A stretch of 64,000 bases of DNA from positions 1 to 64,000 of the forward strand of contig JARLIK010000017.1 of assembly GCA_031291755.1 (NCBI GenBank), in the 5' to 3' direction. The notes beneath the pieces are model-generated. The model was not told the origin of the DNA. It did no database searches and worked only from the letters and a program-made list of their open reading frames with translations. Within the stretch, counting starts at the first letter, position 1. Every line of letters starts with the position of its first letter. Positions 1 to 64,000 of this stretch are shown in pieces. This DNA comes from Acidocella sp. (GTDB lineage Bacteria > Pseudomonadota > Alphaproteobacteria > Acetobacterales > Acetobacteraceae). Position numbers and translations under genes: made by a program.

Positions 1-332
1 GCCTGTTCGCCCACCTGGCCTTTGAAGCGCACGTAAGGCTCAATCACAAACCGCACACCCGCCGCCTGCAGCTTAGCGGCCAGCGCCTCCCACTGCCCCA
101 TTTCCATTATCAGCCCGAAATGCGGCACCGGCACATCATGGCTATCCACCGCGCTGCGATGCGCCGTGGCCTGCTTGGCGGGGTCCAGATGCGCCACAAT
201 CTGGTGGCCGTAGAAATTAAAATCGATCCAATGCGCGCTCGAACGCCCTTCCGGGCAGCCCAGCAGCGTGCCGTAAAATTCCCGCGCGGCGGCAAGGTCG
301 TGCACCGGAAACGCCAAGTGAAAGGGCCGCAT
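1..332 (-). CDS. VOC family protein (glyoxalase/bleomycin-resistance fold), 3' end outside window
   Basis: The frame opens with ATG at 332 and runs leftward off the window edge without a stop. The visible ~110 residues begin [20 protein letters not shown], the usual first beta strand and helix of a vicinal-oxygen-chelate module, in which the early His (HLAF) is normally a metal ligand. Further on come GHQIVAHL and a VPHFGLIME segment, the expected second metal-ligand strand. The substrate cannot be deduced. Family members include glyoxalase I, dioxygenases and resistance proteins. It is transcribed away from the AEC transporter gene. Confidence is high for the fold and low for any function. 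Confidence 0.8.
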
Positions 333-484
333 GAAAACATCCTTCAAATAGCCGGAATCCTAGTCCCAAACCACCAGGCCGCCAACCGCGCCCGCCCCCG
401 ATTGTATTAACTCACGATTTGGTTAATTATAGCGCAGGCCGGCATGGGCCTGACTCGCCCTCCAAAGGTTAAGCGCACGCGATA

Positions 485-1411
485 ATGCTCAATATTTTAT
501 TCATCACCCTGCCGGTATTCGGCGTCATCGCCATCGGCTACGCCGCCACCCGCTTCAAGGTCATGAGCCCCGCTGATATCCGTACGCTGGGCCTGTTCGT
601 GCTCAAATTCGCCTTGCCGGCACTGGTTTTCACCTTGCTCTCACAGCGCCATTTCGCCGAAATCTGGAACCCGGCCTATCTCGCCGTCTATGGGGCCGCC
701 TCGCTATCGGTGTTCACGCTCATGCTGCTCACCGCCACCTTGCTGCAAGGCCGCACGCTGACACAGGGCGCCATCCAGGCCATGGGATCGTCGGTCTCCA
801 ACAGCGGCTATGTCGGCTATCCAATCGCCGTCATGGTGGCCGGGCCGGCGGCTTCGGTGGCGCTGGCGCTTTGCATGATTATCGAAAACGCCCTGATGAT
901 CCCGCTGGCGCTCACCCTGGCGGAATCCGGCAACAATGGCGGCGAGCCACGGCCACGGCTGTTTTTTTATCTCATCGCCAGGCTGGCCAAAAACCCGCTG
1001 ATTCTCGCCATTGTGGCCGGGGCGGCGGTGTCGTTCCTGGGCATCAAACTGCCGGTACCCGTGGTCAAGCCGCTGCAGATGCTCGCCATGGCCTCCTCCG
1101 CCACCGCGCTGTTTGCAGTCGGCGGCACGCTGGCGGGGCTGCAGATCAAGGGCACGCTGGGCGATATCGCCCGCATCGTCACCGGTAAGCTCACTTTACA
1201 TCCGTTAGCGGTATTTCTGTTGCTGCTGCTGGTCCCCACACTCGACCCGGCAATGAAAAAAGCCATGCTGATCTATGCCAGCGCACCGATGCTCAGCGTA
1301 TTGGCCCTGCTGGGCCAGCCCTACGGGCAGGAGCAGACCGGCGCCGCCGCGCTGATGGTGGCCACGCTGCTGTCGTTTCTCACCATTTCCGGCTTGCTGC
1401 TGCTGATTTAA
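485..1411 (+). CDS. AEC family transporter (auxin efflux carrier / malonate transporter-like)
   Basis: A 308-residue, very hydrophobic protein that opens MLNILFITLPVFGVIAIGYA and has about eight to ten predicted membrane helices separated by short loops. The early GYAATRFKVMSPADIRTLGLFV segment and the NSGYVGYPI motif near residue 107 are typical of the AEC (PF03547) family of inner-membrane carriers. These export or import small organic acids such as malonate. The substrate here is unknown. The gene is followed about 100 bp later by a TetR regulator on the same strand, which may control it or the convergent quiC. Confidence 0.85.
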   Translation: MLNILFITLPVFGVIAIGYAATRFKVMSPADIRTLGLFVLKFALPALVFTLLSQRHFAEIWNPAYLAVYGAASLSVFTLMLLTATLLQGRTLTQGAIQAMGSSVSNSGYVGYPIAVMVAGPAASVALALCMIIENALMIPLALTLAESGNNGGEPRPRLFFYLIARLAKNPLILAIVAGAAVSFLGIKLPVPVVKPLQMLAMASSATALFAVGGTLAGLQIKGTLGDIARIVTGKLTLHPLAVFLLLLLVPTLDPAMKKAMLIYASAPMLSVLALLGQPYGQEQTGAAALMVATLLSFLTISGLLLLI

Positions 1412-1514
1412 CCTGAAAGCCGCACATAAGTTGCCAGAGTCCGGCGTTGGCCTCTATGTACTAACCGCGATCATCCCATAGCCAAACCAAGCCCCGCGCA
1501 GGAATCTGTTGACG

Positions 1515-2192
1515 ATGAAACCGGTTGACCCAGCAACGAATTTGCCGCCTGACGCCGCCCCCCGCCCGGTCAGGTCGCGCGACCCGGAACGTACCAAACA
1601 GGACATTTTGGACGTTGCGACCCTGGAATTTGCCGCCCATGGCCTAGCCGGTGGGCGGGTGGACGCCATTGCCGCCAAAACCCAAACCACCAAGCGGATG
1701 ATTTATTACTACTTCGAAAGCAAGGAAAACCTCTACGCCCTGGTGCTGGAACGCGCCTATGCCGGCATCAGGCGGATCGAGGAGCATATGGACCTTGACC
1801 GGCTGGACCCCGAAACCGCCCTGCGGCGGCTGGTGGAATTCACCTTCGACTACCATGAAGCGCACCCCGAATTCGTCCGCCTGGTGGCGATCGAGAACAT
1901 CCACAATGCCGAGCACGTCAAAGCCTCGCTGGCGGTGCGCGAAACCAACCGTCCGGCGCTGATGGTAGTGAAGCATCTGCTCGCACGCGGGCTGCAGGAG
2001 GGGGTGTTCAAGCGCAACATCGACCCGGCCGATTTGCACCTGATGATCAGCGCACTGTGTTTTTACCGCGTGTCCAACCGCCAGACCTTCGGCACCATCT
2101 TCGAATGTGATTTGAACGACCCGAAAATACGTGAGCGCCAGCGCCGGATGATCACCGATTCCGTTGCGCTGTTCATGATGTCAGCAGATTAA
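1515..2192 (+). CDS. TetR/AcrR family transcriptional regulator
   Basis: A one-component repressor with an N-terminal helix-turn-helix. RDPERTKQDILDVATLEFAAHG is followed by VDAIAAKTQTTKRMIYYYF, the recognition-helix signature of TetR proteins (residues ~20-70). The C-terminal two-thirds is helical and should bind ligand and dimerise. ATG at 1515 is preferred over an in-frame TTG at 1509. The stop overlaps by a few bases the stop of the convergent 3-dehydroshikimate dehydratase gene, a tight pairing that suggests the regulator controls aromatic or shikimate catabolism. That link is inference. Ligand unknown. Confidence 0.85.
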   Translation: MKPVDPATNLPPDAAPRPVRSRDPERTKQDILDVATLEFAAHGLAGGRVDAIAAKTQTTKRMIYYYFESKENLYALVLERAYAGIRRIEEHMDLDRLDPETALRRLVEFTFDYHEAHPEFVRLVAIENIHNAEHVKASLAVRETNRPALMVVKHLLARGLQEGVFKRNIDPADLHLMISALCFYRVSNRQTFGTIFECDLNDPKIRERQRRMITDSVALFMMSAD

Positions 2193-4051
2193 CTTCCATA
2201 CTCGCGCTGACGGGTCATCGCCGCCAGCCGGATCGGCGCATTGCTGGCGCCAAACCCCTGGTAGCCGCGCCGCTCCAGCAGTTCAAAGAAAAACCGCCCG
2301 GAGAAATGCGGCGTGTAGGCGTGGCGGAAATCGCCATGCATATCGCGGTCATATAAAATCCCCAGTTTTTCCAGATCGGCAAGCGTTGCGTCATCGAGAC
2401 CAAACCGCGCCGCCAGATCCTCGTAGTAATTCGCCGGAATCGGCACCGGATGCAGCCCGGCGGTCCGCGCCACCGCCAGGCTTTGCGCAATATCCGCCGT
2501 GGCAAACGCCACATGATGCACGCCCGGGCCCGCACCTTGCGCCACAAAACGCGCGGTCTCGGTGGCCGGGCTTTCCGAGATGTTCAGCGCAATCCGCACG
2601 CGGCCATTGGCGCTCTGCATGGTGCGCGAGCGGATCAACCCGAAGCGGTCGGCAAATTCAATTGTCGGGTCAGCGTTCAAGCCGAACAAAGTGCGGTAGA
2701 ACAGCACGAAGCGGTCCATCGAACCGGGGCTGAGCGCCTGGGCAATATGGTCGATCTTGAATAATTCCTCAGCCTCGGGCACCGGCGCCGGGTCAAGCTC
2801 GAAATCCTGCGCCCACATCTGCGCCGCCGCTGCGGGTTCAACCAGGTAAAGCAAGGTGCCATCGGGTTCACGCACCGCCGGAATCCGATGCTCGCCAGGG
2901 CCGGTGCGCTCAGCCCAGGTAGCGGACAGCAGGGCGGTGGCGCGCGCCAGCGTGGCGCTCACATCATCAATCTTCAGCGCCAGCGCACACACCGATGCAC
3001 CATGCCGGACAAAATGCTCGGAGGCCGCGCTGTCGGGCTCGGCATTCAGCACGATATTCACCTCACCATGCCGGTACAAACTCACTGCCTTGGAGCGATG
3101 CCGTCCGGTATGGCGAAACCCCAGCGGCACCAGAAACTCCGCCAGCCGTTCCGCCGAAGGCGCATCGACGGCAAACTCGATGAACTCAAACCCATCCAGC
3201 CGCGGCACCGGCGGCAATGTAGTGCGTCCGGCCTCGGCTTCCACCCAGATCAGCGAACGCAGCCCATCCAGCGCCAGCGGCCTGGTTGGCCCGGCGCGGA
3301 AATCATCGTTGAAAATCTCCAGGCTCAACGGTCCCGCATAGCCGGCGTTCAGCGCATCGCGCACAAAGCCGGTCACATCCAAATCGCCCTGGCCCGGAAA
3401 ATTACGGTAATGCCGGCTCCAGGACAGCACATCCATGCTCAGGCGCGGTGCATCCGCCAACTGCATGAAAAACAATTTTTCCGGCGGCACTTCGCCGATG
3501 CCGGTCAGCGTGTCGCCGAGCGACAACGTATGAAAACTATCGAGCGCCAGCCCAAACGCCGGATGGTCCACCCGTTTAATAATATCCCAGGCCTGCCGCC
3601 AGAATTTAACATGCGTGCCCCACGCCAGCGCTTCATACGCCACCTTGAAGCCTCGCGCCCCGGCGCGCTCCGCCAGCAGCCGGAAATCCGCTGCCGCCCG
3701 CACCGGATCATTCACCGCCGCCGCCTGCACATTGCTGCACACCAAAATCAAATCGGTGCCCAGCTCGGTCATCACGTCGAACTTGCGTTCGGCCCGCACC
3801 AGATTGCGCTGCAACTGCGCCGGCTCCATGCCCTCAAAATCCCGGAACGGCTGAAAGATCGAAATCCCCAGCCCGAGATCACTTGCCAGCCGCCGCACAT
3901 CGCGGGGCGTGCCGTCAAACGCCAGCAAATCCGCCTCAAAAATCTCGACCGAATCGTACCCCGCCACCGCCGCGGCTTCGAGCTTGTCGGGCAATGTCCC
4001 GCTCAACGACACGGTGGCGATGGATTTCGACAAGGCGCTCTTGGGCTGCAT
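2189..4051 (-). CDS. quiC: 3-dehydroshikimate dehydratase, two-domain QuiC type (isomerase-fold dehydratase + HPPD-like VOC domain)
   Basis: A 620-residue fusion. Residues ~1-280 form a sugar-phosphate-isomerase/AP-endonuclease-2 TIM barrel (SIATVSLSGTLPDKLEAAA, YDSVEIFEADL, VAYEALAWG, LALDSFHTL, PLSLEIFNDDF). The C-terminal half resembles 4-hydroxyphenylpyruvate dioxygenase, with metal-ligand strands around KIDHIAQAL, GVHHVAFAT and FFFELLERRGYQGFG. This architecture is that of bacterial QuiC proteins, which convert 3-dehydroshikimate to protocatechuate in quinate/shikimate degradation. The ATG at 4051 follows a GGGAGA ribosome site in the mRNA. An upstream in-frame extension to 4105 is less likely. 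The convergent TetR gene is a plausible regulator. No other quinate genes are nearby. Confidence 0.85.
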   Translation of the reverse strand: MQPKSALSKSIATVSLSGTLPDKLEAAAVAGYDSVEIFEADLLAFDGTPRDVRRLASDLGLGISIFQPFRDFEGMEPAQLQRNLVRAERKFDVMTELGTDLILVCSNVQAAAVNDPVRAAADFRLLAERAGARGFKVAYEALAWGTHVKFWRQAWDIIKRVDHPAFGLALDSFHTLSLGDTLTGIGEVPPEKLFFMQLADAPRLSMDVLSWSRHYRNFPGQGDLDVTGFVRDALNAGYAGPLSLEIFNDDFRAGPTRPLALDGLRSLIWVEAEAGRTTLPPVPRLDGFEFIEFAVDAPSAERLAEFLVPLGFRHTGRHRSKAVSLYRHGEVNIVLNAEPDSAASEHFVRHGASVCALALKIDDVSATLARATALLSATWAERTGPGEHRIPAVREPDGTLLYLVEPAAAAQMWAQDFELDPAPVPEAEELFKIDHIAQALSPGSMDRFVLFYRTLFGLNADPTIEFADRFGLIRSRTMQSANGRVRIALNISESPATETARFVAQGAGPGVHHVAFATADIAQSLAVARTAGLHPVPIPANYYEDLAARFGLDDATLADLEKLGILYDRDMHGDFRHAYTPHFSGRFFFELLERRGYQGFGASNAPIRLAAMTRQREYGS

Positions 4052-4161
4052 GAAGCCAGGTCTCCCGTAACATTGATCACCCCTGAAGCCAGGGCTGCCT
4101 GCCATCCTTAGCGCAAGGCTAATGTTCTGTATAGTTAATTACGCAGCGTAACGCCGGCAAT

Positions 4162-4193
4162 AAAAAACCCCCGTATCGCTACGAGGGTTTTTT
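4162..4193 (-). terminator. Rho-independent terminator of katG
   Basis: An inverted repeat of A6-CCC-x-CGTA, loop TCGC, TACG-x-GGG-T6 lies just downstream of the katG stop and upstream of quiC. The flanking A and T runs make it usable on both strands. Confidence 0.8.
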
Positions 4194-4215
4194 AGTCTCA
4201 ATACTGGATGGCCGA

Positions 4216-6426
<2,211 letters not shown>

Positions 6427-6501
6427 TTATGGTTATCTCCTGGCGACGCTACTCTCGGGCCAAGGCATCAATAACTCAAATTGATTCTATGAAAGAAAGT
6501 A

Positions 6502-6516
6502 ATAGGCAGTCCCTAT
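6502..6516. promoter_or_regulatory. Candidate OxyR half-operator upstream of katG
   Basis: ATAG-GCAGTCC-CTAT matches the ATAG-N7-CTAT core of the OxyR site, about 95-108 bp before the katG start. The second half-site at the canonical spacing is not clear, so this is suggestive only. Confidence 0.35.
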
Positions 6517-6622
6517 CAATCAATCCGGCACGGACCTGCAATTATGTTGCTGGCAAATCAGATTGACAAGCTGAACCGTATCACAAACAGTCCGCATCCT
6601 TCACGCTGGAGCATCCCCTGCT

Positions 6623-9600
6623 GTGTCCCGCCTTTTCATCAGCCATGCGAGCGTCGACAACGTGTCCGCCGTCGCGATCCGGGACTGGCTGAAGGCGAAC
6701 GGCTGGGATGAGGTGTTTCTCGACATCGACCCGGCGCGCGGTATCAGCGCCGGCGAGCGCTGGGAACGCGCCCTGAATGAGGCAGCATCGCGCTGCGAAG
6801 CCATTGTTTTCATCATCTCAGCCGCCTGGCTGAACTCGCCATGGTGCCTGAAAGAATTTCACCTGGCCCGGCGGCTGAACAAGCGGCTGTTCGGCGTGCT
6901 GGTCGAGCCGATTGAGCTTGCCAGCCTGCCCGACCAATTGACCGGCGCCTGGCAGGTGGTCGATCTGGTGTCCGGGCAGGATGGCATGACAATGCGCGTC
7001 ATCCTGCCGCACACGCATGACGAGGCGCATGTCACTTTTTCCCGGGAAGGGCTGGACCGGCTGCGGCGCGGCCTGACCAAGGCTGGGCTCGACCCGCGCT
7101 TCTTCGCCTGGCCGCCCGCCGCCGACCCGGACCGCTCCCCTTACCCTGGGCTGAAGCCGCTGGAAGCCGAGGACGCCGGCATTTTCTTTGGCCGCGAGGC
7201 GCCGATTGTCGATACGCTGGACACGCTGCGCGGCTTGCGTGAACTGGCGCCACCCCGGATCATGGTGATTCTCGGTGCTTCCGGCAGCGGCAAATCATCC
7301 TTTTTACGCGCTGGACTGCTGCCCCGCCTGACCCGCGACGACCGCAATTTTCTGCCCCTGCCCGTCATCCGGCCCGACCGCGCGGCGATCAGTGGCGATG
7401 CCGGGCTGGTGGCCGCCATTGAGAGCGCCTTCACCGCGCATGGCATCACCAAACGCCGCGCCGATTTGAAGCGCAGTGTCGCGGAAGGTGCTGTGGGGGT
7501 GAAAGCGCTGCTGCAGGAGCTGGTCAATATCAGTTTCAAACGCACCCTGGCTGACAGCCCCGCCGCCCTGCCGCCGTCGGTGATCATCGCCGTCGACCAG
7601 GCCGAGGAACTCTTCGCCGAGGATGGCGCCACCGAAGGGGCCACGCTGCTGACCCTGCTGCGCGAGCTGGTGCGCGACGATACGCCCGCAATCATCGTGC
7701 TGTTCACCATCCGCTCGGATTCCTACGACCGGCTGGAAACCGCCAAACCACTGGAAGGCGTCAAGCAACACGCCATCCCGCTACTCCCCATGCCGCGCGG
7801 CGCTTACCAGACCGTGATTGAGGCGCCCGCCGCCCGGCTCTCGGAAACCCCGCGCAAGCTCACCATCCACCCCCAGCTCACCCAACGCCTGCTGCACGAC
7901 ATTGAAAAAGGCGGTGCCAGCGACGCGCTGCCGCTGCTGGCCTTTACGCTCGAGCAATTATATCTTGATTACGGTCGCGGCAGCGGTGAATTGCGGCTCG
8001 CCGATTACGAGAATTTCAACGGCATCGGCGGCGCCATCAGCGCCGCTGTCGAACGGGCCTTCATCGCGGCTGACAAGGACCACCGGATTCCGCGCGATCG
8101 TGACGCCCGATTGCTGCTGCTGCGGCGCGGCTTCATCCCCTGGCTCGCCGGGATTGACCCGGAAACCGGCAGCCCCCGGCGGCGCGTGGCGCGGCGCGCC
8201 GATGTACCGCCGGAATCGTTGCCGTTGATCGATTTGCTGGTTGAGCAGCGGCTGCTCACCACCGACCGAGTGGCCCTCGGCGAGGGCGAGCACCGGCATT
8301 ATGAAATCACCATCGAGCCAGCGCATGAAGCGCTGCTGCGGCAATGGGGCTTGCTGGCCGGCTGGCTGAGTGAGGATATCACTGCCCTGTCGATTCTTGA
8401 GACCGTCAAAGCCGCCGCCCGCGATTATGCCGCCAATGACGAAGCCGCCGACTGGCTGAACCATGCCGGCGGCCGGTTGGAGGATGCCGAGCGGGTTTTG
8501 GCAGAGCGGCCTGATCTCGCCTTGGAATTATCCGCCAATGCCCGCACCTATCTGCGCCGTTGCCGCGAGCGTGAGAACGCCCGGCGCAACGCGGCCCTGC
8601 GGCGCGCCTGGCAAATCGCCACCGGCGCCCTTATCAGCGCGGTGGTAGCGATCGGCCTGTTTGTCTATGCCCAGATCGAAGCCAACCAGGCCAATCAAAA
8701 TCTCGCTTTGGCCGATGCCACCTTGGAATCCGCCACCAACATCATCAATGATTTTGACAATCCTGACAGCGCCAACGTCACCAACGAGCTGGACGATATT
8801 CAAAACATCACAGTCCAGGCCAAGAAGTTCGCCAGCTTCGACCCGCTCGGCGTCGCCAATCTCGAACTCGTCGCGGCGCAAACCGAACGCAACACCACCG
8901 CCTCGCCGATCGCGGTCTTGAATGCGGCGATTCAGGTTTTAACCAATGTCCGCCAGCAGAATCCCAACTCCATTGAGATCGAATTCGACTATGACCGCGC
9001 CATACTGGCGCGCGCGCGCAATGAGGAGGACGCCCAGCAACTCAACCTCGCCAGCAGCGATTTCGCCGCCAGCATCAAGGACATGGAGAGCCTGCTGAAT
9101 GCGCAGATGACACCGGACACCAGGCGCAGTTTTCTGGTCAATCTCGGCCACGCCGATGAAGATTTTAACGATTTGCTGCTGCAGCAAACCACCGCGCAAG
9201 ACCCCACAAGCCTGGCGCCCGCCGTGGCGGCCATCACAGCGGCGCAAAAAGTTTTCAGCGATTATAAATCCGAATACCCCACCGACCCGACCGGACCGGC
9301 CGAGCTGGCCTGGGCCGATTTGAAATCCGGCGACATCGCGCGGCGCGAAGGTAACTATCAGGATGCCTTGAGCATATTCACCAGCGCCTATAACGCGATG
9401 AGCGCGATTCCACGGGCGTCCCTCAATGAAAATCCAATCTGGCCGCGTGATCTCGCCATCGTCGATCTGAATCTAGGTGACATCCAACTCCGGCTTGGTA
9501 ATTTCGCCGGTGCCTCAACCTCGTTTCAAAACGCCGACCAGATCATCCTGTCGCTGCCGGTCACCATCGAGGTGGAATCGGATCATGGGTTTGCCATGGA

Positions 9601-10102
9601 TCTGATCGGATTTTCCAATTACCTCTGCGCCGAGCAAAGCGGCAACCCGCAATGCCAGGCCGATGCCACCAATGCGCTGGCGACAGCGGTGAGCATCCGG
9701 GCCGATGTCCATGCGCGGGCGCCAAGGCGCGTGCAATGGGCGCAGGATGTGGAACATACCAATGCGACACTGGCGGCCCTGAATGGTCTGAAAGCCATGA
9801 ATGCCGCTGATGATACCAGCGCCATTCATGATTTCGCCCAGGCCGCCAGTATCACCAAGCCGCTGGCGGAAGGGCCCGAGCTTGAAAATGATCTGGAGAT
9901 TTTCCGCCTGGCGGATTTCTATGTCCACGAGGGCGAGGCCGAAGCGCAGGCCAAACAAAATGATGCCGCCAAGCAAAGCTTCAGCGCAGCACAGGCCAGC
10001 CTGCAATCGCTTCCCAAAGACAGCGGCGGTACCGTACCGCTGAACAAGCTGACCACCCCGCTGACCACCCGCCTGCAACAAGACCTCAGCAAACTGCCAT
10101 AA
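6623..10102 (+). CDS. TIR - nSTAND NTPase - transmembrane - TPR-like protein (candidate immunity/signalling protein)
   Basis: A 1159-residue multidomain protein. Residues 1-~130 are a TIR domain (MSRLFISHASVDN...), with a Glu at 78 in SPWCLKEF, the position used by NAD-cleaving TIR enzymes. From ~172 the PYPGLKPLEAEDAGIFFGRE motif introduces a novel-STAND (nSTAND1) ATPase. Its Walker A is GASGSGKSS near residues 218-226 and its Walker B is SVIIAVDQAEELF near 321. A single membrane helix lies near 663-690 (IATGALISAVVAIGLFVYA). The rest is an alpha-helical, TPR-like repeat region. The start is GTG, with GGAG 12 nt upstream. TIR-STAND fusions are often antiphage or cell-death switches, but no phage-defence neighbours are seen here. 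Function inferred. Confidence 0.85.
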   Translation: MSRLFISHASVDNVSAVAIRDWLKANGWDEVFLDIDPARGISAGERWERALNEAASRCEAIVFIISAAWLNSPWCLKEFHLARRLNKRLFGVLVEPIELASLPDQLTGAWQVVDLVSGQDGMTMRVILPHTHDEAHVTFSREGLDRLRRGLTKAGLDPRFFAWPPAADPDRSPYPGLKPLEAEDAGIFFGREAPIVDTLDTLRGLRELAPPRIMVILGASGSGKSSFLRAGLLPRLTRDDRNFLPLPVIRPDRAAISGDAGLVAAIESAFTAHGITKRRADLKRSVAEGAVGVKALLQELVNISFKRTLADSPAALPPSVIIAVDQAEELFAEDGATEGATLLTLLRELVRDDTPAIIVLFTIRSDSYDRLETAKPLEGVKQHAIPLLPMPRGAYQTVIEAPAARLSETPRKLTIHPQLTQRLLHDIEKGGASDALPLLAFTLEQLYLDYGRGSGELRLADYENFNGIGGAISAAVERAFIAADKDHRIPRDRDARLLLLRRGFIPWLAGIDPETGSPRRRVARRADVPPESLPLIDLLVEQRLLTTDRVALGEGEHRHYEITIEPAHEALLRQWGLLAGWLSEDITALSILETVKAAARDYAANDEAADWLNHAGGRLEDAERVLAERPDLALELSANARTYLRRCRERENARRNAALRRAWQIATGALISAVVAIGLFVYAQIEANQANQNLALADATLESATNIINDFDNPDSANVTNELDDIQNITVQAKKFASFDPLGVANLELVAAQTERNTTASPIAVLNAAIQVLTNVRQQNPNSIEIEFDYDRAILARARNEEDAQQLNLASSDFAASIKDMESLLNAQMTPDTRRSFLVNLGHADEDFNDLLLQQTTAQDPTSLAPAVAAITAAQKVFSDYKSEYPTDPTGPAELAWADLKSGDIARREGNYQDALSIFTSAYNAMSAIPRASLNENPIWPRDLAIVDLNLGDIQLRLGNFAGASTSFQNADQIILSLPVTIEVESDHGFAMDLIGFSNYLCAEQSGNPQCQADATNALATAVSIRADVHARAPRRVQWAQDVEHTNATLAALNGLKAMNAADDTSAIHDFAQAASITKPLAEGPELENDLEIFRLADFYVHEGEAEAQAKQNDAAKQSFSAAQASLQSLPKDSGGTVPLNKLTTPLTTRLQQDLSKLP

Positions 10103-10109
10103 AAATTCG

Positions 10110-11324
10110 TTACCGGACCGGCGCCAACTTTGCTTCACTAGTTTTTTTCCGGGTGATTTTGCGGCTCAGCCTGATCGCCGGTTCATCAACACCCCACTGA
10201 AACAACAGCGCCACGGGAACCGTCGCGCCAAGCCCCGCCAGCCAGGCCAGCAGCATGGCGATACCCGCGCCAAATTTGAGCATCAGCAAAAACACCGCAC
10301 TGCCCAGCGAAATCATGATCGCGAAATGCAGCAGATAAACCGAATAGGACAAGCGTCCCAGAAACTGAAAAACCGCCGTGTCAAAAACCCGCTGCAATAC
10401 TGGTGTCAGCAAAATACCAAGAAATATCAGTATCGCGCCCCATTGTGTCTGGGCGCGGTAAATCTCGGGAATATGAAAAACCCCGCCGGGGAAAATTGCG
10501 TCGGGCAGCGGCACATTCAATGTATCAGCATCGCTCAGCCAGATGCCCGCAACGATCATCGCAACCCCGAACCATTGCCGCTTGGGAAACACCAGCAGCC
10601 TCGCCAGCCGTTCATGCCGGGATATTTGCGCCAGCAGATGCCCGATCGTGAACAGCGCCAGCTCATCAAAGCCGAAGACGAACAATGATAAAAACAGCAA
10701 GGCCCCATACAGCCACGCCCCAAAGCGCTGCGCCCAGACCAGGCCGATGATCCAGAGCGAGCCATAAAGTTCGACATGTAGGGTCCAGACTGGCGGGTCC
10801 AGCGCATGCAACTGGTCCGGCAAACCGGGAAACTGAAACAGGCTGTTCTGAAAATATCCAACAAACAGCGATGCGCCGGATATATCCGCCCACAGCCCGG
10901 TCAGCGCCGGAAGCGCAGTCATTTTCAGCAGCCAGTCCGAAGCCGCCGCCACCGCCACCGCATGCGTAACCCCCCAGCCCGCCGAGGCCAGCAAGGCCGA
11001 AAACAGCACCGCCGGAAAATATGGCAGACCAATGCGCACCAGCCGCCTGACGATATTCACCAGAATGTCGCCCGGCATTTTTTCAAAACTATAGGTCAGC
11101 ACATAACCCGAGATCAGGAAAAACAGGCAAAGCGAAATAAAGCTGTTCGAGAAAAATCCCAGTTGCCAGAAGCCCTCGGGATAAAACGCCAGCGCGTAAT
11201 GCGCGAACATAACATGCAAAGCGCTAATGCCGCGCAAGCCATCCAGAAAAACAATCCGGCCATGCCTGACCACCGCCTGAGGCGGTTGTTCAACCTCTGG
11301 CAATCGTGCTTGCGCAACATTCAT
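10110..11324 (-). CDS. Acyltransferase 3 family membrane protein
   Basis: A 404-residue polytopic protein opening with a short cytoplasmic tail, then RIVFLDGLRGISALHVMFAHYALAF. This is the R-x10-H signature of acyltransferase family 3 (OafA/NodX/ExoZ-like), enzymes that O-acylate surface sugars at the inner membrane. About ten membrane helices follow, with the family's YSVYLLHFAI segment near the C-terminus. It is convergent with the TIR gene, and the stops are only a few bases apart. The sugar substrate is unknown, and no polysaccharide genes are adjacent. Confidence 0.85.
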   Translation of the reverse strand: MNVAQARLPEVEQPPQAVVRHGRIVFLDGLRGISALHVMFAHYALAFYPEGFWQLGFFSNSFISLCLFFLISGYVLTYSFEKMPGDILVNIVRRLVRIGLPYFPAVLFSALLASAGWGVTHAVAVAAASDWLLKMTALPALTGLWADISGASLFVGYFQNSLFQFPGLPDQLHALDPPVWTLHVELYGSLWIIGLVWAQRFGAWLYGALLFLSLFVFGFDELALFTIGHLLAQISRHERLARLLVFPKRQWFGVAMIVAGIWLSDADTLNVPLPDAIFPGGVFHIPEIYRAQTQWGAILIFLGILLTPVLQRVFDTAVFQFLGRLSYSVYLLHFAIMISLGSAVFLLMLKFGAGIAMLLAWLAGLGATVPVALLFQWGVDEPAIRLSRKITRKKTSEAKLAPVR

Positions 11325-11349
11325 GGACCGGCTTCCTGCGTAACGAACA

Positions 11350-12267
11350 CTAATCCATTTTTACTTCGTTATCCACTGTCTGTGCCGTTCCATCGCGCAG
11401 CGCCTCGAGGAGCCAGGCCAGAAATCCAGCGATCAGCAAATTTCCCTTACGCGAGCTTGGATAAACAAAATGATGCCCGGTATATGTTACATCCTGCGCA
11501 ATTCCCGCCAGCGGGGCCACCAGGCGGCCCTGCGCGAGTTCGCGCTGCGCCAGCAATGTTGATTCCAGCGCCAGCCCTTGCCCATCCACCGCCGCCCGGA
11601 TGGCCAGAAAGCTGCGGTCGAACCGCAGGCCGCGCGGCGGCGGCGCCTTGATTCCGTTGGCGGCAAACCAGTCCGGCCAGCGAATTTGCTTGTTGTCACT
11701 TTGAATCAAATTCTGACCCAGCAGATCGTTCGGCGTCTTGATCAGCGCGGCCATCGCCGGCGTGCAAAGCGGCGTAACCAGCTCGGTTCCGAGCGGCGTG
11801 GCGATCAAACCCGCAATCGCCGGCAGATTGCCGTAAATGATATCGGCATCAAACTCATCGGTCTTGAAGCGGGCGTAATCGGTGCCCGCCGCCAGCCTTA
11901 TATCCACGCCCGGATTGGCGGCCAGAAACACCGGCAGGCGCGGTGCCAGGAATTGCGCGGCAAAGCTCGGCGCCGCATGCAGCCGCAGCAGCCGCTGCGC
12001 CCGGGTGGAAACCTGTTCCAGCCCCAGCCGCAACTCCTCAAACCCGCGCGACACCCGCGCCAGCAGCGCCTCGCCCTCGTGGCTCAAGGCAATCGCCCGG
12101 GTGGTGCGCGTGAATAAAGTCACCCCCAGCGCATCTTCCAGCTTGGCAATGGCATGGCTTACCGCACCAGGCGTTAACCCCAGCTCATCCGCCGCCGCCT
12201 TGAACGACAGATTTCGCCCCGCAGCCTCAAAACTGCGCAGCACGGAGAGCGGAATTTTGTTCAACAT
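11350..12267 (-). CDS. LysR family transcriptional regulator (GcvA-like)
   Basis: A 305-residue regulator. The N-terminal winged helix-turn-helix reads LSVLRSFEAAGRNLSFKAAADELGLTPGAVSHAI, followed by the LysR linker helix and a two-lobed periplasmic-binding-like effector domain (LLRLHAAPSFAAQFLAPRL). The GcvA/AmpR-like branch is suggested by the N-terminal sequence. It is divergent from the SDR-transketolase-TRAP operon, with a near-perfect palindrome between them, so it most likely activates that operon in response to its substrate (inference from layout). Confidence 0.88.
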   Translation of the reverse strand: MLNKIPLSVLRSFEAAGRNLSFKAAADELGLTPGAVSHAIAKLEDALGVTLFTRTTRAIALSHEGEALLARVSRGFEELRLGLEQVSTRAQRLLRLHAAPSFAAQFLAPRLPVFLAANPGVDIRLAAGTDYARFKTDEFDADIIYGNLPAIAGLIATPLGTELVTPLCTPAMAALIKTPNDLLGQNLIQSDNKQIRWPDWFAANGIKAPPPRGLRFDRSFLAIRAAVDGQGLALESTLLAQRELAQGRLVAPLAGIAQDVTYTGHHFVYPSSRKGNLLIAGFLAWLLEALRDGTAQTVDNEVKMD

Positions 12268-12272
12268 GCCAG

Positions 12273-12295
12273 ATTAGTGAACCACATTCATTAAT
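12273..12295. promoter_or_regulatory. Candidate LysR operator
   Basis: ATTAGTGAA-CCACA-TTCATTAAT is an interrupted palindrome with one mismatch. It lies a few bases before the LysR start and ~80 bp before the SDR start, as expected for an autoregulatory and activating LysR site. Confidence 0.5.
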
Positions 12296-12372
12296 CAGTG
12301 TAAAGAATGCGTTTGTCAAACCGCGCCGCCCGGGTCTCTTGTGCCGCCATAAATTCAGACTGGAGGAAACAA

Positions 12373-13122
12373 ATGCTTCTCAACGGCAAAACCGCCGTCA
12401 TCTCAGGTGCCGCCAGCCGCGCGGGCATCGGTCTCGCCACGGCGCGGCTGTTTGCATCCCAAGGCGCCCGCATCGCGATTCTCGATCTCGATGAAGCCGC
12501 CGCGGCTGCTGCCGCGGCTGACATCGGCCCCGGCCATATCGGCGTCGCCTGCGACGTAACCGATGACGCTGCCTGCAAGACCGCGGCGGCGCGAGTGATC
12601 GAAGCCTTCGGCCATGTTGATATTCTCATCAACAACGCTGGCATCACCCAGCCGCTGAAACTCATGGATATCGCGCCAGGCAATTGGGACAAGGTTCTTG
12701 ATGTGAATCTGCGCGGCGTGCTGTATCTCAGCCAGGCTTTCATCCCGCATATGCGCTCGCGCAAATCCGGCTCCATCGCCTGCATGTCGTCGGTTTCGGC
12801 GCAACGCGGCGGCGGCATTTTCGGCGGTCCGCATTATTCCGCCGCCAAGGCTGGTGTACTCGGCCTCGCCAAAGCCATGGCGCGCGAACTGGGACCAGAC
12901 AACATCCGCGTCAACAGCGTCACGCCTGGGTTGATCCAGACCGATATCACCGGCGGCATGATGACCGATGTGATCCGCACCGAAATTTTGAAAAACATTC
13001 CGATCGGCCGGCTGGGGACGGCGAATGACGTGGCAGGAGCTTTTCTATTCCTCGCTTCCGACATCTCCTCCTACATCACCGGCGCGGTGATCGATGTAAA
13101 CGGGGGGATGCTGATCCATTGA
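12373..13122 (+). CDS. SDR family NAD(P)-dependent oxidoreductase
   Basis: A 249-residue classical short-chain dehydrogenase/reductase. It has the Rossmann glycine motif (VISGAASRAGIGLA, near residues 9-22), the NNAG structural motif, catalytic Ser in SSVSAQRG, and Tyr/Lys in HYSAAKAG. It ends with the ITGAVIDVNGGM tail common in sugar and polyol dehydrogenases. ATG at 12373 is chosen because GGAGGAAA precedes it at good spacing. It is the first gene of a tightly packed operon with a split transketolase and a TRAP transporter, so it probably oxidises the imported compound to a ketose-like intermediate. Substrate not identifiable. Confidence 0.88.
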   Translation: MLLNGKTAVISGAASRAGIGLATARLFASQGARIAILDLDEAAAAAAAADIGPGHIGVACDVTDDAACKTAAARVIEAFGHVDILINNAGITQPLKLMDIAPGNWDKVLDVNLRGVLYLSQAFIPHMRSRKSGSIACMSSVSAQRGGGIFGGPHYSAAKAGVLGLAKAMARELGPDNIRVNSVTPGLIQTDITGGMMTDVIRTEILKNIPIGRLGTANDVAGAFLFLASDISSYITGAVIDVNGGMLIH

Positions 13123-13958
13123 TCCAGTTACTTTCAAATGTCTCGCTCGCTGAGCGGGCTTACCGGATCCGCCGCAACGCGCTGCGGATGGGTGAAGTGC
13201 AAGGCCAGGGCTATATCGCGCAGGCGCTCGGCATCGCCGATGTGCTGGCGGTCAGCTATTTCCATGCGCTGCGCTACAACGCCGAAGACCCGCATTGGGA
13301 GGAGCGTGACCGCTTCCTGCTCTCTATCGGCCATTACGCCATCGCGCTGTACGCTGCATTGATCGAGGCCGGGGTTATCCCCGAGGCCGAGCTTGAAACC
13401 TACGGCAGCGATGACAGCCGCCTGCCGATGTCGGGCATGGCGTCCTATACGCCAGGCATGGAAATCACCGGTGGCTCGCTTGGCCATGGGCTGGGCATCG
13501 CCGTTGGATTTGCGCTGGGCCTGAAACGGAAAAATTCCAACGCCTTTATTTATAATCTGCTGTCCGATGGCGAATTGAACGAAGGCTCGACCTGGGAAGC
13601 CGCGATGGGCGCCAGCCATTGGCAACTCGATAACCTCATCGCCATTGTCGATATCAACGGCCAGCAGGCTGATGGTCCCTCCGCCGCCATGACCTCGCGT
13701 GAGCCGCAAGTGGCACGCTGGGAATCCTTCGGCTGGTACACCCAGCGCGTCGACGGCAACAACATCGAAGCGCTGACGGAAGTGTTTGACCGCGCCCGCC
13801 GCTATGAAGGCAAGAAACCGCGCATGATCATCTGCGATACCAAAATGGCCAAAGGTGTTCAATTTTTGGAAGACCGTGAAATGAATCATTTCCTGCGCGT
13901 CGATGCCGACGAATGGCAAAAGGCGCTTGAAATTCTTGACGCCGGGAGGCCCGCATGA
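13119..13958 (+). CDS. Transketolase, N-terminal (TPP-binding) subunit
   Basis: A 279-residue protein corresponding to the pyrophosphate-binding half of transketolase. HGLGIAVGFALGLKR is followed by LLSDGELNEGSTWEAA, the thiamine-diphosphate GDG-x-NEG motif with S for the first G, and then IAIVDINGQQADGP. The start is TTG at 13119, overlapping the SDR stop (TTGA), with a G-rich ribosome site upstream. The pyrimidine half is encoded by the next gene, which overlaps by ATGA. Such split transketolases commonly act in dedicated catabolic routes (for example apulose phosphate or sulfosugar pathways) rather than the pentose phosphate pathway. Confidence 0.9.
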   Translation: MIQLLSNVSLAERAYRIRRNALRMGEVQGQGYIAQALGIADVLAVSYFHALRYNAEDPHWEERDRFLLSIGHYAIALYAALIEAGVIPEAELETYGSDDSRLPMSGMASYTPGMEITGGSLGHGLGIAVGFALGLKRKNSNAFIYNLLSDGELNEGSTWEAAMGASHWQLDNLIAIVDINGQQADGPSAAMTSREPQVARWESFGWYTQRVDGNNIEALTEVFDRARRYEGKKPRMIICDTKMAKGVQFLEDREMNHFLRVDADEWQKALEILDAGRPA

Positions 13959-14944
13959 GCGCACCTGCCAAACGCCTCACCACCTCGGCGATGATCGCCT
14001 CGCTGGCCGCTCCCGGTCAGCGCACCAAGCCTGCGCCATTTGGCCATGCGCTGGTGGAACTGGCCGCATCGCGCCCGGAAGTTGTCGGCCTCAGCGCCGA
14101 TCTTTCAAAATATACCGATCTGCATATTTTCGCCAAAGCCTACCCGGAGCGTTTCTATCAGATGGGCATGGCGGAACAATTGCTGATGAGCGCTGCCGCC
14201 GGCCTGGCACGCGAAGGGGCGATGCCGTTTGCCACCACCTATGCGGTGTTCGCCTCGCGCCGGGCCTATGATTTCATCTGCCTCGCCATCGCCGAGGAAA
14301 AGCTTAACGTCAAAATCGTCTGCGCACTGCCCGGCCTCACCACCGGCTATGGCCCGAGCCACCAGGCCACTGAGGACATCGCGATTTTCCGCGGCATGCC
14401 GAACCTGACCATCATCGACCCATGCGATGCGTTGGAAATCGAGCAAGCCGTGCCCGCCATCGCGGCGCACCAGGGGCCGGTGTATATGCGCCTGCTGCGC
14501 GGCAACGTGCCGATGGTGCTTGATGAATACGGCTACAAATTTGAACTCGGCAAAGCCGCACTGCTGCGCGACGGGCCCGACGTGCTGGTGATTTCATCCG
14601 GCTTCATGACCATGCGCGCCCTGGAAGCTGCGACCATGCTGGAGACGGACCGTGTTAAAACCGCCGTGCTGCATGTACCGACCATCAAGCCGCTGGATGA
14701 AGCGCGGATATTGGCCGAAGCCGCCAAGCCGGGACGGCTGGTGGTGGTGGCTGAAAACCACAGCATCATCGGTGGGCTTGGCGAAGCGGTGGCCACCTTG
14801 CTGTTGCGCAACGGCGTAACACCGGTATTCCGGCAAATCGCGCTGCCTGATGCGTTCCTGGATGCCGGAGCGCTGCCAACCCTGCATGATCGTTACGGCA
14901 TTTCCGCCAATGCGGTCGTTCAGCAAATCAAGTCGTGGCTATAA
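13955..14944 (+). CDS. Transketolase, C-terminal (pyrimidine-binding) subunit
   Basis: A 329-residue partner of the preceding subunit. It contains the pyrimidine-binding domain (ERFYQMGMAEQLLMSAAAGLAREG, with the conserved Glu) and the C-terminal transketolase domain (VVAENHSIIGGLGEAVATLL). Together the two subunits rebuild a full transketolase that transfers a two-carbon ketol unit. A stable hairpin follows the stop before the TRAP genes. The donor sugar is not evident. The linked SDR and TRAP transporter point to catabolism of an imported substrate. Confidence 0.9.
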   Translation: MSAPAKRLTTSAMIASLAAPGQRTKPAPFGHALVELAASRPEVVGLSADLSKYTDLHIFAKAYPERFYQMGMAEQLLMSAAAGLAREGAMPFATTYAVFASRRAYDFICLAIAEEKLNVKIVCALPGLTTGYGPSHQATEDIAIFRGMPNLTIIDPCDALEIEQAVPAIAAHQGPVYMRLLRGNVPMVLDEYGYKFELGKAALLRDGPDVLVISSGFMTMRALEAATMLETDRVKTAVLHVPTIKPLDEARILAEAAKPGRLVVVAENHSIIGGLGEAVATLLLRNGVTPVFRQIALPDAFLDAGALPTLHDRYGISANAVVQQIKSWL

Positions 14945-14960
14945 AACCAACATAGGCTAA

Positions 14961-14983
14961 AGCTGCGGCCCAAAGCCGCAGCT
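14961..14983 (+). terminator. Intercistronic hairpin between transketolase and TRAP genes
   Basis: AGCTGCGGC-CCAAA-GCCGCAGCT is a perfect 9-bp stem followed by AAATTTT. It may be a partial terminator or an RNA-stability element that sets the high relative level of the periplasmic binding protein. Confidence 0.45.
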
Positions 14984-15065
14984 AAATTTTACCGTAATCG
15001 GCCCAGCCGGAACCAAGACCCGGCGAAACTAACGAATCATCACTAATCAACACGAGGAAACCAAA

Positions 15066-16070
15066 ATGAAACTGACCAGACGCTCAACACTTGCGGCTCT
15101 ACCGCTCGTCGCCATCATCGGCGCCACCCGCGCCCGCGCCGCCGCGCAATTCACCTACAAGCTCGCCACCGGCCAGGCGCCATCACACCCTGTCAACGTA
15201 CAGGCCAAAGCGGCAGCCGCGCGGATTCTAGAGGCGACTGGTGGAAGATTACAAATCGACGTATTCCCCGCCGCGCAGCTTGGCACCGACGCGCAACTGC
15301 TCTCGCAGGTTCGTCTCGGCGGCGTGCAGTTCATCAACCTCGCCTCCTCGGTGCTCGCCACCTACGTGCCTGATGCCGGCATCGTAAATATCGGCTTCGC
15401 GTTCGATGGTTATGACAAGGTTTGGCAAGCGATGGATGGCGAGCTTGGAGGCTTTATCTCGAAACAGATCAGCCAAAAAGGCCTGATGACCATTGGCAAG
15501 AGCTGGAACAACGGCTTCCGCGAAATCACCTCGTCCGAAAAACCGATCCACACTCCGGCGGATCTCGCGTCCTTCAAAATCCGCGTGCCGAACGCGCCGC
15601 TACTGACCTCATTGTTCAAGGCACTCGGCGCCTACCCCACGCCGATCGACTTCAGCGAGGTTTATACCGCGCTGCAGACGCATCTGGTCGAAGGCCAGGA
15701 AAACCCGCTCGCCATCATCAACTCCGCGAAGCTCTATGAGGTGCAAAAATATTGCAGCCTCTCCAGCCATGTGTGGGACGGCTACTGGATCCTCGGCAAC
15801 CCGGCCGCATTCCAGGCATTGCCCGCCGATATCCAGGCGATTGTGCTGAAAGAATTCACCGCCGCCGGACTGGCTGAGCGTGCCGACACGCAGGCGCTGG
15901 AAAGCAGCCTGCAAAAAGACATGGCCGCCAAAGGGCTGACCTTCGTTGACGTCGACAAAAGCCAGTTCCGCGCCAAGCTCGCCAGCGCCGGCTTCTACGC
16001 CGACTGGAAAGCCAAATTTGGTGATGAAACCTGGGGCTTGCTGGAACAGGCGGTCGGAAAACTGGCCTGA
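15066..16070 (+). CDS. dctP: TRAP transporter substrate-binding protein DctP
   Basis: A 334-residue periplasmic solute receptor. The N-terminus (KLTRRSTLAALPLVAIIGATRA) is a signal peptide with a twin-arginine-like pair. The mature part shows the DctP pattern: FTYKLATGQAPSHPVNVQAK, VFPAAQLGT, FKIRVPNAPL (the Arg usually binds the substrate carboxylate) and QTHLVEGQENPLAII. The ligand is therefore probably an organic acid or acidic sugar. AACACGAGGAAACC provides a ribosome site. The stop overlaps the start of the membrane subunit by one base. Confidence 0.93.
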   Translation: MKLTRRSTLAALPLVAIIGATRARAAAQFTYKLATGQAPSHPVNVQAKAAAARILEATGGRLQIDVFPAAQLGTDAQLLSQVRLGGVQFINLASSVLATYVPDAGIVNIGFAFDGYDKVWQAMDGELGGFISKQISQKGLMTIGKSWNNGFREITSSEKPIHTPADLASFKIRVPNAPLLTSLFKALGAYPTPIDFSEVYTALQTHLVEGQENPLAIINSAKLYEVQKYCSLSSHVWDGYWILGNPAAFQALPADIQAIVLKEFTAAGLAERADTQALESSLQKDMAAKGLTFVDVDKSQFRAKLASAGFYADWKAKFGDETWGLLEQAVGKLA

Positions 16071-17968
16071 TGCACGCAGCGCTAACCGAGGCCGGCGATA
16101 CCGCCGGCCACGTCGGCCATGCCGACCCGCCAACCGAGCATGCGAGCTTGACGCTCCGGCGTGTCGATCGCAGCTTCGGCTGGCTGGTCGATGCGCCCGG
16201 GGCGTTTCTGGTGGTGGCCGAGGTGGTGCTCAATTTCACCGGCGTCATGGCCCGCTTCGTCTTTAATCATCCGCTGGAATGGACTGACGAATTAATCAGC
16301 ACCGGCTTTCTGTGGCTGACGATGTTCGGCGCGGCCGGGGCACTGCGCCGGCGCGAGCATATGCGCATGACCACGCTAGTCAGCCTGGCGCCCGCCAAGC
16401 TGCAACCGGCCCTGAACGCGCTGGGCCTGCTGGCACCTCTGTTGCTGCTGCTGCTGCTAATCCACCCGGCAATCACTTACGCCGTCAACCAATGGACGGT
16501 GCAAACACCGATCCTCGAACTGCCCGATACCTACCGCGCGGCAGCGATGCCGGTGGGCATTATTTTAATGATCGGCGCCAGCCTGCTGCGCCTGGCCCGC
16601 TTTAGTTGGCGTGACATCGCCGCAGCCGCCGGCGTCCTCGCGGTCATCGCCATAAGCCTGTACGCCGTCAGCCCCTCGTTGATTGCGATCGGCAATGACA
16701 ATCTGATGGTGTTTTTTGTGGCCCTGCTCGCCGCCGGGGTGTTGAGCGGGGTGCCGATAGCTTTCTGTTTTGGCTTGAGCACGGCGGCCTATTTGCTTTG
16801 CACCAGCACCACGCCGCTGGCGGTGATCGCGGGTTCAATGGACCAGGGCATGAGCGCGGTTATCCTGCTCGCCATCCCGCTGTTCATTCTGCTCGGCCAT
16901 CTCATCGTCTCAACCCGCATGGCCGCGGCGATTGTGGAATTCCTCACGGCCCTGCTGGGCCATGTGCGCGGCGGCTTGTCGTACGTGCTGCTCGGCGCGG
17001 TGCTGCTGGTCTCCGGCATCTCGGGCGCCAAAACCGCCGACCTCGCGGCGGTCGCTCCGATATTGGTTCCGGAAATGAAGCGGCGCGATATTCACCCGGG
17101 CGAAATCGTCTCGCTGCTGGCCACCTCAGGCGCGATGGCCGAAACAATTCCGCCTTCCATCGTGCTCATCATCATCGGCTCGGTGACCGGCGTGTCGATC
17201 TCCGCCTTGTTCACCGGCGGCCTGCTGCCGGGGATCATCCTCGCCATCGCGCTCGCTTTGGTGGCCCGCACCCGCACCGCCACTGAGCATGCGTTGCCGC
17301 CCCGCCCCAGCACCCGCATCATCGCCCGGCGCTTCTGGATCGCGCTGCCGGCATTGGCGCTGCCCTTCGTCATCCGCTTCGCGGTGATGGACGGGGTAGC
17401 GACGGCAACCGAGGTTTCCACCGTCGGCGTGGTCTATGCGCTGCTGGTCGGGCTGTTGATCTACCGGCAGTTCGAATGGCACCGGCTGTACCCGATGCTG
17501 GTGGAAACCGCCGCCCTCGCCGGGGCCATTTTGTTCATCATCGGCTCCGCCACCAGCATGGGCTGGGCGCTCACCCAGTCAAATTTCTCCCAGGCCATCG
17601 CCACCTTCCTCAGTGCCGTGCCCGGCGGCCGCTACGGATTTCTCGCCGCCACCATCGTCGTGATGATCCTGCTCGGCTCGGTGCTGGAAGGCATTCCCGC
17701 TATGGTGCTGTTCGGCCCGCTGCTGTTCCCGATCGCGCAAAGCTACGGCATCAACCAGGTGCATTATGCGGTGGTGCTGATCCTCGCCATGGGCATGGGC
17801 CTGTTCGCGCCGCCGTTCGGGCTCGGCTATTACGCCGCCAGCTCAATCGCCCGTATCAGCCCTGATGAAGGCTTGCGGCGGATATGGCCGTACCTCGGCG
17901 CACTGCTCGCCGGGCTGATATTGGTGGCGGCGGTGCCCTGGTTCTCTACGGGGTTCCTGGGCAAGTAA
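16070..17968 (+). CDS. dctM: TRAP transporter fused membrane protein DctQM
   Basis: A 632-residue fusion of the small (DctQ, four helices, ~residues 35-190) and large (DctM, about twelve helices, ~200-630) TRAP permease subunits. DctQ shows NFTGVMARFVFNHPLEWTDEL, and DctM shows the long segment LLAIPLFILLGHLIVSTRM and LLPGIILAIALA. The complex uses a sodium or proton gradient to import the DctP ligand. Fusions of this kind are common. The operon ends here, and a ~220-bp gap separates it from the radical SAM operon. Confidence 0.92.
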   Translation: MHAALTEAGDTAGHVGHADPPTEHASLTLRRVDRSFGWLVDAPGAFLVVAEVVLNFTGVMARFVFNHPLEWTDELISTGFLWLTMFGAAGALRRREHMRMTTLVSLAPAKLQPALNALGLLAPLLLLLLLIHPAITYAVNQWTVQTPILELPDTYRAAAMPVGIILMIGASLLRLARFSWRDIAAAAGVLAVIAISLYAVSPSLIAIGNDNLMVFFVALLAAGVLSGVPIAFCFGLSTAAYLLCTSTTPLAVIAGSMDQGMSAVILLAIPLFILLGHLIVSTRMAAAIVEFLTALLGHVRGGLSYVLLGAVLLVSGISGAKTADLAAVAPILVPEMKRRDIHPGEIVSLLATSGAMAETIPPSIVLIIIGSVTGVSISALFTGGLLPGIILAIALALVARTRTATEHALPPRPSTRIIARRFWIALPALALPFVIRFAVMDGVATATEVSTVGVVYALLVGLLIYRQFEWHRLYPMLVETAALAGAILFIIGSATSMGWALTQSNFSQAIATFLSAVPGGRYGFLAATIVVMILLGSVLEGIPAMVLFGPLLFPIAQSYGINQVHYAVVLILAMGMGLFAPPFGLGYYAASSIARISPDEGLRRIWPYLGALLAGLILVAAVPWFSTGFLGK

Positions 17969-18011
17969 GCTGAGCCGCAAAATCGATCCGGCATAATTTT
18001 ATCGGGTGCGA

Positions 18012-18025
18012 TTGCTTTAGATCAA
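18012..18025. promoter_or_regulatory. FNR/FixK-like box upstream of the radical SAM operon
   Basis: TTGCT-TTAG-ATCAA matches nine of ten specified bases of the FNR/FixK consensus TTGAT-N4-ATCAA. It overlaps a second perfect palindrome, TAGATCA-AA-TGATCTA (18018-18033). It sits ~165 bp before the pqqD-like start in an otherwise gene-free 220-bp stretch. Anaerobic control of the operon is inferred. Confidence 0.42.
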
Positions 18026-18187
18026 ATGATCTATGGCAGCACTGGTCTAGAGCCGCCCTCGTGACTCGGTTGCTCTTCTTACAACCCTGACTTTGCGGTA
18101 TGACATAAGAAGGACGAAAGATTTGGGTGGTTTTTTTGAGGTAGCTATCCTGACCTATTTTATGAATTTTTGAAAAGAGAGGTCGTT

Positions 18188-18448
18188 ATGCAACTGGCCA
18201 AGCATGTAAAATTCCGCGAGGAAAAATTCGGTGGCGTTTTATTCGAAACCCAATCGGAGAAGGTTTACACGTTAAATGCCGCAGCCGCCGCCGTGATCCG
18301 CGAAATCAAACCCGGCTGTGACAGTGCGCAGATCGCCGCTAAACTGCAGCAAGATTTCCAGGACCCCACCGGGAAAATCGAACAGGATGTTCATGCGTTA
18401 ATCGTTTCGCTTCAGCAAAAAGGTCTGCTGACGGACGATGCGCAATGA
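18188..18448 (+). CDS. PqqD-like RiPP recognition protein
   Basis: An 86-residue protein of the PqqD/RRE family. MQLAKHVKFREEKFGGVLFE, then VYTLNAAAAAVIREI, then helices ending VHALIVSLQQKGLL reproduce the winged-helix pattern that binds leader peptides and delivers them to a radical SAM enzyme. ATG at 18188 follows GAGAGG at 7-8 nt. A TTG 18 bp upstream is less likely. It heads an operon with three radical SAM genes, a prenyltransferase gene and a small peptide gene. The next gene starts within its stop codon (ATGA overlap). The expected partner is the peptide at 21319-21477. Confidence 0.88.
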   Translation: MQLAKHVKFREEKFGGVLFETQSEKVYTLNAAAAAVIREIKPGCDSAQIAAKLQQDFQDPTGKIEQDVHALIVSLQQKGLLTDDAQ

Positions 18449-19425
18449 GCGAAGCGCCAACCATCCCGGCCACCACGCCCGCCACCACCACCTCCGGCAG
18501 CTTGCGCGCCCCGCTTTATGTGGCGTGGCAGATCACCAACGAATGTAATCTGGCCTGCCTGCACTGCATCGAGGAGAGCGGACCCGGCAAAGCCTTCCCT
18601 GACGAGCTGAGCGAACAGCAAACCTTCGACGTGCTGCGCCAGCTCGTTGAATATGATGTCCCGTATTTGTCGTTTTCGGGCGGCGAGCCAATGATCCACC
18701 CGCATTTCTTCGAAATGGTTGACTATGTTTGCAGCCGGGGCATCGAGCTTAAAGTCGAGACCAATGGCCATTACCTCACCCCGGAGGCTTGTGCGCGGCT
18801 GAAGGAGCTTGGTGTCAAAGCGGTGCAGGTGAGCCTCGATGGCGCAACCGCAGAATCATTCAACCGGATGCGGGTGCGTGGCAATTTTGACCTTGTCGTC
18901 GAGGGAATTCGCAACCTGCAAACCGCCGGCGTGCCAATTGAGATCAATTATTCCCCCACCAGCTTCAACGCCCATGAAATCGGCATCGCCATTGATCTGG
19001 CTTATAATCTAGGCGCCCAGAGTTTTTACACCGGGCGCACCATGTACACCGGCAATGCGGTGAAAACCTGGCGGCACCTGACGCCGACAGAGCCGCAATA
19101 TGAAGAGGTGTTCAAAACATTGCATGAAAAAACCGCAGCTTATAATGGCCGCATGCGGGTGCATTTTCATGAAATGGGTCTGCTGGACGAGCTTCGCTAC
19201 CGTTTGCATCATCCAGCCGCTTTGCTGATTGTATTGCCCAACGGTCTGGTCAAGCTGATCAACGCCCTGCCGTTTGTCTGCGGCGATTTGCGTAAAGATA
19301 CCTTGGGCGAAATCTGGGACAATTTCCAACGTGCCTGGCAGGACCCACAGGTTTCGGAATTTGTCGATACCTTGGCGCGCGAACCCGGCACAACCTCATT
19401 GCTGCATAAATGGGTTTATCTGTAA
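18445..19425 (+). CDS. Radical SAM peptide maturase-like protein 1 (degenerate SPASM)
   Basis: A 326-residue radical SAM enzyme related to the PqqE/MftC branch. The [4Fe-4S] motif is C34-x3-C38-x2-C41 (ECNLACLHC), followed by SFSGGEP, the SAM-binding glycine-rich strand, and VQVSLDGAT. The C-terminal part keeps the SPASM scaffold order (VLPNGLVKLINALPFVCGDL, then LGEIWDNFQRAW). Only one Cys of the usual seven or so remains, so classical auxiliary clusters seem absent. It resembles the two other radical SAM proteins in this operon along its length, which suggests tandem duplication. A role in modifying the PqqA-like peptide is inferred. A haem-type modification enzyme is an alternative. Confidence 0.85.
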   Translation: MSEAPTIPATTPATTTSGSLRAPLYVAWQITNECNLACLHCIEESGPGKAFPDELSEQQTFDVLRQLVEYDVPYLSFSGGEPMIHPHFFEMVDYVCSRGIELKVETNGHYLTPEACARLKELGVKAVQVSLDGATAESFNRMRVRGNFDLVVEGIRNLQTAGVPIEINYSPTSFNAHEIGIAIDLAYNLGAQSFYTGRTMYTGNAVKTWRHLTPTEPQYEEVFKTLHEKTAAYNGRMRVHFHEMGLLDELRYRLHHPAALLIVLPNGLVKLINALPFVCGDLRKDTLGEIWDNFQRAWQDPQVSEFVDTLAREPGTTSLLHKWVYL

Positions 19426-20363
19426 CGCCGCCGCATATGCGGCAAACCCCGGCGGCAGCCCCGAGCGTGCTGCGCCGGTTGTTTTTGGTGATGAGCCTGG
19501 TGCGCTACCGGTTCTTTCTCTACGCTGGCCTGCTGCCTTATGTGCTGGGCGCGGCCTGGGCGTACCGGATCACCGGCCATCTCGACGCCGCGATTTTCTG
19601 GAGCGGCCTCGCGGGCGTCGGGCTGGCGGTCGTCGGGGTCGAAGCGTTCAATGAGTATTTTGACGCCCGCATGGGAACCGACCGGGTGTTCAACCCGCAG
19701 GATTTACCACCGATGTCCGATGCCGTGCTGTGGCTGGGCATCGCGGGCTTCGCCGGAGCCTTGGGTGTGGGGATTTATCTCACCCTCAGCGCAGGCTGGC
19801 CGATCCTGGCATTTGCCGGCTTAGGCGGTCTGGCCGCGGTGTTTTACGTGGCGCCGCCGATCCGCTGGGCTTATCGCGGCTTAGGCGAAACCGTCATTGC
19901 ACTTTCATACGGCCCCTGGATGGTGCTCGGCAGCCTGTATTTGCACGCCGGGCTGTTTGCCTGGGGCGCCCTTTGGGCCTCGCTGGTGCCGGGTTTCATG
20001 ATCATGTCACTGGCGGTGGTGAATGCCATTCCGGACTTTCATCAAGACCGGCTGGTCGGCAAGCGTAACCTGGTGGTGCGCGTGGGCCGTGAACGCGCGG
20101 TGTGGCTATACTTAGGTCTCGCCGCGCTGGCTTTGCTGGTGGTGGTAGCAGGCGTCATCGCCGGGGTATTTCCGATGATCAGCCTAGCCACCTTGGCCGC
20201 GCTGCCGCTGTTGATCTCCAGCGGACGCAGCGCGTTCGGCACCTTCACCACGCCGCGGCTATTCGTTCCGGCCATCCGGCGGATTGTGGCGTGCTATCTG
20301 GTGACGGCGGCAGTGTTCACCCTAACAATCGGGCTGCAAGCCTGGGTAAGCCACATGCCATGA
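19410..20363 (+). CDS. UbiA/MenA-family polyprenyltransferase
   Basis: A 317-residue integral membrane aromatic prenyltransferase with about eight to nine helices. The first Asp-rich motif is N81-EYF-D85-ARMGT-D91 and the second is AIPDFHQDRLVGKRN near residues 205-218. The second resembles the D-x3-D-x3-GK motif of MenA (1,4-dihydroxy-2-naphthoate prenyltransferase) more than UbiA. Such enzymes attach a polyprenyl tail to an aromatic acceptor during quinone synthesis. The start overlaps the upstream radical SAM stop by 16 bases, and its own stop overlaps the next start (ATGA), so it is cotranscribed and translationally coupled. Its presence among RiPP-type genes is unusual and suggests that the peptide-derived product is prenylated. 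Confidence 0.88.
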   Translation: MGLSVTPPHMRQTPAAAPSVLRRLFLVMSLVRYRFFLYAGLLPYVLGAAWAYRITGHLDAAIFWSGLAGVGLAVVGVEAFNEYFDARMGTDRVFNPQDLPPMSDAVLWLGIAGFAGALGVGIYLTLSAGWPILAFAGLGGLAAVFYVAPPIRWAYRGLGETVIALSYGPWMVLGSLYLHAGLFAWGALWASLVPGFMIMSLAVVNAIPDFHQDRLVGKRNLVVRVGRERAVWLYLGLAALALLVVVAGVIAGVFPMISLATLAALPLLISSGRSAFGTFTTPRLFVPAIRRIVACYLVTAAVFTLTIGLQAWVSHMP

Positions 20364-21331
20364 ACCTAATCGAGAGATTGCGGGCGCCGCTGTTTGTCTC
20401 CTGGCAGATGACCCGCGCCTGCGATCTGGCCTGTTTGCATTGCTGTACCGATTCCGCCCCCGGCAAAAAATTGCCAAACGAGCTGACCGCCGATGAGGCA
20501 ATGCGGCTGGCGGCTGACATTGTGGCCAACGGCGTGCCCTATGTGATGCTGTGCGGTGGCGAGCCGCTGATTGTGCCGCATTTTTTTGAAGTGGCGGAGT
20601 TTTTGGGCCGGGCCGGTATTCAGCTGAAAATCGAAACCAACGGCCAGTTGTTTGACGCCGCCGTGGCAAAACGATTGGCAAAGCTGCCGATCCGCTCGGT
20701 GCAGATCAGCCTCGATGGCGATACCCAGAACACCTATGAACGCCAACGCCCCGGCGCCTCGCTGGCCAAGGCGCACGCAGCCTGCCGTGCGGTGCGCGAG
20801 GCCGGCTTGCCGCTTGAAGTTACCTTCGCGCCAACCCGGCTGAATATGCACGAGGCGGAAGCAGTTATCGCGCGGGCGCAAGCCCTTGGGGCCTTCCGTT
20901 GCAACACCGGCATGCTGATGAACATCGGCCGCGCCGCCAAGCTATGGCCAAAAATCGCCGCCACCCCGGAGGCGTACCAGACCTTTAAGCAAATGCTGGA
21001 TATCCAAGCCCCGCTTTTGGCAGGTTCACTCGAAATTTGTTACAATCCGTTCACGGTTGAGGCCGGGCTGCAATTGAGCCTTGAAACGCCACCGGCCACC
21101 ATGCTGATATTACCAAACGGCATGGTCAAAATCGCCGCAGCAATTGGTTGTATTTGTGCTGATCTTCGGCGTATAAGTTTTACCGAAGCCTGGGAAAACT
21201 ATTGCGCCGCCTGGCATGATGACGGCGTAATAGGGGCGATTGAGCGGGCGATTACTGATAGCGCCTCGCATGCTGAGGCGAATGTTTTGACGTTCATTTC
21301 TAATGGAGAGTTTGAAAAATGCCTGACATGA
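20360..21331 (+). CDS. Radical SAM peptide maturase-like protein 2 (degenerate SPASM)
   Basis: A 323-residue paralogue of the flanking radical SAM proteins. The cluster motif C21-x3-C25-x2-C28 (CDLACLHC) is followed by LCGGEPL and VQISLDGDT. In the C-terminal region ILPNGMVKIAAAIGCICADL occupies the SPASM position, with two close Cys but not the canonical spacing, and FTEAWENYCAAW follows. The ATG at 20360 overlaps the prenyltransferase stop. The tail of this gene overlaps the start of the small peptide gene by 13 bases in another frame. Confidence 0.85.
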   Translation: MNLIERLRAPLFVSWQMTRACDLACLHCCTDSAPGKKLPNELTADEAMRLAADIVANGVPYVMLCGGEPLIVPHFFEVAEFLGRAGIQLKIETNGQLFDAAVAKRLAKLPIRSVQISLDGDTQNTYERQRPGASLAKAHAACRAVREAGLPLEVTFAPTRLNMHEAEAVIARAQALGAFRCNTGMLMNIGRAAKLWPKIAATPEAYQTFKQMLDIQAPLLAGSLEICYNPFTVEAGLQLSLETPPATMLILPNGMVKIAAAIGCICADLRRISFTEAWENYCAAWHDDGVIGAIERAITDSASHAEANVLTFISNGEFEKCLT

Positions 21332-21477
21332 TTTCCAAGGTTCCTGGCGAGACAAAGAAGACTGAAGACCTATTGGATAACAAGACACAACAGGCAAAGT
21401 CGCCGATGTGGGAAACCCCCCTGCTGGAAGACGTCTCTGAACAGGTCATGGCGCAGCCCTACATTCGTTTCACTTAG
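21319..21477 (+). CDS. PqqA-like RiPP precursor peptide (52 aa), candidate
   Basis: A short gene between two radical SAM genes. GGAGAG lies 8 nt before its ATG. The first ~28 residues are charged and Lys/Glu-rich, as in a leader. The C-terminal 23 residues run from MWETPLLEDV to QPYIRFT and recall the W-x2-P...E...Y layout of PqqA. Candidate modified residues are E37, E41, Y48 and F51, and W31 is at the leader edge. In PqqA the Glu-Tyr pair is spaced E-x3-Y. Here E41 and Y48 are spaced E-x6-Y, so the chemistry must differ if it is analogous. No Cys is present. Identification rests on position, RBS and pattern. Confidence 0.72.
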   Translation: MPDMISKVPGETKKTEDLLDNKTQQAKSPMWETPLLEDVSEQVMAQPYIRFT

Positions 21478-21494
21478 TATCGTCTGAACCGGCT

Positions 21495-22454
21495 ATGTCT
21501 GGGCGGTCGTTTGACTCCTATCGATCGCCGTTGTTCCTCGCTTGGCAGCTAACCAACGGGTGTGAAGCCCGTTGTTTAGCGTGTTGTGAGGAATCCGGCC
21601 CCGGCCATGCTTGGCGTGACGAATTGGGGCGTGACGATGCCATGGGCATCGTCCGGCAAATAATCGACCTTGGTATTCCCTATGTCGCCTTCGGCGGTGG
21701 TGAACCGCTGGCGGTTCCGCATTGCTGGGAAATTTTTGAAGCGCTGGCCGCCGCCGGTATCGCCATCAAGCTCGAAACGAACGGCAGCTTGATCGACGAT
21801 GCCGCCGCAGCGCGATTGCACGCGATGGGCGTCGATTGCGTGCAGATTTCTCTTGATGGCGCGACCTCCGCCACCCACGCACTCGGGCGGCCTGGCAGCA
21901 GTTTCACTGCGGCACTAGCAGCCATCGACCGGCTGGCAGCACTCGGCACCCGGCCACAACTGGTGTTTGTACCGACCAAACTGAATATCCACGACATCGT
22001 CCCGGCTTTTGACCTGGCGGTACAGCATGGTTGCAGCGCTTTCGTCACCGGCCCGCTGATGCGGCTTGGCCGCGCTGCTCTGGCATGGGACACTCTGGCC
22101 TGTGATAATGCCACATGGCAGCAGGCCGAAATATCATTACGCGCACGTGCCGCAGCCGTGCCCTCAGATATCGCGCTGTCGATCTATCCCTGGGATATAT
22201 TGACCGAGCTTGAGCGCCGCCTGGAATCCCCGCAGGCCATGTTGCTGGTGGTCCCTAACGGCAAGGTAAAGCTCCTGAACGCCCTGCCCTTCGCCCCCGC
22301 CGACTTAAAACAGCAATCGCTGCTCGAAGCGTGGCAGGCTTACCAAAACGCCTGGCGCACCCAAACCGTACGGGACTTCGTGACCAATTGCCAAACCAAT
22401 CCTAATTTGCTCAAGCATGCCAACGAGACCTGGGATATGGCCGAGCTGGTTTAA
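21495..22454 (+). CDS. Radical SAM peptide maturase-like protein 3 (SPASM cysteines lost)
   Basis: A 319-residue third paralogue. The cluster motif is C23-x3-C27-x2-C30 (CEARCLAC), followed by AFGGGEPL and VQISLDGAT. The C-terminal counterpart of the SPASM region (VVPNGKVKLLNALPFAPADL, LLEAWQAYQNAW) has no Cys at all. It starts 17 bp after the peptide stop and ends 23 bp before the convergent frdB stop. The three enzymes share the S-x-PG-(K/H) and (K/E)-ETNG blocks. The chemistry each performs is unknown. Successive steps on one peptide or its product seem likely. Confidence 0.85.
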   Translation: MSGRSFDSYRSPLFLAWQLTNGCEARCLACCEESGPGHAWRDELGRDDAMGIVRQIIDLGIPYVAFGGGEPLAVPHCWEIFEALAAAGIAIKLETNGSLIDDAAAARLHAMGVDCVQISLDGATSATHALGRPGSSFTAALAAIDRLAALGTRPQLVFVPTKLNIHDIVPAFDLAVQHGCSAFVTGPLMRLGRAALAWDTLACDNATWQQAEISLRARAAAVPSDIALSIYPWDILTELERRLESPQAMLLVVPNGKVKLLNALPFAPADLKQQSLLEAWQAYQNAWRTQTVRDFVTNCQTNPNLLKHANETWDMAELV

Positions 22455-22477
22455 AAACGACTTTGTTACGCTTCGTT

Positions 22478-23233
22478 TTACCCGACGGGTTTCAAGAAAT
22501 TCGGCAGCAGATTATGAACGGCGGCGAATGCCATCTTTCTGCGCAGCATGCCTAACTGGTCCTGCAAGGGAATTTGTTTGGGGCATACATCCTCGCACGC
22601 CAGTAGCCCCATGCAACCAAATATGCCCTGATCGCTGCCGACCAGATCGAAGTAAGCCTGCGTTGTGCGCTTATCACGGGGATCGAGGATGAAGCGGGCC
22701 AGCCGGTTAAGGGCAACCGCGCCGATAAAATCCTCACGCATGATGGCGGTACCACAAGCGGCAACGCAGCAGCCGCATTCGATGCAACGATCGAGTTCGT
22801 AAATCTCCTCGGCCAATGCATTGTCCATCCGCTCTTCCTGCGCCTGCGGGTCAAATTCTTTGTCTGTGTGAATCCACGACTCGACCTTCTGATACATCTG
22901 GCGGAACCATGTTCCGGTATCGACCGACAAATCGGCAATCAACTTGAAGGCCGGCAACGGCAGCAAGGTAATTTCGTCAGGCAGGTCCTTGGTTTTAGTC
23001 CGGCAGGCCAGCCCAGGCCGGCCGTTGATCACCATGGCGCACGCCCCGCAGATACCCGCCCGGCAGCAAAAATCAAACTGCAATGACGGGTCCTGCTCGG
23101 CACGGATCCTGTTGAGCGCGATGAATAATGTCATCGACTCAGTTTCTTCCAGGCTGAACGCCTCCTGGCGAGGATGCGATTGCGGGTCCTGCGGATTGAA
23201 GCGGAAGATATTGAACGTCAAAGGTCTCTGCAT
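22478..23233 (-). CDS. frdB: Fumarate reductase (quinol) iron-sulfur subunit
   Basis: A 251-residue electron-transfer subunit. The plant-type [2Fe-2S] site is C57-x4-C62-x2-C65...C77 (CCRAGICGAC...C). The [4Fe-4S] site is seen in RCIECGCCVAAC, and the third cluster's ligands in FGCMGLLACEDVCPK. It passes electrons between FrdA and the dihaem anchor FrdC. It is the last gene of frdCAB, the gene order of Wolinella succinogenes. Assignment to fumarate reductase rather than succinate dehydrogenase rests on the type of complex. Direction cannot be proved from sequence. Confidence 0.93.
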   Translation of the reverse strand: MQRPLTFNIFRFNPQDPQSHPRQEAFSLEETESMTLFIALNRIRAEQDPSLQFDFCCRAGICGACAMVINGRPGLACRTKTKDLPDEITLLPLPAFKLIADLSVDTGTWFRQMYQKVESWIHTDKEFDPQAQEERMDNALAEEIYELDRCIECGCCVAACGTAIMREDFIGAVALNRLARFILDPRDKRTTQAYFDLVGSDQGIFGCMGLLACEDVCPKQIPLQDQLGMLRRKMAFAAVHNLLPNFLKPVG

Positions 23234-23251
23234 GATCTGATCCTTGCCTCC

Positions 23252-25105
23252 CTAGACTTGCTTCAGGCTTGGCTGGGGCGGAGTTGCCATCGGAATGATC
23301 TTGCCGCCACCATATCCGCGTTCACCCGGCGGCAACTCGAACGACGGTGTGGCCGGCTCATAGCTTAATGCCGGCAAATCGTCAGACTCGTTTTTCCATC
23401 TCGCCAGGGTCCGGTTCAGCCAGTCACGATCGTTACGGTCGGGGAAATCCTCGCGGGTATGGGCACCGCGGGACTCAGTACGCATCAAAGCCCCCTGGGT
23501 GACACACAGCGCCAGCTTGACCATGCCCTCGATCTTGAGCGCCAGAGCAAGTTCCGGATTAGCGCCGATACCGTTCGACTGCAGCCCAACCCGCCTGGCC
23601 CGCGCCAGCGTACCTTTCAAAGTCTCTATGGATTCACCGAGATCTTTGCCATTGCGGAAAATCCCGGCGCCCTTGATCAACGCGTCATGCATCTCCTCAC
23701 GCACTGCAAAGGCGTTTTCGCAGCCATGGATTCCACCGATAAGGTCCTTGATCCGGCCTTCCTGTTTCGCATAAGCATCGCGCACGGCGGCCATCTTGAC
23801 CACCGTATCGGCGCCCTTGAGAAATTCCACCACCTTGGCGCCCACCACCATGCCGGCGACCACCGTCTCCGCCAGGGAATTACCGCCCAGGCGATTAAAG
23901 CCGTGCATATCCCAGCACGACGCCTCGCCGGCCGCGAACAGACCCTTCAACCCATAGACAGCGCCGTCCTTATTGGTGCGCACGCCCGCCATGCAGTAAT
24001 GCTGGGTCGGGCGCACCGGGATCAACTGCGTGATCGGATCGACGCCCAGGAAGTTTTCGCAAATATCCTTCACTTCGCGCAGATTGGTGTTGATGTGGTG
24101 GGCCCCGAGATGGCGGATATCCAGCCACAGATGATCACCATAGGAGCCTTTGACGCCAAAGCCTTTCCGCATATGCTCGGTCATCCGGCGCGCCACCACG
24201 TCGCGGGAGGCCAACTCAGCTTTGTCCGGCTCGTAATCAGGCATGAAACGATATTGGTTAACGTCAAGCAGCGTGCCGCCGTCGCCGCGGCAGCCTTCCG
24301 TCACCAGAATATCGGTCGGCACGATGCCGGTGGGATGAAACTGAATCGCCTCCGGATTACCGATCGGTACGATGCCGGTATCAAGCGCCGCGATATGGGC
24401 GCCGCCATCATTGATCACCGCATTGGTGGAGGCCCGGTAGAGTCGCCCAAACCCGCCACTGGCGATCAGCGTGGCGCGGGCCAGATACGCCCGAAGCCCG
24501 CCGGTCTTGAGGCAGCGCACAATGGCGCCCAGGCAGGTTTCGCCGTCATGGATGAGGGCTATGACCTCGGTCTTGTCATGCACATCGACGCCCAGTTGGG
24601 CGGCCCGGTTATCCAGCGCATACAGTACCGAATGGCCGGTGCCATCGGAGGTGTAGCAGGTCCGCCATTTGGCCGTGCCGCCGAAGGAGCGCGAGTGGAT
24701 CAACCCCTCATTCTCTGCCTTCTCAATCGCGGTGAACGGCTTACCGCCTTTGTAATAAGTCTGCTCACCCGGCACCACGCGGCTCCACGGCACCCCCCAG
24801 AAGGCCATCTGGCGCATCGCGATCGGCGCGTTATCCACAAAGATGCGCGCCACCTCCTGATCAGCGCCCCAGTCAGACCCCTTCACCGTGTCGGCAAAAT
24901 GCACGTCCGGGCTATCGCCCTCGCCCATCGCCGAGTTGCCGAGTGCTGCCTGCATGCCGCCTTGCGCCGCCGCGGAGTGCGAGCGTCTGGCCGGAACCAG
25001 CGACAAACAAACAACCGAAAAACCATTCCCCGCCGCTTCAATGGCAACCCGCTCGCCGGCCAAGCCGGCGCCAATGCACAGCAAATCGGTTTGGAAGATT
25101 TGCAT
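23252..25105 (-). CDS. frdA: Fumarate reductase flavoprotein subunit
   Basis: A 617-residue flavoprotein. The FAD dinucleotide motif is LLCIGAGLAGERVAIEA. H43 in RRSHSAAAQGG is the expected covalent FAD attachment site. IVPTDILVTEGCRGDGG, QHYCMAGVRTN and HGFNRLGGNSLAETVV carry the substrate-binding and FAD-binding residues of the family. It interconverts fumarate and succinate at the inner face of the membrane. It lies between frdC and frdB with short gaps, forming one operon. The closest pattern I recognise is that of epsilon- and deltaproteobacterial enzymes, which suggests horizontal origin. Confidence 0.93.
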   Translation of the reverse strand: MQIFQTDLLCIGAGLAGERVAIEAAGNGFSVVCLSLVPARRSHSAAAQGGMQAALGNSAMGEGDSPDVHFADTVKGSDWGADQEVARIFVDNAPIAMRQMAFWGVPWSRVVPGEQTYYKGGKPFTAIEKAENEGLIHSRSFGGTAKWRTCYTSDGTGHSVLYALDNRAAQLGVDVHDKTEVIALIHDGETCLGAIVRCLKTGGLRAYLARATLIASGGFGRLYRASTNAVINDGGAHIAALDTGIVPIGNPEAIQFHPTGIVPTDILVTEGCRGDGGTLLDVNQYRFMPDYEPDKAELASRDVVARRMTEHMRKGFGVKGSYGDHLWLDIRHLGAHHINTNLREVKDICENFLGVDPITQLIPVRPTQHYCMAGVRTNKDGAVYGLKGLFAAGEASCWDMHGFNRLGGNSLAETVVAGMVVGAKVVEFLKGADTVVKMAAVRDAYAKQEGRIKDLIGGIHGCENAFAVREEMHDALIKGAGIFRNGKDLGESIETLKGTLARARRVGLQSNGIGANPELALALKIEGMVKLALCVTQGALMRTESRGAHTREDFPDRNDRDWLNRTLARWKNESDDLPALSYEPATPSFELPPGERGYGGGKIIPMATPPQPSLKQV

Positions 25106-25118
25106 TTCTATTTCTTCC

Positions 25119-25805
25119 TTAATGCAACGGGAGGAACATGAAGCGCGCCAGCGTGACCAATCCGATAATGATGAGGATAATGGTCAGCATGCTTTCCTTG
25201 AGATGGAACCCCTGGCGGCGGGCGCGAGATAAAAAGCCCCATTTCACCGCGATCCGGTAAAAGCCAATGCCGACATGCAGTTCAACCAGCGGCAACAGCA
25301 CCAGATAAAACACCAGCCACGTACCGCTCTGGATGCGCGCCGCACTTTTGGCGGCGGTGATCGGCAGATCCGTCAGCACCACCCACATATGAGCGGAACC
25401 CATGATCAGAATAACCATGGCGGTGCCAACCTGAATCAGCCACAGCCAAGTGTCCTGATGATGCAGGCGCGTGGCGTTCGCCCACATGGCTGTTTGCTGG
25501 CGGGTGGTCCACGGCATCTTGCGGGCGGCCAGAACGAAATGCAGCAGGAACACCAGGAAGATGCCAGGACCGATGATGTAAACCAGCCTGGTAACTTCAA
25601 AGAACCAGGCGATGAAGTTCATCACCGATGGACCGATGATGACGCTGGAGACCAGAAAAAGATGGCTCCACATGAATATAATCAGCACCACGCCGGACAA
25701 CATCTGCAGCCAGTCCATATAGGCCGATGTCTTCCCCAGGCGGCGATGGGTATCTTCGGCGGTCAACGGTACAGTCACAAAATGCTCCGGCCATTGGAAA
25801 AGCAC
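25119..25805 (-). CDS. frdC: Fumarate reductase cytochrome b subunit (dihaem, type B)
   Basis: A 228-residue membrane anchor with five helices. Four helix-borne histidines, H48 (WSHLF), H89 (LLHFVLAARK), H139 (GSAHMWV) and H177 (VELHVGIG), match the two-haem ligands of Wolinella FrdC. E70 (WFFEVTRL) matches its Glu66, needed for menaquinol oxidation. The YRIAVKWG signature follows the last ligand. This class of complex normally works with a low-potential quinone such as menaquinone. The gene is preceded by a weak FNR-like site. Proteobacterial relatives of this organism are ubiquinone users, so the partner quinone is an open question. Confidence 0.92.
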   Translation of the reverse strand: MLFQWPEHFVTVPLTAEDTHRRLGKTSAYMDWLQMLSGVVLIIFMWSHLFLVSSVIIGPSVMNFIAWFFEVTRLVYIIGPGIFLVFLLHFVLAARKMPWTTRQQTAMWANATRLHHQDTWLWLIQVGTAMVILIMGSAHMWVVLTDLPITAAKSAARIQSGTWLVFYLVLLPLVELHVGIGFYRIAVKWGFLSRARRQGFHLKESMLTIILIIIGLVTLARFMFLPLH

Positions 25806-25891
25806 CTCACGGACCCTCCCAAGACCGCAAAGCCTGGAAAAGAATCAAAAGACGCTTGCCGCCAAAAGACCGAGCCCTGCCACAAGTGTCA

Positions 25892-25905
25892 AAGACATAG
25901 ATCAA
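25892..25905. promoter_or_regulatory. Weak FNR/FixK-like site upstream of frdC
   Basis: AAGAC-ATAG-ATCAA keeps one perfect ATCAA half-site and part of the other, ~90 bp before the frdC start. The 9-mer TAGATCAAA it contains (25898-25906) is also present in the box upstream of the radical SAM operon (18018-18026). Confidence 0.28.
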
Positions 25906-26023
25906 ACTGTATGATCCAGATCGTCTTGGGATGCCTGGTGCCTTTACCTAATCGGCGGACACACCCAGTGCGCACGCCCGGCCAAAAGCAGGCCCGGCAG
26001 CAGAAAACTCTGCGCGAAGCTAA

Positions 26024-26272
26024 CTACTCACCGCCCCACCGCCAGTGCGCCGGCTCGCCTTTCAGCCAGCAAACCGCGGTAAACAGGCCACCCAGAACCA
26101 CCACGGCAATAACAAACGGCACAATCGCCCGGTGCGGCGGAAACACCAGCACCGCCACCACCACCAGCACCACGAACACCGCCAGGCTCACCCAGCCCTC
26201 CCAGGTCAGCGGCAACCCCCACCCCCAGCCATGGCGCTTGGCCCGAAACCAATAATGCTCAGGATTTTGCAT
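26024..26272 (-). CDS. Small two-helix membrane protein
   Basis: An 82-residue protein starting MQNPEHYWFRAKRHGWGWGL, with two hydrophobic segments (~residues 26-45 and 50-70) and a polar tail rich in Trp and Gly. This N-terminal pattern recurs in uncharacterised small membrane proteins of proteobacteria. It is on the same strand as frdCAB and ~220 bp upstream, so cotranscription is possible but unproven. No function can be assigned. Confidence 0.7.
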   Translation of the reverse strand: MQNPEHYWFRAKRHGWGWGLPLTWEGWVSLAVFVVLVVVAVLVFPPHRAIVPFVIAVVVLGGLFTAVCWLKGEPAHWRWGGE

Positions 26273-26344
26273 GCGCTGCCCGCCCCCTCATTGACCACCG
26301 AGAGGCGATGAGCTTCGTTCAACCACCCTATGCTCACTATCCAA

Positions 26345-27088
26345 TCAGTTTAACAAATGAACATCGGAAAGCGAACGGGTGACATATATTGCTAAAGCTC
26401 GCTTCCCAACCTCGTCCAATGCTACCTTATCACTGGCCGACAAGTCGTCATAAGGTTCACCCTTCCAGTTCAGATCACTCGCAGGCCCGGACATTTGCCC
26501 TGCGTAGGAGAGCGCAATCTGCTGAAACGACCGTCCGTCAAACAACTCAAAAGGCGCAATAACCCCGCTACTATTGCCCGCGCCACCAAACTGGCTTCGC
26601 GTGTAAAGACCGACCCCAGAATCGGTCGGGCTTAAATTCCCAACGGGTTCTGGATCAGAGCCGTCGATTACAACGATCAAATCCACGGTTCCCGGTTTTA
26701 CGAGCCTTTCCAACTGCGCCTGAACAAGGGGCGCGGTATTATTGAGGTCGATTGTAGAATAATTTTGTTGAACGCCGTTAATGATGGCTGCTGCGTTCAA
26801 ATCAAGATCGCGAACTTGGTAATGCGATGACAGTAAATTCGTTGCGGTTTGAGTCACTATCAGGTTTGGATCAAAATCAAGCGGAAATTCCGCATAGTGA
26901 TTTTCAAATACGGTAAATCCAATATATGACATAGTATATGTCTGTGGGAGCAGAGATATAATCGCAACGGTTTTATATTGAGCCGGATTGCTGAGCGGAC
27001 CTGGCTGAACAGCGCAACTCGCAAGTACAAGGTCAAAGAATACTATAGTAAATATCTTTGCGCGGGCAATAAAACATCCGGACATCAT
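26345..27088 (-). CDS. Hypothetical lipoprotein
   Basis: A 247-residue protein whose N-terminus has a hydrophobic stretch (IFTIVFFDLVLASC) with a lipobox (LASC, Cys near 25), so it should be lipid-anchored. The mature part contains a strand-rich region (YKTVAIISLLPQTYT, VDLIVVIDGS) and no motif I recognise. The gene is clearly poorer in GC than its neighbours, which points to recent transfer. It stands alone between the frd region and a repeat-bearing intergenic stretch. Confidence 0.65.
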   Translation of the reverse strand: MMSGCFIARAKIFTIVFFDLVLASCAVQPGPLSNPAQYKTVAIISLLPQTYTMSYIGFTVFENHYAEFPLDFDPNLIVTQTATNLLSSHYQVRDLDLNAAAIINGVQQNYSTIDLNNTAPLVQAQLERLVKPGTVDLIVVIDGSDPEPVGNLSPTDSGVGLYTRSQFGGAGNSSGVIAPFELFDGRSFQQIALSYAGQMSGPASDLNWKGEPYDDLSASDKVALDEVGKRALAIYVTRSLSDVHLLN

Positions 27089-27504
27089 TTAAGCCTCCCA
27101 ACAAGCTCCGATTACGTAATATTCGACTAACGCAATAGCGGTTGAAGTGGGGATTGTAAAACGTCAGCAAGTACGATGTGCAAGCGAAACGCTACCCATC
27201 GTTTCAATGATCATCCACCAAAAGCGATGGGTGACGCTTCGCTCACCCATCCTACGCGGCTCCCTGCATTCAACCTTCGTCAAATACGCATCCGCCTCCG
27301 GGGTCACGTTTTAATCAAACGAAACAGCTACCACCCAACCATCTGAAACTTCACCAAATCAAGCGCCAGCATCGCCCGCCCCAGCCCTTTGCCTTGCCAC
27401 GCAACGACAAAGTCATTGCCGCCACAATCCCCTTGACCCATATCAACGACAACCAGGCCCCCCGGCGCTCTGCTCAGCCAGTATCAACCAACGGGACCAC
27501 GCCC
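27089..27504. other. Gene-poor stretch with a palindrome and a possible GNAT remnant
   Basis: Over 400 bases with no convincing intact gene. It holds the dispersed palindrome at 27226-27251. On the minus strand, 27328-27483 encodes ~50 codons bearing WQGKGLGRAMLALDL, like the acetyl-CoA loop of GNAT acetyltransferases. That fragment has a stop just upstream and another soon after, so it may be the decayed end of such a gene. Low confidence. Confidence 0.3.
27226..27251. repeat. Dispersed palindrome (GATGGGTGA type)
   Basis: GATGGGTGA and TCACCCATC are 9-bp inverted arms around a short CGCTTCGC spacer. This matches a frequent proteobacterial intergenic repeat type. Confidence 0.6.
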
Positions 27505-27771
27505 ATGAACCACAAACATCGCGCCACATTGCACAGCCTGTTCGCCCACCCCATCAGCAGCAACATCAACGATAAAATGGTTCACTCGGTCATTGAGGGG
27601 CTGGGCGGTGAGATCACCCAGAGCACTCACGGCCACGCGGTCATCAAACTCAACGGCCAAACCCACGGCTTCCACGCCACCCACGCCACCCTTTCGAAGG
27701 ACCAGGTGGTGGAATTGCGTAAATTTCTGGAAGCCGCGGGTGTTGACCCCGCGCGGGACTATCCGCTGTAG
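27505..27771 (+). CDS. HicA-like small protein (orphan)
   Basis: An 88-residue basic protein. The central part VIEGLGGEITQSTHGHAVIKLNGQTHGFHATHATLSKDQVVELRKFL resembles the alpha-beta-beta-beta-alpha fold of HicA mRNA interferases, with a His (HGH/TH) in the region of the catalytic residue. No HicB-like antitoxin gene is adjacent. ATG at 27505 is preferred over an upstream in-frame start because the N-terminal extension has no family-like sequence. It may be an orphan toxin, an unrelated dsRBD-like protein or a phage remnant. Confidence 0.6.
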   Translation: MNHKHRATLHSLFAHPISSNINDKMVHSVIEGLGGEITQSTHGHAVIKLNGQTHGFHATHATLSKDQVVELRKFLEAAGVDPARDYPL

Positions 27772-27777
27772 CCTAAA

Positions 27778-28989
27778 CTACCCAATTTTGCCGATGATCT
27801 GCGCCCGGCTTGGCAAAAACGCCGCTGCCAGGCCAATCATCGGCAAAAACGCGCATACCCGGTACACAAACTCGATGCTGGTCCAGTCCGCCAGTTCCCC
27901 CAGCACCGCGGCACCGATGCCGCCCATGCCGAACGCCAGCCCAAAGAACAACCCGGAAACCGCGCCCACCCGCCCGGGGGTTAGCTCCTGCGCATACACC
28001 ACAATCGCCGAAAACGCCGAGGACAGCACCAGCCCGATCACCACGCTCAGCACAATGGTCGCCTCCAGCCCCACATAGGGCAGCGCCAGCGTGAACGGCA
28101 GCACGCCCAAAATTGAGCCCCATATCACCGCCTTGCGCCCCACCCGGTCACCCACCGGCCCGCCGATGAACACCCCCGTCGCCGAGGCCGCCAGGAAGAT
28201 GAACAAATCCACCTGCGCCGCCTGCGCTGAAAGCCCAAAGCGCTGCATCAGATAAAAAATATAATAGCTGGTGATGCTGGAGAGATAAAAGAACTTCGAG
28301 AACATCAGCAGCACCAGCACCGCCATCGCGGCCTTGGTCTGGCCTGCACTCAGGCCGGTCTGCGCCCCGGCCTTACGCACCTGCGGCCGGGCGTGCCCAT
28401 TGGCCTGATACCAATGCCCCAGCATCGAGAGAATCCCCATCGCCGCCAGTGCCACAAACGCAAACCATGCCAGGCTGGCGCGCCCGTGCGGCAATATGAA
28501 AAATGCCGCCAGCAATGGCCCCAATGACTGCCCAAAATTGCCGCCCACCTGAAACACTGACTGCGCCAGCCCGTGCCGTCCGCCAGAGGCCAGCCTGGCA
28601 ATCCGCGATGATTCCGGGTGGAAAATTGACGAGCCAACCCCCAGCATCGCCGCCCCCGCCAGCAGCATGAGGTAGCTCGGCGCCAGCGCCAGCACCACCA
28701 GCCCGGTAAGGGTAAAACCCATGCCCACCGGCAATGAATAGGGCTGCGGTTTTTTGTCGGTATAAAGCCCGATCATCGGCTGCAACAGCGACGCGGTAAT
28801 TTGGTAAATCAGCGTTAGCAGCCCAATTTCACCAAAGTTAAGGTTAAACCCACCCTTCAAAATCGGATACACCGCCGGCAGCAGCGACTGCATCATGTCG
28901 TTCAACAAATGACAAAAACTAATCGCGCCCAGCACCGGCGCCACCGTCCGGCCAGCCTTCGCGGGCGCTGCAATGGTTGTCGTACTCAT
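27778..28989 (-). CDS. MFS transporter, fosmidomycin-resistance (Fsr) type
   Basis: A 403-residue, 12-helix major facilitator. The N-terminal FCHLLNDMMQSLLPAVYPILK and the YDKKPQP-like loop (LYTDKKPQPYSLPVGM) and GVGSSIFHPESSRIARLASG are typical of the Fsr drug efflux branch. ATG at 28989 follows GGAAGG in the mRNA. It exports a small molecule with proton antiport. The actual drug is unknown. It is divergent from an AraC regulator with an inverted repeat between them, a standard local control arrangement. Confidence 0.88.
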   Translation of the reverse strand: MSTTTIAAPAKAGRTVAPVLGAISFCHLLNDMMQSLLPAVYPILKGGFNLNFGEIGLLTLIYQITASLLQPMIGLYTDKKPQPYSLPVGMGFTLTGLVVLALAPSYLMLLAGAAMLGVGSSIFHPESSRIARLASGGRHGLAQSVFQVGGNFGQSLGPLLAAFFILPHGRASLAWFAFVALAAMGILSMLGHWYQANGHARPQVRKAGAQTGLSAGQTKAAMAVLVLLMFSKFFYLSSITSYYIFYLMQRFGLSAQAAQVDLFIFLAASATGVFIGGPVGDRVGRKAVIWGSILGVLPFTLALPYVGLEATIVLSVVIGLVLSSAFSAIVVYAQELTPGRVGAVSGLFFGLAFGMGGIGAAVLGELADWTSIEFVYRVCAFLPMIGLAAAFLPSRAQIIGKIG

Positions 28990-29026
28990 CTCAAAATACC
29001 TTCCGCCACCCGCTACCGTCGCAGGT

Positions 29027-29056
29027 GACAATTATTTGCATGTGACTGAAATTGTC
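29027..29056. promoter_or_regulatory. Candidate operator between Fsr-type exporter and AraC regulator
   Basis: GACAATT and AATTGTC form an inverted repeat around a 16-base spacer, ~40 bp before the exporter start and ~80 bp before the regulator start. Confidence 0.35.
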
Positions 29057-29132
29057 CTTAAGGCGGTTTTGCACGGCCTGCCACCGCAATCAGGCCGCAA
29101 ACTTATGAGATCGGGCCAACACGAGGGAATAA

Positions 29133-29909
29133 ATGGTTCGGAATAACAGGGTTGAGGTTTTCGACGGCATCGCCCGCCCCATCATCGCGCTGGGCAATGA
29201 TTTTCCAGACGGCTACACGCTGCTGCCGCACCAGCACCGCCGCAGTCAGTTACTCTATGCCGCCTCCGGCGCCATCATCGTCGGCACCGTGCAAGGCAGT
29301 TGGGTCGTGCCCCCGCATCGCGGCATCTGGATCCCCGGCGGCGTCGCCCACTCGGTGCAGATGCTAGGCGCCGTCAGCACCCGCAGCCTTTACCTCGAAC
29401 CCGGCGCCATCCCCCACATGCCGCCCCTCTGCCAGGTGGTCAGCATCTCGCCCTTCATGCGCAACCTGATGCAGGAATCCGTCGACCTGCCGGTGGACTA
29501 CGACCTGGACAGCCGCGCCGGGGCGCTGATGACCCTGATCCAGCACGAGATGCAGCAACTGCAATCTCTGCCGCTCGCCTTAATCATGCCCGCGCATGAC
29601 AAACTTTCCCGTTTGGCTCAGGCATTTTTGCAAAACCCGACGCCGCACGCCGTCATCGATGACTGGGCCGCCAGCCTCGGCATTAGCCGCCGCTCCTTCA
29701 CCCGTTTATTCCGCGCCGAAACCGGCCTCAGCTTCGCCGCATGGCGTCAGCAAGCCTGCCTGTTCGCAGCCCTGCCGCGCCTGATCGCGGGCGAGCCCGT
29801 CACCGCCATCGCCATCGACCTCGGCTACGACAATCCCGCCGCCTTCACCGCCATGTTCAAACGCAGCCTCGGACTCTCACCGCGCAACTACCTCAAACAA
29901 AACGGCTGA
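29133..29909 (+). CDS. AraC family transcriptional regulator
   Basis: A 258-residue regulator. The N-terminal cupin (PDGYTLLPHQHRRSQLLYAASGA, VVPPHRGIWIPGGVAHSVQ) forms a ligand pocket, and the C-terminal AraC/XylS double helix-turn-helix reads VIDDWAASLGISRRSFTRLFRAETG and AIAIDLGYDNPAAFTAMFKRSLG. It likely activates or represses the divergent Fsr-type exporter. Inducer unknown. Confidence 0.9.
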   Translation: MVRNNRVEVFDGIARPIIALGNDFPDGYTLLPHQHRRSQLLYAASGAIIVGTVQGSWVVPPHRGIWIPGGVAHSVQMLGAVSTRSLYLEPGAIPHMPPLCQVVSISPFMRNLMQESVDLPVDYDLDSRAGALMTLIQHEMQQLQSLPLALIMPAHDKLSRLAQAFLQNPTPHAVIDDWAASLGISRRSFTRLFRAETGLSFAAWRQQACLFAALPRLIAGEPVTAIAIDLGYDNPAAFTAMFKRSLGLSPRNYLKQNG

Positions 29910-29911
29910 AC

Positions 29912-30652
29912 TTATTCCCCCCACACCAATTTATGATAATCAAACTGCGCCGGCATCTCCGGTTTGATCACCTGAAAGAACGGCGAAATATCAAAATCCC
30001 TTGGCACAAACAGGCCATTTTCATGAATATGATAAATCTCCCGCACCCGCGCCCGCCCGGCCTCGTCCAACACCGTCTCGGCGGTCACATCCGGCAAAAT
30101 CGGGTAGCCGATCTTCAAAAACGCCTGCGCAATTAACGTTGAACAAATCGCCCGCGTCGGGTCCCCCGACCCCAGCGAGATCGCCTTGCGCCGCCACCGC
30201 CGCGGGATAGGTAACGGCACCAGATACCGCGCCAAATCGAACACGTAACGTAGATCATATTGCGTGCCGATCTTGCTCAGCACAAAATCCACCACCGCCT
30301 GCTGCCCCTCGGCCCGCAACCCCACCGGGCGGCACACCCGCACATGATACTGCAGCAACTCCTCCAGCCGGAACAACCGCACCCCCAATTTAATATCCGC
30401 CTCGACACAATCTGGCGGCTCCGCCCCCTCACCCTGCGGCCCCACAAATAAAGCCGCATGCGACCAGGTGGATTGCGTCAAATACTTGATCGCCGCGCTA
30501 AGCCGATGATCCCCCTCGACCAAAATCACATCACCCGGCAGCAGCAGTGCGCGGAACGCCGCAATATCCACCGGCAAATTCGGCGGCACCGTAATCGGCA
30601 CCGTCAAAACATGCGCAATCGCCGTTCCAATGGCTGTCTGAATCTTATTCAT
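29912..30652 (-). CDS. YiiX/YebB-like permuted papain-fold protein
   Basis: A 246-residue protein with PGDVILVEGDHRLSAAIKYLTQSTWSHAALFVG (residues ~37-70). This is the WSHA/His core of circularly permuted NlpC/P60 (YiiX-like) enzymes. Cys in RAICSTLIAQAFLKIGYP (~170) would be the nucleophile of the permuted active site. Such proteins are probable amidases or lipid-acting hydrolases of the cell envelope. There is no signal peptide. It ends directly after the convergent AraC gene. Substrate unknown. Confidence 0.78.
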   Translation of the reverse strand: MNKIQTAIGTAIAHVLTVPITVPPNLPVDIAAFRALLLPGDVILVEGDHRLSAAIKYLTQSTWSHAALFVGPQGEGAEPPDCVEADIKLGVRLFRLEELLQYHVRVCRPVGLRAEGQQAVVDFVLSKIGTQYDLRYVFDLARYLVPLPIPRRWRRKAISLGSGDPTRAICSTLIAQAFLKIGYPILPDVTAETVLDEAGRARVREIYHIHENGLFVPRDFDISPFFQVIKPEMPAQFDYHKLVWGE

Positions 30653-30668
30653 CTATCCGCCTCAAGCC

Positions 30669-31139
30669 TCAGAACGAAGATTTCCGCTGCGCCAAAAACG
30701 CCGCAAACGCTTCCAGCGTCGCCGCCGAGGCATAATGCTCCATCCCCTCGGCATCCGCCTCCGCCGCTTCCAGCGGAACCCCGATCGCCAGCAGCAATTC
30801 CACCATCAGCCGGTGCCGCGCCCGCACCCGGTGCGCCAGCTCCTGGCCACTCTCGGTCAGGAATATCCCCCGGTACGGCTTCGAGGTCGCCAGCCCCTCG
30901 CGCTTCAACCGCGCAATGTTCTTAATCGCGGTCGGGTGCGTCACCCCCAGCCGCTTCGCCACATCAGTCGAGCGCGCCTCACCCTGGCTGGCCAGCAAAT
31001 CTGCAATCAGCTCGGCGTAATCCTCCACCAACGCGGCCGAGCGGGCGATCCGCGCTTGCCCAAACCGCAGCGCCTGAGTCGGCTCCGCCGGCATCTCGTC
31101 ACTATACGCCCCCACAATCTCGTCCGCGTCTTGTGTCAC
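30669..31139 (-). CDS. mntR: Manganese-responsive repressor MntR
   Basis: A 156-residue DtxR-family regulator. The winged helix reads EARSTDVAKRLGVTHPTAIKNIARLKREGL, and the dimerisation and metal half has RHRLMVELLLAIGV and EAEADAEGMEHYAS, containing the His/Glu/Asp ligands of the MntR metal site. GTG at 31139 is chosen because GAGGAAA precedes it at good spacing and gives the usual MntR length. It is divergent from mntH, and the palindrome at 31233-31258 is its operator. With manganese bound it should repress mntH. Confidence 0.92.
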   Translation of the reverse strand: MTQDADEIVGAYSDEMPAEPTQALRFGQARIARSAALVEDYAELIADLLASQGEARSTDVAKRLGVTHPTAIKNIARLKREGLATSKPYRGIFLTESGQELAHRVRARHRLMVELLLAIGVPLEAAEADAEGMEHYASAATLEAFAAFLAQRKSSF

Positions 31140-31227
31140 CGGCAATTTTCCTCGCGCAACCAGCGCCGCTCCCCAAAAAACCATCCACCTAACCATAAGT
31201 TTGCCTGTTCAGCAAATATATGTCTCT

Positions 31228-31256
31228 TGACTTAAATGTAGCCAAGGCTACATTTA
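31228..31256 (+). promoter_or_regulatory. mntH promoter overlapping the MntR box
   Basis: TTGACT (31228-31233), 17 bp, ACATTT (31251-31256). The -10 lies in the right arm of the operator, so bound MntR would block polymerase. The predicted start lies only a few bases before the mntH ATG, which has no clear Shine-Dalgarno, hinting at a leaderless or near-leaderless message. Confidence 0.45.
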
Positions 31257-31258
31257 AC
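31233..31258. promoter_or_regulatory. MntR operator (Mn box)
   Basis: A perfect palindrome with arms TTAAATGTAGCC and GGCTACATTTAA around AA. It resembles the Escherichia coli MntR box, whose core is AAACATAGC...GCTATGTTT, and lies between mntR and mntH. Confidence 0.88.
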
Positions 31259-31267
31259 CAGCAAGCC

Positions 31268-32596
31268 ATGAACCATGAAAATTTCACCCGCGAAGATTTT
31301 TTACGCGCTCAGGACCGCCAGAAGGTCCAGCAAAGCCGCGCCTCGAAAAACTGGCCACGGTTGATCTGGCTGCTGGCCGGCCCCGGCATCCTGGTCATGC
31401 TCGGCGAGAACGACGGCCCGAGCATGGTCTCCTACGCCACCACCGGCGCCTCCTACGGCATCGGGTTCTTCGTCCCCTTCATTCTGCTCACCTTCCTGAT
31501 GGCCTTCGTGGTGCAGGAAATGACGGTGCGTCTCGGTGCCGCCACCCACCGCGGCCACGCCGAACTCATCTTCCAGCGCTTCGGCCCATTCTGGGGCTAT
31601 TTCGCCATGGCGGACCTGGTGTTCGGCAATCTGCTCACTTTGGTCACTGAATTTATCGCCATCCAGGCCGGCGGCCTGTATTTCAGCATCCCCAATTGGA
31701 TCTCGGTGCTAGGCGGCGTGCTCATTGTTATCTCGTCACTGGCCCTGCGCCGCTACGCCACCTGGGAGCGGGTGGTCCTCACCCTGGCCGCTGGAAATTT
31801 ACTATTCATCCCCGCCGCTCTGCTGGCCCACCCCAACCCCGCCGCCATCGCGCATGCCATGGCCACCTGGGGCCCGCTGCCCGGCGGCATGGGCACCGCC
31901 TTTATCACCCTCATCCTCGCCAACATCGGCGCCACCGTCACCCCCTGGATGATCTTCTTCCAGCAAAGTGCCGTGGTCGACAAAGGCCTCACCCGCGCCG
32001 ACTTACCGCAAGGCCGGATCGACACCGCGCTTGGCGCCAGCCTCGCCGCCATCGCCGCCATCGCCACGCTGACCGCCGCCGCACCGTTATTCGCAGCGCA
32101 CACCGATATTTCACAATTCGCCTCCGGCGCTGATTTTGCCACCGCCCTGAAACCTCTGATCGGCAGCACCGGCGCCTCGCTGTTCGCGCTCGGCATCATC
32201 GAAGCCGGGCTGGTCGCCGCCATGACCATCTCAACCTCCTCCTCCTACGCTTTGGCTGAAGCGCTTTCCGCCAGACACAGCTTCAACCTCGATTTCGCCT
32301 CCGGCTGGCTGTTCTACAGCGCCGCCATAGTCTCAACGCTGTTCGCCGCCGTCGTCGTCCTGATCCCCGGCGCGCCGCTGCTGGCCATGACCCTCACGGT
32401 CAATGTCATCGCCACCTTGTTGATGGCACCAGCCTTGCTGTTATTGTTACTTTTGGTGAACGACCGCGCCATCATGGCCGGACTCCATAACGGCTGGCTT
32501 GCTAATTTAGCAGGCGGCGCGATCGTTATTTTCATCTGCCTCGCGGGCACGCTGTATGGCGTCATCACCGTGTTTCCAAATCTGGTGGGCACATGA
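31268..32596 (+). CDS. mntH: NRAMP manganese/divalent metal importer MntH
   Basis: A 442-residue, roughly eleven-helix NRAMP protein. TM1 carries GPGILVMLGENDGPSMVSYATTG, where the DPGN metal-binding motif of typical NRAMPs is replaced by ENDGPS, a variant seen in some bacterial NRAMP-related proteins, so metal specificity may differ. TM6 carries LGIIEAGLVAAMTISTSS. ATG at 31268 is preferred to an upstream in-frame ATG in the operator region. Regulation by MntR is supported by the operator. The next small membrane gene overlaps the stop (ATGA). Confidence 0.85.
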   Translation: MNHENFTREDFLRAQDRQKVQQSRASKNWPRLIWLLAGPGILVMLGENDGPSMVSYATTGASYGIGFFVPFILLTFLMAFVVQEMTVRLGAATHRGHAELIFQRFGPFWGYFAMADLVFGNLLTLVTEFIAIQAGGLYFSIPNWISVLGGVLIVISSLALRRYATWERVVLTLAAGNLLFIPAALLAHPNPAAIAHAMATWGPLPGGMGTAFITLILANIGATVTPWMIFFQQSAVVDKGLTRADLPQGRIDTALGASLAAIAAIATLTAAAPLFAAHTDISQFASGADFATALKPLIGSTGASLFALGIIEAGLVAAMTISTSSSYALAEALSARHSFNLDFASGWLFYSAAIVSTLFAAVVVLIPGAPLLAMTLTVNVIATLLMAPALLLLLLLVNDRAIMAGLHNGWLANLAGGAIVIFICLAGTLYGVITVFPNLVGT

Positions 32597-32799
32597 CCCG
32601 CCGCCGCTTCGGCGACGAGGAACTGATCGGCCTGCTGGAACAAGCCCAGCTCGCCGGCGCCAAAGCCCGCCCGCTGCCACGGCGGCACCTTGGCAAAGCC
32701 ACGCTCACCCTGCTCATCGCACTGCGGCTTTACGTCATTCTCGCCATCCCGGTGGTCGCCTACGCCTTCATCCACGCTTTGTCATTGGGCGCGAAATAA
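32593..32799 (+). CDS. Small membrane protein translationally coupled to mntH
   Basis: A 68-residue protein with a basic N-terminal half (MTRRRFGDEELIGLLEQAQL) and one C-terminal hydrophobic helix (LIALRLYVILAIPVVAYAFI). Its ATG overlaps the mntH stop, so it is produced with the transporter and may be an accessory subunit. No homologue recognised. Confidence 0.7.
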   Translation: MTRRRFGDEELIGLLEQAQLAGAKARPLPRRHLGKATLTLLIALRLYVILAIPVVAYAFIHALSLGAK

Positions 32800-32802
32800 C
32801 CG

Positions 32803-33114
32803 TCAGCTCGCCACTTTCGGTATCGCCATATGATAATGCGGCAACTGCATTCCCGGAAACGCCGCATGCACCACCAGCAGTACCAGCAACAAAATGATCA
32901 GGAACCCCAGCACCCCGCCCAGCAGCCTGAACGCCGCCACCACCAGCGCGATCGCCACCAGCACCAGCACCACCACCTGCAAACGTTGCGGAATCCCAGC
33001 CGACATCATGAACTTCATCAGCAGCGCATCGACAAACCCGATCACCTGCATGACCAGACCGGCCAGAAACAGCAACGCCGACATCACTAAATTTATCGCA
33101 TTTGTCACCAACAT
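32803..33114 (-). CDS. Small membrane protein (paralogue A)
   Basis: A 103-residue protein with two or three hydrophobic segments around a conserved SAGI-x3-LQ core and FRLLGGVLGFLIILLLVLLVV. It resembles the next gene (33193-33468) along its length, so the two are tandem duplicates. Not related to a family I recognise. It is convergent with the mntH-associated gene. Confidence 0.65.
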   Translation of the reverse strand: MLVTNAINLVMSALLFLAGLVMQVIGFVDALLMKFMMSAGIPQRLQVVVLVLVAIALVVAAFRLLGGVLGFLIILLLVLLVVHAAFPGMQLPHYHMAIPKVAS

Positions 33115-33192
33115 ATCCCCCGTACATCACAGTAGGATATGGGCACTTAACAACAGCGCCGCCAAACCTCACAAAAGCTTAATGACAGCGCC

Positions 33193-33468
33193 TCAATGCA
33201 CCCCATAGACACTCGGCACCACCGCCTGCGCGACCAGCAGCATGAACATCACCAGCACTATCATGGCGAACACGATGCCGATCCAGCGAAACACCAGATA
33301 GATCAAAACCAGCGCCACTATGCAAAGCAGTAAAATCTGAAGGTTCGGCTGAATCCCTGCAGAATTCAGAATATCCCCGACCGCGGCATTCACATCGCCA
33401 ACGACCGCTGCCAGAAACCCCAGCAGTAGTGCAAATAGCCCGCTGATCACTTCCACCGCATCAGACAT
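33193..33468 (-). CDS. Small membrane protein (paralogue B)
   Basis: A 91-residue relative of the preceding gene, sharing SAGI-x3-LQ, the VFRWIGIVFAMIVL helix and a short C-terminal polar end. ATG at 33468 (MSDAVEVISGLFALL) is chosen over an upstream in-frame start. An AAGGCCCC/GGGGCCTT inverted repeat lies only a few bases upstream of it in the mRNA and could affect translation. Function unknown. Confidence 0.65.
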   Translation of the reverse strand: MSDAVEVISGLFALLLGFLAAVVGDVNAAVGDILNSAGIQPNLQILLLCIVALVLIYLVFRWIGIVFAMIVLVMFMLLVAQAVVPSVYGVH

Positions 33469-33472
33469 CCGT

Positions 33473-33497
33473 AAGGCCCCTGCTGCCTTGGGGCCTT
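33473..33497 (-). promoter_or_regulatory. Hairpin directly before the paralogue B start
   Basis: AAGGCCCC and GGGGCCTT (8-bp arms, ~9-base loop) sit 5 bases upstream of the ATG at 33468 in the leader, where a ribosome site is expected. No T-run follows, so a terminator is less likely. Confidence 0.3.
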
Positions 33498-33574
33498 TAT
33501 ACAAGGCAATTCCTGCAGCGCCGCGTTCTCAAAAAACTTTAATTCCCCGGTAGGCTTTTGGTATCCACGCCTTT

Positions 33575-33602
33575 ATCGTCATACTCGCGCAGGCGAGTAT
33601 CT
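33575..33602. repeat. REP-like palindrome, copy 1
   Basis: TCGTCATACTCGC-GCAG-GCGAGTATC. Variant of the GTCAT-C-x-CGCG family that recurs at 35002, 35042, 42772, 59572, 62124 and 62261. Confidence 0.6.
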
Positions 33603-33621
33603 TCTTACTTAACAACCCACA

Positions 33622-34953
33622 TCAAGCCCCCGCCAGTGTCAGCCCTTCCACCCGGATGGTCGGCGCATCCGTCCCGCGCTTAAACTCCAAATCATTCGCC
33701 GGCCGCAAATTCGCAAACATCGCCAACGCATGGCCCGCAATGGTGAACTCCGCCACCGGCTCAGCAATCTTACCGTGCCGTATCATAAAGCCCGAAGCCC
33801 CACGCGAATAATCGCCGGTAATGCCGTTCACGCCGCCACCCATCAGCTCCGTCACCAGCAAGCCTTCAGCAATATCCGCCATCAACTCATCCGGCGACAT
33901 CGTTCCAGGTGCCATATATAAATTTGACGCTGACGGCCCCGGCGGCCCACCGGTCCCACGCGACGCATGGCCGGTGCTTTTCAAACCAAGCTGACGCGCC
34001 GTACGCGTATCCAAAACCCAGCTCGTCAGCACGCCATTTTCAATCAACGCACGTTTTTCACCGCGCTGACCCTCGCCATCAAACATCCGGCTCCTGAACC
34101 CGCGCACCCGGAACGGATCGTCATAAATAAATATATCATCGCCAAAAATCTTCTCCCCCATTTTTTCCTTCAAAAATGAGGTCTTTCGCGCAATCGATGC
34201 GCCATTGATGGCGGACGCCAAAGCCGACACCAGCCCACCCGAAACACGCGGATGAAACAGCACCGGCAACTGTGCCGTCTTGGGCCGCTCCGGATTCAAC
34301 CTTGCCAGCGCCTGCGCCGCCGCCTTCGCGCCAATCTTCGCCGGGTCGCCCAAATCAGCCGCATGCACCGCCGAGCTATAATCATAATCGCGCTGCATCC
34401 CGGTGCCGGAACCGGCAATCGCGGTCGCAGAAATACTGTGGCTGGAGCGGGTATAATGCCCGATAAATCCCAGCGACGTCGCCAGCACCACCGAGCTTTG
34501 GCTCCACCCCGCCGAGCCGCCTTCGGAATTGGTAATCCCCGGCACCGCCATCGCGGCATCCTCAGCCGCCGCCGCGCGCGCGATCAGCGCCTCCATCGAG
34601 GGCTCAACCGGATCATTCATATCCAAAGCGGAATCATCCAAAGCGGGTGGCGCTTCCGGGATTGCCGAAAACTCATCCTCCGGCACCACCTTCGCCATCG
34701 CCACCGCCTGCTCGGCCAGCCGGGCAAACGCCGCCGGATCAATCGAGCTCGCCGAAACAATCGCTGACTGCTTGCCCACAAACACCCGCAAGCCCAACTC
34801 ACGCGATTCCGCCCGCTCGGTCTCCTCGGTTTTGCCCAGCCGCCGCTGCACCCCCACCGAAATGCCGCTCACCAGCACCATATCAGCGCTATCCGCCCCC
34901 GCCGCCTTCGCCGCCTTCAACAAATCCTGCGCGTGGTTGAGTAACTCGGTCAT
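33622..34953 (-). CDS. pmbA: TldE/PmbA family metalloprotease homologue
   Basis: A 443-residue PmbA/TldE protein. LLKAAKAAGADSADMVLVSGISVGVQRRLGKTEETERAESRELGLRVFVGKQ is the family N-terminal domain, and GVNGITGDYSRGASGFMIRHGKIA near the end holds the conserved GDYSRGASG loop. TldD-TldE heterodimers hydrolyse peptides, and in some systems mature modified peptides (microcin B17, PQQ-like). Here it lies in a run with an M16 peptidase and thrC. A TldD partner is not in the window. A link to the peptide operon 11 kb away is speculative. Confidence 0.9.
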   Translation of the reverse strand: MTELLNHAQDLLKAAKAAGADSADMVLVSGISVGVQRRLGKTEETERAESRELGLRVFVGKQSAIVSASSIDPAAFARLAEQAVAMAKVVPEDEFSAIPEAPPALDDSALDMNDPVEPSMEALIARAAAAEDAAMAVPGITNSEGGSAGWSQSSVVLATSLGFIGHYTRSSHSISATAIAGSGTGMQRDYDYSSAVHAADLGDPAKIGAKAAAQALARLNPERPKTAQLPVLFHPRVSGGLVSALASAINGASIARKTSFLKEKMGEKIFGDDIFIYDDPFRVRGFRSRMFDGEGQRGEKRALIENGVLTSWVLDTRTARQLGLKSTGHASRGTGGPPGPSASNLYMAPGTMSPDELMADIAEGLLVTELMGGGVNGITGDYSRGASGFMIRHGKIAEPVAEFTIAGHALAMFANLRPANDLEFKRGTDAPTIRVEGLTLAGA

Positions 34954-35001
34954 GCATTATCCCTCAACATAAAAACCCAACCCGTCGTTGACCCCCCCCC
35001 T

Positions 35002-35068
35002 GTCGTCATCCTCGCGAAGGCGGGGACCTCCCCAACGACACGAGGTCCCCGCTTGCGCGGGGATGACA
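35002..35068. repeat. Paired REP-like palindromes (head-to-head)
   Basis: GTCGTCATCCTCGCGAAGGC...GACCTC (35002-35030) and its inverted partner GAGGTCCCCGCTTG...GATGAC (35042-35068) are separated by ~11 bases. They could form one long hairpin between the M16 peptidase and pmbA genes. Confidence 0.65.
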
Positions 35069-35089
35069 ATAAGTGCGGGGTGACAAATC

Positions 35090-36355
35090 CTAAGCCGCCA
35101 GCCGGTCAATAATATTGCCAATCCGCGGCACTTGCCCAATCGGCCCGATGGCCGCCACCGTTGGCCGGCTCGCAAAAATCTTCGCCGCCACTTTACGAAT
35201 CTCAGCCTCGGTCACCGCCTCGATCTTCGCCACGGTCTCAGCCGCCGGAATCACCCGCCCGAAAATCTGCCACTGCCGCGCCAATTGCTCGCAACGGCTG
35301 CCGGTCGATTCCAGCGACATTAACAGCCCCGCCTTCAACTGCGCCCGCGCCCGGTTCAACTCCGCCGCCGTCACATCCAACTGCACCTTGGCCAATTCCT
35401 CCAGCGTCACCGGCATCAACTCCGCCGCTTCGCTCTCACCGGTGCCGGCATAAATCCCGAACAGCCCGCCATCATTGGCTGGTGCGGTAAAACTGTAAAT
35501 CGAATAAACCAACCCACGTTTTTCACGAATTTCCTGGAATAACCGCGACGACATGCCCCCACCCAGCAACGTGGAGAGCAGCATCGACGGATAATAATCC
35601 GGCTCACCATACCCGGGTGCCGAGAATCCCAGCACAATATGCGCCTGATCCAGATCGCGCTCCTCGCGGTACTCACCGCCGGTATAATCCGACGGCATCG
35701 GGCTCTCCGCCACCGCGTGCGGTAAATCGGCAAAATGTTGCGCCACCAAATCCACCACCTGGCCATGCTCCAGCTTTCCGCACGCCGCGATCACCATATT
35801 CTCCGGCGTATAATGCTGGTTCATGAACCCCGGCAGCGCATCGCGCTTCAGCCCGCGAATAATCGCCTCGGTCCCCAGCACCGGCCGTCCCATCGGCTGG
35901 CTCGGGTACGCCGCTGACTGAAAATGGTCGAACACGATATCATCGGGCGTGTCATTCGCCTGGCCGATTTCCTGCAAAATCACCCCACGCTCGCGCTCCA
36001 ATTCTTCCGGCTCAAAGCTCGAATGACACAGAATATCGCCGATAATATCCACGCCGAGGGCGAGATCCTCCTTCAGCATCTTCACGTAATAAGCGGTCTG
36101 CTCGCGCGAAGTGTAGGCATTGATATGCCCGCCCACATTCTCCACCGCCTCGGCAATCTCCAGGGCCGAGCGCGAGGCCGTGCCCTTGAACGCCATATGC
36201 TCCAGAAAATGCGCGACGCCATTTTCCGCGGCGGTCTCATGGCGCGTTCCCGCCCCCACATAAGCCCCAAACGACACCGTCTCCACCCGCTCCATCCGCT
36301 CGGTCAAAATCGTCAGGCCCGAGGGCAGCGTGGTGATCGAATAGGTCTCAGTCAT
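35090..36355 (-). CDS. M16 family zinc peptidase (processing-peptidase like)
   Basis: A 421-residue pitrilysin-clan protease. HFLEHMAFKGT near residue 48 is the inverted HxxEH zinc motif, with the further Glu in EEREVILQEI-like sequence (RERGVILQEIGQA) about 75 residues later. It is a single-motif subunit resembling the alphaproteobacterial relatives of mitochondrial processing peptidase. PqqF belongs to the same clan, but context here is housekeeping. The ATG overlaps the thrC stop by four bases. Confidence 0.9.
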   Translation of the reverse strand: MTETYSITTLPSGLTILTERMERVETVSFGAYVGAGTRHETAAENGVAHFLEHMAFKGTASRSALEIAEAVENVGGHINAYTSREQTAYYVKMLKEDLALGVDIIGDILCHSSFEPEELERERGVILQEIGQANDTPDDIVFDHFQSAAYPSQPMGRPVLGTEAIIRGLKRDALPGFMNQHYTPENMVIAACGKLEHGQVVDLVAQHFADLPHAVAESPMPSDYTGGEYREERDLDQAHIVLGFSAPGYGEPDYYPSMLLSTLLGGGMSSRLFQEIREKRGLVYSIYSFTAPANDGGLFGIYAGTGESEAAELMPVTLEELAKVQLDVTAAELNRARAQLKAGLLMSLESTGSRCEQLARQWQIFGRVIPAAETVAKIEAVTEAEIRKVAAKIFASRPTVAAIGPIGQVPRIGNIIDRLAA

Positions 36356-37752
36356 GTCATGTTCCTATGTGCAAAAGCCCTCACCAGCCCCTCGATATGG
36401 GCCAGATCGTTCGGTGCACGGGTAAATATCTCGTCTCTCTCATATAGGTCAGCCAGGCGCGGCGGTAAGGCTGGCCGGAAACCCACGGCTTTTTCAATCG
36501 CATCGGGGAACTTCGCCGGATGCGCGGTTGCCGCCACAATCACCGGCAGCCCGACCGGCGCACAATCGCGCACCGCCGCCAAGCCCACCGCCGTATGCGG
36601 GTCGGCCAGATACCCGCTCTCCCGGTAGGTCCGGGCAATTTCGGCCAGCGTGCCGGGGTCATCGAGGGTAAAGCCCACAAACTCGCACTTCACCGCCCGC
36701 CATGCCGCCTCCGGCACCGCCATTTTTCCGGAAACCCGGAAATCCGCCATAATCGCGGCGGTTTCCTCAGCATTGCTGCCCACAAACGCATACAGCAGCC
36801 GCTCAAAGTTGGAGGACACCCCAATATCCATCGAGGGCGAATAACTCTCCGCCACGGTCCGCACGCTCATGTCGTTGGCGTTCAAAAACCGTGTCAGAAT
36901 ATCATTGCAGTTGCTCGCCACGATAAACTTGGCAATCGGCAGCCCCATCTGCTTGGCCACCCAGGCCGCCAGCACATTGCCGAAATTGCCGGTCGGCACG
37001 CACACCGCCACCTCGCGATCCGGCGCCCCCAGCGCCAGGGCCGATGCCACATAATAGGGTATCTGCCCGGCAATCCGCGCCCAGTTGATCGAATTCACCG
37101 CCGATAGCCCCATTTCCTTGCGGAACGGCGCATCGCCAAACATCGCCTTCACCAAATCCTGGCAATCATCAAAATTGCCCTTCACCGCGATATTCAGCAC
37201 GTTTTTCGCGGTCACGGTGGTCATCTGGCGGCGCTGCACCTCGCTGGTGCGCCCCTCGGGATGCAATATAGTGATATCAATATTGGCCCGCCCCGCCATC
37301 GCCTCGATCGCCGCCGAGCCGGTATCGCCGGAGGTTGCCCCCACAATCCGCACGCGCTCGCCCTTCTGCGCCAGCACATATTCAAACAAATGCCCCGCCA
37401 GTTGCAGCGCCAAATCCTTGAACGCCAGCGTCGGGCCATGGAACAATTCCAACGCGAAAATCGAGGTCCCCAGTTGCACCAGCGGCACCGTCGCGGCATG
37501 GCCAAACCCCGCATAGGCCCGGCGGCACATCGCCTGTAACTCCTTGAACGGGATACAATCCCCCACAAATGGCGCGATCACCCGGGCCGCCAGCTCGGCA
37601 TAGGGCAGCCCGCGCAGTGCCCGTAATTCCTCCTTGGAAAACACCGGCCAGGATTGCGGCATATACAGCCCGCCATCCTCCGCCAGCCCGGCCAGCAGCA
37701 CCCCCGAAAAATCCAATTCCGGAGCCTGCCCCCGCGTCGATACATATTTCAT
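36352..37752 (-). CDS. thrC: Threonine synthase
   Basis: A 466-residue PLP enzyme that converts O-phosphohomoserine to threonine. The N-terminal MKYVSTRG and the PLP lysine in GPTLAFKDLALQ (~residues 108-119) are diagnostic, followed by ATSGDTGSAAIEA and PTGNFGN phosphate-binding loops. It begins a minus-strand run with the M16 peptidase and pmbA. A palindrome lies between it and the hemW gene. Confidence 0.95.
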   Translation of the reverse strand: MKYVSTRGQAPELDFSGVLLAGLAEDGGLYMPQSWPVFSKEELRALRGLPYAELAARVIAPFVGDCIPFKELQAMCRRAYAGFGHAATVPLVQLGTSIFALELFHGPTLAFKDLALQLAGHLFEYVLAQKGERVRIVGATSGDTGSAAIEAMAGRANIDITILHPEGRTSEVQRRQMTTVTAKNVLNIAVKGNFDDCQDLVKAMFGDAPFRKEMGLSAVNSINWARIAGQIPYYVASALALGAPDREVAVCVPTGNFGNVLAAWVAKQMGLPIAKFIVASNCNDILTRFLNANDMSVRTVAESYSPSMDIGVSSNFERLLYAFVGSNAEETAAIMADFRVSGKMAVPEAAWRAVKCEFVGFTLDDPGTLAEIARTYRESGYLADPHTAVGLAAVRDCAPVGLPVIVAATAHPAKFPDAIEKAVGFRPALPPRLADLYERDEIFTRAPNDLAHIEGLVRAFAHRNMT

Positions 37753-37770
37753 CGCAATTCCATATTCCTA

Positions 37771-37804
37771 TCGTCATGGCCGGGCATGACCCGGCCATCC
37801 ACGC
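37771..37804. repeat. Dispersed palindrome (ATGGCCGGG type)
   Basis: ATGGCCGGG-CATGA-CCCGGCCAT (37776-37798) preceded by TCGTC and followed by CCACGCC. It matches the common alphaproteobacterial intergenic repeat and lies between thrC and hemW. Confidence 0.65.
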
Positions 37805-37827
37805 CTAAACCTGCAACACCCCTTAAA

Positions 37828-38976
37828 TCAGCGCACCAGCACCGGCAACAAAGCATCCAGCCGCTTGCGCCCCTCCAAGGTCGCCACCAGCCTTGTATCG
37901 CTCAACGCCAGATACCCCTCCTCAACCGCCGCCTGCAGCACATCCGGCTCCAACGCCTCCACCAATGCCATACCGGTCCGCCGCTCAAACTCCGCCGCCT
38001 CAATCCCCTCCGCCAGACGCAGCCCCATCAACAGCGCCTCCCGCGCCTGGTCCGCCTGGCTCACCACCTCCTCGGTGGTTGCGCCCGACCCCTTGGCCTC
38101 GACCAACTCCGCCCAAGCCTCTGGCCCCCGATGCCGCTGCGTCGCCCATAACTGCCCGCCGAGCGTGATCCGCCCATGCGCCCCCGGCCCAATCCCGGCG
38201 TAATCCTGATACCGCCAATAGGCCAGATTATGCCGGCTCTCGCCCCCCGGTTTGGCGTAATTCGAAATCTCATATTGCCGCAGCCCAAACTTCGCTGCCG
38301 CCTCGGCCGTCGCATCATACAAGGCGGCTGCCACCTCATCATCCGGCAACGCAAATTCACCCCTGGCATACAGAGTGGCAAACTTCGTCCCCTGCTCAAT
38401 CGTCAACTGATACAGCGAGAGATGATCCGCCGCCAATGACAGCGCTTGAGCCAATTCCGCCCGCCACGCAGTTTCAGTTTGTCCAGGCCGTGCATAGATC
38501 AAATCAAATGACAACCGTGGAAAAATTTTTCGCGCCAACTCGATGGCCGCCACCGCCTGCCGCGCCGAATGCTCGCGCCCCAGAAACTTCAACGCCGCCT
38601 CATCAAAACTCTGCACGCCGATCGACACCCGGTTCACCCCCGCTTGCGCGTAACCGGCAAACCGCCCAGCCTCGATGCTCGTCGGGTTGGCTTCCAGCGT
38701 CATTTCAACATCATCGGCGAAGTTAAAATACCGCCGCGCATCCTCAATCAGCGCCGCCACATTGTCCGGGTCCAGCAGGCTCGGCGTGCCACCGCCAAAA
38801 AATATCGAGGTTAATTTGCGCCGCCCCAGCCGTGCCGCCTCGAACGCCATCTCAGCCCGCAACGCCGCCACCATCCGGCTTTGCGGAATTTGCGCCCGCA
38901 CATGCGAGTTAAAATCGCAATACGGGCATTTGCTCAGGCAAAACGGCCAATGAATATAAAGCGCCAGGCTCTCCAT
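37828..38976 (-). CDS. hemW: Radical SAM haem chaperone HemW
   Basis: A 382-residue radical SAM protein of the coproporphyrinogen III oxidase-like family. The cluster motif CLSKCPYCDF carries C-x3-C-x2-C, followed by FFGGGTPSLL and LTLEANPT (as MTLEANPT). HemW binds haem and inserts it into respiratory proteins. The absence of the fourth Cys that follows CPYC-x-C in HemN (CDF here) supports the chaperone rather than the oxidase. It is followed by a DUF952 gene on the same strand and is likely housekeeping. Confidence 0.9.
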   Translation of the reverse strand: MESLALYIHWPFCLSKCPYCDFNSHVRAQIPQSRMVAALRAEMAFEAARLGRRKLTSIFFGGGTPSLLDPDNVAALIEDARRYFNFADDVEMTLEANPTSIEAGRFAGYAQAGVNRVSIGVQSFDEAALKFLGREHSARQAVAAIELARKIFPRLSFDLIYARPGQTETAWRAELAQALSLAADHLSLYQLTIEQGTKFATLYARGEFALPDDEVAAALYDATAEAAAKFGLRQYEISNYAKPGGESRHNLAYWRYQDYAGIGPGAHGRITLGGQLWATQRHRGPEAWAELVEAKGSGATTEEVVSQADQAREALLMGLRLAEGIEAAEFERRTGMALVEALEPDVLQAAVEEGYLALSDTRLVATLEGRKRLDALLPVLVR

Positions 38977-38985
38977 CGGGTCTCT

Positions 38986-39282
38986 CTAGCCCAACGCCTC
39001 CCAGCTCACCACCGCATCCATCGTCAGCCGCCCGTATAAATGCGGAAACAGCGCCCCGCCGCGCGAGACCTCCCATTTCACCGCATCCCCCAGCCGGTCC
39101 AAATCCACCGCCGCCACCACTAGCCCGGTTTGCCCGGCGAAATGCCTGGCCAGCGTCTCGCCCAACTGTTCGGCGGTTGAGAGATGCACATACCCATCCG
39201 CCACATCCACCGCCGCCCCTGCAAACCGCCCTCCTTGCAAATCCGCCCATTGCCCCGCCGTTAACACCTTATACGCCAGCAT
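38986..39282 (-). CDS. DUF952 family protein
   Basis: A 98-residue protein starting MLAYKVLTAGQW, with VDVADGYVHLSTAEQLGETL and the C-terminal EVSRGGALFPHLYG segment of the DUF952 (PF06108) family. ATG at 39282 fits the family N-terminus better than an upstream in-frame start. It stops 10 bp before hemW, so the two are cotranscribed. Members are related to glutathione-S-transferase-like or ADP-ribose-binding folds, but no biochemical role is established. Confidence 0.88.
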   Translation of the reverse strand: MLAYKVLTAGQWADLQGGRFAGAAVDVADGYVHLSTAEQLGETLARHFAGQTGLVVAAVDLDRLGDAVKWEVSRGGALFPHLYGRLTMDAVVSWEALG

Positions 39283-39347
39283 CCACCCCTCCCTTGACCC
39301 CACCCCGCTCCTATAGTTAACGTTTACGTCAACTTGATCGGCGCCTC

Positions 39348-39842
39348 ATGTTCTCCCAGCACACCTTACAGAAATTCATCAACCTCTGGCCGCCGCTTTT
39401 CTTCGCCGGCATCCGCGCCCGCGTCGTCACCCCAGATTTCCGCACCATCAAGGCCGAGCTTCGCTTACGCTGGTGGAACCGCAACTCCATGGGCACCCAG
39501 TTCGGCGGCAGCCTGTTCGCCATGACCGACCCATTCTATATGCTGATGCTGCAACAGAATCTCGGCCCCCGTTACATCGTGTGGGACAAAGCCGCGGCCA
39601 TCAACTTCATCGCGCCCGGACGCGGCACCGTGCACGCCAAATTCACATTGTCGCAGGCCCAGCTTGACGAAATCATCACCGCCACGGCGGACGGCGAAAA
39701 ATTCCTGCCCACCTACCAGGTCGAAATCCGCGATAAATCCAACACCCTCTTCGCCACCGTCACCCGCACCCTCTACATCCGCCTGAAACCGCAACACCGC
39801 CCTGCCCGCCAACCCCTTGGCACGGTCACATCACCCCCCTAA
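39348..39842 (+). CDS. DUF4442 hotdog-fold protein
   Basis: A 164-residue protein with a hotdog fold and the family pattern FFAGIRARVVTPDFRTIKAELRLRWWNRNSMGTQFGGSLFAMTDPF. The GG-x-L-F-A-M-T-D-P helix is where thioesterases keep the catalytic Asp. It probably acts as an acyl-CoA thioesterase-like protein. It is followed within about 10 bp by the ABC exporter genes. Substrate unknown. Confidence 0.8.
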   Translation: MFSQHTLQKFINLWPPLFFAGIRARVVTPDFRTIKAELRLRWWNRNSMGTQFGGSLFAMTDPFYMLMLQQNLGPRYIVWDKAAAINFIAPGRGTVHAKFTLSQAQLDEIITATADGEKFLPTYQVEIRDKSNTLFATVTRTLYIRLKPQHRPARQPLGTVTSPP

Positions 39843-39851
39843 TCGGAATGC

Positions 39852-40591
39852 ATGCGCTTAAACACCAACGCCATTATCGTCGAGCATCTCACCAAACAAT
39901 ACCCTACCACCCTGGCGGTCGATGATATCTCGTTCACCGTCCCCACCGGCAGCATCACCGGCCTGCTCGGCGGCAATGGGGCTGGTAAAACCACCACCAT
40001 CTCGATGCTGCTTGGCCTTCTGTCCCCACCTCCGGCAGCATCACCATCCTCGGGCACGACATGGCCACCCACCGTTTCGCCGCCCTCGCTCAGATGAATT
40101 TCTCCTCCCCCTACATCGCGCTCCCGGCGCGCCTGTCGGTCATCGAAAACCTGCGTGTCTATGGCCACCTCTATAACGTCCCGCACCTCGCCCGCCGCAT
40201 CGACGAGCTGGCCGCGCAATTCAACCTCGCCCCTCTGCTCAACCGCCTCGCCGGCGAACTCTCGGCGGGCCAGAAAACCCGCGTGGCGCTCGCCAAATCC
40301 CTCATCAACCTGCCAAAAATCCTGCTGCTCGATGAACCCACGGCCAGCCTCGACCCTGACACCGGCGACTTCGTGCGCACCACTCTTGAGGATTACCGCG
40401 CCACCCACAACGCCACCATTTTGCTGGCCTCGCACAACATGGCCGAGGTCGAGCGCCTGTGTGACGATGTGCTGATGATGAAAACCGGCAAAATCGTCGA
40501 CCGCGGCACGCCCGAAGGCCTAATTTCCCGCTACGGCCGCGAGGACATGGAACAGGTGTTTCTCGACATCGCCCGGAACACCGACATATGA
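39852..40591 (+). pseudogene. ABC transporter ATP-binding subunit with a frameshift
   Basis: The first 57 codons encode a normal ABC-2 ATPase start with Walker A GGNGAGKTT. At 40024-40027 a CCCC run is one C short. Adding one base would join LLSPTSGSITILGHD to the downstream frame, which holds LSAGQKTR (signature), LLLDEPTASLDP (Walker B) and the H-loop ASHNM. The reading frame is otherwise full length with no other defect. The lesion is therefore either a real inactivating mutation, a homopolymer sequencing error, or a phase change that ribosomes bypass. The permease gene follows with a small overlap. Confidence 0.8.
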
Positions 40592-41397
40592 AACCATTCG
40601 CCCAATCCGCCCGCCGCATCTACGGCCTGGTGTATCGCCATGTGGCACTCTACCGCCGCTCCTGGCCGCGCCTGCTGGAAATCTCCTATTGGCCAACCCT
40701 GGAACTGCTCATCTGGGGCTTCACCGCCAGCTATTTTTCGCACGCCACCCTCAACCCCGGCCTGCTGGCGGGCGGTGCGCTCATCGCGGGCGTGCTGCTG
40801 TGGGAGGTCACATTGCGCGGCCAGCTCGGCGTCACCTATTCCTTCCTCGAGGACATCTGGTCACGCAATCTCGGCCATGTGTTCGTCAGCCCACTGCGCC
40901 CCGCCGAGCTGGTGGCCTCGCTGCTGGTGGTTTCATTATTACGCACTTTGGTCGGCCTGTTTCCCGCCACAATTCTTGCCTACCTGCTTTACAGCTTCAA
41001 CATCCTGCACCTGGGGCCGGTACTTTTGCTGTTTTTTATCAACCTCCTCTTCATGGGCTGGTGGGTCGCCCTCCTCATCGTCGCTCTGCTGTTCCGCTAC
41101 GGCGCGGGGGCTGAGGCTCTGGCCTGGACAGTGGCCTTTGGCATCACCCCTTTTGCCTGTGTGTTCTACCCGGTGGCGGTGCTGCCGCCTTGGCTGCAAC
41201 CGCTGGCGCTGGCTCTGCCCGCCGCCCACATCTTCGAGGGCATGCGCGCCGCGTTACTTCACAATGTCACCGACATTCCCAACCTCGCCGCCGCCGCCGC
41301 CCTCAACGCCGCCTGGCTGCTCATCGCCGTCGCGGTGTTCGGCCTGCAATTCCGCGCCGCCCGCATCCGCGGCGCCCTCATATCCATCGGAGAATAA
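40588..41397 (+). CDS. ABC-2 type transporter permease
   Basis: A 269-residue membrane protein with six helices. VTLRGQLGVTYSFLEDIWSRNLGHVFVSPLRPAELVASLLVVSLLRTLVG matches the ABC-2 permease family, which exports drugs or glycans. Its start overlaps the end of the frameshifted ATPase gene, so the two form one exporter. The substrate is not evident. Confidence 0.88.
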   Translation: MKPFAQSARRIYGLVYRHVALYRRSWPRLLEISYWPTLELLIWGFTASYFSHATLNPGLLAGGALIAGVLLWEVTLRGQLGVTYSFLEDIWSRNLGHVFVSPLRPAELVASLLVVSLLRTLVGLFPATILAYLLYSFNILHLGPVLLLFFINLLFMGWWVALLIVALLFRYGAGAEALAWTVAFGITPFACVFYPVAVLPPWLQPLALALPAAHIFEGMRAALLHNVTDIPNLAAAAALNAAWLLIAVAVFGLQFRAARIRGALISIGE

Positions 41398-41399
41398 AC

Positions 41400-42011
41400 T
41401 TGGTGCATTTCTGGCTCATCCGCCACGCTCTGGTCCACCCGGACGCCCTCAACTTCCTCTACGGCACCAACGATGTCGCGGTTTGCGATACCACCATGAC
41501 CGCCGAAGCCCACCGCTACGCCGCCCTGGCCGCCCGCCTGCCCACGCCAGCCCGCCTGATCGTGACTCCTTTATCGCGCACCCAGCACACCGCCCGCGCT
41601 TTGTTCGCCGCCGGCTACCCCGCCCAATTCTGGGACATCGAGCCCGCCTTCGTGGAGCAAAATTTCGGCGACTGGCAGGGCACCCCCATCCATGAATTCG
41701 CCAACCGCCCCCCCGCCGAGCGCCACCCCTTCTGGCCGATCGCCGCCGCTGAAATCCCCCCCGGCGGCGAAAGCTTCGCCGACATGATCGAGCGCGTCGG
41801 CGTCGCAATGGACCGCCTGACTTACTCAGGTGACAAACAAATCATCATCATCAGCCACGGCGGGGCCATCCGCGCCGCCTGCGCCCACGCCCTGCAGCTC
41901 AATCCGCACCAGGCGCTGTCACTATCCGTTGAAAACATCTCGTTGACGCGCCTTGACTATAATGGTTGCGACTGGCGATTGGTTTCACTCAATGAACAAT
42001 TATCCACTTGA
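41400..42011 (+). CDS. Histidine phosphatase family protein
   Basis: A 203-residue phosphoglycerate mutase-like phosphatase. The catalytic histidine is in the N-terminal LIRHALV and the second in ISHGG (~residues 156-160). SRTQHTARALF holds the arginine of the pocket. TTG at 41400 (GGAG 7 nt before) or GTG at 41403 are the possible starts, because no ATG fits. It may dephosphorylate small phosphorylated metabolites. It overlaps no neighbour and ends shortly before the SYLF gene. Confidence 0.85.
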   Translation: MVHFWLIRHALVHPDALNFLYGTNDVAVCDTTMTAEAHRYAALAARLPTPARLIVTPLSRTQHTARALFAAGYPAQFWDIEPAFVEQNFGDWQGTPIHEFANRPPAERHPFWPIAAAEIPPGGESFADMIERVGVAMDRLTYSGDKQIIIISHGGAIRAACAHALQLNPHQALSLSVENISLTRLDYNGCDWRLVSLNEQLST

Positions 42012-42063
42012 GTTTTAGAATCCCCGCCCTCACTTACAGCCTAACATTACAGGAGCCGCACCC

Positions 42064-42738
42064 ATGAAAAGCCTTTTCCTCGCTGCCACGATGCTTGCCG
42101 CCACCCTGACCCCGCTGGCCGCCGCGCGCGCCGATTCCCCCCAGCATTTGGTCGATAGCTCGACCCTGGCGCTGGAAAGCCTGATGGAGGGCGCTCCCGG
42201 CCACCAGGCCCAGGATTTCCTGCGCAAGGCCCGCGCCGTGGTGATCTGCCCCGATATTTTCCGCGCCGGCTTCATGATCGGCGGCGAAGGCGGCGGCTGC
42301 GTGATGGTGGCCCGCGCCGCCGGCGGCTCCTGGTCCGCCCCGGCCTTCTACACCATGGGCTCCGGCAGCTTTGGCCTGCAAATTGGCGTGCAAAGCGCCA
42401 AAGTGCTGATGCTGGTGATGACCCAGGGCGGGCTGAACGCCCTGCTCAACTCGCAATTCAAAATCGGCGCTGACGCCGGGCTCACCGTCGCCACGCTCGG
42501 CGCTGGCGTCAACGGCTCAATGTCCACCGCCCTGAACGCCGACATCCTCACCTTGAGCAAAACCGAGGGCCTGTACGGCGGCATCTCGCTCGCCGGTTCG
42601 GTGTTCTCGAACGATTCCGGCACCGAGCAATCCTACTACGGCAATGTTGACGACGCCCGCGACATCGTCATCAACATGAAAGCCTCGAACCCCGGCGCCA
42701 ACCCACTACGCGCCATGCTGACTAAATTCGGCGGCTAA
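42064..42738 (+). CDS. SYLF/Ysc84 domain lipid-binding protein
   Basis: A 224-residue protein with an N-terminal signal peptide (MKSLFLAATMLAATLTPLAAARA). The mature part reads LRKARAVVICPDIFRAGFMIGGEGGGCVMVA, then TMGSGSFGLQIGVQSAK, then DAGLTVATLGAGVNGSMS. These are glycine-rich strands typical of the SYLF (DUF500) fold, which binds phosphoinositide-like lipids in eukaryotes and has unclear bacterial roles. Periplasmic localisation is likely. Confidence 0.88.
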   Translation: MKSLFLAATMLAATLTPLAAARADSPQHLVDSSTLALESLMEGAPGHQAQDFLRKARAVVICPDIFRAGFMIGGEGGGCVMVARAAGGSWSAPAFYTMGSGSFGLQIGVQSAKVLMLVMTQGGLNALLNSQFKIGADAGLTVATLGAGVNGSMSTALNADILTLSKTEGLYGGISLAGSVFSNDSGTEQSYYGNVDDARDIVINMKASNPGANPLRAMLTKFGG

Positions 42739-42751
42739 CCCGCCCCTTTAA

Positions 42752-42800
42752 GTCATCCCCGCGTCCCCTTATCGTCATCCCCGCGAAAGCGGGGACCCCC
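42752..42800. repeat. REP-like palindrome, full copy plus partial copy
   Basis: A partial copy (42752-42763, GTCATCCCCGCG) precedes a full one (42772-42800, TCGTCATCCCCGCG-AAAG-CGGGGACC). They lie between the SYLF gene and the Hint protein gene. Confidence 0.6.
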
Positions 42801-42932
42801 TCACCGGCGCGGTAACCCCCCTCCCCCCAATTGTTGCCATAAATTCATCCACCTCAGCGGCAATTCACATTGCCCTCAGCCTATCCAAACGATTAACGTT
42901 TCATTCATATTGCCGCGCAACATGGGTGAAAA

Positions 42933-45900
42933 ATGTCTGAAACAATCAGTACCTACCTAAACACCCCGATCACGGTCACATCGCCCAATGTCGTCATCAC
43001 CAGTCGTGGCGGGACCAACGGTTATGCCAGCATTACCGGTTATGGCATCTCCGCCGCCCTCTTCGCCCCAGGCTCGCTGGGGTCTGTTACCATCAACAAT
43101 GCCGGTGATATCTTCGGCAAAGATTCATCCGCACCTAATTCAATCGTCGTCGGCATCGCTCTGGCCCAGCCCGGCACCATCACCAACACCGGTGTCATCG
43201 GTGGCAACAGCGGCATTGGTATTATTGGCACAGTTGGCAGCAGCTACGTCAGGAATAGCCATCTGATACAAGCTTATTACGGCGCAGCTATTTACCTGCA
43301 AAGTAACGGCACTATCGCCAATACCGGACAAATAATCACATATAAGAACACGGGCAACACCGGTATCGAACTCAAAAGTGGTGGCCTAATAACGAATCTC
43401 GGTGGGGGGGTTATATCTGGCGGTCAAACCGGTATTTATCTTGATAATGGCGGAACAATCGTCAACGCCCATAATATTTCTGGCTATAATCAAGCCGGCA
43501 TCTATGACAGCGCGGGCAGCGCCCTCATCACCAACACCGGCAACATTGTTGGGGCTACCGCTGGCATCGTCCTCAAAGGCGGCGGCACGATCATCAATGA
43601 TGGCGGCATCACCGGCAATACATCAGACGCCATCAGCTTCGCCAGCGGCTTCGCCAACCGTCTCGTCCTGGAATCCGGCACCAACATCACCGGCCTTGTC
43701 GATGGCGGCAACAGCGTCGGCTCCAGCATCGTCAGCACACTTGAACTCGCAGGCCCCGGCGGCACCTATGTCACCGGTATCGGCAGCCAGTATATTAATT
43801 TCACCACCATCGTAAACGATGCCAATGCCAACTGGATCATCGGCGGCAGCAACACGCTCGCCAATGGCGCCACGCTCGATAATCTCGGCACCCTCGCCAT
43901 CAACGGCGCCTTCACCAACAATGGCATCGTCCTCACCGGCACGTCACCCTTAACCGTCAACGCTGCCGTTTACGGCACCGGCATTTTTGAACTTGGCGCC
44001 AATGCCAACGTGACTTTCACCAGCACCGCCGCCTCCAGCCAGACCGTCGAACTGCTCAGCCCCACCGCAACCCTCAGCGTCGATAACGCCTTCCAGGGTA
44101 AAATCATCGCCGCCTTTGTTCACACCCTTACCAGCCAGTTCACCGAATTTTTCGCAACCGAAACCATCATCGCCTCGGGTGGTGTCGGCACCTATCTGAT
44201 CAACAACAACGGAACGCCCTCCGCCCAGACCCTCAGCGCCGCCGTATTTGGCCCAAGCTCCCTCAGTAACCCCACCCTGCTGAACCAGGGCTTCATTGAC
44301 GCCAATGGCCCCAGCACCCTGGGTGCTTTCGATGCCGGCATTCTGCTTGGCGGCACCGGCAGCATCATCAATACCGGCACCATCCTCGGCCACACCGCGC
44401 TTGCCATTCTCGGCACCAGCGGCAGCAACTATGTCTATAATAGCAACCTTATCTACGGCACCTATGGCGGTGCCATGTATCTGCACAACACCAGCACCAT
44501 CATCAACAATGGTATCATCTTTGGTAAAAACACCATCGGCGGCCATGGCAGCGACACCGGCATCGAACTTGGCAGCGGTGGTACCGTCATCAACCGCACC
44601 AGCGGCACCATCGCCAGCCATGGCAATTACGCGGTCGATTCAAATGGGCCGCTCTCCGTCAGCAACGCTGGGCTCATCACCGGCTACAGCGGCATCAACA
44701 GCAACGGCACCGCGTTCATCTCGAATGCCAGCACGGGCTTTATCAATGCTTATCGTACCGGTATCGAACTCAATGGCGGTGGCACTGTTTTAAACGCGGG
44801 GGCCATTCAAGCCACTGGCACACAAACCACATACACGCCCTTCGTTGGCGTTTATCTCACTCAGGGCGGCGCGATTCTCAACAGCGGCAGCATCACGGGC
44901 CCGGTGGGTGTTAAAATCCTCGGCACCATCGGCGCGCCTGGCTATGTCGAAAATTCCCAGCTCATCTCCGCCAGCAGCACGGCCTCACCCAATGCAAATG
45001 TCAGCAACGGCTTTGTCAATTTCGGCGCTGGCGTTTACATCAATGTCGCCGGATCAGTTGTCAACAGCGGCACCATTATTGGCAATCATGCAGGTGTCGC
45101 CTTCAATAATTCAAATGGTGGGCGCGGCACCATCAATAACACCGGCAGCATTTCAAGTTCCGCCGGTTATGGCGTTCTGCTTGAAGATGGCGGCAGTGTC
45201 AGCAATAGCAGCATCATTTCCGGCTACCGCACCGGCATCCGCGCTGACAACGCCGTCACCACCATCTTCAACACCGGCATCATCCTGGGCACCGGCAACA
45301 CTTTCTCCGACAACGGCACGCTATCGGCTAAAAACTTAGGACCGGGCACCTATGTCAGCCACGGCATCGCGCTCAACAACGGCGGCACCATTTTCAATGA
45401 GGCCACCGGCACCATTTCCGCTGTGCAGGGCGTCGAAATTTCCGGCACCAACCACTCATATATATTCAATGCCGGGTTGATCGACGCCACCAACCGCTCA
45501 GGGATCAACCTGAAGGATTTGGGCACGGTCAATAATACTGGCACGATATTGGCCAACAACAGTGGCGTGCAATTATATAATGGCGGTTACTTTAAAAACG
45601 GCGGCCTCATTACTGCCACCAACAAGGTCGGCGTGTATCTGGCAAAATATGAAAACGTCACTAACAACGGCACCATCAATGCCAATTATGCGGGGATTTA
45701 CGCCTATAAAGGCGCCTATGTCCGCAACTCCGGCAATATCGCCTCCACGCTAAAAGCTGGCGTCTATCTCAAAGCCGCCGGTAATGTCTCCAACAGCGGC
45801 ACAATCATTGGCAATGGCTCCGGTGTCTTTTTGGCAAATGGGGTGGTGACCAACCTGCACCCAGGCACCATTATCGGTGGCGATGGCATCCTTGCCACCA

Positions 45901-47303
45901 AGGGTAATGTCACCAACCAAAGCTTCGTCGATGGAACTGTCAGCGCCGGCATTTATCTGCAAGGTAGCGGCAGTATCTTCAACGCTGCTGCCGGCACCTT
46001 CCAAGGAACCAAATATGGCGTCGAGCTTGGCGGATCCAGCAGCTATCTGGGTAATTTCGGCACCGCTAACGGGTCCATCGGCGTTTACATCAAAGCTGGC
46101 GGCTACCTTAAAAACTCCGGCACCGCTTTGGGCACCATCGGCGTTTATGCCAAGTCTGGCGGCGTCATCAGCGATTCCGGCGTCATCAGCGGCACCGCCG
46201 ATGCGGTGAAATTTGGCCCCACCGGCGGCGGCAAACTTATCATCAACCCTGGCGCCAGCTTCACCGGCACGGTCGATGGCGGTCACAACGCCTCCATGGA
46301 GCTTGGCGGCACCAGCCATGTCACCCTCTCGGGCCTTGGCACCCAATTCATCAATTTCAGCACCATCAAGGTCGATGCTGGCTCATTCTGGACCCTGTCC
46401 GGCAACAGCACGCTCGCCGCCGGGCAAACGCTGAATGATTTCGGCACCCTCATCGTCAACGGCAATTTCGTCGATAATGGCGTGGTCAATGCTGACCCCT
46501 CGACGATTGTGTATGATTCCGCGGTCACCGGTACCGGCACCATCGACATCGCGGCTGGCTCCACGATTATTTTTGATGGCTCGGTCGCTTCCTCCATCAC
46601 CATCGACTTTTTGGCAGCCACCGGCACCATCGTTGAAAATGCACCCACTTTATTCAGCAACCCCACCATCCTCAACCCATCCAACGGCGTCATCATCATC
46701 GCCTGCTTTGCCGCGGGCACCCGCATCCTCACGCCAAATGGCGAGATGGCGGTGGAAACGCTGCGTGAGGGTGATCTGGTCATCACCGCCGAGGGCGAAG
46801 ATGCGCCGATCAAATGGATCGGCACCCGCAAGCTGGATTTGCAGCGCCACGCCCACCCGCAAAAAGCCCAGCCGGTGCGCATTACCCAGGGCGCGATCTC
46901 GCATAATGTGCCAAGCCGGGATTTGCTGCTCTCGCCCGACCATGCATTGTATCTGCAAGGCCATCTGGTGCCCGCCAAGGCACTGATCAACCGGATGTCG
47001 GTGACCCAGGAAAACTGGCAATCTGTCAGCTACTACCATATCGAGCTTGACCACCACGCGGTGATCTTCGCCGAGGGCGCGCCGGTGGAGACCTACCTGG
47101 AAACCGGCAACCGTCATTGCTTCGAGAACGCCGGCTTACCCATGACCCTGCACCCCGACTTCGGCCAGGACTTCCAGGCGATGCGCGAAGCCCAAAGCTG
47201 CGCCCCCTTCCTGGACGACGACGGCCCGCTAATCCGGCGCATCCGCATCGCCATGCTGGACCGCGCCTACTGGAACACCCCCCGCCGGGCCGCAAATTCT
47301 TAA
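42933..47303 (+). CDS. Large beta-helix repeat protein with C-terminal Hint domain
   Basis: A 1456-residue surface or secreted protein with no obvious signal peptide. Residues ~30-1255 are built from Asn-, Gly-, Thr-rich repeats of the pattern G-x-I-x-N-(S/T)-G-T-I, as in right-handed beta-helices of autotransporter passenger domains. From C1258 (ACFAAGTRILTPNGEMAVETL) a Hedgehog/intein (Hint) domain starts. The downstream SPDHALYL holds the conserved His. Hint-containing repeat proteins are frequent in Acetobacteraceae. The domain may self-process or act in surface attachment. A C-terminal beta-barrel is not visible, so the export route is unknown. ATG at 42933 follows GGGTGAAAA. Confidence 0.8.
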   Translation: MSETISTYLNTPITVTSPNVVITSRGGTNGYASITGYGISAALFAPGSLGSVTINNAGDIFGKDSSAPNSIVVGIALAQPGTITNTGVIGGNSGIGIIGTVGSSYVRNSHLIQAYYGAAIYLQSNGTIANTGQIITYKNTGNTGIELKSGGLITNLGGGVISGGQTGIYLDNGGTIVNAHNISGYNQAGIYDSAGSALITNTGNIVGATAGIVLKGGGTIINDGGITGNTSDAISFASGFANRLVLESGTNITGLVDGGNSVGSSIVSTLELAGPGGTYVTGIGSQYINFTTIVNDANANWIIGGSNTLANGATLDNLGTLAINGAFTNNGIVLTGTSPLTVNAAVYGTGIFELGANANVTFTSTAASSQTVELLSPTATLSVDNAFQGKIIAAFVHTLTSQFTEFFATETIIASGGVGTYLINNNGTPSAQTLSAAVFGPSSLSNPTLLNQGFIDANGPSTLGAFDAGILLGGTGSIINTGTILGHTALAILGTSGSNYVYNSNLIYGTYGGAMYLHNTSTIINNGIIFGKNTIGGHGSDTGIELGSGGTVINRTSGTIASHGNYAVDSNGPLSVSNAGLITGYSGINSNGTAFISNASTGFINAYRTGIELNGGGTVLNAGAIQATGTQTTYTPFVGVYLTQGGAILNSGSITGPVGVKILGTIGAPGYVENSQLISASSTASPNANVSNGFVNFGAGVYINVAGSVVNSGTIIGNHAGVAFNNSNGGRGTINNTGSISSSAGYGVLLEDGGSVSNSSIISGYRTGIRADNAVTTIFNTGIILGTGNTFSDNGTLSAKNLGPGTYVSHGIALNNGGTIFNEATGTISAVQGVEISGTNHSYIFNAGLIDATNRSGINLKDLGTVNNTGTILANNSGVQLYNGGYFKNGGLITATNKVGVYLAKYENVTNNGTINANYAGIYAYKGAYVRNSGNIASTLKAGVYLKAAGNVSNSGTIIGNGSGVFLANGVVTNLHPGTIIGGDGILATKGNVTNQSFVDGTVSAGIYLQGSGSIFNAAAGTFQGTKYGVELGGSSSYLGNFGTANGSIGVYIKAGGYLKNSGTALGTIGVYAKSGGVISDSGVISGTADAVKFGPTGGGKLIINPGASFTGTVDGGHNASMELGGTSHVTLSGLGTQFINFSTIKVDAGSFWTLSGNSTLAAGQTLNDFGTLIVNGNFVDNGVVNADPSTIVYDSAVTGTGTIDIAAGSTIIFDGSVASSITIDFLAATGTIVENAPTLFSNPTILNPSNGVIIIACFAAGTRILTPNGEMAVETLREGDLVITAEGEDAPIKWIGTRKLDLQRHAHPQKAQPVRITQGAISHNVPSRDLLLSPDHALYLQGHLVPAKALINRMSVTQENWQSVSYYHIELDHHAVIFAEGAPVETYLETGNRHCFENAGLPMTLHPDFGQDFQAMREAQSCAPFLDDDGPLIRRIRIAMLDRAYWNTPRRAANS

Positions 47304-47309
47304 AAAATA

Positions 47310-47346
47310 AAGTCGTGGATACGGCCTGCGCCGGTAGCCACGACTT
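47310..47346 (+). terminator. Hairpin after the Hint-domain gene
   Basis: AAGTCGTGG and CCACGACTT are perfect 9-bp arms enclosing a second short CGGC-CTGC-GCCG stem, just after the stop. No T-run follows. Confidence 0.4.
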
Positions 47347-47438
47347 CCTGAAAACCCGCGTTTTCCCAAAGTTTTTTCCGGCAATTTCCGTTTTTTATTG
47401 TGTTATTTCAGCTACTTACCAGTCATTTTCGGCCAAAA

Positions 47439-47454
47439 TGTTACACGTGTACCC
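47439..47454. promoter_or_regulatory. parS-like site next to parB
   Basis: TGTTACACGTGTACCC shares TGTT-N-CACGTG-N-A with the parS consensus TGTT-N-CACGTG-N-AACA, mismatching two of 14 fixed bases. It lies immediately beyond the parB stop, a usual place for ParB binding near the origin. Confidence 0.55.
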
Positions 47455-47455
47455 T

Positions 47456-48328
47456 TCAGCCGTTCAGTAGTTTAAGGATCTCATCAAGCTGGTCGAGGTT
47501 TTTGTAATTCATCAGGACCGACCCGCCTTTGCCATTAAAGGTCACCTTCACCCGCAACCCCAGCTTCTCGGTCAGCGAGTCCGCCAGCGCTTCGGTTTCG
47601 GGGTCGGCCCGCTTCGGCGGCGGCTTGCGGGCGACTGACTCCGGTATGTTGCGGCTTTCTTTCGAGACCAGCTCCTCGGTCTGGCGCACGCTCAACTTGT
47701 CCCGCACGATTTTATTGGCCAGGGCCAGCGGGTGATCCGAGACCGCCAGCGCCCGCGCATGGCCAGCCGACAATTCGCCTTCGCGTACCATCGTCAGCAC
47801 CCGCTCGGGCAGTTTCAGCATCCGCAGCATCTGGGAAATATGCGAGCGCGACTTGCCGATTGCCTCGCCCAGCTTGTCGTGGGTCAGCTTGAATTCCTCA
47901 ATCAGCCGCTGGAATCCCATCGCCTCTTCCACCGCGTTCAAATCCTCGCGCTGCAAGTTTTCCACCAGCCCGGCGGCCATCGCGTCGGTGTCGGAGAGTT
48001 CACGCACCAGCACCGGCACATCGTGCAGCTGCGCCAGTTGTGCGGCCCGCCAGCGGCGCTCGCCGGCGATGATCTGGTATTCACCCTCAGCCCCTGGCTT
48101 CGGGCGCACCAAAAGCGGCTGCAAAATGCCGCGCTGGGTGATCGAGGCGGCCAGCTCGTTCAGGGCATCCTCATCCATCGCGCGGCGCGGCTGAAACGGG
48201 CTTGGCTCTAAGCTTGCCACACTCAGGGTTTGCACACCCGGCGCAGTCACGCTGGTCGGGGCGGCGGCATCGCCCAGCAAGGCGGCCAAGCCGCGGCCGA
48301 GGCGTTTGGGAGGTGGGGTCAGGCTCAT
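47456..48328 (-). CDS. parB: Chromosome partitioning protein ParB
   Basis: A 290-residue CTP-dependent clamp that loads at parS. LEPSPFQPRRAMDEDALNELAASI and IIAGERRWRAAQLA mark the CTP-binding N-terminal domain, and KLGEAIGKSRSHISQMLRML the helix-turn-helix. The C-terminal dimerisation domain is present. It is downstream of parA in the order rsmG-parA-parB. A parS-like site lies just beyond its end. Confidence 0.95.
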   Translation of the reverse strand: MSLTPPPKRLGRGLAALLGDAAAPTSVTAPGVQTLSVASLEPSPFQPRRAMDEDALNELAASITQRGILQPLLVRPKPGAEGEYQIIAGERRWRAAQLAQLHDVPVLVRELSDTDAMAAGLVENLQREDLNAVEEAMGFQRLIEEFKLTHDKLGEAIGKSRSHISQMLRMLKLPERVLTMVREGELSAGHARALAVSDHPLALANKIVRDKLSVRQTEELVSKESRNIPESVARKPPPKRADPETEALADSLTEKLGLRVKVTFNGKGGSVLMNYKNLDQLDEILKLLNG

Positions 48329-48351
48329 AATTTATCTTTCAGGCTTCAGGA

Positions 48352-49152
48352 TCAGGAAACGCGGGTACGTTTTAAAAATTCCGCCGCCAGGCTCAGGTAA
48401 GCCTGCGCCCCCGATGAGCGGAAATCATACAGCAGCACCGGCATCCCGTGGCTCGGCGCCTCGGTGATGCGGATGTTGCGGGGGATACTGGTCTCGAACA
48501 CCTTGTCCTTGAAATGCTCCCGCACGTCGTTGCACACCTGCTCCGAGAGGTTATTGCGGCGGTCGGTCATGGTCAGCACGATGCCCTCCAGGATCAGCGC
48601 GGTGTTCAGCTTTTTGGTGACCATCTCAATGGTACGCATCAATTGTGAAATCCCTTCCAGGGCAAAAAACTCGGCTTGCAGCGGCACCAGCACGGAATCA
48701 GCGGCGACCAGGGCATTCAGCGTAAGCAAACCAAGGCCGGGTGGGCAATCAATAAATATCGTATCAACATCAGGGTGGCCTTGGGCGATGGCCTGGCGCA
48801 GCAAAAACTGCCAGGATTCCAGCTGGCCAAACTCCAAATCCGCACCGTTCAAATCCGCCACCGCCGGCACGATCACCAGGTTCGGCACCTCGGTCGGCAG
48901 GGTCAATTCCGCTAAACCTGCTTCCCCGGCCAGCAGCGCATAGGTGCCGCCATTGCGCAACGACGAAGCAATGCCAAGCCCTGTGCTGGCGTTGCCTTGC
49001 GGGTCTGAGTCGATAAGGAGGACTTTTTCGCCGCCGATGGCCAGAGCCGCGGCCAGATTGATGGCGGTGGTGGTTTTACCGACCCCGCCTTTCTGGTTGG
49101 CAATCGCGATAATTCTGGGGCGCTTTAACGGTTCAGCTGGGGAGTCCAACAT
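48352..49152 (-). CDS. parA: Chromosome partitioning ATPase ParA
   Basis: A 266-residue deviant Walker A ATPase. AIANQKGGVGKTTTAINLAAAL (K21 and K26) is the signature, with DTIFIDCPPGLGLLT as Walker B. It partners ParB in moving the origin region. It overlaps the end of rsmG by about 20 bases, indicating one transcript with rsmG and mnmG. Confidence 0.96.
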   Translation of the reverse strand: MLDSPAEPLKRPRIIAIANQKGGVGKTTTAINLAAALAIGGEKVLLIDSDPQGNASTGLGIASSLRNGGTYALLAGEAGLAELTLPTEVPNLVIVPAVADLNGADLEFGQLESWQFLLRQAIAQGHPDVDTIFIDCPPGLGLLTLNALVAADSVLVPLQAEFFALEGISQLMRTIEMVTKKLNTALILEGIVLTMTDRRNNLSEQVCNDVREHFKDKVFETSIPRNIRITEAPSHGMPVLLYDFRSSGAQAYLSLAAEFLKRTRVS

Positions 49153-49708
49153 GGCGAAGATTGCTCACTTTCAGAATGCAGGCCTGGTCGTCAAGCGGGT
49201 TTTTGCAACGCTCGACCTCCATGTGCCAGAGCGCTGAAGCGGGGGCTAGCTCAAGTTCGTGATTCTTGCCCTTGGGGAACAAACAAATTCCGCCGGAGGC
49301 CAATAAGGGGGCGGCGAGACCTAGTAATTTGTCCAAAGGCGCCAAAGCCCGCGCGGTGAGCAGCATGGCGGGCGGGGTTTTGGCGTCCTCGATGCGGGTG
49401 GCCAGCACCTTCACCGGGGCTTTTAGCTCCCGCGCGGCATCCATCAAAAAGGCGGCTTTGCGCTTGTCGGACTCAATCAGGGTAAAAGGAATGCCGGTGG
49501 CAATCGCCAGCACCATGCCGGGAAACCCAGCACCTGAGCCGATATCAATAGCAAAAGGGATATTTGGTGGGATATAGGGCACAATTGCCAAACTATCCTG
49601 AATATGGCGCTCCCACAGATGCGGGATGTCGGATTTGCTGACCAGATTGATTTTGGCGGACCAGCGCGCCACCAGGGCGGCGAAGTCGCGTAATTTAGCC
49701 TCGCTCAA
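49133..49708 (-). CDS. rsmG: 16S rRNA (guanine527-N7)-methyltransferase RsmG
   Basis: A 191-residue SAM-dependent methyltransferase. [17 protein letters not shown] is the SAM-binding glycine motif, and [14 protein letters not shown] the family's C-terminal segment. It methylates G527 of 16S rRNA. It starts within the last codons of mnmG, in the classical gidA-gidB order near the origin. Confidence 0.93.
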
Positions 49709-51420
49709 GCCGCCCGCCGGGCCTTTTTCAGCGCCCCGAAAATGGCTCCCAAGGCAGCGGGGGTCATTGCCTCGATGCGCCCCGCCACCGCCAGATTGGC
49801 CGGGCGAACGCGCTCGAGCTTTTCGCGCAATTCATTGGAAAGCCCGCCGACCTGGGCAAAGTCAAAGTTTTCAGGAATCCGCACCGCTTCATCGGCCGCG
49901 CGGGCCTGAATTTCGCTGCTCATGCGGCGCAAGTAGCCAGAATAATGAATGTCAGCCCGCAGGATTTCAGCAGCGCGGCTGGTGGCATCGCCGGGTTTAC
50001 CATCAAAGGCTGCGATTTCAGCCATGAGGGCCGCAAACACCCCTGCCCGCTCAGACCCCACACAACCCCAATCGAGGCCCAACTGGGTGAGGCGCAGCTC
50101 GGCATTATCGGCCCGCAACAGCAGCCGGTATTCGGCCCGCGAGGTGAACATGCGGTAAGGCTCGGTCACTCCTTGGGTTACCAGATCATCAATCAGCACG
50201 CCGATATAAGCCTGGGAGCGCGACAGCTGCACCGGTGCCAAACCCCCTGCCCGCCGCGCTGCGTTCAACCCCGCCATCAAGCCTTGCGCGGCGGCTTCCT
50301 CGTAACCAGTGGTGCCATTGATCTGGCCTGCGAGATACAGACCGGGCAGTTTCTTCAACTGCAGCGCATGATCAAGCGCGCGCGGGTCAACATAATCATA
50401 TTCCACCGCATAGCCGGGCTTGAGCAATTTGGCGTGCTCCAGGCCCGGAATGCTGTGGATAAAGGCCTCCTGCACATCGGCCGGCAAGGATGTGGAAATG
50501 CCGTTGGGATAGATGGTGTCATCATCTAACCCTTCCGGCTCCAGGAAAATCTGGTGCGTGCCTTTTTCGGCGAAGCGCACGATTTTATCCTCAATCGAGG
50601 GGCAATAGCGCGGGCCACGGCCGGAAATGGCCCCACCATACACCGCCGATTTATGGATGTTGGCACGGATGATGGCGTGGGTGGCCTCAGTGGTGGCGGT
50701 AATGCGGCAGGAGATTTGCGGGTTGGTGACCCGCGCGGTCATCGCCGAAAACGGCTCGGGCGGGTTCTCGCCCACATCAGGGGCCAGGCCTTCCCAGTCA
50801 ATGGAGTTTTTATCCAGCCGCGCGGGCGTGCCGGTTTTCAGGCGGCCCAAAGGCAAACCAAGGGCGAGCAAATCATCGGCCAGGCGGGTGGCGGCGGCGT
50901 CGCCAATGCGGCCACCAGCCTGGGTGATGGTGCCAAAATGCAGAACCCCGCGCAGGAAGGTGCCGGTGGTCAGCACCGCGGCGGCACAATTTATGGTTTT
51001 ACCATCGGCGGTCATCACCGCATTGAGGTTGCCACTGGAATCCCGGCCCAAACCACACACCTCGCCCTCCAGAATGGTCAGGTTGGGTTGCGCCGCCAGC
51101 AGCGCCTGGATGGCGTTGCGGTAGAGTTTACGATCCGCCTGGGCGCGGGGGCCACGCACCGCCGGGCCCTTGGTGCGGTTGAGCAATTTGAAATGAATGC
51201 AGGCAGCATCAGCGGCTTTGCCCATCAGGCCGTCGAGCGCATCGATCTCGCGCACCAGATGGCCCTTGCCGATGCCGCCGATGGCCGGGTTGCATGACAT
51301 CTCGCCCAGCCGGTCAGCCCGGTGGGTGATCAGCAGGGTTTGCGCCCCTGCCCGCGCGGAGGCCGCCGCCGCCTCGCAGCCGGCATGGCCGCCGCCGATA
51401 ATGATGACATCATAACGCAT
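49705..51420 (-). CDS. mnmG: tRNA uridine-5-carboxymethylaminomethyl modification enzyme MnmG (GidA)
   Basis: A 571-residue FAD protein, a little shorter than the ~620 of many homologues. [21 protein letters not shown] binds [23 protein letters not shown] is the GidA signature, and [20 protein letters not shown]-like sequence ([19 protein letters not shown]) is near the C-terminal third. With MnmE it modifies wobble uridines. mnmE, usually just upstream in alphaproteobacteria, is not here. Ribosomal protein genes replace it. Confidence 0.95.
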
Positions 51421-51577
51421 GGCGGGGGTTTAGCGAGTTTGCAGGGAAAATGCGAGGGTATGCCTTGCTTTATGGTGGCCCTGCCCCTATACGCCGCGTT
51501 CCGCTGATTTGTGGCGGAAGCGTGCGCGACGGGCCAACAGGCATGCCCGGCCGCCGTGAATTTTATAGGAGATCAAA

Positions 51578-51781
51578 ATGCCAAAGCTAAAGACCAAGTC
51601 ATCGGTCAAAAAACGCTTCAAGATCACCGCCACCGGCAAGGTTCTGGCCGGTCCGGGCAAGAAGCGCCATAACCTGATGGCCCGCAGCCAGAAATCCAAG
51701 CGTAGCAATCGCGGCAGCCAAACCCTGACCCATGCTGATGGTATTACCGTCAAGCAGTGGGCCCCCTATGGTATTGGTTGA
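51578..51781 (+). CDS. rpmI: 50S ribosomal protein bL35
   Basis: A 67-residue, very basic protein with the family start [20 protein letters not shown] and KRHNL...KRSNR. It is preceded by TAGGAGAT at proper spacing and followed by rplT. infC, usually first in this operon, is not adjacent. Confidence 0.97.
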
Positions 51782-51793
51782 GGAGCGAAATAA

Positions 51794-52156
51794 ATGGCAC
51801 GTGTAAAACGGGGTGTGACGACCCATGCTCGTCATAAAAAAATCATTGACCAGTCCAAGGGTTTCGTTGGCCGGTCATCCACCAATTACCGGATTGCGCT
51901 GGAGCGCCTGGAAAAAGCGCTGCGCTATGCGTATCGCGACCGCCGGGTTAAAAAGCGCGAATTCCGCAGCCTGTGGATCCAGCGCATCAACGCCGCCGTG
52001 CGTGAACATGGGCTGACCTACAGCCAGTTTATGTTCGGCTTCAAGGCGACCGGCCTTGAGATGGACCGTAAAATTCTGGCCGCCATTGCGTTTGACGATG
52101 CGGCGGCGTTTGCCGAGATCGTGCAGGCGGTGAAGGCTGTTAAAGACGCCGGTTAA
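51794..52156 (+). CDS. rplT: 50S ribosomal protein bL20
   Basis: A 120-residue basic, helical protein. [17 protein letters not shown] at the N-terminus and [24 protein letters not shown] in the middle are diagnostic. It sits in the 23S rRNA assembly core. It is coupled with rpmI at a 12-bp gap, and a strong terminator follows. Confidence 0.98.
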
Positions 52157-52178
52157 TTTGACCAGCGTTGACGATGTG

Positions 52179-52213
52179 AAAAACCTCCGGGGGCAGCCTC
52201 GGGGGTTTTTTTT
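52179..52213 (+). terminator. Rho-independent terminator after rplT
   Basis: AAAAACCTCCG (52179-52189) pairs, with one G-U wobble, with CGGGGGTTTTT (52200-52210), followed by further Ts. Confidence 0.8.
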
Positions 52214-52252
52214 ATGTAGCTTGCATCTGGGGACGGAAAACCCCAGGTTTTG

Positions 52253-53146
52253 ATGATGAAATCAATTCCGCCGTTCCCCGAAAATTTGGCTGAATCCGCG
52301 TCGTTTTTGACCGAGTATGAGCAAGGCCAGCTTTGGCAGGCAGCCGTGCTGATGGCGGATTCCCGTGGGCTGCTGATGCGCCTGACCAGCATGTTTGGCC
52401 GGCGGGTAGAAGCACTGCGGGCGCGGATGTTGCAGGCCGGGGTGCGGTTTGGCGGGGCAGGTTGGGAGGATTTGACCAACCGGGCGCAGGCGGCGGTGGA
52501 GGATGTGCTGTGGAATTCTTATGAATTTGCCACCTTCGGGCTGGAGGCTACGCCGCGGTTTATGCGCTCCGATAAAGGCCGCGGTAACCGGTTGCACCGC
52601 TTGGCGGTGACCACCAGCGGCATGGCTTCGGGATTTGTGGGGCTGCCGGGGGTGCTGGTGGATATTCCGTTTACCACCGCCACGATTTTACGCAGCATCG
52701 CTGAGGTGGCGCGTGATTTTGGTGAGGAGTTAAGCGATGAGGATACCAGACGGGCGTGCCTGGAGGTGTTGGCGTTTGGCGGGCCAGGCGAGGCTGATGA
52801 TGATGCTGAAACCGGCTATTGGGCGGCGCGGCTGGGGTTGAACCACATGGCGGTGTCGTTGTTGATTAAATCAGCGGCGGGGCGGTTTGGCATTATTTTG
52901 TCGGAGAAATTTTTAACCCAGGCGGTGCCGGTGGTGGGGGCGATTTCCGGCGGAGCGCTGAATTATGCCTTCACGGACCATTATCAGAAAATGGCGCGGG
53001 TGCATTTTTGTCTGCGGGCGTTGGAGCGGCGCAGTTTGGAGCCCGCGATGGTGCGAGACTTGTTTGGGCAGATGGTTGAGGCAGCGCGGGCGCGGCGGAA
53101 GATTATGCGGCGGGATGCAAGGAATATGGTTTATCTGCCAGGGTAA
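52253..53146 (+). CDS. EcsC family protein
   Basis: A 297-residue protein with the EcsC (PF12787) core: TTSGMASGFVGLPGVLVDIPFTTATILRSIAEVARDFGEE and CLEVLAFGGPGEADDDAETGYWAARLGL. Two ATG codons (52253, 52256) are adjacent. Its role in bacteria is unknown; some members are linked to protein secretion or envelope stress. It lies between rplT and ppsR, on the origin side. Confidence 0.85.
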   Translation: MMKSIPPFPENLAESASFLTEYEQGQLWQAAVLMADSRGLLMRLTSMFGRRVEALRARMLQAGVRFGGAGWEDLTNRAQAAVEDVLWNSYEFATFGLEATPRFMRSDKGRGNRLHRLAVTTSGMASGFVGLPGVLVDIPFTTATILRSIAEVARDFGEELSDEDTRRACLEVLAFGGPGEADDDAETGYWAARLGLNHMAVSLLIKSAAGRFGIILSEKFLTQAVPVVGAISGGALNYAFTDHYQKMARVHFCLRALERRSLEPAMVRDLFGQMVEAARARRKIMRRDARNMVYLPG

Positions 53147-53156
53147 AATAGCCGGT

Positions 53157-54017
53157 TTATTGAAGCGGTTTTTTCTCGCGTTTCTGGTGCCAGTTGTCCA
53201 TAAGTTTCAGCACCGCGGCTGAAGTTTCTTCAATCGAGCGGCGGGTGACGTCGATGGTAGGCCAGCCGCGCATGTTGCAAAGCCGCCTGGCCCATAACAG
53301 TTCTTTTTCAACCATTTCGAAATCAACATAATCACCATTATCGGTTTTGATGATACCGGGCTGCGCGCCGGTGCCGATAAGTTGCAGACGATGCCGGCGG
53401 ATGTCGATAAGAGATTTAGGGTCGATGGTCAGGCCGATGACCGGACAATTCGGGTCCTTCAAAAGTTCGGGTGGTTCAATGCCGGGGACCAGCGGCACAT
53501 TGGCGGCTTTGATACCGCGATTGGCAAGATAGAAGCAGGTGGGGGTTTTGGATGAGCGGGAAACACCAACCAGCACCACATCGGCCTCAGCCATGCCGCG
53601 ATCAGCCTGGCCGTCATCATGGGAGATGACATAATGCATGGCATCGATACGGCGGAAATAATCGGCATCCAGAACATATTGCCGGCCGGGGCGATGTTTG
53701 GTGGGGAGGCCAAGCTGTTCCTGCAACAGCGCCATGACCGGGTCGAGCACATGCAGGATTTTAGTGTCAGAACGGCCACAGAACTCATCAATTTCAGCAC
53801 GCAGTGCGGCATCGACCAAAGAACATAAAACCGGGCCCGGTTCGGCCTGAATCCCCTCAAACACCCGGTGCAGTTGTAACCGGGTGCGGATCAATGACCA
53901 GCGATGATAATTCACCTGCGGGTCGTCAAATTGGGCGATTGCGGCGCGGGCCATGGCGCTTAAAGTGTCGCCAGTGGCGTCAGAAATGAGGTGTATATTT
54001 AGCTTAGAACTGTCCAT
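53157..54017 (-). CDS. ppsR: PEP synthase/pyruvate phosphate dikinase regulatory protein PpsR
   Basis: A 286-residue bifunctional kinase/pyrophosphorylase family protein (DUF299). [25 protein letters not shown] opens the family, and [13 protein letters not shown] is the P-loop. It controls pyruvate phosphate dikinase or PEP synthase by reversible phosphorylation. ATG at 54017 (MDSSKLN) is preferred to GTG at 54026. In Caulobacter and Rickettsia a homologue (RP001) lies on the far side of the origin from hemE, matching this layout. Confidence 0.9.
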
Positions 54018-54029
54018 ACGAGGCACAAT

Positions 54030-54240
54030 AGCGTGGATAAAACATCACGGCATCCCATGTTTTTCGAATTATGGGGATAGAGTGACAGTTTGATGAACGG
54101 TTGATGACAGGTGGTGGTATTTTGTGTTGGATGTGCGTAACCATAATAAAATAATTAAAATCAATGTTTTATAGGTTAAAGCTAGATGTGGATAAGGATG
54201 TGGATGGCGGTTTGAAATGTTTAACCCCCGTTATTCACAG
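54030..54240. other. Candidate chromosomal replication origin (oriC)
   Basis: The ppsR-hemE gap holds a perfect DnaA box TGTGGATAA (54187-54195), TTATTCACA (54231-54239), the close matches TGTGGATGG (54199-54207) and CGTGGATAA (54032-54040), and an AT-rich stretch (54141-54180). The gene order ppsR(RP001)-oriC-hemE is that described for Caulobacter and Rickettsia. Coding strands become visibly G-rich to the right and C-rich to the left, consistent with the origin region. Confidence 0.75.
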
Positions 54241-54296
54241 GGTACAATAACTACAGCATTCTTTTAAGAATACTTATTTAAGGGTAGGCCGGGTGT

Positions 54297-55331
54297 ATGA
54301 AATTAATTGATGTGCTGAATGGGCAGGCGGTTTGGCCGCCGCCAGTGTGGTTGATGCGTCAGGCGGGGCGGTATTTGCCCGAGTATCGGGACTTGCGGGC
54401 CGAGGCGGGGGATTTTCTGAAATTATGTATGAATCCGAAGCTGGCGGCGGAAGTGACCTTGCAGCCGGTGCGGCGTTTTGGGTTTGATGCGGCAATTTTA
54501 TTTTCTGATATTTTGATTTTGCCGATGGTTTTGGGGCAGGATTTACGCTTTGGTGAAGGTGAAGGGCCGGTATTGCCGCCGATTACCTCACTGAAGGAGG
54601 TTTCGGCTTTGAGCGTGGATGCGGCAGTGGCCGGATTTGCGCCGATTATTGAAACGGTGCGGTTAACCCGTGCGGCGTTACCGGGTAAAACCGCGCTGAT
54701 CGGTTTTGCCGGCGGGCCGTTTACAGTGGCGTGCTATATGTTGGATGGTAAAGGCAGCGGTGGGGATTTTCCTCGCACCCGGATGCTGGCCTATGAAAAC
54801 CCGGCGCTGGTGGATGCGGTGATCGCGCTGCTGGTGCAGGCGACCATTTTATATTTGCAGGCGCAGCTTGATGCCGGGGCCAATTGCGTGATGCTGTTTG
54901 AAAGCTGGGCGGGGATTTTGCCGTCTCGGTTGTTTAGAAAATTGGTGATTGAGCCAAACCGGCAGATTGTGGCGGCGCTGCGGGCTAAAAATCCGGCGGT
55001 GAAGATTATTGGGTTTCCACGCCTGAGCGGGTTGCTGGTGGGTGAGTATGTGAGGGGTACCGGCGTTGATGCGGTGGGGTTGGATGGTGTGACGGACCCC
55101 GCTGCCGCGATTGCCGCCTGCCCGCCTGGGAGTGTGTTCCAGGGTAATCTGGACCCGTTGTTGTTGCGGGTGGGTGGTGCTGCGTTGGACCAGGGGATTG
55201 CCGATACATTGGATGGGTTTCGCGGTCAGCGGCATATTTTCAATTTAGGCCATGGGATTACCCCGGATGTGAAACCGGAGACCGTGGCGCGGTTGATGAA
55301 TGTGATTCAAGCATCATCTGCTGCTTTATGA
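54297..55331 (+). CDS. hemE: Uroporphyrinogen decarboxylase
   Basis: A 344-residue enzyme that removes four acetate carboxyls from uroporphyrinogen III. PPVWLMRQAGRYLPEYRDLR near residue 17 is the invariant substrate-binding block, and DILILPMVLG and GFPRL the other family motifs. ATG at 54297 directly follows the origin region. The stop overlaps the hemH start (ATGA), so hemE-hemH-HAD-hemJ form one operon. Confidence 0.97.
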   Translation: MKLIDVLNGQAVWPPPVWLMRQAGRYLPEYRDLRAEAGDFLKLCMNPKLAAEVTLQPVRRFGFDAAILFSDILILPMVLGQDLRFGEGEGPVLPPITSLKEVSALSVDAAVAGFAPIIETVRLTRAALPGKTALIGFAGGPFTVACYMLDGKGSGGDFPRTRMLAYENPALVDAVIALLVQATILYLQAQLDAGANCVMLFESWAGILPSRLFRKLVIEPNRQIVAALRAKNPAVKIIGFPRLSGLLVGEYVRGTGVDAVGLDGVTDPAAAIAACPPGSVFQGNLDPLLLRVGGAALDQGIADTLDGFRGQRHIFNLGHGITPDVKPETVARLMNVIQASSAAL

Positions 55332-56386
55332 AAACTGCCATTGTTCTGTTTAATCTGGGCGGGCCGGATGAGCCTGAGGCGATCAAGCCGTTCCGGGTTA
55401 ATTTATTCTCCGACCCCGCGATTATCCGTGCACCGATTTTTATCCGGTTCTGGCTGGCGCGGTTGATCGCGGCCAGTTCATCGAAGGCGGCAGTGGAAAA
55501 TTATGAGCGGATGGGTGGGCGCTCGCCGTTGCTCGATTTGACCACGCAGCAGGCGGCGGCTCTGGAAGCCCAATTGAGTGATATTGGGGCGAAATGTTTC
55601 ATCGCGATGCGCTATTGGCATCCGTTTGCGGCTGAGACTGTGAAACAGGTGAAAGCCTATGCGCCGGATAGGATTTTGCTGCTGCCACTCTATCCGCAAT
55701 TTTCAACCACCACGACCGGTAGTTCGTTGCGTGACTGGCATGAGCAGGCAGCCAAGGGCGGGCTGGTGGCCCCCACCACCAGCCTTTGCTGTTTTTATGA
55801 TGACCCGGATTATGCCGGGGCGATCGCAGCTTTGGTGGATGAGGAAATTATCAAAGCCCGTGCGGCTTTAGCACCTGGGGCGAAGTTACGCCTGTTGTTT
55901 TCAGCCCATGGGTTGCCGGAATCCATCGTCAAAGCCGGGGACCCGTATCAGGCCGAGGTTGAGGCCAGTGTGGCAGCGGTGATGGCGCGGCTGGCGGATC
56001 GCGAGGTTGAGCATCAGGTTTGTTATCAGTCACGCGCGACCCCGCAAAAATGGATTTCACCCAGCACCATCGAGGCGATTGAGCAGGCGGGCGTGGACCA
56101 GATTGCGGTGGTATTGGTGCCGATTGCGTTTGTCTCAGACCATATCGAGACCTTGGTGGAGTTGGATATTGAGAATGCCGAGCTGGCGCATGAGAAACAT
56201 GTGCCGGGGTATTTCAGGGCCAAGGTGCCAAATTCTGACCCGGCGTTTATTGCGGCTCTGGCTGGGCTGGCACGGCGTGCGGTGGCGCATGGGGATGGGT
56301 TATGCAGCCATAAAGGCGGGCGGGCTTGTGATGTGAGCCACACCGATTGCCCCTGGGCTAAATATGGGGTGCGTGATGCAGCCTGA
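55328..56386 (+). CDS. hemH: Ferrochelatase
   Basis: A 352-residue enzyme that inserts iron into protoporphyrin IX. LFNLGGPDEPEAIKPFRVNLF at the N-terminus and LLFSAHGLPES (catalytic His) are diagnostic. A Cys-rich tail (CSHKGGRACDVSHTDCPWAKYG) is unusual for a short form and may bind a [2Fe-2S] cluster as in some alphaproteobacterial and animal ferrochelatases (inference). It overlaps the next gene by 11 bases. Confidence 0.95.
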   Translation: MKTAIVLFNLGGPDEPEAIKPFRVNLFSDPAIIRAPIFIRFWLARLIAASSSKAAVENYERMGGRSPLLDLTTQQAAALEAQLSDIGAKCFIAMRYWHPFAAETVKQVKAYAPDRILLLPLYPQFSTTTTGSSLRDWHEQAAKGGLVAPTTSLCCFYDDPDYAGAIAALVDEEIIKARAALAPGAKLRLLFSAHGLPESIVKAGDPYQAEVEASVAAVMARLADREVEHQVCYQSRATPQKWISPSTIEAIEQAGVDQIAVVLVPIAFVSDHIETLVELDIENAELAHEKHVPGYFRAKVPNSDPAFIAALAGLARRAVAHGDGLCSHKGGRACDVSHTDCPWAKYGVRDAA

Positions 56387-57035
56387 GCTGATTATTTTTG
56401 ATTGCGATGGCGTGCTGATTGATAGCGAGGGCATTGCCGCAAGGCTGATTGCGCAGAACCTCACCGAGCATGGCTGGCCAATGAGTGCCGCGGAAAATCA
56501 GGCGTTGTTTTTAGGCATGTCAATGACCGATATGCAGCCGATGGTGGAAGCGCATCTGGGGCATAAAATGCCGGAAGGTTGGCGTGATGCGTTAGCACGG
56601 GATTTGATTGTGGCATTGGCGGCGCAAGCCGAGCCGATTGCCGGGGCGCGGCAAACTCTGGAGCGGTTAAATGCGATGGGCGTGCCCTGGCGGGTGGCGT
56701 CTAACTCATCGGACGCCGAGATGGCGGCGAAATTCAGCCGGGTAGGGATGGCGGAATTGGTTGCTGGCCGGACCTTTGCTTCGGCGAAATGGGGCCGGCC
56801 AAAACCAGCACCGGATGTGTATCTGGCGGCGGCGGCGGATGCCGGGGTGGCGCCGCAGGATTGTCTGGTCATCGAGGATAGCGTGCTGGGGGTACGTGGT
56901 GCGGTGGCGGCCGGGATGCTGGTTTACGGGTTTGATTTGCACGGACCGGGTAAAGCCTTGCTGGAGGCTGGAGCCGTATTGGTGTTGCATGGGCTGGATG
57001 AGTTATTTCAGCATTTGACCAGGGAGGCCGCATGA
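56376..57035 (+). CDS. HAD family phosphatase
   Basis: A 219-residue HAD hydrolase of the beta-phosphoglucomutase/Gph type. LIIFDCDGVLIDSE is motif I with both catalytic Asp residues, VASNSSD is motif II, and DCLVIEDSVLGVRGAVAAGM is motif IV. ATG at 56376 overlaps the hemH end. Substrate unknown; phosphoglycolate or sugar phosphates are usual. It sits in the hem operon by position rather than by evident role. Confidence 0.9.
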   Translation: MQPELIIFDCDGVLIDSEGIAARLIAQNLTEHGWPMSAAENQALFLGMSMTDMQPMVEAHLGHKMPEGWRDALARDLIVALAAQAEPIAGARQTLERLNAMGVPWRVASNSSDAEMAAKFSRVGMAELVAGRTFASAKWGRPKPAPDVYLAAAADAGVAPQDCLVIEDSVLGVRGAVAAGMLVYGFDLHGPGKALLEAGAVLVLHGLDELFQHLTREAA

Positions 57036-57475
57036 CGATTGCTGGGTTGCTGCCATTTTACCGCTGGGATCTGGCGCTGCATATTATTTCGTTCACCGCC
57101 TGGATGGGCGGGCTGTTCTATCTGCCCCGGCTGTATGTTTATCATTGCCAGGTGACGCCGGGCACAGCGGAATCCGCACGGTTCAAGGTGATGGAGTATA
57201 AGCTTCTGAAATACATCACGATTCCGGCGATGATTTCGACCTGGCTGTTTGGGATATTGCTGATTTTGACGCCGGGCGCGGTGGATTGGACGGCAGCCTG
57301 GTGGTGGACCAAGTTTATTTGCGTGATTTTGATGAGCGGGTTCACCGGGGCTTGCGGCAAATGGCGTAAAAATTTTCTGGTGGATGCGAATGTAAAGCCG
57401 GAGCGATTTTACCGGATTGCCAATGAGGTGCCGACGATTTTGATGATTATTATTGTGCTGTGTGTGGTGGTTTGA
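57032..57475 (+). CDS. hemJ: Protoporphyrinogen oxidase HemJ
   Basis: A 147-residue membrane protein with four helices. LALHIISFTAWMGGLFYLPRLYVYH holds the conserved His and Arg of the HemJ (UPF0093) family, and KFICVILMSGFTG and YRIANEVPTILMI the C-terminal blocks. It oxidises protoporphyrinogen IX to protoporphyrin IX, the step before hemH. Its start overlaps the HAD gene stop. Confidence 0.94.
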   Translation: MTIAGLLPFYRWDLALHIISFTAWMGGLFYLPRLYVYHCQVTPGTAESARFKVMEYKLLKYITIPAMISTWLFGILLILTPGAVDWTAAWWWTKFICVILMSGFTGACGKWRKNFLVDANVKPERFYRIANEVPTILMIIIVLCVVV

Positions 57476-57504
57476 GCTGGGCACGGTGGTGAGGGGGAAA
57501 CAAA

Positions 57505-58149
57505 ATGAAAATACGCGGAATTCTGGCGGTTTTGGCTTTGGTTTGCAGCGCGGCACATGGGGCGGCGGCTCAGAGCATTATCGAGGATTGGGGGTTAGCC
57601 ACCGCGCCGCCGGCGCCGGTCGCGCAAACTGTCACACTGGACCCCAAGACCACGGCGTTTCTGGCGCTGGATTTCACCGGCGGCGATGACCCTAAGAAGG
57701 GGCCGTGCAATATCACGCGGCCGCGCTGCATGTCGTCATTGCCGGCGGTGAAAAAGATGCTGACAGCGGCGCGCGCGGCGGGGGTGTTGATCGTTTATAG
57801 CGTGACGACCGCTGGTGGGCCGGAAGATATTGACCATTATATTGCCCCGCAGCCGGGTGACCCGGTGGTAAAAAGCGGGCCGGATAAGTTCATTGGCACT
57901 GATTTAGCCCAGATTTTGGCCAGCCACGGGATCAAGACCGTGGTGGTGACCGGCACAGCCGCCGAAGGGGCGGTAATGCAGACCGTGACTGATGCGGTGA
58001 TGCGTGAGGGGTTGAAAGCGGTGGTGCCGGTGGCCGGGATGTCGTCAAGCCTGTTGTATAATGAGCAATATGTGGCGTGGTATTTCCTGAATGCGCCGGG
58101 AATGAAGGGCAAAGTGGTGCTCACCCAGCGCCGGTTGATGTCGTATTAA
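57505..58149 (+). CDS. Isochorismatase-fold protein with signal peptide, catalytic Cys missing
   Basis: A 214-residue protein with an N-terminal signal peptide (KIRGILAVLALVCSAAHGAAA), so it is periplasmic. TTAFLALDFTGGD supplies the Asp and VVKSGPDKF the Lys of the isochorismatase/cysteine hydrolase triad. In TGTAAEGAVMQTV the position of the catalytic Cys is Gly, so hydrolase activity of the usual kind is unlikely. The fold may have become a binding protein. It lies between hemJ and rho. Confidence 0.82.
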   Translation: MKIRGILAVLALVCSAAHGAAAQSIIEDWGLATAPPAPVAQTVTLDPKTTAFLALDFTGGDDPKKGPCNITRPRCMSSLPAVKKMLTAARAAGVLIVYSVTTAGGPEDIDHYIAPQPGDPVVKSGPDKFIGTDLAQILASHGIKTVVVTGTAAEGAVMQTVTDAVMREGLKAVVPVAGMSSSLLYNEQYVAWYFLNAPGMKGKVVLTQRRLMSY

Positions 58150-58234
58150 AAATTCTGAGTATTGACGCCACCGCAGGCATCCGGCATTGAGCGCTCACCG
58201 GCCGTTCGTGTCCGGTATCCTTTCCCCTGGCTGG

Positions 58235-58240
58235 TATAAT
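58235..58240 (+). promoter_or_regulatory. Possible -10 element of rho
   Basis: TATAAT, ~47 bp before the rho ATG. No convincing -35 is visible at 17 bp. Confidence 0.3.
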
Positions 58241-58286
58241 TACACCCTGGTTTCAGTGGGATTCCCTAGAATTGGACGTCTCTACG

Positions 58287-59561
58287 ATGCATCTCGCCGA
58301 ATTAAAGGCTAAGTCACCCACCGATTTATTGAATCTGGCGGAGGAGTTGGAGGTTGAAAACGCCTCGTCCTTACGCAAACAGGACATGATGTTTGCCATT
58401 CTGAAGGCGTTTGCCGAGAATGAGCAGACGATTTCGGGCGATGGCACGCTGGAGATTTTACCCGACGGGTTTGGGTTTTTGCGCAACCCTGAAGCCAATT
58501 ATCTGCCGGGGCCGGAGGATATTTATGTATCACCCGCCCAGGTGCGCAGGTTTTCGCTTCGTACCGGCGATACGGTGGATGGTGAAATTCGGGCGCCCAA
58601 GGAAGGCGAGCGGTATTTTGCGCTGGTGAAGGTTGAGAAGATCAACTTCGAGGCGCCGGATGCGGTGAAACACCGCATTAACTTTGATAATTTAACGCCG
58701 CTTTACCCGACTTCACGCCTGAAGATGGAAAATGAGCTGGCGGAATTGCCGGCCAAGGGCCAGGTGAAGGATAATACGCCGCGGGTGATCGATTTGATCG
58801 CGCCGATTGGCAAAGGCCAGCGGGCCTTGATTGTGGCGCCGCCGCGCACCGGCAAAACCGTGATGCTGCAGACCATCGCGGCGGCGATTTCGCATAATCA
58901 CCCGGAAGTGTTTTTGATCGTGCTGCTGATCGATGAGCGGCCCGAGGAAGTCACCGACATGTCGCGCAGCGTGAAGGGCGAGGTGGTGGCTTCAACCTTT
59001 GATGAGCCGGCGACGCGCCACGTGCAGGTAACCGAGATGGTGCTCGAGAAGGCCAAGCGGTTGGTTGAGCATAAGCGCGATGTGGTGATTTTGCTGGATT
59101 CCATAACCCGTTTGGCGCGGGCTTATAATACGGTGGTGCCGTCCTCGGGTAAGGTGCTGACCGGTGGTGTGGATGCCAATGCGCTGCAGCGGCCCAAGCG
59201 GTTTTTTGGTGCGGCGCGTAATATTGAGGAAGGCGGTTCACTGACCATTATTGCGACCGCGCTGATTGATACCGGCAGCCGGATGGATGAGGTGATCTTT
59301 GAGGAGTTCAAAGGTACCGGTAATTCGGAAATTATTCTGGACCGTAAGCTCTCGGATAAGCGCACCTTCCCGGCGATTGATATTACCAAGTCTGGTACTC
59401 GTAAGGAGGAGTTGCTGGTTGATAAGGCCACACTCTCGAAGATGTGGGTGCTGCGGCGGATATTGAACCCGATGGGGACCACCGATGCGATGGAATTTTT
59501 GTTGGATAAGCTGAAATACAGCAAAACCAACAATGACTTTTTTGAAGCGATGAATACTTAA
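58287..59561 (+). CDS. rho: Transcription termination factor Rho
   Basis: A 424-residue RNA-dependent ATPase. [38 protein letters not shown] is the N-terminal domain, DGFGFLR and the OSB fold bind RNA, and [12 protein letters not shown] is Walker A with [16 protein letters not shown] as Walker B. ATG at 58287 is preferred to a TTG at 58272. A REP-like palindrome follows the stop. Confidence 0.97.
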
Positions 59562-59571
59562 TTTGGTGATA

Positions 59572-59600
59572 GGAGGTCCCCGCTTTCGCGGGGATGACGG
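59572..59600. repeat. REP-like palindrome between rho and ahcY
   Basis: GGAGGTCCCCGC-TTTC-GCGGGGATGACGG. The stem may also act as the rho transcript terminator. Confidence 0.65.
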
Positions 59601-59626
59601 ATTTTACTAGTTAGAGGGTTTTTGAG

Positions 59627-60937
59627 ATGCCGGATGTGAATGTTGCTGCTGGGGATTATAAGGTTAAGGATATCTCCTTGGCGGCCTGGGGCCGTAAGGA
59701 AATTGAGATGGCTCAGGATGAAATGCCGGGGCTGATGGCGCTGCGCGAGGAATTCGGCAAGGAGCAGATTTTGAAGGGGGCCCGGATTGTGGGCTCGCTG
59801 CACATGACGATTCAGACCGCCGTGCTGATGGAAACATTGGTGGCGCTGGGTGCTACGGTGCGCTGGTCGTCATGCAATATTTTCTCGACGCAGGACCATG
59901 CGGCGGCGGCGATGGCGGCGGCGGGGATTCCGGTGTTTGCCTGGAAGGGCATGAGCGAGGAAGAATTCTGGTGGTGCATTGAGCAGACCCTGCGCGGGCC
60001 GGATGGCTGGACGCCGAATATGATTTTGGATGACGGCGGTGACGTGACCAAGCTGATGCATGATAAATATCCCGAAATGTTGAAGGATATTAAGGGGATT
60101 TCGGAAGAGACCACGACCGGTGTGCATCGTCTGTGGGACATGGCGAAGGCCGGGACGCTGGCGGTGCCCGCGATCAACGTGAATGATTCGGTGACGAAAT
60201 CGAAGTTTGATAATTTATATGGTTGCCGTGAGAGCCTGGTGGATGGCATCCGCCGTGGGACTGACGTGATGATGTCAGGCAAGGTGGCTGTGGTCGCAGG
60301 CTTTGGCGATGTGGGCAAGGGCTCGGCGGCGTCATTGCGCAATGCCGGTTGCCGGGTGATGGTGACTGAGATTGATCCGATCTGCGCATTGCAGGCGGCG
60401 ATGGAAGGTTACGAGGTTGTGACGATGGATGATGCTGCACCACGCGGCGATATTTTCGTCACCGCCACCGGCAATGTGGATGTGATCACCATCGACCACA
60501 TGCGGGCGATGAAGAACCGCGCGATTGTGTGTAACATCGGGCATTTTGATTCTGAGATTCAGATCGAGGCGCTGCGCAATAACAAGTGGAACAACATCAA
60601 GCCGCAGGTGGATGAGGTTGAGTTTGCTGACGGCAAGAAGCTGATTGTGCTCTCGGAGGGCCGGTTGGTGAATTTGGGTAATGCCACCGGGCATCCGAGC
60701 TTTGTGATGAGTGCGAGCTTTACCAACCAGGTGCTAGCGCAGATTGAACTGTGGACGGCGCCGCCGGGCAAGTATGAGAATAAGGTGTATGTGTTGCCGC
60801 GGCATTTGGATGAAAAAGTGGCGGCGCTGCATCTGGCGAAAGTCGGCGCCAAGCTGACCCCGCTTTCAGCCAAGCAGGCGGAGTATTTGGGCCTGTCGCA
60901 ATCGGGTCCGTTTAAGCATGAGCTGTATCGTTATTGA
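59627..60937 (+). CDS. ahcY: Adenosylhomocysteinase
   Basis: A 436-residue NAD-dependent enzyme that splits S-adenosylhomocysteine into adenosine and homocysteine. [35 protein letters not shown] opens the substrate domain, and [20 protein letters not shown] is the NAD-binding loop. The family-typical C-terminal tail ending KHELYRY is intact. A following small membrane gene starts in the stop codon region. Confidence 0.97.
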
Positions 60938-61359
60938 TGCAAGCCACCGGTAACGTGCTTGCCGTGCTGGGGCTTTCGGCCCTGGCCGGCGGCATGTTAT
61001 TTTTTGGCGCGGTGATGGCGCCGCTGATTTTTACCACTTTGCCACCTGATGCCGCCGGGACGCTGATCCGGGCGGCGTTTCCGCGCTATTATGGGTTTAT
61101 GGTGGTGAGTGCCACGATTGGTGCGGTTGGGTTTGGTCTGCGCGGGCAAATGATGCCGGTGCTGCTGCTGACGTTTGTGGTGCTGGCAACTTTGTTTGCC
61201 TGGTTCTGGATCATTCCGTATTTGAACGGCGTGCGCGAAGCCGGGAATATGGCGGCGTTTCAGCGCGGGCATATGCTCTCGACCATTCTGGACGGGCTGG
61301 AATTGCTGGCGGCTTTATGGCTGCTGGTGAAGACCGCGCTGCTGGTAGGTTCGCGTTAA
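60937..61359 (+). CDS. DUF4149-like small membrane protein
   Basis: A 140-residue protein with four helices resembling DUF4149 (LGLSALAGGMLFFGAVMAPLIFTTLPPDAAGTLIRAAFPRYYGF). ATG at 60937 overlaps the ahcY stop. Its end overlaps the convergent glycosyltransferase gene by ~45 bases. No role is known. Confidence 0.75.
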   Translation: MQATGNVLAVLGLSALAGGMLFFGAVMAPLIFTTLPPDAAGTLIRAAFPRYYGFMVVSATIGAVGFGLRGQMMPVLLLTFVVLATLFAWFWIIPYLNGVREAGNMAAFQRGHMLSTILDGLELLAALWLLVKTALLVGSR

Positions 61360-62769
61360 CGGCGTCTCGCCCACCAACTGCCAATGTTTGGCGAGTTCGG
61401 CTTCGATATTTGGAATGGCTTGTTTACTCTCATTGTCGATGGCGAGGGTGGCCAGGGTGATGCGCGGTTCGGCGGATAGATCCGGCAATGCGGCATCGTG
61501 AATTAAAATAATGCGTTGGTTGCGCCGGGCGGCTTCGATGAAGGGGCCGGGGATGCCCACGCCGTCGTTTCCGGTTGGCAATAAAACTAAAATGTTGGGT
61601 GGGGCTTGCTCGGCAGCGGCGGCTTGCGGCTGCGCGGTGCTGGGGGCGAGGGCCAGGCCGATGATGGAGAGGGCTTCTGTTGCGATCAAAGTATTTCGTA
61701 AAATAGCAGGTTTTATCTGGGCGCAAAGTAAACCGATGAACGGCAGACTGAAGGCGCAGTAGCGGATTTCGATGGGAGTGTTGTTGAAGATGATGCCGAG
61801 GATGAGCAGGCCGAGCGACGTGGCGGCGGCGGTGAGGGCAAGGGTGAAGGTGGCAGGGCTACGGTGTTTGAGGATGGCGATGAGGCAAATGATGCTGAGG
61901 GTGGCGAGCGCGATGATGACGAGCAGGGTGAAATTTCCGGCGTAAAGCGGCAGGCCGCCGAACAGCGCGGCGGCTTGGTCCTTGGCGAGGAGCGCGAGCG
62001 CGTGGGTGAGGTGGAATGGGGTGAACTGGCCGGTGCGGGAGCTGCGTTGGGCGAGGAAGAAATAGAGGTTGGCGGGCAGGAAAATGGCGATGCCGAGGGC
62101 CGCGGTAAAAGTCGAGGTGAGGCGGTTCCCGCTTTCGCGGGAATGACGCGAAAAAGGGTGAATGAGGAGGTGGCTGGTTAACAGGCCGAGGGGGGTGAAG
62201 ATGGCGAGGTAGTTGGTGAAGCTGGCGGCGCCGAAGGCGAGACCGGCTGCGAAGGTGAGGAGGTTCCTGCTTGTGCGGGAATGACGGATGTATAAGGCGA
62301 AACCGAGGAGGTTGAGGGATTGGGCGAGGGCGAAGCCGCGGGCGGTGATGCTGGTGTAGGCGAAGCCGTAGGCCAGTACCGTGATCAGAATGGTGGGGAT
62401 GACCGGGATTTTCATCAGGCGGGCGGCGCTGGCCAGGGCGGTGAGGCCCGCCAGCGAGATTAGCACCGAGAATAGGCGGGCAGCGAACCAACTGGGGTTG
62501 GTGAGGTGGCGCCATTCATTGAGGAGACAGAAATACAGCGGCGGGTGGACATCGCCGCTGCGCAGATTATTGGCGATTTGGGTGAAGCTGGGGTGGCCGG
62601 TGAAAAGTGCCGTGACATCGACGGGGGTGAAGATGCCGGTTGGCCAAGGCGGGCGGGCATGGGCGGTGGTGAGGAAAATGGAATAGGCTTCGTCGTACTC
62701 AGGGGGGCGCAAGGCAGCGATAGTGGTCAGCAGCGCGGCGGCGAAGAGGAAGGTGGCTGCTAAGCGCAT
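61315..62769 (-). CDS. GT-C type membrane glycosyltransferase (family 39-like) with in-frame palindromic repeats
   Basis: A 484-residue protein with about eleven membrane helices. PEYDEAYS (D26, E27) and GDVHPPLYF (D73, H75) form the acidic DE and D-x-HPP motifs of GT39/ArnT-like enzymes, which transfer sugars or aminosugars from polyprenyl phosphates. Two stretches near residues 162-170 (IRHSRTSRN) and 208-216 (RHSRESGN) are translations of the REP-like palindrome at 62261-62287 and 62124-62148, inserted in-frame in loops. The protein is otherwise intact. Substrate unknown. Confidence 0.85.
   Translation of the reverse strand: MRLAATFLFAAALLTTIAALRPPEYDEAYSIFLTTAHARPPWPTGIFTPVDVTALFTGHPSFTQIANNLRSGDVHPPLYFCLLNEWRHLTNPSWFAARLFSVLISLAGLTALASAARLMKIPVIPTILITVLAYGFAYTSITARGFALAQSLNLLGFALYIRHSRTSRNLLTFAAGLAFGAASFTNYLAIFTPLGLLTSHLLIHPFSRHSRESGNRLTSTFTAALGIAIFLPANLYFFLAQRSSRTGQFTPFHLTHALALLAKDQAAALFGGLPLYAGNFTLLVIIALATLSIICLIAILKHRSPATFTLALTAAATSLGLLILGIIFNNTPIEIRYCAFSLPFIGLLCAQIKPAILRNTLIATEALSIIGLALAPSTAQPQAAAAEQAPPNILVLLPTGNDGVGIPGPFIEAARRNQRIILIHDAALPDLSAEPRITLATLAIDNESKQAIPNIEAELAKHWQLVGETPLTRTYQQRGLHQQP
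62124..62148. repeat. REP-like palindrome inside the glycosyltransferase gene
   Basis: GGTTCCCGC-TTTC-GCGGGAATGACG, encoding RHSRESGN on the minus strand. Confidence 0.65.
62261..62287. repeat. REP-like palindrome, diverged, inside the glycosyltransferase gene
   Basis: AGGTTCCTGC-TTGT-GCGGGAATGACGG, encoding RHSRTSRN on the minus strand. Confidence 0.55.
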
Positions 62770-62871
62770 ACAACCGAAGGTAGTGACTTTGCGTTAAAGG
62801 GGCAAGAAAGGAAAACAAGAAGATCATTGCATACGCGAGGATGACGGGGTGACGAGGATGGCGGGGGCGGG

Positions 62872-63948
62872 TTAGCCCAACAGGCGGCCTATGACTCTGG
62901 CGGTGTAGTCCACCACTGGGATGATTCTGCCGTAGTTGATGCGGGTGGGGCCGATGACGCCGATGGCGCCGACGATACGGTCCTGTGCGTTGCGGGCTGG
63001 GGCCACCACCATTGAGACGCCGGCGGCGCCGAACAGGCCGGATTCCGCGCCGATGAAAATCCGCACGCCGTCGGAGGTTTCGGCGAGGTCGAGCAGTTTC
63101 AGCATGGTTTCCTCGGTTTCGAGGCGCTCGAATAGCGCCTGGATGGCGCCGAGCTTTTCAAGCTGGTCAACATCGGCGAGCAGGCGGCCCTGGCCGCGCA
63201 ATATCAGTGAGCCTGCGCGGCCCTCGCTGCTCCAGGTCGCGAGGCCCGAATTGATGACATTGTTGGTGAGGTCATCGAGCGCGGTGCGGTCGGCGCTGAT
63301 GTCGGCGGTGACATGGGCCCGCAGTTCGCTCAGCGAGAGGCCGGAGAGCTGGGCGTTGAGATAGTTGCTGGCTTGTTGCAGGGCCGAGGGCGGCAGGCCG
63401 GGCGGGGTATCAATGATGCGGTTTTCCACCTGGCCGTCGGCGGAGACCAGCACCACCAAGGCGCGGCCGGGGGAGAGTGGTACGAATTCGATGTGCTTCA
63501 CGGGGCCATCGCCTTTGGGGGCCAGCACCAGCCCGGCGGCGGCGGACAGGCCAGACAGCATGGTGCTCGCCTGGGCCAGCGTGTCCTGCAGGGAGCGGCC
63601 CGATTGCGCCAGGGCCGCGTTGATAGTGCCGCGCTCGTCTTCGGAGAGTTCACCAAATTGCAGCAATCCATCCACGAACAGCCGCAAGCCACGGTCAGTC
63701 GGCAGACGTCCCGCCGAGGTGTGGGGCGAAAATAATAACCCGGCGTCGGTGAGGTCGGCCATCACGTTGCGGATGGTGGCGGGTGAGAGGTTGAGCGGCA
63801 GCAGGCGCGATAACGTGCGGCTGCCGACCGGCTCGCCGGTTTCGACATATTGCTCGACGATTTCGCGTAACACCGCGGCCGAACGGACATCGAGGCCCAG
63901 CGGCAGGCGGGGTGGAGATTTCGGCGGTGGGCGGTTCCTATGGTCCAT
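62872..63948 (-). CDS. hrcA: Heat-inducible transcription repressor HrcA
   Basis: A 358-residue winged-helix repressor. LREIVEQYVETGEPVGSRTLSRLLPLNLSPATIRNVMADLTDAGLLFSPHTSAGRLPTDRG is the classical HrcA DNA-binding domain. ATG at 63948 follows GAGG at 8 nt. A GTG at 63978 is an alternative. It represses groESL and dnaK through CIRCE elements. None is seen here, and the grpE usually following it is not present in the window. Confidence 0.93.
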   Translation of the reverse strand: MDHRNRPPPKSPPRLPLGLDVRSAAVLREIVEQYVETGEPVGSRTLSRLLPLNLSPATIRNVMADLTDAGLLFSPHTSAGRLPTDRGLRLFVDGLLQFGELSEDERGTINAALAQSGRSLQDTLAQASTMLSGLSAAAGLVLAPKGDGPVKHIEFVPLSPGRALVVLVSADGQVENRIIDTPPGLPPSALQQASNYLNAQLSGLSLSELRAHVTADISADRTALDDLTNNVINSGLATWSSEGRAGSLILRGQGRLLADVDQLEKLGAIQALFERLETEETMLKLLDLAETSDGVRIFIGAESGLFGAAGVSMVVAPARNAQDRIVGAIGVIGPTRINYGRIIPVVDYTARVIGRLLG

Positions 63949-64000
63949 GGGCACAGCCTCGTCTAATAGCACGTCCACGACAGGATTTACAGGAGAGAGA

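Follow-up and report, generated by a model that had tools for sequence, protein, structure and literature searches.

A six-gene operon of Acidocella sp. most likely encodes a RiPP-type pathway to a low-potential membrane quinone, probably of the (demethyl)menaquinone type, a reading to which we assign a probability of about 0.6. The operon was analysed in a window of 64,000 nt, which is the whole stretch of DNA considered here (GCA_031291755.1, contig JARLIK010000017.1, positions 1-64,000, forward strand). ORF calls and profile searches place all six genes, for a PqqD-like RRE protein, three radical SAM enzymes, a prenyltransferase and a precursor peptide, on the plus strand between 18188 and 22454, overlapping or close together, as the first-pass annotation had described them. 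The start given in that annotation, 18012, lies 176 bp 5' of the first gene, at an FNR-like box (Table 1).

Table 1. Features of the operon and of its surroundings in the window
Feature	Position	Strand	Evidence
FNR/FixK-like box TTGCTTTAGATCAA	18012-18025		9/10 consensus positions
PqqD-like RRE (86 aa)	18188-18448	+	ATG 18188; PF05402 PqqD, E 1e-11
Radical SAM 1 (326 aa)	18445-19425	+	Pfam Radical_SAM, E 1.8e-25
UbiA-superfamily prenyltransferase (317 aa), MenA/UBIAD1-like	19410-20363	+	PF01040 UbiA, E 1.1e-19
Radical SAM 2 (323 aa)	20360-21331	+	Pfam Radical_SAM, E 5.2e-23
Precursor peptide (52 aa)	21319-21477	+	ORF and conservation in relatives
Ten-residue core VMAQPYIRFT of the peptide	21445-21474	+	Conservation in 49 copies
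Radical SAM 3 (319 aa), CxxxCxxCC	21495-22454	+	Pfam Radical_SAM, E 6.5e-21
FrdB, fumarate reductase iron-sulfur subunit	22478-23233	-	NF010071, 420.6 bits (cut-off 264)
FrdA, fumarate reductase flavoprotein	23252-25105	-	NF006383, 1029.8 bits (cut-off 663)
FrdC, fumarate reductase cytochrome b	25119-25805	-	NF010072, 157.3 bits (under cut-off 187); PF01127, 2.6e-12

In the proposed pathway, the PqqD-like protein would bind the W..P.LEDVS leader of the peptide, and radical SAM 1, followed by radical SAM 2 and 3, would act on the aromatic part of the core (PYIRFT) and turn it into an aromatic head group, which a protease encoded outside the operon would free. The UbiA enzyme would add a polyprenyl chain to the head group, the chain being supplied, in most Elusimicrobiota hosts, by the predicted product of an upstream polyprenyl-diphosphate synthase gene, and the ring would possibly be C-methylated where UbiE/MenG is present. 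The quinol would feed low-potential users, namely fumarate reductase, extracellular electron transfer or, in Rhodopila, the reaction centre at its Q_A site. More tentatively, and with a confidence somewhat short of even, the operon may represent a third menaquinone route, separate from both the Men and the futalosine pathway, in which a naphthoquinone ring is made from peptide residues and prenylated to give a respiratory or photosynthetic carrier. No established reaction scheme leads from VMAQPYIRFT to a naphthoquinone, which is a counterpoint to menaquinone as the product.

The gene set was compared in 52 sources, the window and 51 loci; L010, a duplicate of L013, and L011 and L012, which carry distant UbiA genes, are excluded from the counts. 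The six genes are complete in 41 of the 52 sources and have the identical order in all 41, and by this constant order the association of the genes is beyond chance. Five further sources are incomplete and are cut by the contig end (L021, L047, L049, L050 and L053), while six (L057-L062) have a shorter, minimal variant, peptide-PqqD-rSAM1-UbiA, the contig of L059 being cut before the peptide. Radical SAM 2 and 3 are absent downstream of the minimal variant in four loci, and the sequences of L057 and L062 stop at most 0.7 kb past UbiA. The operon is found in both Pseudomonadota and Elusimicrobiota, with the full set in four more Elusimicrobiota genomes beyond the 52 sources, and Rhodopila globiformis (L014, G299) and Rhodovibrio sodomensis (L033) are among the carriers. 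Most hosts are drafts or MAGs; the genome of the window (G000) is 84% complete and the locus-derived genomes have no completeness figure.

The peptide is formed by a leader, W..P.LEDVSEQ, and by the core, which stands directly before the stop codon. PYIRFT-stop terminates all 49 readable peptides, and the core residue is kept in 489 of the 490 codons of these copies, although 40 distinct nucleotide tails encode the 49 conserved ends. The sole substitution, M to T, occurs in L023, whose genome is also the only one with MenB and MenD. Absence of the peptide gene from beside the radical SAM genes of relatives had been named in advance as a refuting observation, and the gene is conserved there. 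The label "PqqA-like" is loose: the W..P leader resembles those of PqqD clients, but the invariant core is different and no Pfam or NCBIfam model, PqqA included, matches the peptide (E 0.1). By gene content the locus is a RiPP system, since a precursor with leader and conserved core is encoded next to an RRE and maturases that would bind and modify it.

The PqqD-like gene is present in 49 of the 52 sources, the remaining three being contig-end cuts, and its products, of 82-91 aa, are presumed from their sequences to hold the peptide leader. Radical SAM 1, which has a CxxxCxxC motif and an invariant Cys279, is the only radical SAM enzyme common to the full and minimal variants, and its predicted structure (pLDDT 87.4) is closest in fold to SkfB and PqqE. 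In a PDB comparison of radical SAM 1 and 3, SkfB is also the closest relative of known structure for both enzymes. MftC is the top NCBIfam model for all three enzymes, with 138, 114 and 105 bits, under its cut-off of 265. PqqE and MftC carry cysteine-rich SPASM domains; across the sources, the radical SAM enzymes of the operon have no conserved cysteine-rich C-terminal pattern.

The prenyltransferase has the motifs NEYFD...GTD and DFHQD..VGK, and its top NCBIfam models are those of MenA, all under their cut-offs (best 93.8 versus 264 bits; TIGR00751 58.5 versus 102.15). Grouping with known ubiquinone enzymes, which was held beforehand to weaken the model, is not observed: a 27-row tree, midpoint-drawn and with several long branches, puts the enzyme on the MenA side, apart from UbiA/CyoE with 100/100 support, and the prenyltransferases of the operon form their own sub-clade (99/100). 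UBIAD1 is the nearest solved relative in the PDB, both by sequence and by fold, and this kinship with MenA and UBIAD1 points to naphthoquinone-type substrates. Four distant relatives are present in a plasmid collection, and three carry a MenA-type annotation.

Genes of the known menaquinone pathways were searched in 51 operon genomes, which cover L013 through its genome G211 and leave out L033 (R. sodomensis). MqnA/D (PF02621, the only family in the futalosine test) is found in none of the 51. MenD exceeds its cut-off in one genome, and 43 of the 51 have weaker matches (E<=0.001); MenB exceeds its cut-off in the same genome, and six of the 51 match at E<=1e-60. Both of these wider counts include that genome. 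The tested genes are thus absent over cut-off in 50 of the 51 hosts, R. globiformis among them. The five other hosts with MenB-like matches under the cut-off are four Rhodopila genomes and G309. In two of the Rhodopila genomes these genes score 318.9 and 307 bits with the MenB model (cut-off 342.7) and higher with BadI (464.8 and 461.3 bits; cut-off 467.6), and they are rejected as MenB; the G299 gene is flanked, by eye, by acyl-CoA dehydrogenase-like and SDR-like frames. Those of G309 reach 286 and 209 bits.

Menaquinone in the operon genera is known from the literature only. R. globiformis produces MK-9, UQ-9 and rhodoquinones including RQ-9 and RQ-10 (PMC12542754), and its reaction centre has MQ at the Q_A site (PMC9640540). 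Rhodovibrio salinarum, a congener of the operon carrier R. sodomensis, is tabulated with Q-10 and MK-10, which sets it apart from the rest of its family in the table, and no RQ is listed for it (PMC11316597). A survey from 2026, based on 26,264 bacterial genomes, finds literature and genome prediction to agree in about 98% of 4,853 species, which makes menaquinone gaps rare; it describes four species in which menaquinone has been measured although pathway genes are missing, and, with reference to Gloeobacter and Anthocerotibacter, suggests that there is an alternative pathway, its main text naming neither Rhodopila nor Rhodovibrio (PMC13386864). The earlier proposal of a prenylated quinone-like carrier stands in part, since hosts produce, or ought to need, a low-potential quinone and the known key menaquinone genes are not found, while the crosslinking and excision of a Tyr that it also put forward stay hypothetical, as does the product itself.

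Among 149 Elusimicrobiota genomes, the operon (8 genomes) and PF02621 (9 genomes) do not overlap, which says little because chance predicts an overlap of only about 0.5. MenG/UbiE matches at E<1e-35 in 8 of the 9 genomes with the futalosine family and in one of the 8 sampled operon genomes, G342, which has the minimal variant; G316 has a weak match (6.6e-21). Since the strong match is missing in all 7 sampled full-operon genomes, these bacteria may not make methylated menaquinone. The complete chromosome of G338 (L054) encodes complex I, NuoF included, as well as a haem-copper oxidase, and has no match to MenB, MenD, MqnA/D or UbiE/MenG. Cytochrome bd was rejected as a quinone marker, as its distribution does not follow that of operon and PF02621 combined: of the 14 positive Elusimicrobiota, 7 have neither, nor MenB. 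Ten genomes have MenG without operon, PF02621 and MenB (G351, G375, G377, G392, G404, G427, G433, G459, G467 and G488), and no operon is found within about 10 kb on either side of their MenG (9.4 kb and 0.4 kb in G459). The absence of a known pathway does not alone indicate the operon, because these MenG-positive and cytochrome-bd-positive Elusimicrobiota have neither. The only MenG neighbourhood with a radical SAM match, a distant one, is L104.

The FNR-like box, scored against the FNR/FixK consensus, coincides with an imperfect palindrome (18013-18038), and its score is reached by none of 300 shuffles; a box scoring 9 or 10 is present in only 3 of the 18 proteobacterial sources examined. Control of the operon by low oxygen is possible on this basis. 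The FrdB and FrdA models matched beside the operon are of the Wolinella/Campylobacter (epsilon, menaquinol) type, and the fumarate reductase is a possible user of the operon product. The frd genes of the epsilon type lie directly beside the operon in the window and 2.4 kb away in L024; at E<=1e-170 the FrdA of the window is found in one of 299 genomes of the order, its own, and G211, the sister genome, carries the operon but lacks this FrdA. MtrB/PioB genes are near the operon in L018, L025 and L038. In 23 loci, three of them checked by Pfam, a polyprenyl synthase gene precedes PqqD by 120-259 bp, and there is no protease or ring oxidase gene inside the operon.

Other products were weighed against this evidence. 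A lipoquinone other than menaquinone, such as a prenylated benzoquinone derived from Tyr or a naphthoquinone without the methyl group, with the MK-9 of Rhodopila coming from elsewhere, would fit the full-operon Elusimicrobiota that lack a strong MenG/UbiE match and the complex I of G338, which should need some quinone, and a Tyr-derived benzoquinone would be simpler chemistry. This reading is unlikely, since R. globiformis has MK-9 with neither MenD/MenB over cut-off nor MqnA/D, so that a second unknown pathway would be required, and since the kinship of the prenyltransferase favours naphthoquinone-type substrates. Moreover, a missing MenG is not decisive, for menG/ubiE was not found in 39 species with measured MK (PMC13386864). 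A prenylated lipopeptide without redox function (a signal, an antibiotic or a membrane-active RiPP) is suggested by the similarity of radical SAM 1 and 3 to SkfB and by the sporadic occurrence of the operon, a near-identical prenyltransferase being found in only 2 of the 299 genomes of the order (G000 and G211). It is improbable, because the core is, but for the one substitution, constant between phyla, whereas antibiotic peptides diversify; no exporter or immunity gene recurs among the annotated neighbours, which are part of all neighbours, and the operon lies near quinone-linked enzymes and in hosts that lack the menaquinone genes tested.

The remaining two alternatives have very little probability. 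The UbiA superfamily includes haem O synthase, and AhbD, NirJ and NirJ2 are among the top NCBIfam matches of radical SAM 1 to 3, as a modified-haem pathway would predict, but all these scores are far under the curated cut-offs, the genome's own CyoE-like protein is separated from the prenyltransferase with full tree support, and we know of no haem route with an invariant precursor peptide. Rhodoquinone would need ubiquinone, whose synthesis needs UbiE, and the sampled full-operon Elusimicrobiota have no strong UbiE match. RQ-9 and RQ-10 are indeed present in R. globiformis (PMC12542754), but it is RquA that converts ubiquinone to rhodoquinone (PMC9814641), and R. salinarum has MK-10 with RQ absent from its table (PMC11316597).

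If the low-potential quinone reading is true, making a membrane electron carrier from a ribosomally encoded precursor would introduce a new principle and join RiPP chemistry to core bioenergetics; to our knowledge, the head groups of known lipoquinones are all built from small metabolites. The pathway would change genome-based prediction of respiration for Elusimicrobiota and some Pseudomonadota, and the more tentative third menaquinone route would explain menaquinone in Rhodopila, and perhaps in Rhodovibrio, as well as the use of complex I in some Elusimicrobiota without known quinone genes. The operon is a concrete and testable candidate for a missing menaquinone route, and one of its carriers, R. 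globiformis DSM 161, is a type strain in culture. Searches of the open-access literature (PMC), a scope mostly excluding subscription papers and preprints, found no description of a quinone route with PqqD, radical SAM and UbiA proteins, in line with the first-pass annotation, which knew of no pathway with this gene set.

Among known systems, PQQ is a redox cofactor made from the ribosomal peptide PqqA, and its operon likewise combines a small peptide, a PqqD-family chaperone and a radical SAM maturase (PqqE), whereas the present operon has three radical SAM enzymes and a membrane prenyltransferase, and its peptide ends in an invariant core of another sequence. The PQQ pathway itself is rejected by the scores of PqqD (TIGR03859, 36.2 versus 46 bits) and PqqE (TIGR02109, at most 83.6 versus 381.35) and by the lack of a PqqA match. 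Mycofactocin synthesis also has an RRE partner (MftB) and a radical SAM enzyme (MftC), and its peptide MftA has an invariant C-terminal core, but the tail of the operon peptide differs and prenylation would take the place of the later steps; MftC (138.4 bits, cut-off 265) and MftB (21.2 versus 33) reject this pathway. SkfB forms a thioether in the killing factor, while the core of the operon peptide has no cysteine. The prenyltransferase resembles MenA and UBIAD1 in its fold and motifs and lies on their side of the tree, but forms its own clade, is under all matching MenA cut-offs and is encoded beside RiPP rather than men or mqn genes. With the Men and futalosine (Mqn) pathways, the operon would share the class of end product and the prenylation step, in hosts of which 50 of 51 have no MqnA/D, MenD or MenB over cut-off.

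The six genes that the first-pass annotation had placed on one strand of the window are borne out, lying overlapping or closely spaced. Among 299 sampled genomes of the order, a near-identical prenyltransferase is found in one besides that of the window (G211, same genus), and a single scan of genome_contigs (84,980 species) for prenyltransferase relatives gave 51 distinct loci. By record title, the proteobacterial ones are Acidocella, Acidiphilium, Rhodopila, Rhodovibrio sodomensis, Rhodovibrionaceae, Azospirillaceae, Kiloniellales and beta- and gammaproteobacterial records, and the others are many Elusimicrobia and a few more; the MAG titled Bordetella parapertussis is probably a mislabelled bin.

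All six genes are present in 41 of the 52 sources (window counted), in identical order in every one, so the peptide gene stays beside the radical SAM genes in relatives, as the earlier model supposed. The remaining 11 are five loci ending at contig borders (L021, L047, L049, L050, L053) and six with a minimal arrangement, peptide-PqqD-radical SAM 1-UbiA (L057-L062), the sequence of L059 being cut before the peptide. Radical SAM 2 and 3 are absent downstream in four of these six; in the other two, L057 and L062, the sequence stops shortly behind UbiA. The minimal variant occurs in MAGs titled Elusimicrobia, Deltaproteobacteria, Planctomycetota and Bacillota, and one such genome, G342, has MenG. 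At L119 (G440), the gap between peptide and radical SAM 3 (~1.6 kb) is wider than in the other loci read, and the split matches at L054 look like the result of frameshifts, from sequencing errors or decay.

Coordinates of the operon and of single features at related loci
Feature	Locus	Coordinates	Strand	Description
Six-gene operon	window	18188-22454	+	PqqD-like, radical SAM 1, UbiA-type prenyltransferase, radical SAM 2, 52-aa peptide, radical SAM 3, in this order
Peroxidase gene	window	4219-6360		~12 kb upstream of operon; BLAST relative of the L013 gene
Peroxidase gene	L013	3179-5326		1.4 kb upstream of operon; matches PF00141
Peptide with core substitution	L023 (G308)	8169-8276		VTAQPYIRFT
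HemN-type radical SAM gene	L024	4439-5845		PF04055 + HemN_C; ~0.9 kb upstream of operon, one gene between
Radical SAM 2 and 3 matches	L054 (complete chromosome CP096137.1)	8894-9807 and 10019-10926		each split in two

The 52-residue peptide has no match in Pfam or NCBIfam. Its best-conserved part is the C-terminal tail, which ends in PYIRFT-stop in all 49 readable copies; across the final ten codons of these copies the residue (VMAQPYIRFT) is kept in 489 of 490 cases, even though the tails comprise 40 distinct nucleotide sequences and every residue with synonymous codons is written with at least two of them. A leader pattern, W..P.(L/M/I)(E/D)(D/E)(V/I)S, is kept with exceptions. The peptide appears to be under purifying selection, of the kind expected of a cofactor precursor and not of a diversifying antibiotic. 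The sole core substitution is in G308, also the sole operon genome in which MenB and MenD both exceed their cut-offs; this one case may point to relaxed constraint.

MenA models of NCBIfam score highest for the prenyltransferase, yet under their cut-offs. The first-pass annotation held that clustering with known ubiquinone enzymes would weaken its model; in a 27-row tree with some long branches, the prenyltransferase groups with the MenA rows, split from UbiA and CyoE at 100/100, and the operon prenyltransferases form a separate clade with 99/100 support. The closest solved relative is human UBIAD1, the MK-4 synthase (sequence 1.2e-11; fold TM-score 0.72 and 0.80). The radical SAM proteins carry CxxxCxxC, and the other fully conserved cysteines are 279 in radical SAM 1 (23 aligned rows), 142 in radical SAM 2 (19 rows, with 29, 227 and 266 in 79-89% of them) and 31 in radical SAM 3 (19 rows); the alignments of all three show no conserved cysteine-rich C-terminal pattern of the SPASM kind. 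Their top NCBIfam model is MftC, with a score far under cut-off. SkfB and PqqE are the closest solved relatives of radical SAM 1 and 3 by sequence and the closest folds to the predicted model of radical SAM 1 (pLDDT 87.4).

Beyond gene content, we infer a stepwise route from peptide to prenylated head group as the most likely scheme, the carbon path from PYIRFT to a naphthoquinone being conjectural. The PqqD-like protein would present the peptide, radical SAM 1 would make the first change in its aromatic C-terminal core and, in the full version only, radical SAM 2 and 3 would make further ones. A general protease may then release the head group, which the UbiA enzyme would prenylate in the membrane and UbiE/MenG, where present, would methylate.

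Key genes of the known menaquinone routes were searched in 51 operon genomes (that of the window, G211 and those of L014-L063 except L033). PF02621, the MqnA/MqnD family, matches none of the 51 and four of 14 controls. MenD is over cut-off in G308 alone; some match at E<=0.001 exists in 43 of the 51, G308 included, the best of the others reaching 91.8 bits against a cut-off of 244.2, which is what other thiamine-diphosphate enzymes would presumably give. MenB is over cut-off only in G308, where MenB and MenD share a contig, and reaches E<=1e-60 under cut-off in five more hosts, four Rhodopila and G309. In the two Rhodopila genomes in which it was examined, the gene scores best as BadI. With no PF02621, no MenD or MenB over cut-off and a BadI-like MenB relative, Rhodopila globiformis thus is without the tested key genes of both routes. 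Its searched genome has 7.2 Mb, the published size being 7.25 Mb (PMC7005127); the species is reported to produce MK-9, UQ-9 and rhodoquinones (PMC12542754), and a cryo-EM structure has menaquinone at Q_A (PMC9640540). Rhodovibrio is the other operon genus for which quinone data were found: R. salinarum has Q-10 and MK-10, the other Rhodovibrionaceae tabulated in that source having ubiquinones only (PMC11316597), and the operon was found in R. sodomensis (L033, outside the 51). Since drafts and MAGs make up most of the hosts, one missing gene in one genome carries little weight, and the argument rests on repetition over 50 hosts.

Among 149 sampled Elusimicrobiota genomes, the operon prenyltransferase is found in eight (E<1e-120; two further matches near 1e-52 lie outside the operon clade), PF02621 in nine (one weak) and MenB at E<=1e-60 in none. 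Operon and PF02621 never occur together, and at eight and nine carriers chance alone usually gives no overlap. Cytochrome bd is present in 14 genomes, two with the operon (one a weak match), five with PF02621 and seven with neither. MenG/UbiE (E<1e-35) is present in 19: eight with PF02621, one with the minimal operon and ten with neither; it therefore seems that full-operon Elusimicrobiota either do not methylate the ring or do so with a different methyltransferase. The ten with MenG/UbiE and no PF02621, MenB or operon (G351, G375, G377, G392, G404, G427, G433, G459, G467, G488; L104-L113), seven of which carry cytochrome bd, have no known source of the MenG substrate and may rely on another quinone source or on scavenging. 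G338, a complete chromosome with the full operon, has no match to MenB, MenD, PF02621 or MenG. The 2.0 of its 3.8 Mb that were read contain two sets of complex I genes, recognised by their similarity to E. coli and including NuoF in one set, as well as a haem-copper oxidase. Such a cell should require a quinone, and these searches turned up no candidate maker other than the operon.

In 23 of the 49 sources showing PqqD, that gene is preceded, after a gap of 120-259 bp, by a polyprenyl-diphosphate synthase gene. This set is defined by BLAST clusters; the three Pfam-tested members all match PF00348, and one scores best against long-chain type models, under cut-offs. Every one of the 23 is from Elusimicrobia or from a record with no title beyond 'bacterium'; two sources of this sort, L041 and L052, are without the synthase gene. 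No adjacent synthase was found in proteobacterial loci (L028 has one 5.5 kb upstream), which fits proteobacteria owning such an enzyme for ubiquinone. L020, L021 and L036 (alphaproteobacterial) have a Polyketide_cyc/COQ10-like gene downstream on the other strand; that of L036 matches PF03364.

Fumarate reductase and extracellular electron transfer enzymes use low-potential quinols. In the window, fumarate reductase genes directly follow the operon on the opposite strand; they are of the epsilon type (Wolinella/Campylobacter), with two of three subunits over cut-off. This FrdA occurs at E<=1e-170 in one of 299 genomes of the order, the window's own, and the sister genome G211, which also has the operon, lacks it. 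In L024, these three genes are found again, 2.4 kb downstream of the operon and separated from it by two genes, and all score over curated cut-offs; MtrB/PioB genes, for extracellular electron transfer, lie <=1.5 kb from the operon in L018, L025 and L038. In the window, an FNR-like box starts 176 bp ahead of the start of PqqD; L019 has a perfect box before the gene and L036 a 9-of-10 one; in 15 of 18 proteobacterial sources the box scores <=8, two of them 8. These sites are a hint that low oxygen controls the operon, but only in part of the hosts. Both Acidocella-type genomes have a peroxidase gene upstream of the operon, and the HemN-type gene of L024 might fit a role in anaerobic haem synthesis.

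In open PMC papers, we found no description of a quinone route combining PqqD, radical SAM and UbiA proteins; according to a 2026 survey, menaquinone has been measured in four species that have no pathway genes, and its authors suggest that another pathway exists (PMC13386864). By the membership criteria tested for each, the operon falls outside PQQ, mycofactocin, the MenA equivalogs and the Men and futalosine pathways, and judged from its genes it looks like a RiPP-cofactor pathway joined to a MenA-type step.
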